Source: Candidatus Poseidoniia archaeon
GTDB taxonomy: Archaea; Thermoplasmatota; Poseidoniia; MGIII; CG-Epi1
Reading direction: 5' to 3'
Length of the DNA: 42,502 nt
NCBI GenBank assembly: GCA_029936395.1
Contig: JAPYSW010000006.1
Location: 1-42,502, forward strand
Part shown: positions 1 through 42,502 of the stretch, piece after piece
How the letters are laid out: every line of letters starts with the position of its first letter
How positions within the stretch are numbered: position 1 is the stretch's first letter
Notes under the pieces: generated by a model
What the model saw: only the letters and a program-made list of their open reading frames with translations
What the model was told of the DNA's origin: nothing
Database searches by the model: none
Program-made: the position numbers and the translations under genes

Positions 1-1167
1 TACCATTTCAGGATAAGGTTCAGTATAATGAATATACGATGAACGCCCTCCATTCACATTACCGGTTGAACCGCTATCTGGTTCACCATCTCCATCAAAA
101 TCTGCAAAATCCATCCAATATCCAACTTCAGGAGCTCTCCAGAGACAAGTTGGTGATGCACCACCCAAAATTTTGCAACCGGATGCATAAAACAAATAAT
201 TTTCAGGGCTATTAACTGGGTGTGGAACATCAGTAACATCTCCAATTCTTACTCCGGCTTCCCAATATGCACCATAAACATAGGTTCGGCCATAACGAGG
301 GTCTAGCGGATCATCATCAGGCCATGTTTGAACTGTCATATCATGAATATAAATCCAACCTCCTCTTGTTGTCTCCCAAGCTACTTCATATTCTCCGACT
401 TTAACCACAGTATGACCAAAACCTCCTCCAGAAACTCCTTCTAATATGTTATTAGCTGCAGAACCTTGGAGATTCAAATGAGCGATTGTTACACCACCAC
501 AAGCTTCTCCAACAGCAATATCACATCCTTCATAATCGGGATTTGCAACAAAAATATACCACTCATTGTCAATCATATGTGTGTAAAGATTATGGGGGCC
601 ACTAGGATGGTCTGAATCATACCAACTATCTACCCAAACTGGATTTGTCTTATTCGTTACATCAATCAAAACTACACTAACTTGTGTAGGATCTCCCCAC
701 TCTCCGACTTGAGGATCGGCATAACCGGGATCTACTATTTGGTTTTGAAGTATTACATACTCTCTGCCACTAAATTCTAAATATTTGATATCCAAAAGTT
801 GAGTATTAGGATCGGTATACTTTCCTGTTACGGTTGTATTGTAAGGATCGGTTACATCTATAATATGGAATTCTGACCAACCAGCTTGATATGCATAAGT
901 TCTTCCATCGGGAGAATCTGCAACAGTTATCTCTGCGTTACCTCCATTTGTTAATGGATTATACTCTATTTGTTTAATGTTTCCACTACTCATATTATGC
1001 ATAGAAGCTTCCATGTGGTCGTGGCCTTCTTCTTGGAGTAAGGGGTCTGTAAGCAAAGCATCTCCAGACAAATCAAAGATGGTCTCTTCAGTAGTTAAAA
1101 AATAAGCCGCAGCACTAACCGTACTAAGTATCAGCAATATTGCTAAAGCAATTTCCTTTGTCTGCAT
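1..1167 (-). CDS. LVIVD-repeat secreted protein (partial, 3' end outside window)
   Basis: My reverse-strand translation from the ATG at 1165-1167 stays open for 389 codons to base 1, so the C-terminus is missing. Residues 2-20 are a hydrophobic signal or anchor segment (QTKEIALAILLILSTVSAAA). The rest contains repeats of the LVIVD type, a family of predicted beta-propellers: FHIIDVTDPYNTTVTGKY and VVLIDVTNKTNPVWVDSW show the I-D-V-T-(D/N)-x-x-N-x pattern. Near the window edge is DFDGDGEPDSGS, an Asp-rich calcium-loop-like motif common in archaeal surface proteins. It is divergent from the gene at 1220 with 52 bases between them. Export and propeller fold are inferred; ligand and function are unknown. 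Confidence 0.75.
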   Translation of the reverse strand, partial: MQTKEIALAILLILSTVSAAAYFLTTEETIFDLSGDALLTDPLLQEEGHDHMEASMHNMSSGNIKQIEYNPLTNGGNAEITVADSPDGRTYAYQAGWSEFHIIDVTDPYNTTVTGKYTDPNTQLLDIKYLEFSGREYVILQNQIVDPGYADPQVGEWGDPTQVSVVLIDVTNKTNPVWVDSWYDSDHPSGPHNLYTHMIDNEWYIFVANPDYEGCDIAVGEACGGVTIAHLNLQGSAANNILEGVSGGGFGHTVVKVGEYEVAWETTRGGWIYIHDMTVQTWPDDDPLDPRYGRTYVYGAYWEAGVRIGDVTDVPHPVNSPENYLFYASGCKILGGASPTCLWRAPEVGYWMDFADFDGDGEPDSGSTGNVNGGRSSYIHYTEPYPEMV

Positions 1168-1190
1168 TATTTTATCTATGTATAACCTTT

Positions 1191-1198
1191 TATTTATA
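1191..1198. promoter_or_regulatory. Candidate shared TATA box of the divergent pair
   Basis: The sequence is TATTTATA on the plus strand and TATAAATA on the minus strand. Its centre lies about 25 bases before the plus start at 1220 and about 27 before the minus start at 1167, which is archaeal TATA spacing for leaderless mRNAs in both directions. Inference from spacing and composition only. Confidence 0.5.
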
Positions 1199-1219
1199 GG
1201 CTATTTAGAATAGAGATAT

Positions 1220-1846
1220 ATGAAGAACAAGGGCCTAGTTGTTACAATAGTAATCACACTGCTCTTGTCATTTCAAGTAATAGTTCCAAATGTATCTGCA
1301 CATACTGGAGGGACTTTTACAATAATATTATCAAAAAACGGAGTACAACCATATAATGTCCAAATGTTAGTTAATGATACTGCACGTTGGATAAATGTAG
1401 ATGATACTGAAAATATCACCCACCAAATTTTAGTAGATGCAGATTCAGACGGGATATTTGATGATGAAGGTTGGAATTCGGGAACTTTGACCAATTCATG
1501 TGAACATGTAAATGGAACAAAGGTGGATGAAGAATGTAATGCATATTTTGAAATTATATTTAATGAAACTTCACTTAATATGAGCTATGATGATATTGTT
1601 GGAAAATATGCCTTCAAAGATTTAACTTTTAATGAAACTTCTGGAAATACAACCATAATTTATGGAAATGTGACTGTTTATTCAGATAAGCACATAACTA
1701 CGGGATTCCAAGATACTGAAACTGACAACAAAAATGAAGAGGGTCAAGAAGAGAGATCTCCGGTTTTGCTTATCATAGCTATAATTTCAGCTGTAAGTGC
1801 AATAGGTCTTGGTATAATGATAGTCTTTGGTAAAAAAGATGAATAA
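1220..1846 (+). CDS. Cupredoxin-like membrane-anchored surface protein
   Basis: 208 residues. A signal peptide (about 1-27, likely cut after VSA) is followed by a beta-rich domain resembling the cupredoxin layout: an early strand, then NDTARWINVDDTENITHQI, where cupredoxins have W-x-N-x-D-x-x-x-H. The later Cys-His-Met copper loop is not visible; the two cysteines (NSC and EEC) look more like a disulfide. A C-terminal membrane helix (about 183-204) and a KKDE tail follow the acidic linker. So it resembles the plastocyanin-like fold but probably does not bind type-1 copper. Many N-x-T/S sequons suggest a glycosylated ectodomain. The 3' end overlaps the next gene by 8 bases, so the two are likely co-transcribed. 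Function unknown. Confidence 0.7.
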   Translation: MKNKGLVVTIVITLLLSFQVIVPNVSAHTGGTFTIILSKNGVQPYNVQMLVNDTARWINVDDTENITHQILVDADSDGIFDDEGWNSGTLTNSCEHVNGTKVDEECNAYFEIIFNETSLNMSYDDIVGKYAFKDLTFNETSGNTTIIYGNVTVYSDKHITTGFQDTETDNKNEEGQEERSPVLLIIAIISAVSAIGLGIMIVFGKKDE

Positions 1847-2366
1847 TGGGATTAATTCAGATATACTAAAAGGTATATTTCTATCACTAATTACAATATC
1901 TACCCTAACCACTGTTTTTTATCTTAATGTAAATGAAGAAGATAAAATAATTGAAAACGAATATCTGAAAAGTGATATTTGCTACTATTCTCTTAATGGA
2001 ATTAAATCAGATTATCACTACCATTTTCAACTAAATATTACTATTAATGATGAAAGAAGTGAAATTCCAATGAATGTAGGATTTGAGCTTAATAAAACTG
2101 GTGAACTTATATTTCTACATCCTATACACACATACGATAACAGTGGGCGAATTCATATAGAAACTACAAGAGATGCAACAGCTCTCTTGGGATTTTTCTT
2201 TGATATATGGGAAAAAGATTTTACTAAAAATAAAATTTTAGATTATGAAACTGATGAACAACATATTATTGAAGTGAAAGTAAATGGTAATAGTGTAGAA
2301 ACATATGAAGACACAATACTTGAACCTTATATTTTCATCGATATTGAATATCGACAAATAAACTAA
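1839..2366 (+). CDS. Hypothetical single-pass membrane protein
   Basis: 175 residues from the ATG at 1839, which overlaps the stop of the upstream gene; an in-frame TTG at 1827 would add four residues but is less likely. An N-terminal hydrophobic helix (ILKGIFLSLITISTLTTVFY) is followed by an ectodomain of about 140 residues with two cysteine-poor beta-rich halves and N-x-T sites. No family is recognised. Its position directly behind the cupredoxin-like gene suggests a shared mRNA and perhaps a shared envelope role, which is inference. Confidence 0.6.
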   Translation: MNNGINSDILKGIFLSLITISTLTTVFYLNVNEEDKIIENEYLKSDICYYSLNGIKSDYHYHFQLNITINDERSEIPMNVGFELNKTGELIFLHPIHTYDNSGRIHIETTRDATALLGFFFDIWEKDFTKNKILDYETDEQHIIEVKVNGNSVETYEDTILEPYIFIDIEYRQIN

Positions 2367-2375
2367 ATTTTATTT
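2366..2375 (+). promoter_or_regulatory. Candidate TATA box for pepD
   Basis: AATTTTATTT is centred about 27 bases before the ATG at 2398, which fits a leaderless transcript. No Shine-Dalgarno sequence is visible between it and the start. Confidence 0.4.
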
Positions 2376-2397
2376 CAACGGCCTAACTTAATGAGTT

Positions 2398-3864
2398 ATG
2401 AAATCTATAGTTGATGGATTGAAACCTGAAATTTTATGGAAACATTTTGAGAATATAACTAAAATTCCAAGGCCATCTAAACACGAAGAAAAAATATTGC
2501 AATTTCTGAAGGATTTTGCTAATGAAAGAAATTTAGAAACAAGAGAAGATTCTACCGGAAATATAGTAATACTTAGACCAGGAAGTAGTGGTGGTGAAAA
2601 CGCTCCAACGATTGTAATTCAAAGTCATGTAGATATGGTGTGTGAAAAGAATAGAGACTCAAATCATGATTTTATGAATGAACCTTTGGATCTTTACATT
2701 GAAGAGGGGTGGCTGAAAGCAAAGGGAACAACCTTAGGGGCCGATAATGGAATTGGCGTAGCTGCAGCACTTTCACTACTAGACATGCCTAACGATACTG
2801 CATTACCCCCTCTAGAATGTCTTTTTACCGTGGATGAAGAGACTGGTTTGACTGGAGCATTTGCATTAAACGGAGAAATTATTAAAGGTAGAACAATGCT
2901 CAATTTAGACACTGAAGATTGGGGGGAAATATGTATTGGATGTGCTGGTGGTGGAGATTCTAGTATAAACTTACCAATTAAACATCAGGAGGCACCATCT
3001 GATTTTCTTTCATTCCAATTATCAGTAGATGGACTTCAAGGTGGACACTCTGGAGTGGACATACATGAAGAACGTGGAAATGCAATTGTATTTCTATCTT
3101 CTGTGCTAGATGCCTTAAATCGTGATACAGATACACGCTTAGTCTCTCTTGAGGGAGGGGACAAGCACAATGCAATACCGCGAGAAGCTTTTGCTACTAT
3201 TTTACTAAGTCCCGAAGCTGTATCCGATGCGCAAATTATAGTATCAAAAAAAGAAAATGCATTCAAAAAAGAATTTGGTTCATTAGAAACAAATATGAGA
3301 GTCCGTTTGTCAGGATTAAATAATTCTCCAAAAGACACATTAAACAAAGAGAGTCAAAGAAAACTAATACATTTATTGAGAATATTACCACATGGTGTTT
3401 TGAAATACTCACATGATGTAAAAGGATTAGTAGAAACATCCAATAATCTAGCATCAGTAAAAATAAGAAATGATATGTACAATATTATATGTTCAACAAG
3501 ATCTTCAATTGCTGAAGCTTTGGATTTTCAACGAGAACGAATATCAATAATGGCTAATTCTTATGAGGCTTTAATCGAACAAGAAGAGCCGTATCCGGGA
3601 TGGGCTCCAAATCTTAATTCACCAATATTAGATATTACTACTACGATTTATTCAGAAATGCTTGATGAAAAACCAAATATTTGTGCAATACATGCAGGAC
3701 TTGAATGTGGAGTTATTGGTGAAAAAGTAAACGGCATGGACATGATTTCATTTGGACCCACAATTAAGGGACCACATTCACCTGACGAGAGGGTTGAAAT
3801 TTATTCAGTAGATAAATTCTGGAACCTTTTACTAAAAATATTAGAAGAGTTATCTGTGAAGTGA
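2398..3864 (+). CDS. pepD: Aminoacyl-histidine dipeptidase (PepD/M20C metallopeptidase)
   Basis: 488 residues, the usual length for PepD, a cytosolic two-metal peptidase that hydrolyses Xaa-His dipeptides such as carnosine. Visible motifs in order: QSHVDMVCEK (metal ligand H77, D79), TTLGADNGIGVAAAL (bridging D116), TVDEETGLTGAF (catalytic and metal Glu 147/148), LNLDTEDWGEICIGCAGGGD, GLQGGHSGVDIHEERGNA at the lid-domain junction, HAGLECGVIGEK, and FGPTIKGPHSPDERVEI with the last metal His. The order and spacing match the family throughout and nothing essential is missing. It is followed after 4 bases by the NUDIX gene, so the two form a probable operon. A role in peptide recycling fits a protein-degrading heterotroph (inference). 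Confidence 0.93.
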   Translation: MKSIVDGLKPEILWKHFENITKIPRPSKHEEKILQFLKDFANERNLETREDSTGNIVILRPGSSGGENAPTIVIQSHVDMVCEKNRDSNHDFMNEPLDLYIEEGWLKAKGTTLGADNGIGVAAALSLLDMPNDTALPPLECLFTVDEETGLTGAFALNGEIIKGRTMLNLDTEDWGEICIGCAGGGDSSINLPIKHQEAPSDFLSFQLSVDGLQGGHSGVDIHEERGNAIVFLSSVLDALNRDTDTRLVSLEGGDKHNAIPREAFATILLSPEAVSDAQIIVSKKENAFKKEFGSLETNMRVRLSGLNNSPKDTLNKESQRKLIHLLRILPHGVLKYSHDVKGLVETSNNLASVKIRNDMYNIICSTRSSIAEALDFQRERISIMANSYEALIEQEEPYPGWAPNLNSPILDITTTIYSEMLDEKPNICAIHAGLECGVIGEKVNGMDMISFGPTIKGPHSPDERVEIYSVDKFWNLLLKILEELSVK

Positions 3865-3868
3865 AATA

Positions 3869-4510
3869 TTGATAACTAAACTCAGAAATAGCTTGAAATA
3901 TGAATTGCCGGGAATAGATTCTTGGAAGAGAATGGCTGTAAAATCTGAAACTGGTGAGAGCATAGAAAGTGAGAGTTTAGAAAGATATGAACGTATATTG
4001 TCTGAAGAAAAATTAAACTCCATGAAAAAGGCAGCAGTACTGTTAGCATTGTTCAAAAAAAATAATGAATGGTATTTTCCTTTAATTAAAAGACCTATGC
4101 ATGAAAGGAATCATCCCGGTCAAATTGCATTGCCTGGTGGTGCTAAAGAAAAAGGTGAAGAAATAGATTATACTGCAGTTAGAGAAGCTTTTGAAGAAGT
4201 GGGCATCAAAATAAAAACAGTAGAGATTATAGGACAATTAACACCATTACCAGTTCCAGTTTCAGGGTATCTAATTTATCCATTTATAGGTATTTTAGAC
4301 AAAGAACCTGAATGGATTTTAAATAATGATGAGGTAGATGAATTGCTAATAACAAACGTATCTGAATTAATTAGTGCAGACAACAATTATTCAGAAACAT
4401 GGGAGTTGCATGGAAACAAGGTAGAAGTACCACATTTTCGAATAGATGATAATGCAATTTGGGGTGCCACTGCATCAGTACTCAGCGAATTCATAGATTT
4501 AATTCATTAA
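3869..4510 (+). CDS. NUDIX hydrolase, CoA pyrophosphatase (NudL) type
   Basis: 213 residues from a TTG at 3869, four bases after the pepD stop; an internal ATG at 3932 would give a shorter product and is the alternative. The NUDIX box is exact: G91-x5-E97-x7-R105-E106-x-x-E109-E110-x-G112-I113. Just before it, LIKRPMHERNHPGQIALPGG matches the extra CoA-pyrophosphatase signature (L-x-x-R-x5-H-x-G-x-x-x-x-P-G-G), so the likely reaction is splitting CoA or acyl-CoA to 3',5'-ADP and (acyl-)phosphopantetheine. The substrate is inferred from this signature. The 3' end overlaps the convergent prepilin peptidase gene by 12 bases. Confidence 0.88.
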   Translation: MITKLRNSLKYELPGIDSWKRMAVKSETGESIESESLERYERILSEEKLNSMKKAAVLLALFKKNNEWYFPLIKRPMHERNHPGQIALPGGAKEKGEEIDYTAVREAFEEVGIKIKTVEIIGQLTPLPVPVSGYLIYPFIGILDKEPEWILNNDEVDELLITNVSELISADNNYSETWELHGNKVEVPHFRIDDNAIWGATASVLSEFIDLIH

Positions 4511-5416
4511 CGAATTGATAGGTTCAACTAAATAAGCTGAAAATAAATCTCCAAAAACAAAAGATACTATGAAGGACAACGTTAGAGGAATTATATATGG
4601 TATCTTAAAAGAAATCCAAGGATTGGTAACTCCTGCTTCTTCTAATTTATCCCATTCTTTGTTGGAATCAAATTTATGTTTGATAAAAGTTACTAAAACT
4701 ACCTTTCCCCCCACAACTTGTTGCATTGGCCAAACAAAACTTTCACGAGCATCTGCCAAAGACATTTTAGTCCCAAATAACATTTGAAAATAAGGACTAT
4801 CAATGTTTTTTCTAAATACATTATAAATTAAGAGACAAATCGGAATTAATAGATAAAGTAAAAGTGAATTCATAAAAACAACAAAAGGATATGGAAAACC
4901 ACGCGTTTCAAATGCAGTTAAAACTCCACTATCTATTGATATTGTAAAAGGAACTACTAAGCCAATTGTCATTATTGCTTTAACATCAGCCCCACCTATA
5001 GTAGGGCCAAAATAAAACCAAACATACATTAAGATCATTAATACTGAGATTGATAATATATCTATTATTCGATAATTATTTTCTTGGATTTCATCGGGAT
5101 TCGTAGTTATCATGAAATATATTGCAGATATAATGGCTAAAGATTGAGTGAATCTCCATAGATATATTTGATTATTATCTAAGACATATTCATCAATAAA
5201 TGCATTATAGAAAAGTACTATTGTTGCAAATAATAATCCCCAAACATGATAACCTACATTGTCCACTGAAAATTCATAAAATAATAGTAATGAGGCAATA
5301 CTGCCTGAAATAAGCCAAACCTGATTAGGAACTCTGCGTGTTTTCAAATCAGTCCAAGAACCATAGAATAACATACCAAGTCCGAGAAAAAAACGAACCC
5401 AATCAAGTATTTCCAT
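4499..5416 (-). CDS. A24-family prepilin/preflagellin peptidase
   Basis: 305 residues with about seven hydrophobic segments. Both catalytic aspartates of the A24 (type IV prepilin peptidase, FlaK/PibD) family are present: YGSWTDLKTRRVPNQVW with D23, and GPTIGGADVKAIMTIG with D144, the latter being the GxGD-type motif. Such enzymes cleave the class III signal peptide of pilins and archaellins at the inner face of the membrane. This copy is longer than typical FlaK (about 230), with extra sequence near 200-270 (KMSLADARESFVWPMQQ) that could be a cytosolic insert. No pilin or archaellum gene is in the window. It is divergent from the gene at 5504 with 87 bases between. Confidence 0.88.
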   Translation of the reverse strand: MEILDWVRFFLGLGMLFYGSWTDLKTRRVPNQVWLISGSIASLLLFYEFSVDNVGYHVWGLLFATIVLFYNAFIDEYVLDNNQIYLWRFTQSLAIISAIYFMITTNPDEIQENNYRIIDILSISVLMILMYVWFYFGPTIGGADVKAIMTIGLVVPFTISIDSGVLTAFETRGFPYPFVVFMNSLLLYLLIPICLLIYNVFRKNIDSPYFQMLFGTKMSLADARESFVWPMQQVVGGKVVLVTFIKHKFDSNKEWDKLEEAGVTNPWISFKIPYIIPLTLSFIVSFVFGDLFSAYLVEPINSLMN

Positions 5417-5484
5417 TATTATGTAATAATAGGCCCTATTAATTTATCTGCTTTCATGTTTATCATAAAAAATTTCTGAAAACC

Positions 5485-5494
5485 TTATTTATAT
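5485..5494 (+). promoter_or_regulatory. Candidate TATA box upstream of the PH-like membrane protein gene
   Basis: TTATTTATAT lies only 14 bases before the ATG at 5504 but about 23 before an in-frame GTG at 5513. If the mRNA is leaderless, the GTG may be the true start. Confidence 0.4.
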
Positions 5495-5503
5495 GCTAAT
5501 GGT

Positions 5504-7186
5504 ATGATTATTGTGGATTTAACTGAAAAATTTTTGCCCAACGAAAAATTTCTTAAAAAATATAAAGATCTAACCGTAAATCGAAAAACTGGATACTCTA
5601 TTGCAATTACAAATCTACGTATATTCATTTCTAATAAAAATGAAGTATGGGATATCTATTCTGATAAAATAAATTATCTGGGCAGACTATTTACTCCAAT
5701 GTTTTCTTGGTGGTGGCAACTAATTTTTATTCCAATGTCATTGATAATGCTCGATGGAAGTAAATGGATTGCTGCTATTTTTATGCTTCTTTCAATTGCT
5801 AGGCAACAAATAAGAATTGAAACATTAACAATCGGCGTAAAATCTAAAAATTGGAATATCACTAAAGACAATGAAACTTTGGATCAGATATCAGAAGATA
5901 TTAGATTAAACTCAGTAGTTGGAGTTATTAGAAAAGATGGAAAGCAAATATGGGAGGCTGAAGACCTTGGAAAAGCACCTACTCTAAATATTGAACTGAT
6001 TGGTGAAAATGAATCAAGACCCCTAACATCGGCATGGAGTTTTGCAGCAATATCCTTTCTATCATATTATGCAAGTTCATTTGGAGCAGGAACCGGATTT
6101 TGGACTTTTTTTCTTGCAATAATTTCAATTGGATTTTTTATAATCCATAGAGATAGAAAGAAAACCAACGAATTCAGAGGCGTGGATCCAAAACCAGGTC
6201 TAATATTACAAGCCTACCAATATATTCTTAATTATTTTAAGATTCCAGTTATCAATACTAGATGGTCCTTTGGATTTTATCAAAGAACAATATATGTACG
6301 AGATTTAGGATACCAATTATGTTGTGTATTCCTATTAATTGGACTATTCATAACATATGCTAATGAAAATATGATTCCCTTACTTATAGCAATGACAATA
6401 GGGATTCCAATATACCTAATTGGAAGAACTCTTTCAGGAATACCTCGCTCAAACAAGAGAATGGCATTACGAAGTTTTTCTGCAACCTTTGTAGGTCTTT
6501 TAGTTGTCATACCTTGTCTCTTGTTAATGCCAATGTATGACACTGCCACCATTAAAGTACCAAAATCCTTTGTTCAAGGAGACTCGGGAAATGGTTGGAA
6601 AAATGTAATGAATCAATATGACGAATATGGCCTTGGATTGGCCTCAACTACTTTTTCACTTTACATAGATGATGCTGAAGATAATGAAGGAAATAATGAC
6701 GGTTACCCTGGAATACTAATGGTGGTTGCTGTGAAAGTGCCAATTGATATTGAGGAAAAAGACATGCTATCTGAATTAGATAAACAATTTAAAAGAATGG
6801 CTGTGGATCAAGAAATCGAATTAGATTCAGAGATAGAAAAGGGAAGTCGAAAAACAAAACAAGGCTATGAAACACAATATTCTATTTTTAATGGTACTGC
6901 AAAAACAGATAGTATCGGATTTGAAGGGTATAATAGAACTATAACTAAGGGGTCAAAAACACTTTATGTCGGGGAAGTTTGGAAAGCTCCAGAATATAAC
7001 CTAATTGTTGTCGCAATGGGTATTGCTATAATTTCTGAAGAAGAAATTAACGTAGACCCCTTTGATGATTTTATTCCTGATTTTATTCCTGATATTATTC
7101 CAGACAATCCAAATGATACCACCAATATGCAAAATTGGCTAGAGCTACTTGACATAATTCCTGAAACAATCTGTTATTATAATTAA
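5504..7186 (+). CDS. Large multi-pass membrane protein with PH-like N-terminus
   Basis: 560 residues, not assigned to a named family. The N-terminal 50 residues (NRKTGYSIAITNLRIFISNK) resemble the start of bacterial PH-like domains, in which a 'this is how the protein looks in these units' strand pair precedes membrane segments; this is a weak match. Hydrophobic segments lie near 65-95, 180-215, 258-300 and 325-350. The last 200 residues form one probable ectodomain with an acidic stretch (DDAEDNEGNNDG) and a short Ile-Pro-Asp repeat (DFIPDFIPDIIPD) near 525-537. The last four bases overlap the stop region of the convergent 55-codon ORF. The start may be the GTG at 5513 (see the TATA box entry). 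Function unknown. Confidence 0.7.
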   Translation: MIIVDLTEKFLPNEKFLKKYKDLTVNRKTGYSIAITNLRIFISNKNEVWDIYSDKINYLGRLFTPMFSWWWQLIFIPMSLIMLDGSKWIAAIFMLLSIARQQIRIETLTIGVKSKNWNITKDNETLDQISEDIRLNSVVGVIRKDGKQIWEAEDLGKAPTLNIELIGENESRPLTSAWSFAAISFLSYYASSFGAGTGFWTFFLAIISIGFFIIHRDRKKTNEFRGVDPKPGLILQAYQYILNYFKIPVINTRWSFGFYQRTIYVRDLGYQLCCVFLLIGLFITYANENMIPLLIAMTIGIPIYLIGRTLSGIPRSNKRMALRSFSATFVGLLVVIPCLLLMPMYDTATIKVPKSFVQGDSGNGWKNVMNQYDEYGLGLASTTFSLYIDDAEDNEGNNDGYPGILMVVAVKVPIDIEEKDMLSELDKQFKRMAVDQEIELDSEIEKGSRKTKQGYETQYSIFNGTAKTDSIGFEGYNRTITKGSKTLYVGEVWKAPEYNLIVVAMGIAIISEEEINVDPFDDFIPDFIPDIIPDNPNDTTNMQNWLELLDIIPETICYYN

Positions 7187-7350
7187 TTTTTATCTTTTGA
7201 AGAATCGACAATTAAAGGAAAAGAAACAAACTCACCTTCCCACTTTACTTCACCTTCTTCATCTATTAGACCTTCGTCTGATAATTTCCCCATAACGATT
7301 TCAGCTAATTCTTTGGGCACACGCATATATTGTCTTTCATCTTCACTCAT
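7183..7350 (-). CDS. Small acidic hypothetical protein (55 aa)
   Basis: I translated this by eye: ATG at 7348-7350 to TAA at 7183-7185, 55 residues starting MSEDERQYMRVPKELAEIV. The ORF starts two bases after the stop of the aldehyde dehydrogenase gene on the same strand, so it is probably translated from the same mRNA. The protein is acidic, with a predicted short helix (PKELAEIVMGKLSDEGLI) followed by a beta-like part (GEVKWEGEFVSFPLIV). It has no Cys, no signal and no membrane segment. It fills an otherwise empty 166-base gap, uses codons like its neighbours, and is likely real, but no family is recognised. Confidence 0.6.
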   Translation of the reverse strand: MSEDERQYMRVPKELAEIVMGKLSDEGLIDEEGEVKWEGEFVSFPLIVDSSKDKN

Positions 7351-7352
7351 AT

Positions 7353-8864
7353 TTATCCAAATTCAATTCCTTGTGCTAATGGTAAGTCATCGGACCAATT
7401 AAGTGTATTGGTCTGCCTACGCATGTAAACTTTCCATGAATCTGATCCTGCTTCACGTCCACCTCCAGTATCCTTTTCTCCACCAAAGGCACCACCAATT
7501 TCAGCCCCACTCGTTCCAATATTAACATTAGCAATACCACAATCACTTCCGGCGTGTGAAAGAAAATTCTCAACAGATTGCATGTCTCTTGTAAATATAG
7601 ATGATGATAGCCCCTGATCAACTGAATTATGTATTAATATTGCTTCTTCTAATGTCTCAAACTCAAACAAATAAAGAATAGGTGCAAACGTTTCTTCTCT
7701 GGCAATAGCCATGTCTCTATTCGCACGTACTATAGTAGGTTCGACATAAAATCCGGGAGAATCAATACTATTCCCTCCATAAAGAATCTCACCGCCTTCA
7801 CTTTTAATCGTTTCAAGTGCCGACGTAAAATCATTTACAGCAGTTCCATCAACTAACGGACCCATAAGTGTCTTAGAATCTAAAGGATCACCTATGCTAA
7901 CTTGAGAGTATGAAGTAACCAAACGCTCAATCATATCAGAAGCTATATCCTTGTGCAAAAACAAACGACGTGTAGAGGTACATCTTTGACCAGCAGTTCC
8001 AACGGCGCCAAATACTACTGCTCGCAAAACTAATTCAGGATCTGCATCCGGCATTACAATAATTCCATTATTGCCCCCTAATTCCAAAAGAGAACGTGCC
8101 AATCTCTTAGAAACTGTGCCACCTATTTTACGCCCCATATTACAAGAACCAGTAGCTGAAATTAATGGCACTCTTCTATCATGTATTAGCATCTCACCTA
8201 CATCCCTACTAGAACCTACTAACAATGACATGACACCGTTCCAACCTAATGGATCTAAAACTTGATTAACTATTTTTTGGATAGCTATTGCAGTTAATGG
8301 TGTTTTAGAAGAAGGTTTCCAAACCATCACATCTCCACAAACTGCAGCTATCATTGCATTCCAAGCCCAAACAGCTCCTGGGAAATTAAAAGCAGTAATA
8401 ATCCCTACTGTACCTAATGGATGCCATTGCTCATACATACGATGATTAGGGCGTTCAGAATGCATAGTTTTACCGTAAAGTTGTCGACTAAGACCAACTG
8501 CATAATCTGCAATATCAATCATTTCTTGAACCTCACCTTCACCTTCGGCTTGAATCTTACCCATTTCCCAAGCTATTAATTTTCCAAGAGCGACTTTATG
8601 TTTACGAAATTCATTAGCTAGAATTCTAACGACTTCACCACGTTTTGGTGCAGGTTCCATTCTCCATTTTTGAAAAATAGTCGCCGTGTCTTTCAGTATC
8701 TGTTCGTAATCACCTGAATCGCATTGATTAACTGTAGCAATCAAACTTTCATCAGCAGGTGCAATAGATTTTAGAGCACTACCTGAACCTAACCATTTTG
8801 TTGAAAAACCACCCAGATTAACCTCTTCGATACCTAACTCTTGTAGGAAATCTAACTTACTCAT
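7353..8864 (-). CDS. Aldehyde dehydrogenase, ALDH7/antiquitin family
   Basis: 503 residues from the ATG at 8864; an upstream in-frame GTG at 8906 would give 517. Family evidence: EQWHPLGTVGIITAFNFPGA, LLELGGNNGIIVMPDADPEL (with the catalytic Glu), GTAGQRCTSTRRLF (nucleophilic Cys), REETFAPILYLFEF, and the very characteristic ALDH7 ending NIGTSGAEIGGAFGGEKDTGGGREAGSDSWK. Antiquitins oxidise alpha-aminoadipic semialdehyde in lysine breakdown, and related aldehydes such as betaine aldehyde, using NAD(P). One variation: the usual SFTGST near the cofactor site is SATGSC here. No other lysine-catabolism gene is nearby, so the exact substrate is open. It is followed by the 55-codon ORF and is divergent from idi. 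Confidence 0.92.
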   Translation of the reverse strand: MSKLDFLQELGIEEVNLGGFSTKWLGSGSALKSIAPADESLIATVNQCDSGDYEQILKDTATIFQKWRMEPAPKRGEVVRILANEFRKHKVALGKLIAWEMGKIQAEGEGEVQEMIDIADYAVGLSRQLYGKTMHSERPNHRMYEQWHPLGTVGIITAFNFPGAVWAWNAMIAAVCGDVMVWKPSSKTPLTAIAIQKIVNQVLDPLGWNGVMSLLVGSSRDVGEMLIHDRRVPLISATGSCNMGRKIGGTVSKRLARSLLELGGNNGIIVMPDADPELVLRAVVFGAVGTAGQRCTSTRRLFLHKDIASDMIERLVTSYSQVSIGDPLDSKTLMGPLVDGTAVNDFTSALETIKSEGGEILYGGNSIDSPGFYVEPTIVRANRDMAIAREETFAPILYLFEFETLEEAILIHNSVDQGLSSSIFTRDMQSVENFLSHAGSDCGIANVNIGTSGAEIGGAFGGEKDTGGGREAGSDSWKVYMRRQTNTLNWSDDLPLAQGIEFG

Positions 8865-8930
8865 GAATGCCTTATTTGGTGGTGAAATAAAGAGCTTAGC
8901 ATGCACTGTTCATTTTTTAATTGGACCCTT

Positions 8931-8944
8931 TATAGTATACTATA
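8931..8944. promoter_or_regulatory. 14-bp perfect palindrome next to the idi start
   Basis: TATAGTATACTATA is its own reverse complement and ends one base before the idi ATG. Read on the minus strand it could be the TATA region of the aldehyde dehydrogenase gene (centre about 31 bases from the GTG at 8906). A second TATA-like stretch, TTTTTTAATT at 8913-8922, sits about 27 bases before idi and would leave the palindrome at the idi transcription start, where a repressor could bind. Confidence 0.4.
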
Positions 8945-9625
8945 ATGCCTGAGACAACAGTCGAACTTCAAGGATACGACAAAGACCAAAAAGATATGAT
9001 GGAAGAGAATTGTATAATCGTTGATAATAATGACAATATTATTGGAAAAGACACAAAAGTAAATTGCCATTTAGGAGAAGGAAAGTTGCATCGAGCTTTT
9101 AGTATTTTATTATTCAATACTGAAAACAAATTATTAATTCAGAAAAGAGCATCTGAAAAGATTACATTTCCATCTATATGGGCTAATAGCTGTTGTAGCC
9201 ATCCACTTTACTCAGATAACGAAGAAGACGGAATTATGGGGGCCAAGAAAGCTGCCAAAAGAAAATTGTCACAGGAATTAGGAATAGACACCTCACTAAT
9301 TGGATTAAACGATATAAAGTATATCACAAAAATGCACTATCGCTCTAGAGCTGACGAAAAATGGATTGAACACGAAATAGATTATATATTTGTCATAAAA
9401 TGTGATCTAAATATCAATCCAAATCCAAATGAAATCGAGCAAACCAAATATGTTGATCAGAAAGAACTTCAATTACTCTTTGATGCTGCCGATAATAGAA
9501 GACTAAACATTGGACCATGGTTTAGATTAATTCAAGAAAACTTTTTGAGTGATATTTGGGATACTTTAGATAACCTTAGTGATATTACTGATGATGAATT
9601 ACACTATATGGGAGATTGTGAATGA
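8945..9625 (+). CDS. idi: Isopentenyl-diphosphate delta-isomerase, type I
   Basis: 226 residues. It interconverts IPP and DMAPP, supplying the primer for GGPP and archaeal lipids. Type I (NUDIX-fold, metal-dependent) features: GKLHRAFSILLFNTENKLLI, KRASEKITFPSIWANSCCSHP with the catalytic Cys (C83/C84) and metal-binding His86, KKAAKRKLSQELGI in the NUDIX helix, and HEIDYIFVI with the catalytic Glu. The protein is strikingly close to eukaryotic IDI1 in motif wording and in its 226-residue length, longer than the bacterial enzyme (about 180). Many archaea use the unrelated FMN-dependent type II enzyme instead. The last four bases overlap the GGPP synthase start (ATGA), so the genes are translationally coupled. 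Confidence 0.95.
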   Translation: MPETTVELQGYDKDQKDMMEENCIIVDNNDNIIGKDTKVNCHLGEGKLHRAFSILLFNTENKLLIQKRASEKITFPSIWANSCCSHPLYSDNEEDGIMGAKKAAKRKLSQELGIDTSLIGLNDIKYITKMHYRSRADEKWIEHEIDYIFVIKCDLNINPNPNEIEQTKYVDQKELQLLFDAADNRRLNIGPWFRLIQENFLSDIWDTLDNLSDITDDELHYMGDCE

Positions 9626-10602
9626 ATTTAAAAGAAAAAATAGCAATTAGAGCAAAACCGATAGATAAAACTCTACAAAAATATTTAAAAATAAGAGAAC
9701 CAACTAAATTATACGAAGCAAGTGCACACATTCCTTTAGCAGGAGGAAAACGCTTGAGACCTGTTATGGCGCTCATTACTTGTGATATGGTTGGAGGAGA
9801 TTCTGAAAAAGCAATTCTATTCGCAACCGCATTGGAAACTATACATAATTTCACATTAGTCCATGATGATGTAATGGATGATGATGATCTAAGACATGGT
9901 GTTGCAGCATGTCATACCATATATGGGCTATCTACGGCAATACTTGCTGGAGACACTCTATTCGCATATGCATTTGAGATGATAACTGACAGTGACATTG
10001 ATGATCGAATAAAAGCTGACTTAGTTCAAAATGTAGCATATGTTGTAAGAAAAATTGCTGAAGGACAACAAATGGACATTAATTTTGAAGAAAAAGAAAC
10101 GGTTGAGCCTAAAGATTATTTGGAGATGATTCGACTAAAGACTTCTATTCTTTTTGGTGCTGCAGCCTATGGAGGTGCTCGTATTGGAGGAACTAATGAA
10201 GATGAGGCAAGAGAATTGGAGAATATGGCTACTAATGTTGGTCTAGGGTTTCAAATTTGGGATGATTATCTTGATGCAACTGCTTCTGAAGATGTTTTGG
10301 GAAAACCTTCTGGTTCAGATATCAGACAGGGAAAAAGAACATTACTTGTTATAGAAGCTCTAAATCGTGCGAACTCTAAACAACGAAGACGATTACTAGA
10401 AATCCTTGATAGTGACAATAATGATGAAGATATTGTGGAAGCTGTTAATATCATGGATGAATGTGGTGCACTAAGTGAATGCCATATACAAGCAAATAAA
10501 TACCTTGAAGGAGCACGGAAAGTGTTACTAAAATATCCTGAAAGTGAAGCCAGAACTTTATTTGAAGAACTACTTGAATACATGGTCACAAGAGGGCATT
10601 AG
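9622..10602 (+). CDS. idsA: Geranylgeranyl diphosphate synthase (trans-polyprenyl synthase)
   Basis: 326 residues, normal length. It condenses DMAPP with IPP to make the C20 chain of archaeal ether lipids. Motifs: GGKRLRPVMALI (substrate-binding KxxxR), first Asp-rich motif LVHDDVMDDDDLRHG (D82-D83-x-x-D86), and second Asp-rich motif FQIWDDYLDA. Residue F77, five before the first motif, is the aromatic position known to limit chain length in archaeal GGPP synthases, so a C20 product is likely (inference from family knowledge). It lies in an operon between idi (4-base overlap) and the GXGXG-barrel gene (3 bases apart). Confidence 0.94.
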   Translation: MNLKEKIAIRAKPIDKTLQKYLKIREPTKLYEASAHIPLAGGKRLRPVMALITCDMVGGDSEKAILFATALETIHNFTLVHDDVMDDDDLRHGVAACHTIYGLSTAILAGDTLFAYAFEMITDSDIDDRIKADLVQNVAYVVRKIAEGQQMDINFEEKETVEPKDYLEMIRLKTSILFGAAAYGGARIGGTNEDEARELENMATNVGLGFQIWDDYLDATASEDVLGKPSGSDIRQGKRTLLVIEALNRANSKQRRRLLEILDSDNNDEDIVEAVNIMDECGALSECHIQANKYLEGARKVLLKYPESEARTLFEELLEYMVTRGH

Positions 10603-10605
10603 GAA

Positions 10606-12024
10606 ATGGAAGATTCAGAAAATTCATGGAGTTCTAGTATAATTAATAAACAATTACGCAAAAGACTGGAAAATCACGAATCTGCAAAAGTTACCAACTT
10701 AGATTCGCAACCTTGTATTGCCGCTAATATGCCATCTGGAAAAAAATTAACCTTTGATGGGGATGCTGGAGATAATTTTGGAGGTATGAATAATGGCAGT
10801 AATATTATTCTAAATGGAGATGCCGGAAGATTTGTTGGAAATGGCATGAATAATGGTGAAATAATTATTAATGGTAATTGTAACGAAGGCGTTGGACATT
10901 GCTTATCTGGTGGAACTATTGTAATTCAAGGCTCAGCAGAAAATGAAGCTGCTCCTTCTATGAAAGGTGGAGATTTAATTATTTCTGGAAATGTTAACGG
11001 AGATCTTGGAACTTGTATGAGTGGAGGAAAACTAATAGTTTGCGGAGATGTTTTAGGAGATATTGGGAAAATTATGACTGGAGGTAAGATTTTCATTGCA
11101 GGAAAGTTTGATGAAAGTGATAACTTAAATGTTTCAAATATTTCACCAAGTAACTGGAAATCCATACAAAAAACTCTGCAGAATCATGGAGTAAATCCTA
11201 ATGGTCTAAACTTTAAATCAATAAGTAGTAACTATAAAGGAACTAAAATCCTAAAAATAAGAACTAAAAATCATTCAATTGGAGACTCTTTGATGCTCGT
11301 CAAAGCTGCATTAAGTCGAAGACCAAGAACTATAGGACTAGACAAAATTAAAATGAGTTTATCTATAGGTACAAACAAGAAAAAACCTTTGAACTTAACA
11401 ATTCCATTACTATGGAATGGTGATAATGCACCAATCTATGCTGATTGGGGAATTAACCAAGCATCTCCTTCAAATTTGGATTCTGCAAATATGGCTATAA
11501 TTAATCTGAATCAGACTGAAATAAGTAGAAGATTGGATATGCAACGATCTACTGATTTAGCGTTTGTTGTAGAATTAATCAGACAGAGTACCGCAAAGAG
11601 AATACCCATTATGGTAAAACTTAATGCGGGTGAAGTAGAGAATGATTTAGAAATGATTTCTAAATCAGGAGCAGATGGAGCTATTCTGATGAGCAACAAT
11701 ATGCCGTTGGAAGCTACAATAACGGCCACAAGAAAAATTAAGAATAATTTAATCATTTTAGCTACATGCGATTCATTGGATTCTGAAAATATTACAAAAA
11801 TTATATCTTTAGGAGCCTCAGGTATGTTTTTAGAAAATAATTGTTCAAATAAGGATTTAAAAGAATTTGGAACTAAACTAGCAAACACAGTCGGATCTTT
11901 AGGTGTTGGTAATCTATCTGATTTGGGGCCTGAACATCTAAGGACTAATGATCAGAATACTGCAGCCATAACTGGAGTACCATTAGTAGGGTATGAATCT
12001 GTCTTACCTATGTGGAGACACTAG
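10606..12024 (+). CDS. GXGXG plus TIM-barrel protein related to glutamate synthase (domain order reversed)
   Basis: 472 residues in two parts. Residues about 40-170 form the GXGXG right-handed beta-helix found in the GltB C-terminus and FwdC: repeated M-x-G-G-x-(I/L)-x-(I/V)-x-G units such as LSGGTIVIQG, MKGGDLIISG, MSGGKLIVCG and MTGGKIFIAG. Residues about 220-470 resemble the FMN-binding barrel of glutamate synthase: RIPIMVKLNAGEVENDLEMI, SGADGAILMSNN, SLGASGMFLEN, then VGNLSDLGPEHLRTNDQNTAA. In GltB the order is amidotransferase, barrel, GXGXG; here GXGXG comes first, there is no amidotransferase domain, and the 3Fe-4S cysteine cluster is not visible. It is therefore unlikely to make glutamate. 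Its place in the isoprenoid operon suggests a redox or scaffold role there, but that is speculation. Confidence 0.75.
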   Translation: MEDSENSWSSSIINKQLRKRLENHESAKVTNLDSQPCIAANMPSGKKLTFDGDAGDNFGGMNNGSNIILNGDAGRFVGNGMNNGEIIINGNCNEGVGHCLSGGTIVIQGSAENEAAPSMKGGDLIISGNVNGDLGTCMSGGKLIVCGDVLGDIGKIMTGGKIFIAGKFDESDNLNVSNISPSNWKSIQKTLQNHGVNPNGLNFKSISSNYKGTKILKIRTKNHSIGDSLMLVKAALSRRPRTIGLDKIKMSLSIGTNKKKPLNLTIPLLWNGDNAPIYADWGINQASPSNLDSANMAIINLNQTEISRRLDMQRSTDLAFVVELIRQSTAKRIPIMVKLNAGEVENDLEMISKSGADGAILMSNNMPLEATITATRKIKNNLIILATCDSLDSENITKIISLGASGMFLENNCSNKDLKEFGTKLANTVGSLGVGNLSDLGPEHLRTNDQNTAAITGVPLVGYESVLPMWRH

Positions 12025-12033
12025 ACAAAATTA

Positions 12034-12579
12034 TTAACCTTTCATTTGAGCTGAACGTATATAAGACCAAGTTGAAATTGATGTCAAAATAGCTGAAACT
12101 ATCATTTCTCTTTGAAAATCTTCCCAACTTATTGCAATAATTACTAATGATGCAAGACCAATAATACCTGCATAAAACTTTGCTTTATCTGGATCTTCTG
12201 TAAAAAAGGAGTGATCCTTGCCAGACATGAAAAACCATATCGTAACATAGACCATGGCTGAAATTAAAAGTGCAGTCGATAAAGCACCAGATTTATTAGA
12301 AATTACCTCTCCGGAACTTAATATAGGAATATTCATTCCTTGCTGAATAACCAAAATAAGATAAACAACTAAAGTTCCATAGCCTGCACCTGCAACAAGA
12401 TACAACCAACCTCTAAGCGATTCTTCTTCTCTCAATTCATGCTCATCACCATCCCAGTTGCCTAAAGATTTAGATGTGCTACTAACTTCTTCATTTTCAC
12501 GACGAATATCGTCACTTAGTTCTTCATCTTCTTCTATCTCTTGTCCAGGTAGTGTTCCATCGATATCCAAACCATTCAT
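12034..12579 (-). CDS. Four-helix membrane protein with acidic N-terminus
   Basis: 181 residues. Residues 1-60 are hydrophilic and acidic (PGQEIEEDEELSDDIRREN), probably cytosolic and disordered. Four membrane helices follow near 60-80, 94-114, 134-150 and 156-172 (for example GWLYLVAGAGYGTLVVYLIL). No catalytic residues stand out and no family is recognised. The ATG overlaps the last base of the upstream regulator gene, so the two are surely translated from one mRNA; the pairing suggests the membrane protein and the regulator act together. It converges with the GXGXG-barrel gene, leaving 9 bases. Confidence 0.7.
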   Translation of the reverse strand: MNGLDIDGTLPGQEIEEDEELSDDIRRENEEVSSTSKSLGNWDGDEHELREEESLRGWLYLVAGAGYGTLVVYLILVIQQGMNIPILSSGEVISNKSGALSTALLISAMVYVTIWFFMSGKDHSFFTEDPDKAKFYAGIIGLASLVIIAISWEDFQREMIVSAILTSISTWSYIRSAQMKG

Positions 12580-13085
12580 TATTCTTCCTCTTTCAATGGA
12601 ACAATATTATGCCCCTTAAAATCAAATTCAACAGAACGGCGTACTAAGCCTTTCAATGTAAGTGAAGTAACTCCTAAATCTCTAGCAACATCATTTGCAA
12701 AAGTACCCTCGGAACCTATTAATTTCACTATTTTTGCTTCTAATGACTTAAATTTCTTTTCAGTCATTAGTACTACCGTCAATAGTTCTTGAGTTTCATC
12801 AAAAGTTAATGAAGTTGAAATCTGAAACGCATTGTAAAATGTACGATATCCTTTTTCTGGACGGCCGGTTTCACTATTTACTTCCCAACGTGATTCTACT
12901 AACTTAAACTTTTCAAAATAAGTTATTGCTCCATAGGCTTCTTCACCATGCTTAGAGACTAAATCACTAATCATAGTCCAACCTTCAGCTAAAGTCGTTA
13001 ATACGTTTCTTCGACCTTCAGAATCTACCGCCCTAAAAAGTGCTACCAATTCAGCAGGGTCATTAATGAGTTTTACGCGTTTCAT
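12579..13085 (-). CDS. Winged-helix transcription regulator (ArsR-like)
   Basis: 168 residues. The first 75 residues read as an ArsR-type winged helix: ELVALFRAVDSEGRRNVLTTL (helices 1-2), then GWTMISDLVSKHGEEAYGAITYFEKFKLVE (recognition helix-turn-helix) and a beta wing around RPEKGYRTFYNAF. A second helical segment (about 90-160) contains ANDVARDLGVTSLTLKGLVRRS, which looks like another helix-turn-helix. There are no Cys, so a metal sensor is unlikely. Upstream lies a TATA-like stretch and a purine-rich GGGGAGAG element 10-17 bases before the ATG, a possible Shine-Dalgarno site. It is coupled to the downstream membrane protein gene. Target genes are unknown. Confidence 0.8.
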   Translation of the reverse strand: MKRVKLINDPAELVALFRAVDSEGRRNVLTTLAEGWTMISDLVSKHGEEAYGAITYFEKFKLVESRWEVNSETGRPEKGYRTFYNAFQISTSLTFDETQELLTVVLMTEKKFKSLEAKIVKLIGSEGTFANDVARDLGVTSLTLKGLVRRSVEFDFKGHNIVPLKEEE

Positions 13086-13115
13086 TTTTACTACTCTCCC
13101 CTATGAAAGTTTCCC

Positions 13116-13126
13116 TATAAAATAAC
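13116..13126 (-). promoter_or_regulatory. Candidate TATA box for the regulator gene
   Basis: The minus strand reads TTATTTTATAG, about 36 bases before the ATG at 13085. That predicts a short leader holding the GGGGAGAG ribosome-binding element, unlike the leaderless neighbours. Confidence 0.45.
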
Positions 13127-13139
13127 TATATACACTATT

Positions 13140-15722
13140 TTAAAGATCTATTTCACCATCAAGACCACAATCTGAACATTTAATTTGCTGTGTTCCTGTG
13201 ATTTTAGGAATATCCATTCTTGAAGAGCACTCTGGACATTCGATAGTCATAGTCTCAGTTACTACTTTCCTTTTAATCACTCTTTTTTGCTTAACTCGTG
13301 AAACTAGAGGAACCACTGAATCCATGGACTTAGAACCTGAGATTGACTTTGGCTTAGATGGGAGTACATAACTAGTATCTTGATTGTCTCGATTCCAAAT
13401 ATATAAGCCAACACTTGCACCTATAATTACAATTAAAGCAAGACCAATCAAAACAGGAGTACTAGCTATTTCAGAAATCGAACCAAGACCCCCCTTTGAT
13501 GACGATTCTGGAGTTACTGAAGAGGTATCTTCAATAATTGTTACAGTGCAAGTATCTCGACTGGTTAGGCCATTATCAGCAGTTACTCTTAGAACTACTA
13601 AAAAATCTGAACTAGGGGGTGTGGAATTATAGGAATGAATAGCAAATACTGAACCTGTTGAATCTACAGAATCAATATCGCCATTAGAACTATCAAAATC
13701 CCATTCATATTTTACTATTTTACCTGAAACAATTGCATTGAAGACTAATTCTTCATTAAGTGTTGCCTCGTCTTTGCATAGTGCGGAAACTGAAGGTGGT
13801 GAAAGGACTTCTATAGTAATAGTTCTAGACTCACTAGTAGCTCCAAAAGAGTCTACAACATGCAAGTACACTTCATATTCACCAATGTCTAAATCTGAAG
13901 TAACTATACTTGCTACATTATCAGAACTTTCATATGATGTTTGTTTATCTACAAACTTTAAGGCGTTTGTAGTCCAAAGATACTGCAAAGAATCTCCATC
14001 AGGATCATCTGCATTGCCTATCAATAAAACACTAGAACCTGCAATAACTGGATTTGGATCCACATGTACATTATTCAATATAGGTACTCCATTAATTCTA
14101 ATATTTATAGTTATATTGGAAGACCAAAAACCAATGTCATTTATTGCTCTAAAAGTTATTTTATGAGAACCACGCTCTAAGGATGAAATCGTAAATAAAG
14201 CTGATTCAGAAATCACGGTTTCATTACCACTAAAATTTGACACCCATTGATAACCCACAACCTCGCTGTCTTCTGAAGCTTCAGAAACTGCTGAACCTAC
14301 AAAATCAATACCAATTCCTTCACTAATTATACAGTTCTCAAAATTTGCACAACCACTTATCGAATCTATCGTAGCTTCTGGAAAATCTCCTACACCAATA
14401 TTTACAAACACAGTACTACTCCATCGACCCTCATCATCTTTAACTTTAAATGTGATGACATGATAACCTGTTGATAAATTAGAAATCGTGAAGTTTGATA
14501 AATTTGATAGATAGCCATCAATACTTGAGTTCCACATATAATCTACAATAAAACCATCTGAATCCAATGCTGAGCCATTCATAGTAATCAGAGTACCTGG
14601 TAAAGCTGTAGTTGGACTTACTGATTCAATTAGGGCGACTGGTGCTTGATTATCTAACTGCTGCTCGTAATATAAATCTAAACCGATAGAAGTACCTACT
14701 AGTATATTTTCACCTCTATATGACATAGATACGCTTGTAATACTGCCAAGTGCAGTCGTCCTCCATACCTCATCCCCATTAGTTACATTAGTCAAAAGCA
14801 AGTTCTTATTTGTTGAACTGGCAACTAAATAGGTAGCTTTACCATTAAAATCAAGCCCACTAATCACTCCTCCAATATCTTTTTCCCAATCTGAAGAATA
14901 AGCACTTAAATTAAGAACTGTAACCAAACCTTGATCAGTCCCAAAAGCATAATAATTTGAATTTGAACTTCCTGATACGCAAGTTACCTTATATGGCAGA
15001 TTAGCGGGTTTAACATACTCCATTTCTATATCTCCATTTGAAGCTGTGAAAATATAAACTTTACCATTTTCAGTACCCACAACTAAATAATTACTATCTT
15101 CAGAAAAATCTAAGTCCATTATCTTTCCATCTAAAGTCCCTGAATAATACCATACATAAGTTGAAGATGAAGTGTTATAAAGATAAACATTTCCATCCTC
15201 TGTTCCTGCAGCAAGATATTCAGAATTCGAAGAAATTGCGACTGAACTCGTAATTTCACTACCTAAATTATCAGACCATATCTTATCGCTTGATGACCTA
15301 GTAAAATAATAAATATTATGATAATCAATTACTCCGATATGGGTTCCATCTGAAGTTATATCTACATCATTAATACTTAAAATGAAATCTGATTTATCCC
15401 ATTCTTTTGTTCCCTCCTTGTAAAGAGTTAATGTTGCATCACTCGCTTCAGCTATAGCTACATATTTTCCACTTGAAGACATATCCATTGAAGTTATACC
15501 TGTACCTACTGTTTTAGTATTATAAGGCGTGGAAGTGTGATTTAACCATAAAGAAACACTTTTCCCATAAGTGGCAGATATGTTTCTGGAATCCTCAGAA
15601 ATTGAAACATCAGTGAAACCATCTTCAGAAGGATATGTCCATAATGGCTCCTTTTCAGCGTTAGCACTAGAAAAACTGAATAATATTGCAACGAATAATA
15701 TAACTAGTGTAAATTTCTTCAT
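13140..15722 (-). CDS. Propeller/PKD surface protein with cytoplasmic zinc ribbon
   Basis: 860 residues. A signal peptide (MKKFTLVILFVAILFSFSSA) leads to a seven-bladed-type beta-propeller (about 25-360) made of WD40-like units: EYLAAGTEDGNVYLYN, NYLVVGTENGKVYIFT, NYYAFGTDQGLVTVLN. Then come about four PKD/Ig-like domains (about 365-740; PVALIESVSPTTALPGTLIT begins the first), a Ser/Pro-rich hinge, and one membrane helix (about 759-778, PVLIGLALIVIIGASVGLYI). The cytosolic tail is basic (RVKQKRVIKRKVV) and ends in a zinc ribbon, IECPECSSRMDIP plus IKCSDCGLDGEIDL. This topology looks like a sensor or adhesin that signals inward, but no effector is known. Gap to bud32 is 58 bases. Confidence 0.85.
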   Translation of the reverse strand: MKKFTLVILFVAILFSFSSANAEKEPLWTYPSEDGFTDVSISEDSRNISATYGKSVSLWLNHTSTPYNTKTVGTGITSMDMSSSGKYVAIAEASDATLTLYKEGTKEWDKSDFILSINDVDITSDGTHIGVIDYHNIYYFTRSSSDKIWSDNLGSEITSSVAISSNSEYLAAGTEDGNVYLYNTSSSTYVWYYSGTLDGKIMDLDFSEDSNYLVVGTENGKVYIFTASNGDIEMEYVKPANLPYKVTCVSGSSNSNYYAFGTDQGLVTVLNLSAYSSDWEKDIGGVISGLDFNGKATYLVASSTNKNLLLTNVTNGDEVWRTTALGSITSVSMSYRGENILVGTSIGLDLYYEQQLDNQAPVALIESVSPTTALPGTLITMNGSALDSDGFIVDYMWNSSIDGYLSNLSNFTISNLSTGYHVITFKVKDDEGRWSSTVFVNIGVGDFPEATIDSISGCANFENCIISEGIGIDFVGSAVSEASEDSEVVGYQWVSNFSGNETVISESALFTISSLERGSHKITFRAINDIGFWSSNITINIRINGVPILNNVHVDPNPVIAGSSVLLIGNADDPDGDSLQYLWTTNALKFVDKQTSYESSDNVASIVTSDLDIGEYEVYLHVVDSFGATSESRTITIEVLSPPSVSALCKDEATLNEELVFNAIVSGKIVKYEWDFDSSNGDIDSVDSTGSVFAIHSYNSTPPSSDFLVVLRVTADNGLTSRDTCTVTIIEDTSSVTPESSSKGGLGSISEIASTPVLIGLALIVIIGASVGLYIWNRDNQDTSYVLPSKPKSISGSKSMDSVVPLVSRVKQKRVIKRKVVTETMTIECPECSSRMDIPKITGTQQIKCSDCGLDGEIDL

Positions 15723-15780
15723 TTATATTTTATACCTTTATTTCTATTTTGTTAGTAATGGGGGGATTATTATGATGACC

Positions 15781-16389
15781 CTAACCTCTCATTAAATTGT
15801 ATCTCCCTCTTAATTCTAATACTTTTAATGCTTCAAGAACTAAAGCTGAACTACTCCATTCAGAGTAATAAGACAAAAATATATCTCTACCTGAAATCTC
15901 TGAATGATGAGAATCTAAAGATTCCAAAAATACTCGTAAATCTGAAGCTCTAGCCTCATTGTCATCTGATACTGTGGATAATCCAAAATCGATAACATAA
16001 ACACTATCTGTAACCATAAAATTACTAGTGGTTGGATCTCCGTGAACTACAGTAAGCGAATGAAGTAAAGATAATAATTTAGCAGTTTGAGCTAAATATT
16101 GTTCAAAATCATTACCTCTTAAGGCCTTTTCTAGAGTTATTCCATCTATAAATTCCATAATTATACAATTATTCGAAATATCAACACCATATATTGCAGG
16201 AACATTTACACCATGAGAAATCAAACGTTCAATAATACGAGACTCGCTACGTAATCTTTCTTTAACCAGCCTTTTCTCGAGAATAGGATGTCTATATCCA
16301 CGTTTATTTCGAGTCTTAAAAATAACTTTCCGACCAAGCCATTGCCCTGTTTCCACAATTGCCTCAGCTCCTCTATATTTTATCTCCAT
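15781..16389 (-). CDS. bud32: KEOPS complex kinase/ATPase Bud32
   Basis: 202 residues, the short stand-alone Bud32 form. It is the atypical kinase of the KEOPS complex that supports Kae1 in making t6A on ANN-decoding tRNAs. Visible: GAEAIVETGQWLGRKVIFKT (compact nucleotide loop and Lys), RSESRIIERL (Glu of the N-lobe), MEFIDGITLEKAL (hinge), VVHGDPTTSNFMV (catalytic Asp and Asn) and YVIDFGLSTV (DFG). The HPILEKRLVKERL segment is typical of Bud32. The start overlaps the end of kae1 by 10 bases, so the two subunits are translated together; some euryarchaea fuse them into one protein. Confidence 0.95.
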   Translation of the reverse strand: MEIKYRGAEAIVETGQWLGRKVIFKTRNKRGYRHPILEKRLVKERLRSESRIIERLISHGVNVPAIYGVDISNNCIIMEFIDGITLEKALRGNDFEQYLAQTAKLLSLLHSLTVVHGDPTTSNFMVTDSVYVIDFGLSTVSDDNEARASDLRVFLESLDSHHSEISGRDIFLSYYSEWSSSALVLEALKVLELRGRYNLMRG

Positions 16390-17372
16390 GTAACTTCCAC
16401 CATATCGGTTCGATACTTTTGGTCAACCTCATTATCTTTTTCAGTTATATTATAATCGGCACCCATCATTTGAAGACCTAACCATGCAATCATGACTCCG
16501 TTATCAACACAAAGTGCTCGTTCTGGAACAAAACACTTGACTCCACGCTCTTTTGTCATAATATCGGCCATTTCTCTAAGACGGGAATTACAGGCCACAC
16601 CCCCACCTAATACTAATTCTTTTTTCCCAGTATGGGCTAAAGCCCTCTCAGAAACTTCACAAGACATTGCGAATGCAGTCTCTTGAATTGAATACGCTAC
16701 ACTAGCAAGAGAATGCCCTGAATCTAATTTTTGTTTAGCAGCAGTCATTAAACCTGAAAATGCTAAATCCATACCCTTTACAGAATAAGGTAAATCTAAA
16801 AGAACATCACCTTCAGCTATTTTCTCAAGTTTAGGACCTCCTGGGAACCCCATCCCTACCTCTCTAGCAAATTTATCCAAACCATTTCCTATACCTATAT
16901 CTATTGTTTCTCCAAATACTCTGTAACGCCCTGCTGCATAGGCTATTACCTGTGTATTTGCACCTGAAAGATAAAGTAAAACAGGATCCGTTGCACCTTC
17001 AAGAATACCTATTTCTAAATGAGCAACACAATGATTAACACCTAAAAGTGGGATATCATGATAATATGCAAAAGCCCGCGCAGCTGTAGCACCAGTTCTC
17101 AAGCAAGGTCCAAGACCGGGACCTCTTGCATAAGACACAAGAGAGATATCGGTTGGTGTTAATTTCGCCTCTTCAAGAGCTGATTTAAACAAATCAGGTA
17201 ATTTTTCAGAATGATGATTAGCAGCCTCCCTAGGATGTATTCCTCCTTCTTTAGGAACATAAAGCGCTCTCTGATTAGAAAGTATTTTACCTTCAGAAGT
17301 AATCAAACCAACTCCGGCTGTATGTGCCGTAGATTCAATGCCTATTGCAATTTTACTCAAGGTCTTTCTCAT
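16380..17372 (-). CDS. kae1: tRNA N6-threonylcarbamoyladenosine synthase subunit Kae1
   Basis: 330 residues, full length for the Kae1/TsaD/Qri7 family, which transfers threonylcarbamoyl-AMP to A37 of tRNA. Motifs: AIGIESTAHTAGVGLI (N-terminal ASKHA phosphate loop), PREAANHHSEKLP (metal-binding His pair), ARGPGLGPCLRTGATAARA, NHCVAHLEIG, YLSGANTQVIAY, GIGNGLDKFAREVG and LGGGVACNSRLREMA. The ATG at 17372 overlaps the upstream membrane-protein gene by 20 bases; an internal TTG at residue 5 is a possible alternative. Operon order is membrane protein, kae1, bud32. The other KEOPS subunits (Pcc1, Cgi121) are not in the window. Confidence 0.96.
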   Translation of the reverse strand: MRKTLSKIAIGIESTAHTAGVGLITSEGKILSNQRALYVPKEGGIHPREAANHHSEKLPDLFKSALEEAKLTPTDISLVSYARGPGLGPCLRTGATAARAFAYYHDIPLLGVNHCVAHLEIGILEGATDPVLLYLSGANTQVIAYAAGRYRVFGETIDIGIGNGLDKFAREVGMGFPGGPKLEKIAEGDVLLDLPYSVKGMDLAFSGLMTAAKQKLDSGHSLASVAYSIQETAFAMSCEVSERALAHTGKKELVLGGGVACNSRLREMADIMTKERGVKCFVPERALCVDNGVMIAWLGLQMMGADYNITEKDNEVDQKYRTDMVEVTWR

Positions 17373-18861
17373 CGCCTATTTCTTCAGATATCGCAATTTC
17401 TCTCAAATCTTCATCTTCTGAGATAATTTCCTTAGAACTAGACGTAAGTGTTTCTTCTTCCATACCAGTATAGATTATATAACAACATAAACCCATTAAG
17501 ACAAATATAGCTAGTAACGCAGTCCAAGACCCTGAAGATTGGCCCGTTGAATCTGAACTAGATTCAACTTGTAAAAAACGGTACACTGAAATTGTATAAT
17601 CCGTTGAATCTCCAGAGTAATCAATAACAACAACCCTAACCCCGAAAGACATAGGGCCTTCTACAGATGCAGTCCAAGATACATTTGTTCTTTGTGAATC
17701 ATTGGAATTTAATAAAATAACAGTCGTAGAATAACCTAAATTACCATTTATTAAAAGATTTAAATTGATATTATAAAAATTTATATCTGTTGGATTATTA
17801 ACTATGACACTAAAATTAACATTAGACCATTTTGGAGCTTTCTGACCCATTTCTAAAACTTCATTATCTACAAAAATTATTGGATAATCTAAACTAATCA
17901 AAGTATGGTTTAAGTTGAAATTTTGTATTAAGTCTGTATTTTCAAATATCCTGCCTTCCCAAGATTTATCAATATAGCCAAAATAAAGATTGAGATAAAA
18001 TGAAAGTTGGGTAGTATGATTTATTTTCTGACCAAAAGAGTCGATTTCATACTCTTTAGCCCAATTCCAAGTCCCAATCATACGTTCATTTTCCCATTGT
18101 CTTACTTCAAAACCAGAAATAGGAAGTCCAGTAGAATTATCAAATGGTGAAAAAGTAAGCCACCATTCTTGTGTCATTTGTGTACTACAATTATAATAAA
18201 ATATAAACTCTAAATCAGGAGTTGCTCCAATAGACCGTAAACCTTGTGTATAATTCCTAATAGACACACTCGAAGCTTTCAAAGTAGTATTTTCAGAAAA
18301 AATGCCATAATTAATCATATTAAAGCCATCAAGAACTAATCCTGTAATTTCTACATCTCCCTTTACTAGCCAAATCATTCCGTAATAAATTCTTGAATTG
18401 TATATAGAGAGACTACTTTCATTTAAAACTAAAGTATAAGGTGAAATAATAGATTCATTATCTATTCCAGTATTACTACTGACTTCCATTGTGCTAATTG
18501 TTGTATTAAATAAATTTAATTGACCGCCGGGCTTAATCCTTATTTCAGAAGTAGTAAGATCCAATGTTCTGTTAATATTCAAACTACAATTTTCAAATGT
18601 TATTTCACCGTCAATTAGAATATCTCCTTGAACCCAAATCTGATCATCTGTGAAAGTTCGAGTCTCTTCTTCAGCTACAGTTAAATTATCAAATTTATGC
18701 ACTTCAGAAGAGGCATTAAAAGTTAGAAATACAATTGTCAAAAAGAAAAATACAGACACAACACCAAATATGCGCATGCAGTTCCAAAGAAAAGTCCATA
18801 TAAATCCAACCGCCCAGTAATTTAGAGTGATATTTGTTTTAAAGGGAGTCTTATTTGACAT
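17353..18861 (-). CDS. Membrane-anchored beta-helix surface protein
   Basis: 502 residues from the ATG at 18861; the frame extends upstream to an ATG pair at 18903, but that would run into the divergent gene. A hydrophobic N-terminal helix (about 28-50, IFGVVSVFFFLTIVFLTF) acts as signal or anchor. The ectodomain begins with short parallel strands typical of a right-handed beta-helix (WVQGDILIDGEITFENCSLN, then TSEIRIKPGGQLNLFNTTIS) and ends with an Ig-like module around NVNFSVIVNNPTDINFYNIN. A second membrane helix (about 463-482) leads to an acidic cytosolic tail. N-x-S/T sites are numerous. It overlaps kae1 by 20 bases, so a secreted protein is tied to the KEOPS genes, perhaps only by shared transcription. 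Confidence 0.75.
   Translation of the reverse strand: MSNKTPFKTNITLNYWAVGFIWTFLWNCMRIFGVVSVFFFLTIVFLTFNASSEVHKFDNLTVAEEETRTFTDDQIWVQGDILIDGEITFENCSLNINRTLDLTTSEIRIKPGGQLNLFNTTISTMEVSSNTGIDNESIISPYTLVLNESSLSIYNSRIYYGMIWLVKGDVEITGLVLDGFNMINYGIFSENTTLKASSVSIRNYTQGLRSIGATPDLEFIFYYNCSTQMTQEWWLTFSPFDNSTGLPISGFEVRQWENERMIGTWNWAKEYEIDSFGQKINHTTQLSFYLNLYFGYIDKSWEGRIFENTDLIQNFNLNHTLISLDYPIIFVDNEVLEMGQKAPKWSNVNFSVIVNNPTDINFYNINLNLLINGNLGYSTTVILLNSNDSQRTNVSWTASVEGPMSFGVRVVVIDYSGDSTDYTISVYRFLQVESSSDSTGQSSGSWTALLAIFVLMGLCCYIIYTGMEEETLTSSSKEIISEDEDLREIAISEEIGDEKDLE
18834..18843 (+). promoter_or_regulatory. Candidate TATA box inside the opposite gene
   Basis: TTGTTTTAAA lies about 27 bases before the plus start at 18866 and inside the first codons of the minus gene starting at 18861. 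It matches archaeal TATA spacing for a leaderless mRNA. Confidence 0.35.
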
Positions 18862-18865
18862 AATA

Positions 18866-19690
18866 ATGAAACGCCTTTTAGGAGTAATTATTGCGGCCAT
18901 CATTCTTTCACTACCTCTAGCACATAGTGAACTTGATATGTACGTTAGTAATCCTGGTAAAATTCCTGATTTTCATAATTTTAGCACTCCACAACTGGAA
19001 CCAGGACAAAGTGGAAAATTTTCTTTAGACATATTAAATAGATACAATGAAAGTTTAGAAGACATCACTATTATTGCAGAGATTTATCATCGAGCAGATA
19101 TCGATGAATCTGAAGATTTAGATCTAATTCCAAGCTCTGAAAGACCATATATCCAAAATACAGTTTGGAGCTCCAATATAGTTAAAGAAGAGAATAGTCT
19201 TAAAACCACGGATTTTAAAAGTGCCACCTTTGAAATAGAGGTAATTCAATCAAATGAAACTATAACTTTAGAATTTGAAATCATAACTAATGATGATACA
19301 AAAGAAGGAACTTATTTCGTTAGATTCGAGATGGATTTTCGGCATAATGAAACTGAACGCCAAATGCAATCCCGTGGACACTGGAATATGAATGAATGGG
19401 AGGATGCTACCAACAAAAACAACGTTCCTTCGGATTCACCAGGGAATATCAATTTAACTATATTAGACGTAGATGGAATTATACCTGACTCTTCTTTTGG
19501 AGTAAAAAAACCAATACCAAAATGGCCATTGTATGGACTTATTAGCTTAACAATACTTTTTGCTGGTCTTTCTGTAATTTTTTATCTTGAAGAAGAAGGG
19601 AATTATCCTGAATTAAATAAATGGCTTCAAAAGCAAAGGGGCAAACTTAATCAGTTTAGGTTGCGCTTTAAGTACCGAAAACGCAGCTAG
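18866..19690 (+). CDS. Secreted, C-terminally anchored protein with Ig-like domain
   Basis: 274 residues from the ATG at 18866, chosen because it gives a textbook signal peptide (KRLLGVIIAAIILSLPLAHS, cut before ELDM); longer frames to 18827 spoil it. The ectodomain (about 22-215) contains NEW3-like strands (LEPGQSGKFSLDILNRYNES, then TITLEFEIITNDDTKEGTYFV), the same general fold as the repeats of the giant protein at 20801. A membrane helix (about 226-246, PLYGLISLTILFAGLSVIFY) and a basic tail rich in Lys/Arg follow. The last 78 bases overlap the 3' end of the convergent geranylgeranyl reductase gene. The start is only four bases from the divergent minus gene. Function unknown. Confidence 0.75.
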   Translation: MKRLLGVIIAAIILSLPLAHSELDMYVSNPGKIPDFHNFSTPQLEPGQSGKFSLDILNRYNESLEDITIIAEIYHRADIDESEDLDLIPSSERPYIQNTVWSSNIVKEENSLKTTDFKSATFEIEVIQSNETITLEFEIITNDDTKEGTYFVRFEMDFRHNETERQMQSRGHWNMNEWEDATNKNNVPSDSPGNINLTILDVDGIIPDSSFGVKKPIPKWPLYGLISLTILFAGLSVIFYLEEEGNYPELNKWLQKQRGKLNQFRLRFKYRKRS

Positions 19691-20791
19691 AGAGGCATAA
19701 TCCAAATCTCCTGTTTTTTCTATAGCACTCTTAACTTTAGGTTCACCAAGTATTGAAATAATTTCAGCTAATTGATCATCATTAAGACTCAAAAAAGCCC
19801 TCCGTAAATGGTAACCTTTTGATAACTCACCACCAATACGCTCCTTTAATAAATCTTGATAAGGTTTCAAAGTCTTAGAGTCAAAGTTTTCTTTTTCATG
19901 AGCTGCTACAATAACTTCAGATGCCGCATCAGCTGAAATCAAACCTGAATAAATTCCACCACCTGAAGTTGGTTTAGCCATACCTGCGGCATCACCCGTC
20001 AATAGGACGTTATCGGCATAACTAGGCTCCCGAGTCCCAAATGGAATAAGACCACTTACACGATTAATAATTTTAGCACCACCTAATAATTTCGAAGGTG
20101 CTCCTTTGTGGAAATAATCTCTAAAGAAGTTTTTAGGCCGATTTGGCAGGACTGTAGCCATTCCTATACGACCAGTATTTGGACCTGTTGGAATGCCCCA
20201 ACCAAAGAAACGTGGAGCCAATTTAGAACCTACAAACAAGTCAACATGATTATCTATTCCTTGATACCCCTCTACATCTGCGCCAAAGGCCGCTAAAACT
20301 TCTCTTTTACTACTAAGGCCAGCATCTCTAGCAACTCTAGATGCTGGGCCATCTGAGCCAATCAACATCTTAGTTTCAAGCTCTATTTTTCCACTTTTAG
20401 TTTGAATCGTTGCTATTAATCCGTTAGATGATTTTCTATGACCTAGATATCTATGGCTTGATTTTAAATCTGCACCATAATCTGTAGCTTTTTCAGCTAT
20501 TGATCGGTCTAGATCAGGTCTATCAATTACTAACGCTTTAGTCTCATTAGCCTGGAAATTCAAAAATGACTCTTTAGGTCCCCATAATCGAGCACCATTC
20601 ATTTCTTGAGAAACTGGGCGCCTATATCCTAGATACTCAAATGTCCGTGGAGTTATTAATCCGGCACATTGACAAGGTTCTCCAACTATTTCATGCTCTT
20701 CAACTATAGTCGTAGAATAACCGGCCTTGGCTAAATTCCAAGCTGTCCGTGAACCACTTGGTCCAGCCCCGATTACTAATGCATCAAGCAT
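19613..20791 (-). CDS. Geranylgeranyl reductase family FAD-dependent oxidoreductase
   Basis: 392 residues. Members saturate the geranylgeranyl chains of archaeal membrane lipids or related isoprenoids. Seen: LDALVIGAGPSGSRTAWNLA (Rossmann FAD loop), EEHEIVGEPCQCAGLIT (the GGR signature with paired Cys in the substrate tunnel), VIDRPDLDRSIAEKA, MLIGSDGPASRVAR, and DNVLLTGDAAGMAKPTSGGGIYSGL (FAD ribityl site). These are diagnostic of the family, and the nearby lipid genes support the role. It starts 9 bases after the stop of the 1902-residue surface protein, so both may share an mRNA. The exact substrate (archaetidyl lipid, menaquinone or other) cannot be settled from sequence. Confidence 0.92.
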   Translation of the reverse strand: MLDALVIGAGPSGSRTAWNLAKAGYSTTIVEEHEIVGEPCQCAGLITPRTFEYLGYRRPVSQEMNGARLWGPKESFLNFQANETKALVIDRPDLDRSIAEKATDYGADLKSSHRYLGHRKSSNGLIATIQTKSGKIELETKMLIGSDGPASRVARDAGLSSKREVLAAFGADVEGYQGIDNHVDLFVGSKLAPRFFGWGIPTGPNTGRIGMATVLPNRPKNFFRDYFHKGAPSKLLGGAKIINRVSGLIPFGTREPSYADNVLLTGDAAGMAKPTSGGGIYSGLISADAASEVIVAAHEKENFDSKTLKPYQDLLKERIGGELSKGYHLRRAFLSLNDDQLAEIISILGEPKVKSAIEKTGDLDYASLAAFSVLKAQPKLIKFAPLLLKPFI

Positions 20792-20800
20792 TTACTTAAA

Positions 20801-23800
20801 TCACTCTAGAGGTACTAAGTCTATTTGACAACTATCTGTCAAACCGGCATCTGATAAAGATAAATTAACATCTACTGGTGCTCCATTAAGCATAACTGCA
20901 AAGTTTGCATGTGGTAACCCAAATTTATCTATACAATTCTGTAGCAACTTGTTAACGGGCATATTGGAAGGTACCTTGACATTTGCTGTCTTACCATCTA
21001 CTGAAGATACTATTACAACTCCTATTTTTGAAGGCGCTGCAACTGGAGCTACATCTTCTTCTCCGGCATCATCTGAAGATTCTTTGTCGTCACTAGAAGT
21101 AGGACGTTTACTGCTTCCACGTCTTCTCTTTAATAATGGGACTGCAATCATTGCAAATACCAGTCCAATACCTATCAAGACAGGCCAGAGTAATGGTACT
21201 CCCTTAATCAATTCTCTTTCAGTTAAATCTGAAATGAATTCAATCTCACCTAAAACTGCAGGTAATACTAATATTAAAGTTCCTTGTAATTCATCATTAT
21301 CAGTTCCACCAGAGGTACTCTCATCACAAGAATTACATTGTTTAATTTCAAAATTACCACTACCGGCATCAATAGTATAAGTTAAATCAAGTTCATCTTT
21401 ATTATCTTCTTTAGGAACGGTCCAAGAAAATTTAACTTCACTAGTGTCTCCTTTATTGATAGATTCACCAACTTGGGTAGTTAGTTCGGTACCTGTTCCA
21501 TCTTCAAAAATAACTTGAAGTGGATTAGCACTTATTTCCCAATCAGAATTTCCTATATTTTCTATCGTAACTGTAATTTCAACAATTTCACCAACCTCTG
21601 GATTACGAGGATCCATCGATACTTTCTTTATAATAAAATCAGGTAATATTTCAAACGCTACCTCTGAACCACCTTGTTCAAAAACTCCAGAACGTGGATA
21701 CTCATTATCTGCATAACGTCCTAACTCATCAAACATATGTCCTGTATCAGTTGAAAAACCATCTCCAGCAGTTTCACATTCAAAGATGCTGAAATCATCG
21801 CAAACTGGATTTATCTCAGCTCTGAAAGTAGTCCATTCTTCTTCAATTGCTTTCCAACGGAAACGAACATCTTTTGTGTCTCCTGCATCAATATCAAAAT
21901 TTACATATTCTTTGTTAGTACGGTCCTTTAGAACTTCATTATCTTCACTACTATCTGCAGTAATATAGAGTCTAGCGCCATCAACATCTGCTGCACCGGT
22001 ATTATTTACAGTAACAGTGAATGTTACTATATCGTCTATGTTAGGTACACTACTGGCTGGATTTCCAGCATACTTACTATCAATACGCATGGAATCAATA
22101 ACTAAATCTGGTTTTACACGTAATAATTCTAAATATCGAGCATCATTATTGTTTTCATTAGGTTCCAATATTTCTCCATTGTCATCATTCTCATCAAAAT
22201 CTGCACGAACTTCAACATACCATTCACCACCTTTAATCAACCAATCATCAGATGCGATAGTCTTTTGACTTTGTGATTTAATATTTGTTGTTTTATCATA
22301 CAATGAATAAATCCATGTATTCTCACCTTCATCGAATTCAAAACCAAGCCAATCTTCACTAGTTGCTACTTCATTATCAGTCGGTGCCTGTTTAGGATAG
22401 AAGTAAATCTCAACACGAACAGCATCGGCATCGGCTGAGCCCATATTTTGAACATCGACTAAAATAACTACTGTATCTCCATCTTGAACTTGTGATGAAC
22501 CGCCAACTTCACCATCTATTTTCAAAGATATATCTGATTGTGTGATTATAAGCTCAGGTCTTTGAACTACTACTATCAATGTTATATCCTCACGAGCGTT
22601 AGTATCATCCTCTTCGTCTCTTATAGATATTTTAATTGTATAATTACCTTCATCTGCTGTGTCTGCAACCTCAACAAATACCCAAAGATCATCTAACTCC
22701 CCATCATCTATAGATAAACCAGATGTTGTAGACCAAGTTTGTGTTTTAGAACTGTCCTGCCAAAAAGTAACCGCCCAATCAATTTCAAGTGTAGATATTA
22801 TTTCAGGTATAAATATATCGGGATTAGTTCCAGTATTATCTAATTTAATCTTAAATTTTACACTATTCTGTGAAGAACTCCCCCCATAATCTGGATATAT
22901 TTCTTTGTATTCATCAATAGCTGTTGCAGTCATATCTCTCTTTGGTGCTGCAATATTGATTATTACTGAAGTCGTGCTTTGAGTTTCCTCTTCAACATTT
23001 ATTACAGTGATAGACATTGTATAATTTCCTTCATCTACCTCATCTGCATCTACTTCTGCAATAAACCATAGAGACTTACTTTGACCAGTTTCTAACTCTT
23101 GACCTGACGAAGACCATTTATCATTTGAAGAACCAGGATTACCTGAATTCTTTATAAAGAAATCAGATTCCCACCCAGTTCCAAGAACATTATCTAACTC
23201 AGCTGTAAATTTATCGTCATGTGAACCTGTATTCGTTACAGTAATCTTGAAACGTGCTGTATTCTTTTCCTCATTTCCTAATTCGGGTGATAAAGTAACT
23301 TCCTCTTCACCATTTGCTACTTCAAGTGTAACCAATCTTATTGGATCTCTTACATCTAAAATTGTAGATGCCTGAACTGCAGGTTCTGCACCACTACCTG
23401 CTGATGCTTCAGTTATTATAGTATAATTACCAGCCTCAGAATCAATATCTGGAGTTATACATAGATAAAGGTATTTTGATTCACCTGCACCTATACTGCC
23501 TGAAAAAACACCAGATGAACAACTGGATGAAGTAAATATTGAAACTAGCCACTCATCAGGATAAGATGTAGCTACCGTCTCTATATTCACAACATCATTT
23601 CTATTACCTGTGTTGATTAACTTGAGAGTGAATTTCTCTCTGCGGTCATTAGTAGTATCTTCTGTTGAAGGATAAGTTATAATTGAATCACTGCCAACCA
23701 CTGAAAGACTAGCTCCATAAATTTGACCTATTTCTGTAATTAATGAAGTAATTGCACTTTGAGCTAAATCACCAGAAGACTTTGCCTTAACCTGAAATTC

Positions 23801-26509
23801 ATACTCAGCGGATGAGTCTTCAAGTGCGTTTCTTTCTTGAGCTGATAAATTGTCTAAATCATACTCAGGTAATGTGCACGTTATAGTAATGGTTGCAGTA
23901 GCATCCTTTGCTAATTCAACTTCTGCAGGTTCTGCAGTTACCCAATTAAGATTGTCATCAAGTATAGATATTAAAATTGTATCCGTACCATCTCCTATAT
24001 TCTTTACATCAACATTAAAAATAGCGCTAGAACCTGGAATCTTTTCAATAGCCGTTACATCTGCGTTAATCTCCACCCCTCTGGAAAGCTCAACTTTAAT
24101 AGTTAAAGTTAAGGAATCTTGGGATTTAGTGCCATTTGCACAGGTATCACAATTTGATACACCAGATACATTAACGGCATAATCTCCCTTATTTGTTCCT
24201 TCGGGAACTGTAATTGATAAGCCTACTAAACCAGAAGAATCTTCAATAACATTTAAGAAAGATGTATTAAATTCTAAACCTGTCCAGCCGTCTGGGGCTG
24301 TAGATGATAAAGCAACAATATCGTCACCAGTACCTAAATTATCAACAGTTATAGTAACTAATACAGGAGTCCCAATAATTGCATCAATTGTACTGGATTC
24401 GACTGATAAATCTATCCAATATTCTTGATTAACAATAGTAGTAACGGCTACCGTTGTGTTAACCCATTTAGGTGGATTCTCATCTGAAGCACCCAATGAT
24501 GATGCCGTAATATTTGTAGTAAAAGCTTGGTTTTGTTCACCTGAAGGCACTGTAATTGTTACATTAATTGTCTTCTCCCCACCTGCTGACACTTCTTCAA
24601 CATACTCTGACTCTAGCTGAACTATCCAATTTGCAGGATAATCATTTATTAAAAGTTTGAAAGAATCAGTACCTGTTCCTTTATTTTGTACTCTCATAGG
24701 ATAAATTAATTCCGAACCAGAATCTCCAGATTGAGAAGATACAATTATATCTACTTTGTATTGCTTGTTTACAGAAACCGTTACTGAACTAGTATCATAA
24801 GCTGTGAAAGAATCTTCAGAAGTTCCATTAACTGTTATTACGTTATCGCCAACTACTGCATCTTCATCTATGTTCACAGTCAAATTAACTGTCATACTTT
24901 GACCTTGCTCTAAATCTACATCTTCAACAATTGAACCCCAAGAAGACATCGCTCCTTCAAGAGATAATGTAACTGTATCGTCTGAATTACCTTTATTCTT
25001 TACTGTAATTGAATAGCTTAATGTATCACCTGGATCTCCAGATTGGGTAGTATCACCAGATACAGAAACTGATACTTCATAAACTTGGTTAACATTAAGG
25101 AAAACATCTCTATTCTTAATTGTAGTCGCATCTTCTGATGTTGCTTTAATGGTTACTTTATATCCATTTTGTGCAGTTGTATCTTCAGGAGCTGTAACTC
25201 TTAGAGTAGTCGTTGTATTAGCGCCAGCTGCAAGTGTAAAGGATGATTCTCCTAAAGTACCCCATGTTGAATTAGAACCAGTCAAAGATAATGAAATTTC
25301 ATCTTCACCATTACCTTGATTTTCTATTTTAAGATTATATGTCACTTCAATATCTGGATTGGAAGATTGGGTGTCACCTCCTACAATAGTGATTTTTGGA
25401 TCGAATTTTTGTAATACTGTTGAACGAGAAGTAAAGGTCTTTGAAACTGAAGTATTCTCCTGAGAAGATACTTTAACTTGGATAGTGGCAACAACATCTG
25501 CTGCTGCATTTGAAGGTGCTTTAACAACTAAAACATCGGTCAAATTAATACTTTGACCAACACCAAGACTGCTAACTTCATCATTATCCAATGAAGCTTC
25601 CCAACCATCTGGTATTCCATCAGTAATCACTGTAATATCAAAACTATCTACGGCATTACCCTTATTTGTTACCAAAAATGAATAATAAACCCGTTTGCCA
25701 GATTCAATATCTTGAGCACTTGAACCTACTTTGGTAACTTCAAGAGCAGGTAATTGATTAACCCGAACTGTAACTGAAATTGAATACGAAGTTTCATCAT
25801 CTTCTGAATTCGCAAAGAAATTAATACTCTTTAAGCCAGCTAGTGCTTCAATATCGGGAGTAATACTGAAAGAAACAGTAGAAGACTCATCGGCATCTAA
25901 ACTAATGGATCCAGGTAAAGTAAATGACCAATCATCTGTTCCTGTAGAAGTTTGTGAAAAGGTAATTGTATCCTCAGTATTACCTTTATCATTTATAACA
26001 GTTATCGAAAATGTTGCTGCATTATTTGGATCGACACTGATTTGAGTACTACCTGAAGAAAGTGAAGTTCCATATATTTTTGCTACTTTAGCACTACCTG
26101 CTGCTGTTTCATTATTACTAGACTCACCTGCTGATTGACAGTAAACTGATAATTGCTTGGTAACACCACCTGCTGCATTCGTTCTATTTCCTATTTCAAC
26201 ATATAATGTTACTGTACTTGTAGTATCATCATTTATACTAATCTGAGCTGGAAGAACATACATTGACCATCCAGTAGGTACTGTAGAAGCTATACCTAAA
26301 TGGTAAGTATCATCATTCGTTCCTTGATTTTCTATTGTTACCGTATATGTTAATGTTTCTTCAGGTTCCCCTTCCTGTGTTGAAGGCGATAATGATATTT
26401 GGTGCTTATAATCTACAGCCTCAGCACCACCTGATATCAAAACAAAAAATAAACCGGCCAAGACGAAGGTCAAGGCGATTGCTAGCCAATTGGTTTGGTT
26501 TAAGCTCAT
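20801..26509 (-). CDS. Giant surface protein: NEW3/CARDB repeats, membrane anchor, ubiquitin-like tail
   Basis: 1902 residues. A signal peptide (about 1-32, LAIALTFVLAGLFFVLISGG) is followed by about eleven NEW3-type Ig-like domains of 90-130 residues, each opening like YSITVKNKGNSDDTVTLSL or YTVTIENQGTNDDTYHLGI, then three CARDB-like domains (for example VDVQNMGSADADAVRVEIYF). One membrane helix lies near 1772-1792. The cytosolic tail has a basic stop, an acidic Ser-rich linker, and a 75-residue domain (20804-21028) that resembles ubiquitin-fold YukD/EsaB proteins: IGVVIVSSVDGKTANVKVPS, NMPVNKLLQNCIDKFGLP, FAVMLNGAPVDVNLSLSDAG. It ends in PLE, so it has no Gly-Gly conjugation tail. Probably an S-layer-like or adhesive protein; geranylgeranyl reductase follows after 9 bases. 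Confidence 0.88.
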   Translation of the reverse strand: MSLNQTNWLAIALTFVLAGLFFVLISGGAEAVDYKHQISLSPSTQEGEPEETLTYTVTIENQGTNDDTYHLGIASTVPTGWSMYVLPAQISINDDTTSTVTLYVEIGNRTNAAGGVTKQLSVYCQSAGESSNNETAAGSAKVAKIYGTSLSSGSTQISVDPNNAATFSITVINDKGNTEDTITFSQTSTGTDDWSFTLPGSISLDADESSTVSFSITPDIEALAGLKSINFFANSEDDETSYSISVTVRVNQLPALEVTKVGSSAQDIESGKRVYYSFLVTNKGNAVDSFDITVITDGIPDGWEASLDNDEVSSLGVGQSINLTDVLVVKAPSNAAADVVATIQVKVSSQENTSVSKTFTSRSTVLQKFDPKITIVGGDTQSSNPDIEVTYNLKIENQGNGEDEISLSLTGSNSTWGTLGESSFTLAAGANTTTTLRVTAPEDTTAQNGYKVTIKATSEDATTIKNRDVFLNVNQVYEVSVSVSGDTTQSGDPGDTLSYSITVKNKGNSDDTVTLSLEGAMSSWGSIVEDVDLEQGQSMTVNLTVNIDEDAVVGDNVITVNGTSEDSFTAYDTSSVTVSVNKQYKVDIIVSSQSGDSGSELIYPMRVQNKGTGTDSFKLLINDYPANWIVQLESEYVEEVSAGGEKTINVTITVPSGEQNQAFTTNITASSLGASDENPPKWVNTTVAVTTIVNQEYWIDLSVESSTIDAIIGTPVLVTITVDNLGTGDDIVALSSTAPDGWTGLEFNTSFLNVIEDSSGLVGLSITVPEGTNKGDYAVNVSGVSNCDTCANGTKSQDSLTLTIKVELSRGVEINADVTAIEKIPGSSAIFNVDVKNIGDGTDTILISILDDNLNWVTAEPAEVELAKDATATITITCTLPEYDLDNLSAQERNALEDSSAEYEFQVKAKSSGDLAQSAITSLITEIGQIYGASLSVVGSDSIITYPSTEDTTNDRREKFTLKLINTGNRNDVVNIETVATSYPDEWLVSIFTSSSCSSGVFSGSIGAGESKYLYLCITPDIDSEAGNYTIITEASAGSGAEPAVQASTILDVRDPIRLVTLEVANGEEEVTLSPELGNEEKNTARFKITVTNTGSHDDKFTAELDNVLGTGWESDFFIKNSGNPGSSNDKWSSSGQELETGQSKSLWFIAEVDADEVDEGNYTMSITVINVEEETQSTTSVIINIAAPKRDMTATAIDEYKEIYPDYGGSSSQNSVKFKIKLDNTGTNPDIFIPEIISTLEIDWAVTFWQDSSKTQTWSTTSGLSIDDGELDDLWVFVEVADTADEGNYTIKISIRDEEDDTNAREDITLIVVVQRPELIITQSDISLKIDGEVGGSSQVQDGDTVVILVDVQNMGSADADAVRVEIYFYPKQAPTDNEVATSEDWLGFEFDEGENTWIYSLYDKTTNIKSQSQKTIASDDWLIKGGEWYVEVRADFDENDDNGEILEPNENNNDARYLELLRVKPDLVIDSMRIDSKYAGNPASSVPNIDDIVTFTVTVNNTGAADVDGARLYITADSSEDNEVLKDRTNKEYVNFDIDAGDTKDVRFRWKAIEEEWTTFRAEINPVCDDFSIFECETAGDGFSTDTGHMFDELGRYADNEYPRSGVFEQGGSEVAFEILPDFIIKKVSMDPRNPEVGEIVEITVTIENIGNSDWEISANPLQVIFEDGTGTELTTQVGESINKGDTSEVKFSWTVPKEDNKDELDLTYTIDAGSGNFEIKQCNSCDESTSGGTDNDELQGTLILVLPAVLGEIEFISDLTERELIKGVPLLWPVLIGIGLVFAMIAVPLLKRRRGSSKRPTSSDDKESSDDAGEEDVAPVAAPSKIGVVIVSSVDGKTANVKVPSNMPVNKLLQNCIDKFGLPHANFAVMLNGAPVDVNLSLSDAGLTDSCQIDLVPLE

Positions 26510-26540
26510 TGCTATTTCCAGAACTTTTCACCCGAGCGCA

Positions 26541-26551
26541 GGTTATAAAGC
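26541..26551 (-). promoter_or_regulatory. Candidate TATA box of the giant surface protein gene
   Basis: The minus strand reads GCTTTATAACC, centred about 37 bases before the ATG at 26509, predicting a leader of about 10 bases. It lies back to back with the promoter of the RHH gene. Confidence 0.4.
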
Positions 26552-26560
26552 TTAGTGAAT

Positions 26561-26571
26561 AATTATTAATA
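26561..26571 (+). promoter_or_regulatory. Candidate TATA box of the RHH regulator gene
   Basis: AATTATTAATA is centred about 27 bases before the ATG at 26593. The predicted transcription start then falls at or beside the start codon, immediately after the tandem repeat at 26571-26590. Confidence 0.45.
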
Positions 26572-26590
26572 ATAGTTGCTAATAGTTGCT
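26571..26590. repeat. Tandem 10-bp repeat, possible operator
   Basis: AATAGTTGCT occurs twice in direct tandem, two bases before the RHH gene's ATG and directly after its TATA-like box. RHH proteins commonly bind spaced short repeats over their own promoter, so this could be an autoregulatory site. Binding itself is inferred. Confidence 0.5.
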
Positions 26591-26592
26591 AC

Positions 26593-26883
26593 ATGAGCAG
26601 CTCTTATTCTTTACCGCCAATCTTACTTCTCCAAATCGAAGCTCTCGTCGATTCTGGACACTACAGCAGCAGATCTGATGTGGTAAAAGAAGCCTTACGT
26701 TTTTTGATGGAAAAGAAGAATCACTTGCGATATGCATCTGCAGTAGAAATATACAAAAAAGGTAAAGCAACTTTGACTAAAGGAGCTGAGATTGCAGGAG
26801 TTTCTCCAGATACTTTTAGAAATGTTTTAAACGATCAAGGGATATTAACACCAGACACCGTAGAGTGGGAATCAATAGAATAA
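26593..26883 (+). CDS. Ribbon-helix-helix regulator with UPF0175-like C-terminus
   Basis: 96 residues. Residues 5-42 (LPPILLLQIEALVDSGHYSS then RSDVVKEALRFLMEKK) match the ribbon-helix-helix DNA-binding fold of CopG/ParD type. Residues 48-84 (VEIYKKGKATLTKGAEIAGV followed by SPDTFRNVLNDQGI) match the helix-turn-helix of UPF0175-type antitoxin-like proteins. The product thus combines two small DNA-binding modules. There is no toxin gene beside it: the next gene (10 bases on) is a FolC-like ligase. It is divergent from the giant surface protein gene, with 83 bases holding both promoters and a tandem repeat, so regulation of that gene is a reasonable hypothesis. Confidence 0.85.
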   Translation: MSSSYSLPPILLLQIEALVDSGHYSSRSDVVKEALRFLMEKKNHLRYASAVEIYKKGKATLTKGAEIAGVSPDTFRNVLNDQGILTPDTVEWESIE

Positions 26884-26893
26884 TCTTTTAAAT

Positions 26894-27997
26894 ATGAATG
26901 GTCGTGAAAAAGAATACTTCAAAGCCATACAGTGGATAGACTCATTAAACCAAAATAAGATAATCCCCGGACTAACACGAATCACCAAATTAATGGATTG
27001 CCTAGATAACCCCCAGAATCGACTAAAAATTATAATGGTCGGTGGAACAAATGCTAAAGGGAGTACATGTCATAATCTAAATTATAACCTAAGTAAAGTA
27101 GGAGTGAGAACGGGTTGCTTCACATCACCTCATCTGCATTCTATAAGAGAAAGAATAAGAATTGGAAATAAAGAAATTACCATCGATGAATTTACTAAAG
27201 CTATCTTCAACTTGAAACATATTGATGAAGAACACAGTATAGGTGCCACATATTTTGAAATATTAACTGCATTAGCTTATTCGTATTTTAATGATAATAA
27301 AGTTGATTATGCAATCATGGAGATTGGACTTGGAGGTGAATGGGATGCTGTTAACATAGGAAATCCTGAAATTGCCATTCTAACTACACTCGGAATTGAT
27401 CATGTAGATTACTTAGGACATACTATAGAAGAAATTGCAATGACAAAGGCTAAAATTATAAGAGAAAGAACACTATTAATAACAGGATGGGAAAAAGAAT
27501 ATCACCAACACATTCCTAAATGTCAAAGCTTGGATTATAGTAAAAATATTGAAGAGTGGATAAATCTTGTTTTTCAAAAATTGGAAATTAAGGCCCCGAT
27601 TGAAATTATATCAATTCCGGGAAGATTTGAAAAATTTAAGAACTTCACTCTAGATGTAGCACATAATGAACAAGCTATGAGCTATTTGATAGAGAAGGAC
27701 AGTGACTATGAACATATAATTATAGGAATATTAAGTGATAAGAATGCAAAAAATATATTAAAGATATTGCCAATAAAGGCAAACATAATGGTTTGTAACT
27801 TACCCATATCAAGAAGTAATTCATCACAGGAATTATATAGAATAGCTAAAAGTATGAGCTATAGTTGTTCTGAATATGATAATGTGAAAGAAGCTATGAA
27901 TAACGTTAAAGAACAAAAAACTCTCGTTACAGGATCATTTTATACTGTTTCAGAGGGAAGACAATATTTAGAGTTGAAAGGACACAGTGAACTATAA
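26894..27997 (+). CDS. folC: FolC-like Mur ligase (folylpolyglutamate/dihydrofolate synthase)
   Basis: 367 residues, shorter than the usual 400-440. FolC enzymes use ATP to add glutamate to (dihydro)folate or dihydropteroate. Present: IIMVGGTNAKGSTCHNLNYN (ATP loop, normally GTNGKGST), FTSPHLHSIRERIRIGNKEI (the SPH signature), EIGLGGEWDAVN (usually GGRxDATN), LTTLGIDHVDYLGHTIEEIA, KAKIIRE, and FTLDVAHNEQAMSYLIE (usually DGAHNPxA). So the family is clear, but several conserved residues are changed and the middle domain is reduced. It could be a diverged FolC or a related ligase for another cofactor. It sits 10 bases after the RHH gene. Confidence 0.8.
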   Translation: MNGREKEYFKAIQWIDSLNQNKIIPGLTRITKLMDCLDNPQNRLKIIMVGGTNAKGSTCHNLNYNLSKVGVRTGCFTSPHLHSIRERIRIGNKEITIDEFTKAIFNLKHIDEEHSIGATYFEILTALAYSYFNDNKVDYAIMEIGLGGEWDAVNIGNPEIAILTTLGIDHVDYLGHTIEEIAMTKAKIIRERTLLITGWEKEYHQHIPKCQSLDYSKNIEEWINLVFQKLEIKAPIEIISIPGRFEKFKNFTLDVAHNEQAMSYLIEKDSDYEHIIIGILSDKNAKNILKILPIKANIMVCNLPISRSNSSQELYRIAKSMSYSCSEYDNVKEAMNNVKEQKTLVTGSFYTVSEGRQYLELKGHSEL

Positions 27998-28021
27998 TTA
28001 TCTAGCCTTTTTAGAGAAAAT

Positions 28022-28966
28022 ATGAAGAAAATAATTTCCATTGCATTCGTTGCTATTCTCTTGGGAACAACACTTGGCGGATGTATAGGCAATAGATTAT
28101 TTTCAACTGATGAAAATTCAACACCTATTACTTCACCAATATGGACAAAAGGAGATTTCTGGGAATATAGCATTAGAACTCCGGGACTTGAAATTTCAAC
28201 CACAATGGTTGTTTCAATTGATGACGATGATACCGACTATTACATTGGTACTGGTTCACTTGAAGATGCAAAAAGACACGCTGTTCTAAATTATAATCCA
28301 GCTATAGGGCGCGTCCAAATGTCAAATTTTGCAATATATGAAAAGAATATACCACAATTATTGTTGGATTTTCCATTAGAAAAGGATAAAGGATGGACCT
28401 TTGGATTATACGGCAAAGAACAATTTAATACCATAGTTACAGAAGTACAAGAAAACAGAGCAAACATGGTTGCTACTAGTTCAGATGGCGCTCGGATTGA
28501 TTATACCTTTGATAAAGAAGCAAGATGGTTGTCAAATTTTACTTTTACTGATTCAAATGGTGAAACTATTTTAGAAATGAAACTAGCAAATTATGGAAAA
28601 GGTTTCACTGGGAACGCCTATTTCTGCAGAGGTGGAGATTTGTATGACGAAAAATTTACTGGACCCGAAGTAAGTGTATATGATACGATTTATATTAACG
28701 AAGGGCATGATAGATACGGAGATTGGGATTATATCATATACTTTTTAAATGCAAATATAGGAAGCTCAGGTAGTGGTGAAATAGTATTAAGAGACCACTT
28801 GGAAACCGATATTCTCGTAGAGACACTAAGTCCAGGAACTAATATGCATGAAATGGGTACTGTGGGTGGTTCAAGTGGAAATTGGACATTCGAGATTTCA
28901 TTAACTGGTGATGCTGAAGTTCGAATGAGAATTGCTGGCGCAATACAATATACCTACGCTGTATAA
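28022..28966 (+). CDS. Secreted lipoprotein of unknown function
   Basis: 314 residues. A short charged start and hydrophobic stretch end in a lipobox, LLGTTLGGC, with the lipidation Cys near residue 21, as in archaeal lipoproteins. The rest looks all-beta: a first part around WTKGDFWEYSIRTPGLEIST, a second around TFDKEARWLSNFTFTDSNGE, and a C-terminal module (from about 205) starting after FCRGGDLYDEKF. There is no membrane helix after the lipobox. A TATA-like CTATAATTA at 27991-28000 is about 25 bases before the ATG. The 3' end abuts the convergent DUF655 gene with no gap. No family is recognised. Confidence 0.75.
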   Translation: MKKIISIAFVAILLGTTLGGCIGNRLFSTDENSTPITSPIWTKGDFWEYSIRTPGLEISTTMVVSIDDDDTDYYIGTGSLEDAKRHAVLNYNPAIGRVQMSNFAIYEKNIPQLLLDFPLEKDKGWTFGLYGKEQFNTIVTEVQENRANMVATSSDGARIDYTFDKEARWLSNFTFTDSNGETILEMKLANYGKGFTGNAYFCRGGDLYDEKFTGPEVSVYDTIYINEGHDRYGDWDYIIYFLNANIGSSGSGEIVLRDHLETDILVETLSPGTNMHEMGTVGGSSGNWTFEISLTGDAEVRMRIAGAIQYTYAV

Positions 28967-29506
28967 TTATCGGACAAATAGCCGGTACTTTTGGTCAGTT
29001 TCTCTAATTTCATTTTCAATTCTTTGTGAAATATATTTTTCCGGATTTCTAAAGTTAGGTATTTTTTCTTCCATTTCTTTAAATGTACTATATGGTCTGT
29101 TACTGACTATTACATTCATTGTTTTCTTACCCAAACCAGGAATTAACTCAAGTGAATGATACCTACGAGAAATAGGTCCGGCATTATTGTAAAATTGAAT
29201 GAATTTTTCTTCACTTTCTTTAACTATTTCATCTAAAACAAAGGCCAATTCAGACTGTGCTGTATGAGTTAATTCAACAAAATCAACTCGCGCTCTAACA
29301 TGATCTATCTGCGTTCTTTCTTCAGTTTCTTTGCCAATATAACATCTATCACCAATATTTATTACTGCATCAGCTATAGGCTCCATATCAAATATCTTAA
29401 ATTCCTCGATACCTAAACCATAAACTACTGGTTCTCTTCGGAAACGCCTTTTACTGTCTGGCCTTCCATCAGGCAATACATCTAAAATATACGCGTAATC
29501 TTCCAT
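28967..29506 (-). CDS. DUF655 family protein (predicted RNA/DNA-binding)
   Basis: 179 residues. This is the archaeal DUF655 family, always found in translation-gene clusters: start DYAYILDVLPDGRPDSKRRF, middle IGDRCYIGKETEERTQIDHV, and a helix-hairpin-helix segment HSLELIPGLGKKTMNVIVSN. An OB-like fold plus HhH suggests nucleic-acid binding; its cellular job is not established. It follows rpoF after 3 bases and is the last gene in the pus10-eL21-rpoF run, the standard archaeal order. The stop touches the convergent lipoprotein gene. Confidence 0.92.
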   Translation of the reverse strand: MEDYAYILDVLPDGRPDSKRRFRREPVVYGLGIEEFKIFDMEPIADAVINIGDRCYIGKETEERTQIDHVRARVDFVELTHTAQSELAFVLDEIVKESEEKFIQFYNNAGPISRRYHSLELIPGLGKKTMNVIVSNRPYSTFKEMEEKIPNFRNPEKYISQRIENEIRETDQKYRLFVR

Positions 29507-29509
29507 AAA

Positions 29510-30004
29510 TCATGCACCCTTAGTCTCCTTAACGGCACTAATTATAGACTCTATTTCTTCTTTACCTAATGAGAAACGCTCACGTGCAAAAATCGAACGC
29601 ACATCATCAGGATGCATCGGTAAGATATCCGCAATTTTTGCAGCATAATAATCATCAACATGTTCTAACTCAATAACCTTAGCCATTATTTCTTTGGATT
29701 CTTTTGGTAGACTCTGGGCTAATAAACGAACATGATCTAAAGCTAATTTGTGTTCATACTGTATCTGCTCAATCAAGTTTAGCCTTGTTGAACCACATGA
29801 GTCACAAGTGGGACCTACTGGAGCCTCTGAATCTTCATCACCATCTTCAGATGGTTTTTCAACTACTGGTTCTATATCTGGAACTGCTTGAAAGTTACCA
29901 CATTCAATACATCTTAATCTATTCTCGCGAACACTTAATTCCTTTTCTAATAATTCCTTTACGTCTCCTAGTGGGATTGGTTCAGGTTGTGATTCTATTT
30001 CCAT
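29510..30004 (-). CDS. rpoF: RNA polymerase subunit Rpo4/RpoF with zinc-ribbon insertion
   Basis: 164 residues, against about 110-120 for most archaeal Rpo4. The family core is clear: IPLGDVKELLEKELSVRENR at the N-terminus, then YEHKLALDHVRLLAQSLP, YYAAKIADILPMHPDDVRSI and FARERFSLGKEEIESIISAV (HRDC-like). It pairs with Rpo7 to form the polymerase stalk. Between helices 1 and 2 sits an insert of about 47 residues holding C32-x2-C35 and C67-x2-C70, a likely zinc ribbon, with an acidic linker (KPSEDGDEDSEAP) between the pairs. I take this as a lineage-specific elaboration. A Shine-Dalgarno-like AAGGAG lies about 6 bases before the ATG. It follows eL21 after 9 bases. Confidence 0.9.
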   Translation of the reverse strand: MEIESQPEPIPLGDVKELLEKELSVRENRLRCIECGNFQAVPDIEPVVEKPSEDGDEDSEAPVGPTCDSCGSTRLNLIEQIQYEHKLALDHVRLLAQSLPKESKEIMAKVIELEHVDDYYAAKIADILPMHPDDVRSIFARERFSLGKEEIESIISAVKETKGA

Positions 30005-30013
30005 TTTAGCTCC

Positions 30014-30307
30014 TTAATTTGCCTTTCTTAAATGCTCTGGACGGATTATTAAGTCCTTGTCCATTTTTCCTACACGGGTACGGACCACATATGCTTTGCC
30101 CTGACTTCCTGTAACTTTACCAGTAAGACCATGAAAACGATGATGAGGTTGTCCTTTATGATAAGAAGGATCTATCACTACATTAACGGTATCTCCATCA
30201 TTAAATGTTTGCAGAGAACGTGTAATCGGAGATAAGCCTCGCTCTCTTGCTGGGCGAGATAGCTTGTGGCGTGAACCACTTCTCAAACCTTGGGATCGTT
30301 TAGTCAT
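30014..30307 (-). CDS. rpl21e: Ribosomal protein eL21
   Basis: 97 residues, the normal length for archaeal eL21, a large-subunit protein. The start TKRSQGLRSGSRHKLSRPAR and the later GDTVNVVIDPSYHKGQPHHR and GKVTGSQGKAYVVRTRVG are conserved family positions; GKVTG is in the SH3-like barrel. It overlaps the end of pus10 by 8 bases and is followed by rpoF, the usual archaeal arrangement. Base composition and codons match neighbours. Confidence 0.97.
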   Translation of the reverse strand: MTKRSQGLRSGSRHKLSRPARERGLSPITRSLQTFNDGDTVNVVIDPSYHKGQPHHRFHGLTGKVTGSQGKAYVVRTRVGKMDKDLIIRPEHLRKAN

Positions 30308-31544
30308 TTTTTTCCTCTTTTACTTGAAGATGTAAGTTAAGGACATCCAAAACTTCAACCTTGCATTTAGCATCAATCAACGATGTGAGACTAGGGACTG
30401 TTCGTCCGTCATCACCACTAACAAGTTCACGTATGTAAGTACCGTGCTGAGCCCGAATCACTAGTTCTGCCATTCCATCTGTAAAGGAGACTACATCTAC
30501 GCTATTAACTAGACGGGGGCGGACCAGATCAGCTCGACGGTGTGAAACACGTGTAGGTGTCCGTTGTTCGATAACTGTGCTCGTCAACCTCTGCGCACCT
30601 TTCTTAAGGCTTTCGATTGAAATTTTATCTGAAATTGAGATATCCACTCGATAAGTTTTATCACAGGCTGTATTCTTTAATTCAGCCACTCTAGGTCTCT
30701 TTACAAATTTGAATTTTGAAGCTTTAATCCGGCCTTTATTTTCAGTATTAACTTTCTTTTCAATTTCTAGAAGGTCTAGATCTCTATTCTTAGGCATACG
30801 AAGTTCTAAGACAAATGGACGCCCGCTACCAAGCATAGCTGCATCAATGTCCTCTCTACCCATACCGTGGAATAAATCTTCACTACAAGAACTTGCAATT
30901 ATAAAATGATTAGCAATCAACGATTGAACTGAGTCCGGATATAATTGACCTGTATTATTACATTTACCACAGCCAATCCCTTTACAACTATGACATGGCC
31001 AACGTGTTTGAGGGACTGTTCTATCGTATTTGTTATAGTTGCCTTCGATAAATAAGGACTTTATTTCTAAATTTACAACGTCATAACCTGTATCTATTAT
31101 AGCAACTGCATCAGGATTATCCATCAAAGTCTCAATCCTTGCTTTTTTGTATACACTGATTCCTATTTCTCTATTTAATTGAGATTTAAGAGCCTCTCCT
31201 AAATCGTCTCCAAATAATAACTGAAATTCAACTTCTTTCTTAAGAATGTCTTTATCAACAATTGTACCTATCTTAAAACTCGAAATTGAAAAATCTGAAA
31301 AAGATTCGAGAACTAACTCCCTAAAATTAGGAATTTCTGAGATCAAGCCTTCACAAATTGTACAATCTGATTCCTCTGATATTAATAAGTCTTGTAATTC
31401 ATTATCTTCCTTAATTTCTAACTGATTAAGGATTTCTATACCTCTTTCACGATTATCCAAGCCAAAACCTATTTTACCAAAAGCTCTACCAAGACAAGAT
31501 AAACAAAATGGGGCAAATTTTTCTATTTCATTTAATTTCATCAT
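30300..31544 (-). CDS. pus10: tRNA pseudouridine synthase Pus10
   Basis: 414 residues. Pus10 makes pseudouridine 54 and 55 in the T-arm of archaeal tRNAs. The N-terminal zinc module has C14-x2-C17 and C61-x2-C64, and a middle region contains WPCHSCKGIGCGKCNNTG, more cysteine pairs than usual. The THUMP-like part precedes the catalytic core: HGMGREDIDAAMLGSGRPFV holds the catalytic Asp, followed by LELRMPKNRDLDLLEIEK. The final region RTPTRVSHRRADLVRPRLV and QHGTYIRELVSGDDGRTVPS is typical of the family. The start is one of two adjacent ATGs and overlaps the GDPD gene by 17 bases. Confidence 0.95.
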   Translation of the reverse strand: MMKLNEIEKFAPFCLSCLGRAFGKIGFGLDNRERGIEILNQLEIKEDNELQDLLISEESDCTICEGLISEIPNFRELVLESFSDFSISSFKIGTIVDKDILKKEVEFQLLFGDDLGEALKSQLNREIGISVYKKARIETLMDNPDAVAIIDTGYDVVNLEIKSLFIEGNYNKYDRTVPQTRWPCHSCKGIGCGKCNNTGQLYPDSVQSLIANHFIIASSCSEDLFHGMGREDIDAAMLGSGRPFVLELRMPKNRDLDLLEIEKKVNTENKGRIKASKFKFVKRPRVAELKNTACDKTYRVDISISDKISIESLKKGAQRLTSTVIEQRTPTRVSHRRADLVRPRLVNSVDVVSFTDGMAELVIRAQHGTYIRELVSGDDGRTVPSLTSLIDAKCKVEVLDVLNLHLQVKEEKND

Positions 31545-32244
31545 TGTATATAGATTTCCTAATTTTCAGTGCTATTTCGGGTATGTCTGTTACTACCGAA
31601 TATATCTCTTGATGAATAAGTGTCTTCAATAAGTCTTGGTCATTAACTGTCCAAACCAGTATAGGGATTTTCTTTCTTACAAATCTATTGATCCAACCTG
31701 CTTCATAAATCTTATAATATGGCGATATAAAATCAGCACCACTTGTCTTAAAATTGTAAAGAAATAGGGATTCATAGATAACTTCTAAGAGTTGAGTAGG
31801 ACTAACTTCGGAACCAAGAAGCATTCCTACTTTGATTTTATCATCTATCTCTTTAACTTTTCTAACAACATCTATATTGAAAGATGTAACAATAAAATCA
31901 TTGTACTCGAAATAGTCTAATATTATGGAAATAATCTCTTTTTCATATCCAGACTCTTTAAATTCAAAATCCATTTCAATCCTATCCTTAGATGTCCAAA
32001 GAACTTGTTCTAATGTAGGTATATTTGGATTAATTTCTATTATTTCAGAATAATCCATGTCCTTCAAAAGAACTCCATTTAATGTAGGATCGTGAAAGCA
32101 GATAATTTGGGAATCTTTTGTTTTTCTAATATCTACTTCAACCATATCTATGCTTAGATTAATTACATCATTAATCGCTTGAAGTGTATTATCTTCACTA
32201 TTTTTCGATGTACGGCCTCTATGTGAAATTATCTTTGTAACCAT
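31528..32244 (-). CDS. Glycerophosphodiester phosphodiesterase (GDPD) family
   Basis: 238 residues, the usual size. GDPD enzymes split glycerophosphodiesters into an alcohol and glycerol phosphate. Seen: KIISHRGRTS (first catalytic His), SEDNTLQA, VEVDIRKTKDSQIICFHDPTL (metal ligands and second His), RIEMDFEFKE (EFE-like strand), LVWTVNDQ and VVTDIP. One change: in most members the second motif is PENT with a metal-binding Glu, whereas here it reads EDNT, so Asp replaces Glu. No signal peptide, so it should act in the cytosol, perhaps on lipid head-group products. It is the first gene of the run into pus10. Confidence 0.88.
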   Translation of the reverse strand: MVTKIISHRGRTSKNSEDNTLQAINDVINLSIDMVEVDIRKTKDSQIICFHDPTLNGVLLKDMDYSEIIEINPNIPTLEQVLWTSKDRIEMDFEFKESGYEKEIISIILDYFEYNDFIVTSFNIDVVRKVKEIDDKIKVGMLLGSEVSPTQLLEVIYESLFLYNFKTSGADFISPYYKIYEAGWINRFVRKKIPILVWTVNDQDLLKTLIHQEIYSVVTDIPEIALKIRKSIYNDEIK

Positions 32245-32270
32245 GTTAACTGTATATCCTATAGGACATG

Positions 32271-32280
32271 TTTAAATATT
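32271..32280 (-). promoter_or_regulatory. Candidate TATA box of the GDPD operon
   Basis: The minus strand carries AATATTTAAA, about 31 bases before the ATG at 32244, so the whole GDPD-pus10-eL21-rpoF-DUF655 run could start here. TATA-like match is good; the start site is inferred. Confidence 0.4.
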
Positions 32281-32312
32281 AAATAGTGTTAGTAGCTAGT
32301 GATTAGAGAACC

Positions 32313-33068
32313 ATGGATAATGACTCTAAAGAAAGTGGAATGTCTGGCAAAATAGAAGATTTGATTGTTGATTTGGGCAATGAACGTTTTATGACTAGAA
32401 ATGAGGCCTTGAATAATCTAAAAGGAATGCTACCGGCACATGAAAGAGCAATATCTTCAGAACTTGTAAGATGGATTCAACTTTATGGTAAATCTGACGT
32501 GGGCAGTAGTGCCTCTTTTGTTAACAAGGCTGCAATGGATTTATTTCAAAGCATGACTGAAAAGGGGCTTGAACCTCTTATCAACATCGGCCTTAAAGAT
32601 GGAGATTTTTTTGCGAGAAGAACTGTAATGGATGCCATTGGTAGAACCGGGCGAATGTCTGTTTTACCATATTTAATCCGAGGAATGGATGATGATGACA
32701 AATATACTCGCTGGCAAGCTGCTAAAGGTTTGGCCAGATTTGCAGGATCGAGTGAAGCTCGTGAAGCTTTAGTCAAAGGACTTGCAGACAATGATCCACA
32801 TGTTCGTAGAAGAGCTGGACGATCATTAGAAAAATTTGGAGGAGTGGGGCCTGCAGAGGATAAAGTGGAGGGACCAATGGAAGAAGGCGGTGAAGGAGAT
32901 ATTGACGGCGATGGAATTCCCGATTCTAAAGATGAAGAACCAAGAATAGCCGAGGATGAGACTCCGAATTATTCATCTATGACTGTTGCCAAATTGAAAG
33001 ATATCCTCAAGGAAAAAGGATTATCTGTTTCAGGTAAAAAGGCAGATTTGATTAAAAGACTACAATAA
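32313..33068 (+). CDS. HEAT-repeat protein with C-terminal SAP domain
   Basis: 251 residues, no signal or membrane helix. Residues about 10-180 are HEAT-like helical pairs: FMTRNEALNNLKGMLPAHER, FFARRTVMDAIGRTGRMSVL, YTRWQAAKGLARFAGSSEAR, HVRRRAGRSLEKFGG. A short loop follows, DIDGDGIPDSKDEEP (about 200-214), with the Asp spacing of a thrombospondin type 3 calcium loop, odd for a cytosolic protein. The last 35 residues are a SAP domain (SSMTVAKLKDILKEKGLSVS then GKKADLIKRL), which usually binds AT-rich DNA or RNA. A scaffold that brings proteins to nucleic acid is a fair guess; no family-level function is known. Its stop is 4 bases from the convergent AsnRS gene. Confidence 0.85.
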   Translation: MDNDSKESGMSGKIEDLIVDLGNERFMTRNEALNNLKGMLPAHERAISSELVRWIQLYGKSDVGSSASFVNKAAMDLFQSMTEKGLEPLINIGLKDGDFFARRTVMDAIGRTGRMSVLPYLIRGMDDDDKYTRWQAAKGLARFAGSSEAREALVKGLADNDPHVRRRAGRSLEKFGGVGPAEDKVEGPMEEGGEGDIDGDGIPDSKDEEPRIAEDETPNYSSMTVAKLKDILKEKGLSVSGKKADLIKRLQ

Positions 33069-33072
33069 TAAA

Positions 33073-34419
33073 TTAAGGAGTAGTCCTTCGCATTGTACGA
33101 GGGAATGGAATCACATGCTTGATATGATCTGAACCACATATCCAACTAACTGTTCGGTCTAACCCAAGACCAAAACCTGAATGTGGAACACTACCAAATT
33201 TTCTAATGTCTAAATACCACCCATAAGATTCAGGCTCTAAACCTTCTTCTCTAATTCTTTCTACAAGCTCATCAGGAGACCAAACTCTCTCACCTCCACC
33301 AATTATTTCACCATAACCTTCCGGAGCTAATAAGTCATGACAAACGAGAGACTTAGGGTCACTTGGATCAGGTCTGTGATAGAATCCCTTTTCTCTTGGA
33401 AAGTTAGTTATGTAAACTGGAGACTTCAAATTTTGGGTAAGTGCTTTCTCTTCCTTATAACCAAAATCATCGCCCCATGCTAAATCAAAACCCATTGAAT
33501 TCAATTTATCAATAACTTCTTCATACTTCATTTTATCAAATGGAGCTTTAATATTTTCAAGGACTGAAATGTCACGGCCCAATTGCTCTAACTCAGACCT
33601 ATTCTCTTCTAAAACTTTCTTAATTATATAAACAATCATTCCTTCTTCGAATTCCATCATCTGATGATTATGTGTCCATGCAGCTTCTACTTCCGCATGC
33701 CAAAATTCAGTTAAATGACGACGAGTACGAGATTTTTCAGCCCTGAATGAAGGTGCTACTGTAAAAATATTTTCTAAACCAAACATAGAAGCTTCGGCAT
33801 ATAATTGCCAGGATTGACTAAGATGCGCATAGAACTTCTGCCCGGATTTTTCAGTTTCATCATCATAATGAACATTGAATAACGTTGAACCTCCTTCACA
33901 AGCTGAGGTTGTAAAACTAGGAGATTGTATCTCAGTATAATCTAAATTCTGCCAATAATCTCTAAAAGCCTTGAAAACGGTAGAACGAATCTTAAGAGCT
34001 GAAACCATATTTCGACTACGTAACCACAAATGACGATTATTCAACAGATGTTCATCGCTCTGATCCTTTGTTATCGGAAACGCCTCTGCAAAATGAACCA
34101 CATTAAAGCTAGTTGCCCGAATTTCAAAACCACCTGGTGCTCTCTCATCAGCCACAACTAAACCATCTAAAACTACTGAAGACTCAACCAATGCTTTTCC
34201 GGCATTAACAAAATCAGATTTGTCAACATTGTTCTTAGATACGGTACATTGAATTATCCCTGTAGAATCTCTAATAATTACAAAAGCAAGCTTACCTGAA
34301 GAACGTGTTCGATATATCCATCCTCTTAATTTAACATTGCCTTTGACTCGACTACTTAATATTTCACCAATCGGTGTATAAGTTACATCGTCTGGAAATT
34401 CAGGATATTTCATTGACAT
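33073..34419 (-). CDS. asnS: Asparaginyl-tRNA synthetase
   Basis: 448 residues from the ATG at 34419. The frame remains open to an ATG at 34482, but the added 21 residues (MYYIKVNRTFTRKYYDGGSN and R) are unlike the family, and a start there would sit 5 bases from the divergent zinc-ribbon gene. Class IIb features: OB-fold anticodon domain (GNVKLRGWIYRTRSSGKLAF), then motif 2 (APSFRAEKSRTRRHLTEFWH), GYGEIIGGGERVW and motif 3 (HSGFGLGLDRTVSWICG). These match archaeal and eukaryotic AsnRS rather than AspRS, as seen in the SACEGGSTLF region. It charges tRNA-Asn directly, so this organism should not rely only on the amidotransferase route. Confidence 0.93.
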   Translation of the reverse strand: MSMKYPEFPDDVTYTPIGEILSSRVKGNVKLRGWIYRTRSSGKLAFVIIRDSTGIIQCTVSKNNVDKSDFVNAGKALVESSVVLDGLVVADERAPGGFEIRATSFNVVHFAEAFPITKDQSDEHLLNNRHLWLRSRNMVSALKIRSTVFKAFRDYWQNLDYTEIQSPSFTTSACEGGSTLFNVHYDDETEKSGQKFYAHLSQSWQLYAEASMFGLENIFTVAPSFRAEKSRTRRHLTEFWHAEVEAAWTHNHQMMEFEEGMIVYIIKKVLEENRSELEQLGRDISVLENIKAPFDKMKYEEVIDKLNSMGFDLAWGDDFGYKEEKALTQNLKSPVYITNFPREKGFYHRPDPSDPKSLVCHDLLAPEGYGEIIGGGERVWSPDELVERIREEGLEPESYGWYLDIRKFGSVPHSGFGLGLDRTVSWICGSDHIKHVIPFPRTMRRTTP

Positions 34420-34460
34420 CCGATTAGACCCACCATCATAATACTTTCTAGTGAAAGTTC

Positions 34461-34472
34461 TATTTACTTTAA
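34461..34472 (+). promoter_or_regulatory. Candidate TATA box of the zinc-ribbon gene
   Basis: TATTTACTTTAA lies about 22-27 bases before the GTG at 34488. It is in the intergenic stretch left when asnS starts at 34419, which supports that shorter asnS start. Confidence 0.35.
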
Positions 34473-34487
34473 TGTAATACATGACAT

Positions 34488-34700
34488 GTGCTAGGAGTTA
34501 TATCTTGTCCCAAATGCAAAAATGTTTGCGGAATTGATTTGGAACAAAAAAGTAAGAAGTGCATAAAATGCAATTATAATATCAAAATAAAAAAAGTTAA
34601 AATTTGGGTAAAAACAATAGAACGCTCTAATCTTCCTGAATTGATTAAAAAAGTTAAGGAAAAAATTGAAAATCCAAGCCCAAACATTAGAGATTATTAA
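34488..34700 (+). CDS. Small archaeal zinc-ribbon protein (DUF1922-like)
   Basis: 70 residues from a GTG at 34488. The first 30 residues form a zinc ribbon: SCPKCKNVCGIDLEQKSKKC and IKCNYNIKIK with two C-x2-C pairs, plus an extra Cys. A basic strand-rich part (KIKKVKIWVKTIERS) and a helix (PELIKKVKEKIEN) follow. The layout resembles the DUF1922-type zinc-ribbon family of archaea, but the match is by eye. A nucleic-acid or protein-binding role is likely. The next gene, the probable eL41 gene, starts 46 bases after the stop with its own TATA box. Confidence 0.75.
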   Translation: MLGVISCPKCKNVCGIDLEQKSKKCIKCNYNIKIKKVKIWVKTIERSNLPELIKKVKEKIENPSPNIRDY

Positions 34701-34710
34701 AGAGGTCTGA

Positions 34711-34720
34711 TTTTATATAC
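34711..34720 (+). promoter_or_regulatory. TATA box of the eL41 gene
   Basis: TTTTATATAC is the best TATA-like match in this stretch, centred about 32 bases before the ATG at 34747, with a purine-rich stretch (AAAGAGG) before it. It predicts a leader of about 6 bases. Confidence 0.55.
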
Positions 34721-34746
34721 GGTGTGCGAGTGCGACCAACCTAATA

Positions 34747-34851
34747 ATGAAGAGAAGCTCTCGAGTTTGGAAAAAAGCCGGAAAACAACGATGGAAATGG
34801 CGTAAGAAGAAGATGCGCCGTAGAAAGCGTGAAAGAAGGCGTAACAAGTAG
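34747..34851 (+). CDS. rpl41e: Probable ribosomal protein eL41 (34 aa)
   Basis: Translated by eye from ATG 34747 to TAG 34851: 34 residues, MKRSSRVWKKAGKQRWKWRK then KKMRRRKRERRRNK. The second half matches the Arg/Lys-rich single helix of eukaryotic and archaeal eL41, where WRKKRMRRLKRKRR is the common core. It is two-thirds basic and holds three Trp. It is preceded by a strong TATA-like box and followed by the pheT promoter, among translation genes. An open frame this short could occur by chance, but the composition and motif make eL41 the best reading. The N-terminal twelve residues are longer than in the 25-residue eukaryotic form. Confidence 0.75.
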   Translation: MKRSSRVWKKAGKQRWKWRKKKMRRRKRERRRNK

Positions 34852-34877
34852 TAAATATTGTAATTGTCGAGATATTG

Positions 34878-34888
34878 GCTTATAATGG
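34878..34888 (+). promoter_or_regulatory. Candidate TATA box of the pheT operon
   Basis: GCTTATAATGG is centred about 25 bases before the ATG at 34908, the usual spacing for a leaderless transcript. The predicted mRNA would cover pheT, the unknown gene, priS, rnhB and the SCP2 gene. Confidence 0.5.
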
Positions 34889-34907
34889 CGTTAATTAAGG
34901 GTTTAAG

Positions 34908-36521
34908 ATGCCTGTAATCAACATCGAACTTAATGACCTCAATCGAATGCTCAAAGAGCCAATTAGTTCCGATGATTTCTCAAAAATTATTCCACTAATT
35001 GGATCTGATCCTGATGAAATTAATGACGAAGAAGCAATTGTTGAATTTTTTCCAGACAGGCCCGATCTACTATCTACTGAAGGTGTAGCAAGAGCCATTA
35101 GAGCTTTTTCAGAACAAAAACTGGGGCTAGTAGATTATGTAACTAAAGCTCCTTCGACTCATATAATAATATCTAAAGAGGTTTTGAAAATTAGGCCTGA
35201 AATCTTAGGCGGTATTGTAAGAGGCATTAAACTAGACAATACATCTATCAAGTGTTTAATGGAACTTCAAGAAAAATTACATGTTACTTTAGGACGCAGA
35301 AGAAGTAAAGTGTCTATTGGAATTCATGATCTAGCTAAACTTAAACCACCTTTCCACTATACTATATGTTCACCTCATGAGCCTGCATTTGTTCCTCTTC
35401 AAAAAGATTATGAAATGACTCCAGAAGAAATTCTTAAAGAACATCCTAAAGGAATTGAATATGCACATCTTTTAACAGAATTTGATAAATATCCACTAAT
35501 TACTGATTCTGCTGATGAAGTGGTGTCAATGCCACCAATTATCAATGGTGCATTAACCACCATTACAGACGATACAACTGAAGTATTGATTGATGTTACA
35601 GGACTAGATAGAGATGCTGTTGAAGCATGTCTGAATATTGTAGCTGCCGCTTTAGTTGAGAGAGGAGGAGAGATAGAGCAACTAGAAATCAGATACCCTA
35701 CTGAGAAGGTAATTGCACCTAAAATGGAACCTAAAATTCACAAAATTGAAAATGATTATTTAATTAAATTATTGGGTTTTGATCCTGAAAATTTTGCTAT
35801 TTTTAAAGCATTTAGAAAATGTGCCATGGAACCTGAACTAAAAGATGGAACATGGCATGTCAAAGTTCCAGCATATAGAGCAGATATACTTCATCCAGTT
35901 GATTTACTAGAGGAAGTCGCTATCGGTTTAGGATATGATAACTTACCTGAACAATTACCCCGTGAGGTTACATTTGGAAAGGCTCTGGAATCAAGAAAAC
36001 TAGGTAATAGCTGTAGAGAAATTATGTTGGGAATTGGTTTTCAAGAAGTGGTTACTCTTACATTAACTTCCTCAAAAATGCTCCATGATATTACCAAAAG
36101 AGAAAATAATAATGAAGCAACTATTTCTAATCCAGTCACTGAAGACTACCACATGCTACGTTCTAGTATTTTACCAAATTTACTTGAACTGTTAAAAAAC
36201 AATAAGCATAGAGAATTACCTCAAAGGGTTTTCGAATTTGGAGATGTTATAAGAGAGCATAGCAATCATAAATCCCTAGCTTGGATTGAATTAGCCACTA
36301 AATCAACATTCTCTAATGCAAAATCTACGGCTGAAATGATTTCCCAAAGACTAGGACTCTCTGGAGATAATACTGATTGCAATGATCCCTTGTTTATTTC
36401 TGGGAGAAGTGTTCAAATTGAAAATGATGAACATCTCTTAAAGTATGGCGAGATTCATCCCCGTATTTTAGAAGAATTGGAGATAGATTATCCTGCAATT
36501 GGTGGAGAAATTCATTGGTAA
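34908..36521 (+). CDS. pheT: Phenylalanyl-tRNA synthetase beta subunit
   Basis: 537 residues, the size of the archaeal/eukaryotic-type beta subunit, which lacks the bacterial N-terminal tRNA-binding domain. The N-terminus PVINIELNDLNRMLKEPISS is typical. The B3/B4 region has FFPDRPDLLSTEGVARAIRA. The B5 helix-turn-helix region around 270-340 includes HVKVPAYRADILHPVDLLEE and VAIGLGYDNLP. The catalytic-like fold follows: RKLGNSCREIMLGIGFQEVV and SNPVTEDYHMLRSSILPNLL. It forms a heterotetramer with PheS, which is not in the window. Overlaps the next gene by 7 bases. Confidence 0.95.
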   Translation: MPVINIELNDLNRMLKEPISSDDFSKIIPLIGSDPDEINDEEAIVEFFPDRPDLLSTEGVARAIRAFSEQKLGLVDYVTKAPSTHIIISKEVLKIRPEILGGIVRGIKLDNTSIKCLMELQEKLHVTLGRRRSKVSIGIHDLAKLKPPFHYTICSPHEPAFVPLQKDYEMTPEEILKEHPKGIEYAHLLTEFDKYPLITDSADEVVSMPPIINGALTTITDDTTEVLIDVTGLDRDAVEACLNIVAAALVERGGEIEQLEIRYPTEKVIAPKMEPKIHKIENDYLIKLLGFDPENFAIFKAFRKCAMEPELKDGTWHVKVPAYRADILHPVDLLEEVAIGLGYDNLPEQLPREVTFGKALESRKLGNSCREIMLGIGFQEVVTLTLTSSKMLHDITKRENNNEATISNPVTEDYHMLRSSILPNLLELLKNNKHRELPQRVFEFGDVIREHSNHKSLAWIELATKSTFSNAKSTAEMISQRLGLSGDNTDCNDPLFISGRSVQIENDEHLLKYGEIHPRILEELEIDYPAIGGEIHW

Positions 36522-36919
36522 AACTACCTGTTTGCTTCGAATCTAAATCTACTGCTACTGCACTAAGAAGTCTATTAGATGAACTAGAATATAGTTATGA
36601 GAGAAAGAATGTACATCGTTCATATAGTAGCGTTGCAATTGTAATTGCCCTTGAAAGAACAGCTATGGTTTATAGATATATTATAAAAAATATCTCAGCC
36701 ACTATAGACGTATGGGAAGAAAGGCCTAATTCTGGAAATATAACCTATATTGAAGCTCGTGGAGAGGATAACTCAAAAATAAAAGAATTGTTACAAAAAT
36801 TCTCAGAGAAATTACCCCGAAAACCATGGGAATATACTATAACTCAAAAATTTAGAAATGGATGGTTTAGTCAAGGAATAATGGGTGCTAAGAAATCTTG
36901 GCAAAAAGTAATAGGATGA
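36515..36919 (+). CDS. Hypothetical protein between pheT and priS
   Basis: 134 residues, start TTG at 36515 inside the last codons of pheT; the frame has no earlier ATG or GTG option. It overlaps priS by 4 bases (ATGA). So the gene is translationally wedged between a tRNA synthetase subunit and the primase. The protein is an alpha/beta mix: a helix (TATALRSLLDELEYSYERKN), strands (SVAIVIALERTAMVYRYIIK), and a basic C-terminus (NGWFSQGIMGAKKSWQKVIG). It has no catalytic motif, no Cys pair and no signal. I do not recognise a family. Tight coupling on both sides argues for a real gene with an information-processing role. Confidence 0.65.
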   Translation: MVKLPVCFESKSTATALRSLLDELEYSYERKNVHRSYSSVAIVIALERTAMVYRYIIKNISATIDVWEERPNSGNITYIEARGEDNSKIKELLQKFSEKLPRKPWEYTITQKFRNGWFSQGIMGAKKSWQKVIG

Positions 36920-38112
36920 GCTTTCTAAAAGACATTGAACCTATTAAAACTCGAGATTTTTTGAAAGGAAAATTTCAGGAATATTATCGTAATGCTGACA
37001 TTACACTACCGCCTAGATTCACAGCTAGAGAATGGGGTTTTCTTAGTTGGGAAGGAGGAATAATGAATAGACACCAGAAATTTAGAAGTGTAAATGAGGT
37101 TAAGAAATATTTGATTAAAGCAGCTCCAGCTCATAGTTATCATTCTGTTGCCTATTACAAGGACCCTGGAAAGAATACAATGATAGATAAGGAATGGATG
37201 GGAGCTGACTTGATCTTTGATTTAGATGCAGACCATTTACCTGAGATGGAAGAAGTGAAAAAAGGTAAGATTCCCTTTTCTAAACTTATGGATTATATTA
37301 GAGAACAAACATATAGATTAGTTGTCGATGTATTATTAGGTGATTTTGGCTTAAACGAAAATGATTTATTAATAACCTTCAGCGGTGGAAGAGGATATCA
37401 TGTCCATGTAAGAACACCTGAAGTGTTAACACTACCATCGGGAGCTAGAAGAGAAATTGCAGATTATCTTACTGGAAAAGGATTAGACTTAAACAAAATT
37501 TTAATTGATGCAGGATACACAAAGGAATATCCTATTAGAGGTAAAGGAGTTGAAAGAAAAAATATTGGAGTTGAAAAACTCCCAAAAAAAGAATCAAAAG
37601 GGTGGCAGGGAATTATTACTAGATATATACACCAGACATTCGATAATCTAAGAAAATTAGATAAAGAAGAAAGAAAGAACAATATGGAAAAATTAGGATT
37701 GAAAAATATAACATTCAATTCAAAAAATACAAATGAAGAAATTTTCAATAAAATGCCTAAAGCTCCTAAAAAAAGACTTGTTAGAATCGCATTAAAAGAA
37801 ACTGCAATTCATCCAGATGAGCCTGTAACTGGAGACATACACCGCCTAATACGCTTACCAGGTTCATTACATGGGGGCTCTGGTCTAAAAGTAACTGTAA
37901 TGGATTCAACCAAATTAGAAACATTTGATCCAATGAAGGAAGCTACTGCTTTTGGAGATGATTTAGTTAAGGTACGCTCTATAGTTAATCATCCTGTAAT
38001 AATGGGAGATGGGCTTGCTAAACTAAAACCTAATAGTGTAGTAGAACTTCCTGAAAAAGTAGCGATTTACTTTATGGCTAGGAAATGGGCCCACTTGGTA
38101 CTTGAAACATGA
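36916..38112 (+). CDS. priS: DNA primase small subunit PriS
   Basis: 398 residues from the ATG at 36916, which overlaps the previous stop; an upstream TTG at 36898 is possible but unneeded. This is the catalytic subunit of the archaeal/eukaryotic primase, making RNA primers for DNA replication. Catalytic Asp pair: WMGADLIFDLDADHL (D102, D104). Also seen: TFSGGRGYHVHVRTPEVLTL (the SGxxGxH nucleotide-binding motif), YPIRGKGVERKNIGVEKLPK, and HRLIRLPGSLHGGSGLKVTV near residue 310-330. The large subunit PriL is not in the window. It is coupled to rnhB by a 4-base overlap, placing primer-making and primer-removing enzymes on one mRNA. Confidence 0.95.
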   Translation: MSFLKDIEPIKTRDFLKGKFQEYYRNADITLPPRFTAREWGFLSWEGGIMNRHQKFRSVNEVKKYLIKAAPAHSYHSVAYYKDPGKNTMIDKEWMGADLIFDLDADHLPEMEEVKKGKIPFSKLMDYIREQTYRLVVDVLLGDFGLNENDLLITFSGGRGYHVHVRTPEVLTLPSGARREIADYLTGKGLDLNKILIDAGYTKEYPIRGKGVERKNIGVEKLPKKESKGWQGIITRYIHQTFDNLRKLDKEERKNNMEKLGLKNITFNSKNTNEEIFNKMPKAPKKRLVRIALKETAIHPDEPVTGDIHRLIRLPGSLHGGSGLKVTVMDSTKLETFDPMKEATAFGDDLVKVRSIVNHPVIMGDGLAKLKPNSVVELPEKVAIYFMARKWAHLVLET

Positions 38113-38762
38113 TTTGTGGAGTTGATGAAGCGGGAAAAGGACCTGTGATGGGGCCTTTAGTTGTAGCTGCAGTTATTGTTAACAATGCCAAGGAAATAGA
38201 AAATTTAGGAATTAGGGATTCTAAACTACTAACTAAAACAAAAAGAAAAGAATTAGCTGAAGTAATAAAGAAAAAATTTACTTTTGCTGTTGAAATAATT
38301 GATCCTGAAATAGTCGATGAATATCGTAGAAAAAATAGATTAAATGATTTGAATCGTGAAGCTTTCGGAAAATTAATATCTAAATTAAATCCAAATGTAG
38401 CTTATGTTGATGCCGCTGATGTTAATGAACAACGCTTTGGCAAACAAATTAAATTGAGCTTAACAAATCAAAAAGATACGGATATAATATCTATGCATAA
38501 AGCTGATGCAAAAATATTGGTTGTTGCTGCAGCTTCTATTATTGCAAAAGAAACAAGAGAACAAGAAATATACAAACTTAAAGATGAAATTGGAGATTTC
38601 GGAAGTGGATATCCTTCCGATGAAAGAACAATAAAGTTTTTGAAGAGCTTTTATTCTACCAATAGTAAGTGGCCCGCAGGAACACGGAAAAGTTGGAAAA
38701 CTTTAGAGCGAATACGTCCTGTAAAAACACTCAACGATTTTGGTGTAAATAATGACAAATGA
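38109..38762 (+). CDS. rnhB: Ribonuclease HII
   Basis: 217 residues, normal archaeal length. It cleaves RNA in RNA/DNA hybrids and single ribonucleotides in DNA. The start ICGVDEAGKGPVMGPLVVAA carries the catalytic D6-E7. Further Asp residues lie in AYVDAADVNEQRFG and ISMHKADAKILVVAAASIIA, as in the family. FGSGYPSDERTIKFLKSFY is the typical C-terminal helix start. Gene overlaps: 4 bases with priS and 11 with the SCP2 gene, so the four genes behind pheT are very tightly packed. Confidence 0.96.
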   Translation: MICGVDEAGKGPVMGPLVVAAVIVNNAKEIENLGIRDSKLLTKTKRKELAEVIKKKFTFAVEIIDPEIVDEYRRKNRLNDLNREAFGKLISKLNPNVAYVDAADVNEQRFGKQIKLSLTNQKDTDIISMHKADAKILVVAAASIIAKETREQEIYKLKDEIGDFGSGYPSDERTIKFLKSFYSTNSKWPAGTRKSWKTLERIRPVKTLNDFGVNNDK

Positions 38763-39093
38763 AGTAATACAAAAGCTTGAAGAAAAAGTTATAGAATTCA
38801 ATTCAAGAATAAATAATGAACCTACTTTTTCTAAGAAAATTGAAGGTAAAAATAGAACGATATGTATTTGCATATCTGATGGGAAAAATTATTCAACTAA
38901 ATTAGATAATTTGGAAATAGAGAGCTTTAAAGAAACCGAGGATTCGACGGCTGATGTGGTTATTACAGCTTCTTCTGACGTAATAATAGCTCTATTACAA
39001 AAAAATATTCATCCAATTAAGGCATATATGTCTGGAGATCTAAAAGTTAAGGCTAGTATAATGGATATGCTTTTACTAAAGGGTCTCTTTTGA
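38752..39093 (+). CDS. SCP2 sterol-carrier-like protein
   Basis: 113 residues, one SCP2-type lipid-binding domain and nothing else. The characteristic half is TADVVITASSDVIIALLQKN followed by IHPIKAYMSGDLKVKASIMD and a terminal helix. It probably binds a hydrophobic ligand, but archaeal SCP2 proteins have no assigned ligand. It ends 18 bases inside the convergent ksgA gene and overlaps rnhB by 11. The link to replication genes is positional; a lipid function is not implied by them. Confidence 0.85.
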   Translation: MTNEVIQKLEEKVIEFNSRINNEPTFSKKIEGKNRTICICISDGKNYSTKLDNLEIESFKETEDSTADVVITASSDVIIALLQKNIHPIKAYMSGDLKVKASIMDMLLLKGLF

Positions 39094-39816
39094 AATTCGA
39101 GAATATATTAGATTAGATAAGTTTGCAATTTCTTTTGGTTCTAATACTTCAGCTCTTTCATTCATATTATCTAAATCATCTAAATCCAAATTTGGAAAAT
39201 CAAGCTTGAGACAATTACGGATTTTCTTTCTCCGATGTGTAAACATTGATCTGACAACACGCTCAAATGTAGCGAAATCAGCTAATTCATAATCGGGGTC
39301 ACGACGAACTAAATGCACAACTTGAGAATGTATCTTTGGTTGAGGTTGAAACGCTGTTTTAGATACTCTAAAAAGCTTTTTTGTTTTGACATAATGATTT
39401 GCCATTATTGATAATCGTCCATATACTTTGGAACCTGGCTTAGCTACAAGACGATTTGCAAATTCTTCTTGGAACATTAGAATTGCTCGTTTCCATTCAT
39501 AATTAAATAGCCTAAACAAAATTGGTGAAGAAAGAGAATAGGGTAAATTAGCTACGATAACATCAACTTTGGGAATCTCAAACTTAAGAATATCATCTTC
39601 AATAATCTGAGCTCTTTTACCAAGTTTCTGTTTCAATACGACTGCTAACCACTTATCTTTTTCAACTGCTAATAAATTTCCTTTTTCTATCAATAATTCA
39701 GTGAGTGCACCCCTTCCAGGACCAATCTCTAAAATGTCTTCATCAGCCTCAATGGATGATGCTTTAACTATTTTCTGAGCTATATTGTTATCAATTAAAA
39801 AATTCTGACCTAGCAT
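39076..39816 (-). CDS. ksgA: 16S rRNA dimethyladenosine transferase KsgA/Dim1
   Basis: 246 residues from the ATG at 39816. The longest frame begins at 39891, but that lies inside the tRNA-Val gene, so its first 25 residues are not real. KsgA dimethylates two adjacent adenines at the 3' end of 16S rRNA during small-subunit assembly. Seen: MLGQNFLIDNNIAQKIVKAS, DILEIGPGRGALTELLIEKG (SAM motif I), DVIVANLPYSLSSPILFRLF (motif IV NLPY), and SMFTHRRKKIRNCLKLDFPN in the C-terminal domain. The family usually has a few basic residues before GQNF, so this start may be slightly short, but no other start exists after the tRNA. Confidence 0.92.
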   Translation of the reverse strand: MLGQNFLIDNNIAQKIVKASSIEADEDILEIGPGRGALTELLIEKGNLLAVEKDKWLAVVLKQKLGKRAQIIEDDILKFEIPKVDVIVANLPYSLSSPILFRLFNYEWKRAILMFQEEFANRLVAKPGSKVYGRLSIMANHYVKTKKLFRVSKTAFQPQPKIHSQVVHLVRRDPDYELADFATFERVVRSMFTHRRKKIRNCLKLDFPNLDLDDLDNMNERAEVLEPKEIANLSNLIYSRISKETL

Positions 39817-39835
39817 TTTTTGCTTGCGACGAGAA

Positions 39836-39911
39836 TGGTGGGCCGGGGCGGAATCGAACCGCCGATCTTCGCCTTGTAAGGGCGACGTCATAACCCCTAG
39901 ACCACCGGCCC
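39836..39911 (-). tRNA. trnV: tRNA-Val (anticodon UAC), CCA encoded
   Basis: Folded by eye on the minus strand. Acceptor GGGCCGG pairs with CCGGCCC; D-arm GTC/GAC; anticodon stem TCGCC/GGCGA around the loop CTTACAA, anticodon TAC (Val, GUA and probably other GUN codons); T-arm GGCGG-TTCGAAT-CCGCC. The discriminator is A, followed by an encoded CCA at 39836-39838. Without CCA the gene is 39839-39911. No intron is seen. ksgA begins 19 bases downstream. Confidence 0.95.
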
Positions 39912-40148
39912 TTGGTTGTTTTTCACTCGGGGATTACCATCTAATCTCATTCTTTACTAAGAGGGCAATAGCGCCATTAATATTAGCTTTTTACCAAATG
40001 AAAGTTTAGCTGGGATAGAGCTTAGAAAATGGGCTTAGTTAAGAGCTTGTTTAGAATTTATTTATTTACTACTAATTTATTTAAAATATCCAAAAAATAG
40101 TCTACATATATCCCGTAATTATAAATACAGTTTTGTTTCCAGAGATAT
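39912..40148. other. Intergenic region with pckA promoter and possible operator repeats
   Basis: 237 bases without a gene, the longest gap in the window. It holds the promoter for tRNA-Val on one side, of which I see no clear TATA box, and the pckA promoter on the other. AT-rich stretches (TTTATTTATTTAC at 40057-40069 and ATTTATTTAAA nearby) could be further promoter-like elements. Three related short elements, GAGCTTAGA, GGGCTTAGT and GAGCTTGTT, lie at 40018-40051 with 12-13 bases between their starts. No RNA gene or small ORF of substance is visible. Confidence 0.6.
40118..40128 (+). promoter_or_regulatory. TATA box of pckA
   Basis: ATTATAAATAC is centred about 27 bases before the ATG at 40149, the best match to archaeal promoter geometry in the window. 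Confidence 0.6.
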
Positions 40149-41711
40149 ATGATTCAGCAATTGAAGCATATGGGGATTAATCCCTCAGCAATACATTGCA
40201 ATCTTTCGCAAGAAGGATGGAGAGAGCAAGAACTGAATCGGAAAGAAGGGAGATTATCTGATAATGGCACCGTAATTGTCAATACTGGAATATATACTGG
40301 TAGATCTCCAAATGATCGTTTTATTGTTAAGACTGAAGAAAATAAAGACTTAGTAGATTGGGGAGAAATTAATCAATCGCTTAGTGAAGAAGCTTTTGAT
40401 TTACTTGAAAAAGCCGTCAAAAAAGAAATGGACGAGAAAGAATTATTTATTTTTGATGGGTTTGCAGGAGCGGACAAAAGATATCAACTTCCTTTAAGAG
40501 TTATAACTCTTAAATCTTGGCAAGGGCATTTTTCACATAATATGTTTATAAGGCCTAAAAGCGAAGAACTCAGTAATTTTAAACCTGAATTTACTATCCT
40601 AAATGCTCATTCAACTGATATCAAAAATTGGAAGGAACTGGGTTTAAATTCTAAAGTATTCATTATTTTAAATCTAAAAAAGAAAATAGCAATTATAGGA
40701 GGTACTGAATACGGTGGTGAAATTAAAAAATCTGTATTTTCTGCACTAAATTTCTATCTACCTTTGAAAGGAGTAATGCCTATGCATTGTTCAGCTAATA
40801 TTGGCTTAAACGAAGATACCGCTTTATTCTTTGGCCTAAGTGGAACTGGAAAAACAACACTTTCAACAGATCCAGATCGAAGATTAATTGGAGATGATGA
40901 ACATGGATGGTCTGATAATGGTATCTTTAATTTTGAAGGTGGATGTTATGCAAAAACCATTAATCTGGATCCTATAAAAGAACCTGATATCTATAATGCG
41001 ATAAAACCTGGTGCTTTATTAGAAAATGTAATAACGGATGATAATGGAACTGTAGATTATAGTAATGGAACTATAACTGAAAACACTCGTGTATCATATC
41101 CTATTGATTATATTAAAAATATAGAGCCTTCGGAGCAAGGTGGACATCCAAACAATGTTATTTTTCTGACATGTGATGCTTTTGGAGTTCTACCACCAGT
41201 ATCTAAATTAACTCCTGAAATGGCAATGTATCACTTTCTAAGTGGTTATACTGCAAAAGTAGCTGGAACGGAGAGGGGAATAACCGAACCTGTAGCTACT
41301 TTTTCAACTTGCTTTGGGGCACCTTTTATGCCACAATATCCAACAGTATATGCTGAATTACTAGGTCAAAAATTAAAAACTCATAATGCTCAAGCTTGGC
41401 TAGTTAATACGGGATGGAGTGGTGGCGGGTATGGACTTGGTGAAAGAATAGATTTACCCGTTACTAGACAAATGTTAACAGCCATACTTGATGGTAAACT
41501 AAAAAATACTGATTTTACGCCTGATTCAAACTTTAAAGTATTGATACCAGATAATATTCCTGGAGTTGAATCAAACATTCTAAATCCTAGAAATACGTGG
41601 AAAGACAAAAATGCATATGATGAAAGAGCTAAAGAATTAATTAATCTATTTAAGAAAAATTTTGTGAAATATGAAAATTTTGGGAATTTTTCAAAAGCTG
41701 GGCCTGATTAA
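40149..41711 (+). CDS. pckA: Phosphoenolpyruvate carboxykinase (ATP)
   Basis: 520 residues, normal length. It turns oxaloacetate and ATP into PEP, CO2 and ADP, the entry to gluconeogenesis. Seen: NTGIYTGRSPNDRFIVKTEE at the N-terminus, LPLKGVMPMHCSANIGLNED (oxaloacetate/metal site), FFGLSGTGKTTLSTDPDRR with the P-loop near residues 229-237, LIGDDEHGWSDNGIFNFEGG (kinase-2 and metal Asp), and ENTRVSYPIDYI. This is the ATP-type enzyme, not the GTP type that many archaea use. It converges with malate dehydrogenase, overlapping by 4 bases. Together they join malate, oxaloacetate and PEP. Confidence 0.96.
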   Translation: MIQQLKHMGINPSAIHCNLSQEGWREQELNRKEGRLSDNGTVIVNTGIYTGRSPNDRFIVKTEENKDLVDWGEINQSLSEEAFDLLEKAVKKEMDEKELFIFDGFAGADKRYQLPLRVITLKSWQGHFSHNMFIRPKSEELSNFKPEFTILNAHSTDIKNWKELGLNSKVFIILNLKKKIAIIGGTEYGGEIKKSVFSALNFYLPLKGVMPMHCSANIGLNEDTALFFGLSGTGKTTLSTDPDRRLIGDDEHGWSDNGIFNFEGGCYAKTINLDPIKEPDIYNAIKPGALLENVITDDNGTVDYSNGTITENTRVSYPIDYIKNIEPSEQGGHPNNVIFLTCDAFGVLPPVSKLTPEMAMYHFLSGYTAKVAGTERGITEPVATFSTCFGAPFMPQYPTVYAELLGQKLKTHNAQAWLVNTGWSGGGYGLGERIDLPVTRQMLTAILDGKLKNTDFTPDSNFKVLIPDNIPGVESNILNPRNTWKDKNAYDERAKELINLFKKNFVKYENFGNFSKAGPD

Positions 41712-42502
41712 AGATATTCAGAAACCATATCTCTCTCAGAGACTAATTCATTATTTGTCTTAGCTAAAGCTTCTTTAGCAAAAGCATCATGCTTAAAATC
41801 TTCAATTACTTCATAATTACCAGGAGATACTGTACGAACTGGCATACCAGCCCATACTCCTTTTGAAAAACCATATTGCCCTTCACTACATACTACTATT
41901 GAATGAATATTTTCACTCACAGTGTACAAACTCTGGACATGATTAATTAATGCATTAGCTGCCGAAGCTGCACTAGAAAGACCTCTTGCCTTGATGATTG
42001 CTGCACCTCTTTTACCAACTGCTGGTATGTAATCATTTTTTAACCAATTATCGTCATTAATTATTTTTGTAGCAGATTCTCCAGAAATAAAAGCATTCGA
42101 ATAATCTGGAAACATAGTTGGACTATGGTTGCCAAAAATTGCCATACCTGAAACTTCAGTTACATCTACCTCTGCTTTTACAGAAAGCATTGAAACTGCT
42201 CTATTCTGATCAAGACGAGTCATTGCTGTAAATCTATCTGAACTAAAACGATCAGATTGAGCTGCTGCAATCATACAATTTGTATTACAAGGATTACCAA
42301 CTACTACTATTCTACAATCATCAGCCGCATTGTCAGAAATAGACTTGCCTTGACCTACAAATATTTTTCCATTATCTCTAAGTAAATCCGAACGCTCCAT
42401 TCCTGGACCTCTTGGCTTACTACCTACTAAAAGACATAAATTAGCACCATTAAAAGCTTCATCTGGATTCGAAGTTACTATGACTTCATCTAAAAGAGGA
42501 AA
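41708..42502 (-). CDS. mdh: Malate dehydrogenase (partial, N-terminus outside window)
   Basis: 264 codons within the window, continuing past the right edge. The frame has an internal ATG at 42400, but the 34 codons before it are clearly part of the gene (DEVIVTSNPDEAFNGANLCL then LVGSKPRGPGMERSDLLRD), so the true start lies beyond base 42502. Features of the cytosolic MDH1-like group: LVGSKPRGPGMERSDL (active-site loop with Arg), VVVGNPCNTNCMIAA, MTRLDQNRAVSML and IFGNHSPTMFPDYSNAF (catalytic His). It oxidises malate to oxaloacetate with NAD(H), supplying the convergent pckA. The NAD-binding Gly-rich motif is in the missing part, so NAD versus NADP cannot be judged. Confidence 0.92.
   Translation of the reverse strand, partial: FPLLDEVIVTSNPDEAFNGANLCLLVGSKPRGPGMERSDLLRDNGKIFVGQGKSISDNAADDCRIVVVGNPCNTNCMIAAAQSDRFSSDRFTAMTRLDQNRAVSMLSVKAEVDVTEVSGMAIFGNHSPTMFPDYSNAFISGESATKIINDDNWLKNDYIPAVGKRGAAIIKARGLSSAASAANALINHVQSLYTVSENIHSIVVCSEGQYGFSKGVWAGMPVRTVSPGNYEVIEDFKHDAFAKEALAKTNNELVSERDMVSEYL

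Follow-up and report, generated by a model that had tools for sequence, protein, structure and literature searches.

The window, a stretch of 42,502 nucleotides from a Marine Group III archaeon of the class Poseidoniia (contig C67 of a genome of 1.17 Mb that is 92.6% complete), encodes a giant surface protein of 1902 residues, and profile matches together with a predicted structure confirm the C-terminal tail of this protein as a ubiquitin-like (beta-grasp) domain, well above chance. The giant is probably a type I membrane fibre whose non-conjugated tail would serve, like a known membrane-tethered ubiquitin-like domain, as a docking module for a cytosolic partner.

Layout of the giant and fold of its tail

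The gene is an open reading frame at positions 20801..26509 of the minus strand, with orthologues in 19 Marine Group III genomes. Its product reads, on the same strand throughout, as a signal peptide of about residues 1-32 (MSLNQTNWLAIALTFVLAGLFFVLISGGAEA/VD; 26414..26509), an ectodomain of 14 Ig-like repeats of the NEW3, CARDB and DUF11 types (21200..26413), a single C-terminal membrane helix at about residues 1771-1793 (21131..21199), an acidic, poorly conserved linker (residues 1798-1826; 21032..21118), and the ubiquitin-like tail of 76 residues (1827-1902; 20804..21031). The stretch 20804-21193 covers residues 1773-1902, that is, most of the membrane helix, RRR, the linker and the tail. 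The first-pass annotation had placed one C-terminal membrane helix and an acidic linker here, and this layout is correct at those coordinates and agrees with sequence and hydropathy. A hydrophobic helix is also present in the AlphaFold2 model of residues 1640-1902, which is of low confidence (pLDDT 51). Directly after the helix lies KRRR, in accordance with the positive-inside pattern; based on this, the hydropathy and the signal peptide, we infer that the giant is a type I membrane protein and that its tail is cytosolic, as had been proposed for the tail.

The ectodomain carries a net charge of about -189 and matches the Pfam families NPCBM_assoc/NEW3, CARDB, FixG_C and DUF11. The Ig-like repeat motif, sought as a regular expression, recurs at 14 spread positions when two off-pattern matches are excluded, which fits the earlier estimate of about 14 repeats. 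Residues 300-500 (compared with L035) and 600-1000 (compared with L038) are closer to another genus, at 66-75% identity, than to the window's own genus, at 40-65%. In addition, other members of the window's genus lack a repeat that lies near 1045-1180. This mosaic similarity suggests that pieces of the ectodomain were exchanged while the C-terminal part was inherited vertically.

In the tail, the highest-scoring Pfam families are TUG-UBL1 (PF11470; 33.3 bits against a cut-off of 23.3) and Rad60-SLD (PF11976; 28.4 against 23.8), and Rad60-SLD reaches 35.5 bits in the orthologue of genome G015, from a third genus. The ubiquitin profile scores 24.7 bits, just under its cut-off of 25.4, and the YukD profile 17.0 bits, well under its cut-off of 27; no UBX domain was matched by Pfam, the tail being the end of the protein. 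Searches of PDB sequences with the tail return ubiquitins and SUMO, to both of which it is about 20% identical without gaps until the last residues; in a global alignment with ubiquitin the sole gap lies near the end, with z = 7.5 against shuffled sequences. The AlphaFold2 model of the tail, built with 13 family sequences, has the order strand-strand-helix-strand-strand (mean pLDDT 84.5, pTM 0.65). Its best Foldseek matches are ubiquitin and SUMO (probability 1.00, TM 0.82-0.88); the best 50 comprise ubiquitin, SUMO and the Caldiarchaeum ubiquitin, with TM (query) of 0.79-0.88 except for one outlier, and among viral structures the search matched nothing but ubiquitin-like domains from eukaryotic viruses.

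Pfam, AlphaFold2, Foldseek and the ubiquitin alignment thus agree on the beta-grasp fold that was suspected from the letters, and the comparison with ubiquitin-fold structures that had been suggested as a check returned the ubiquitin fold. The finer assignment to the YukD/EsaB kind fails: YukD stays below its cut-off and below TUG-UBL1, Rad60-SLD and ubiquitin, and the best structural matches are ubiquitin and SUMO, to which the tail is closer. Membership of the YukD/EsaB family was rejected on the score, and no type VII secretion gene (FtsK/EssC ATPase, WXG100) was recognised among the genes of the window, ten of which were scanned with Pfam.

Distribution, conservation and other inner-end modules

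The tail was found in 19 of 293 Poseidoniia genomes, all within the window's family: in all 14 genomes of the window's genus and in five of the seven genomes of two other genera. It occurs in none of the 272 Poseidoniia genomes outside the family, so the idea of an orthologue in Marine Group II that shares the tail was rejected, and 390 genomes sampled across the phylum, in part the same as the 293, yielded no tail outside the family either. Long Marine Group II CARDB proteins are weakly similar to the giant; they are non-syntenic and carry other C-terminal domains. The tail and the juxtamembrane region co-occur in the same 19 genomes, so that every genome bearing the protein (19/19) has the tail. 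The remaining two members of the family have neither the tail nor the juxtamembrane region nor the flavoprotein gene described below, and the locus is therefore probably just missing from those assemblies. No second copy was found in the source genome; a weak extra match (G009:C26:25854) lies on the opposite strand inside the giant gene itself and was discarded as noise. Viral carriage was likewise set aside, as no relative was found in viral_contigs.

When relatives are compared in pairs, no other segment of the giant is as well conserved as the tail, with 80-95% identity within the genus and 57-67% across genera, so the conservation in close relatives that had been named as a check is present. 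The linker is only 14-41% identical between relatives and the ectodomain mostly 30-75%, and the membrane helix, unlike the tail, drifts. Codon comparisons of the tail gave pS 0.64 and pN 0.000 (L028/L031), pS 0.66 and pN 0.006 (L028/L032), and pS 0.67 and pN 0.028 (the window and L021). The tail is under very strong purifying selection.

The archaeal NEW3/CARDB surface proteins share with the giant the Ig-repeat ectodomain, the signal peptide and the single C-terminal anchor helix, but in the source genome most of them end a few residues past the helix, where the giant adds a ubiquitin-like domain. Some giants of the source genome bear zinc-ribbon cytosolic tails (L091, L105 and the product of window positions 13140-15722). 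The last of these is an 860-residue WD40 and PKD surface protein with the C-terminal zinc ribbon CPECSSRMDIP...CSDCGLDGEIDL. In Marine Group II, five CARDB giants (L080, L081, L082, L086 and L088) have a conserved cysteine-rich RING/PHD-like domain after the helix, which Prok-RING_1 matches weakly (E 0.011), and three others (L079, L083 and L084) terminate in a different short domain that is also conserved (FPQWDQATIQGYFDQGWDID); neither group is syntenic with the ubiquitin-tailed giant. Judging from these sequences, inner-end modules are a recurrent theme, the ubiquitin-like one being seen only in Marine Group III.

Such variety of small cytosolic ends (zinc ribbons, RING/PHD-like domains) in this and related genomes is what would be expected if the tail were a folding or anchoring cap, which stops the helix from sliding or aids assembly and has no specific partner. 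A cap is nevertheless improbable, since invariance of probably exposed residues across genera and a pN near 0 at a pS of 0.64 are unexpected for such a role, and most giants in the source genome have no tail at all. More broadly, conservation as strong as this could also be explained if the tail served the folding, stability or export of the giant.

Docking and other readings of the tail

In the docking proposal, the fibre of 14 Ig-like domains would project from the cell, anchored by one helix, and the ubiquitin-like domain would sit in the cytosol on the flexible acidic linker. There it would most likely act not as a modifier but as a docking module that stays tethered and binds non-covalently, bringing a protein of the cytosol or of the membrane periphery to the foot of the fibre, much like the cytosolic ubiquitin-like domain of EccD in mycobacterial ESX systems. 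The interaction face would most likely be strand 2 and the main helix, the region that in SUMO receives SUMO-interacting motifs. The invariant residues of the tail cluster in strand 2, the next loop and the helix (DGKTANVKVPSNMPV..LLQNC), which are nearly invariant, and basic residues are kept at tail positions 19 (K), 28 (K/R) and 36 (mostly K), which by alignment we take to correspond to the groove lysines of SUMO. This near-invariance, with the basic residues at groove positions, points to strand 2 and the helix as the putative binding face; both the face and the non-covalent mode of docking are inferred.

The EccD protein of ESX (type VII) secretion systems resembles the giant in tethering a non-conjugated cytosolic ubiquitin-like domain with a contact surface to a membrane protein. 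In EccD3 this domain forms protein contacts (PMC11370616), and a YukD-type domain fused to 12 membrane helices has been described (PMC1779556). The EccD domain, however, is N-terminal on a multi-pass protein of a secretion machine; the tail is C-terminal on a single-pass fibre, and its sequence is not YukD-like. Ubiquitin and SUMO have the same fold (TM about 0.85 at about 20% identity) but differ from the tail in that it lacks a diglycine, is not free and is tethered to the membrane. The top-scoring TUG-UBL1 and Rad60-SLD families share the fold and are also non-conjugated; their proteins, unlike the giant, are eukaryotic and soluble, with UBX or tandem SUMO-like domains, and we know of no surface protein among them. 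A membrane-tethered, non-conjugated ubiquitin-like adaptor of this form is apparently undescribed; the earlier annotation knew of no system with this layout, and none was found in the literature either.

Conjugation was considered as well. The tail ends in PLE throughout the window's genus, as read in the window, and in LEE, AIEE or PKK in other genera; none of the copies has a Gly-Gly end, and conjugation of the tail was rejected on this C-terminus, in line with what the first-pass annotation had expected. A ThiF/E1-family protein is encoded in 14 of the 21 genomes of the family, which could be taken to mean that the tail is a tethered modifier and that this archaeal E1-like enzyme processes or conjugates it. 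This is very improbable, given that the C-terminus is unconserved and without diglycine, that no ThiF/E1-like gene was found in the source genome at its 92.6% completeness, and that archaeal E1-like proteins normally act in sulfur transfer or in the conjugation of SAMP proteins by their diglycine ends.

It is also unlikely, though less so, that the tail serves as a handle for quality control or turnover, delivering the giant to the archaeal Cdc48/proteasome, for example when misfolded, in the manner of eukaryotic integral ubiquitin-like domains. The hydrophobic patch L8-I44-V70 of ubiquitin does align with V11-M47-V73 of the tail, and TUG proteins, whose UBL1 family is the best Pfam match of the tail, act with p97. 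The patch is not kept in genus g2, however, where position 47 is His; the most invariant face lies away from it; and of those CARDB surface proteins of the source genome that were examined, only the giant carries the tail.

A first candidate partner for the docking module is encoded next to the giant. Nine bases downstream lies the gene for an FAD-dependent oxidoreductase of the geranylgeranyl-reductase/lycopene-cyclase-like kind (19613..20791, minus strand), and it directly follows the giant wherever a Marine Group III locus spans the two, whereas its Marine Group II homologue, about 30% identical, is preceded by unrelated genes in the 11 loci examined (L127-L137). Because the adjacency is conserved in Marine Group III and not in these Marine Group II loci, this flavoprotein is the candidate to name first, by position only and with perhaps a slim chance of being the partner. 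The gene order flanking the giant is kept throughout Marine Group III, with DUF655/Rpb4-like genes on one side and a TsaD/Bud32-like pair and the WD40/PKD surface protein on the other.

Ubiquitin domains presumably outside the cell

A family search for SUMO and ubiquitin domains across the class revealed, in five Poseidoniia genomes, surface proteins with near-eukaryotic ubiquitin domains on what is presumed to be their outer side. Three of these genomes are from different Marine Group III species, and in each the domain directly follows the signal peptide of one particular protein, orthologous to a 516-residue membrane-anchored surface protein of the window (17353..18903, minus strand) that itself lacks the domain: G011 (L031, 4507-4725), G006 (L034, 12316-12528) and G004 (L176, 7977-8192, minus strand). 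The gene order around these orthologues is otherwise normal. In Marine Group II, the ubiquitin lies within a pilin-like protein in G150 (L177, 6952-7170) and ahead of the anchor of a 1093-residue surface protein in G565 (L174, 3314-3529). The domain of L031 shows about a dozen differences from eukaryotic ubiquitin over 73 positions, mostly conservative. A further ubiquitin gene, in G113:C59 (L175), is broken into two parts, lies on a contig where eukaryote-like genes are interrupted, and probably represents contamination in a public genome bin. The five domains themselves look like resident genes and not contamination, since all of them lack Gly-Gly, their GC content departs from the local value by no more than about 5 percentage points, and they differ from one another mostly at synonymous sites (pS 0.58-0.92, pN 0.10-0.35). 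They were probably acquired horizontally from eukaryotes, and no description of them in these archaea was found in the literature.

That planktonic Poseidoniia build their cell surface with ubiquitin folds, an old, divergent cytosolic adaptor in all Marine Group III and several more recently acquired near-eukaryotic domains outside, can be proposed only tentatively, and the odds are against it. If true, the giant would work as an adhesion receptor of the outside-in type, with its ubiquitin-like tail doing the signalling, and one externally displayed ubiquitin would be encoded close to it. The presumed extracellular domains raise the separate question of marine archaea capturing eukaryotic ubiquitin. 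As far as we found, ubiquitin-like domains at the inner end of archaeal surface fibres are undescribed. A tail of 76 residues that is extremely conserved in an otherwise fast-changing protein suggests that the cells need a specific cytosolic contact beneath the fibre, and its conservation offers a handle on how these uncultured marine archaea might organise their surface or use it for sensing.
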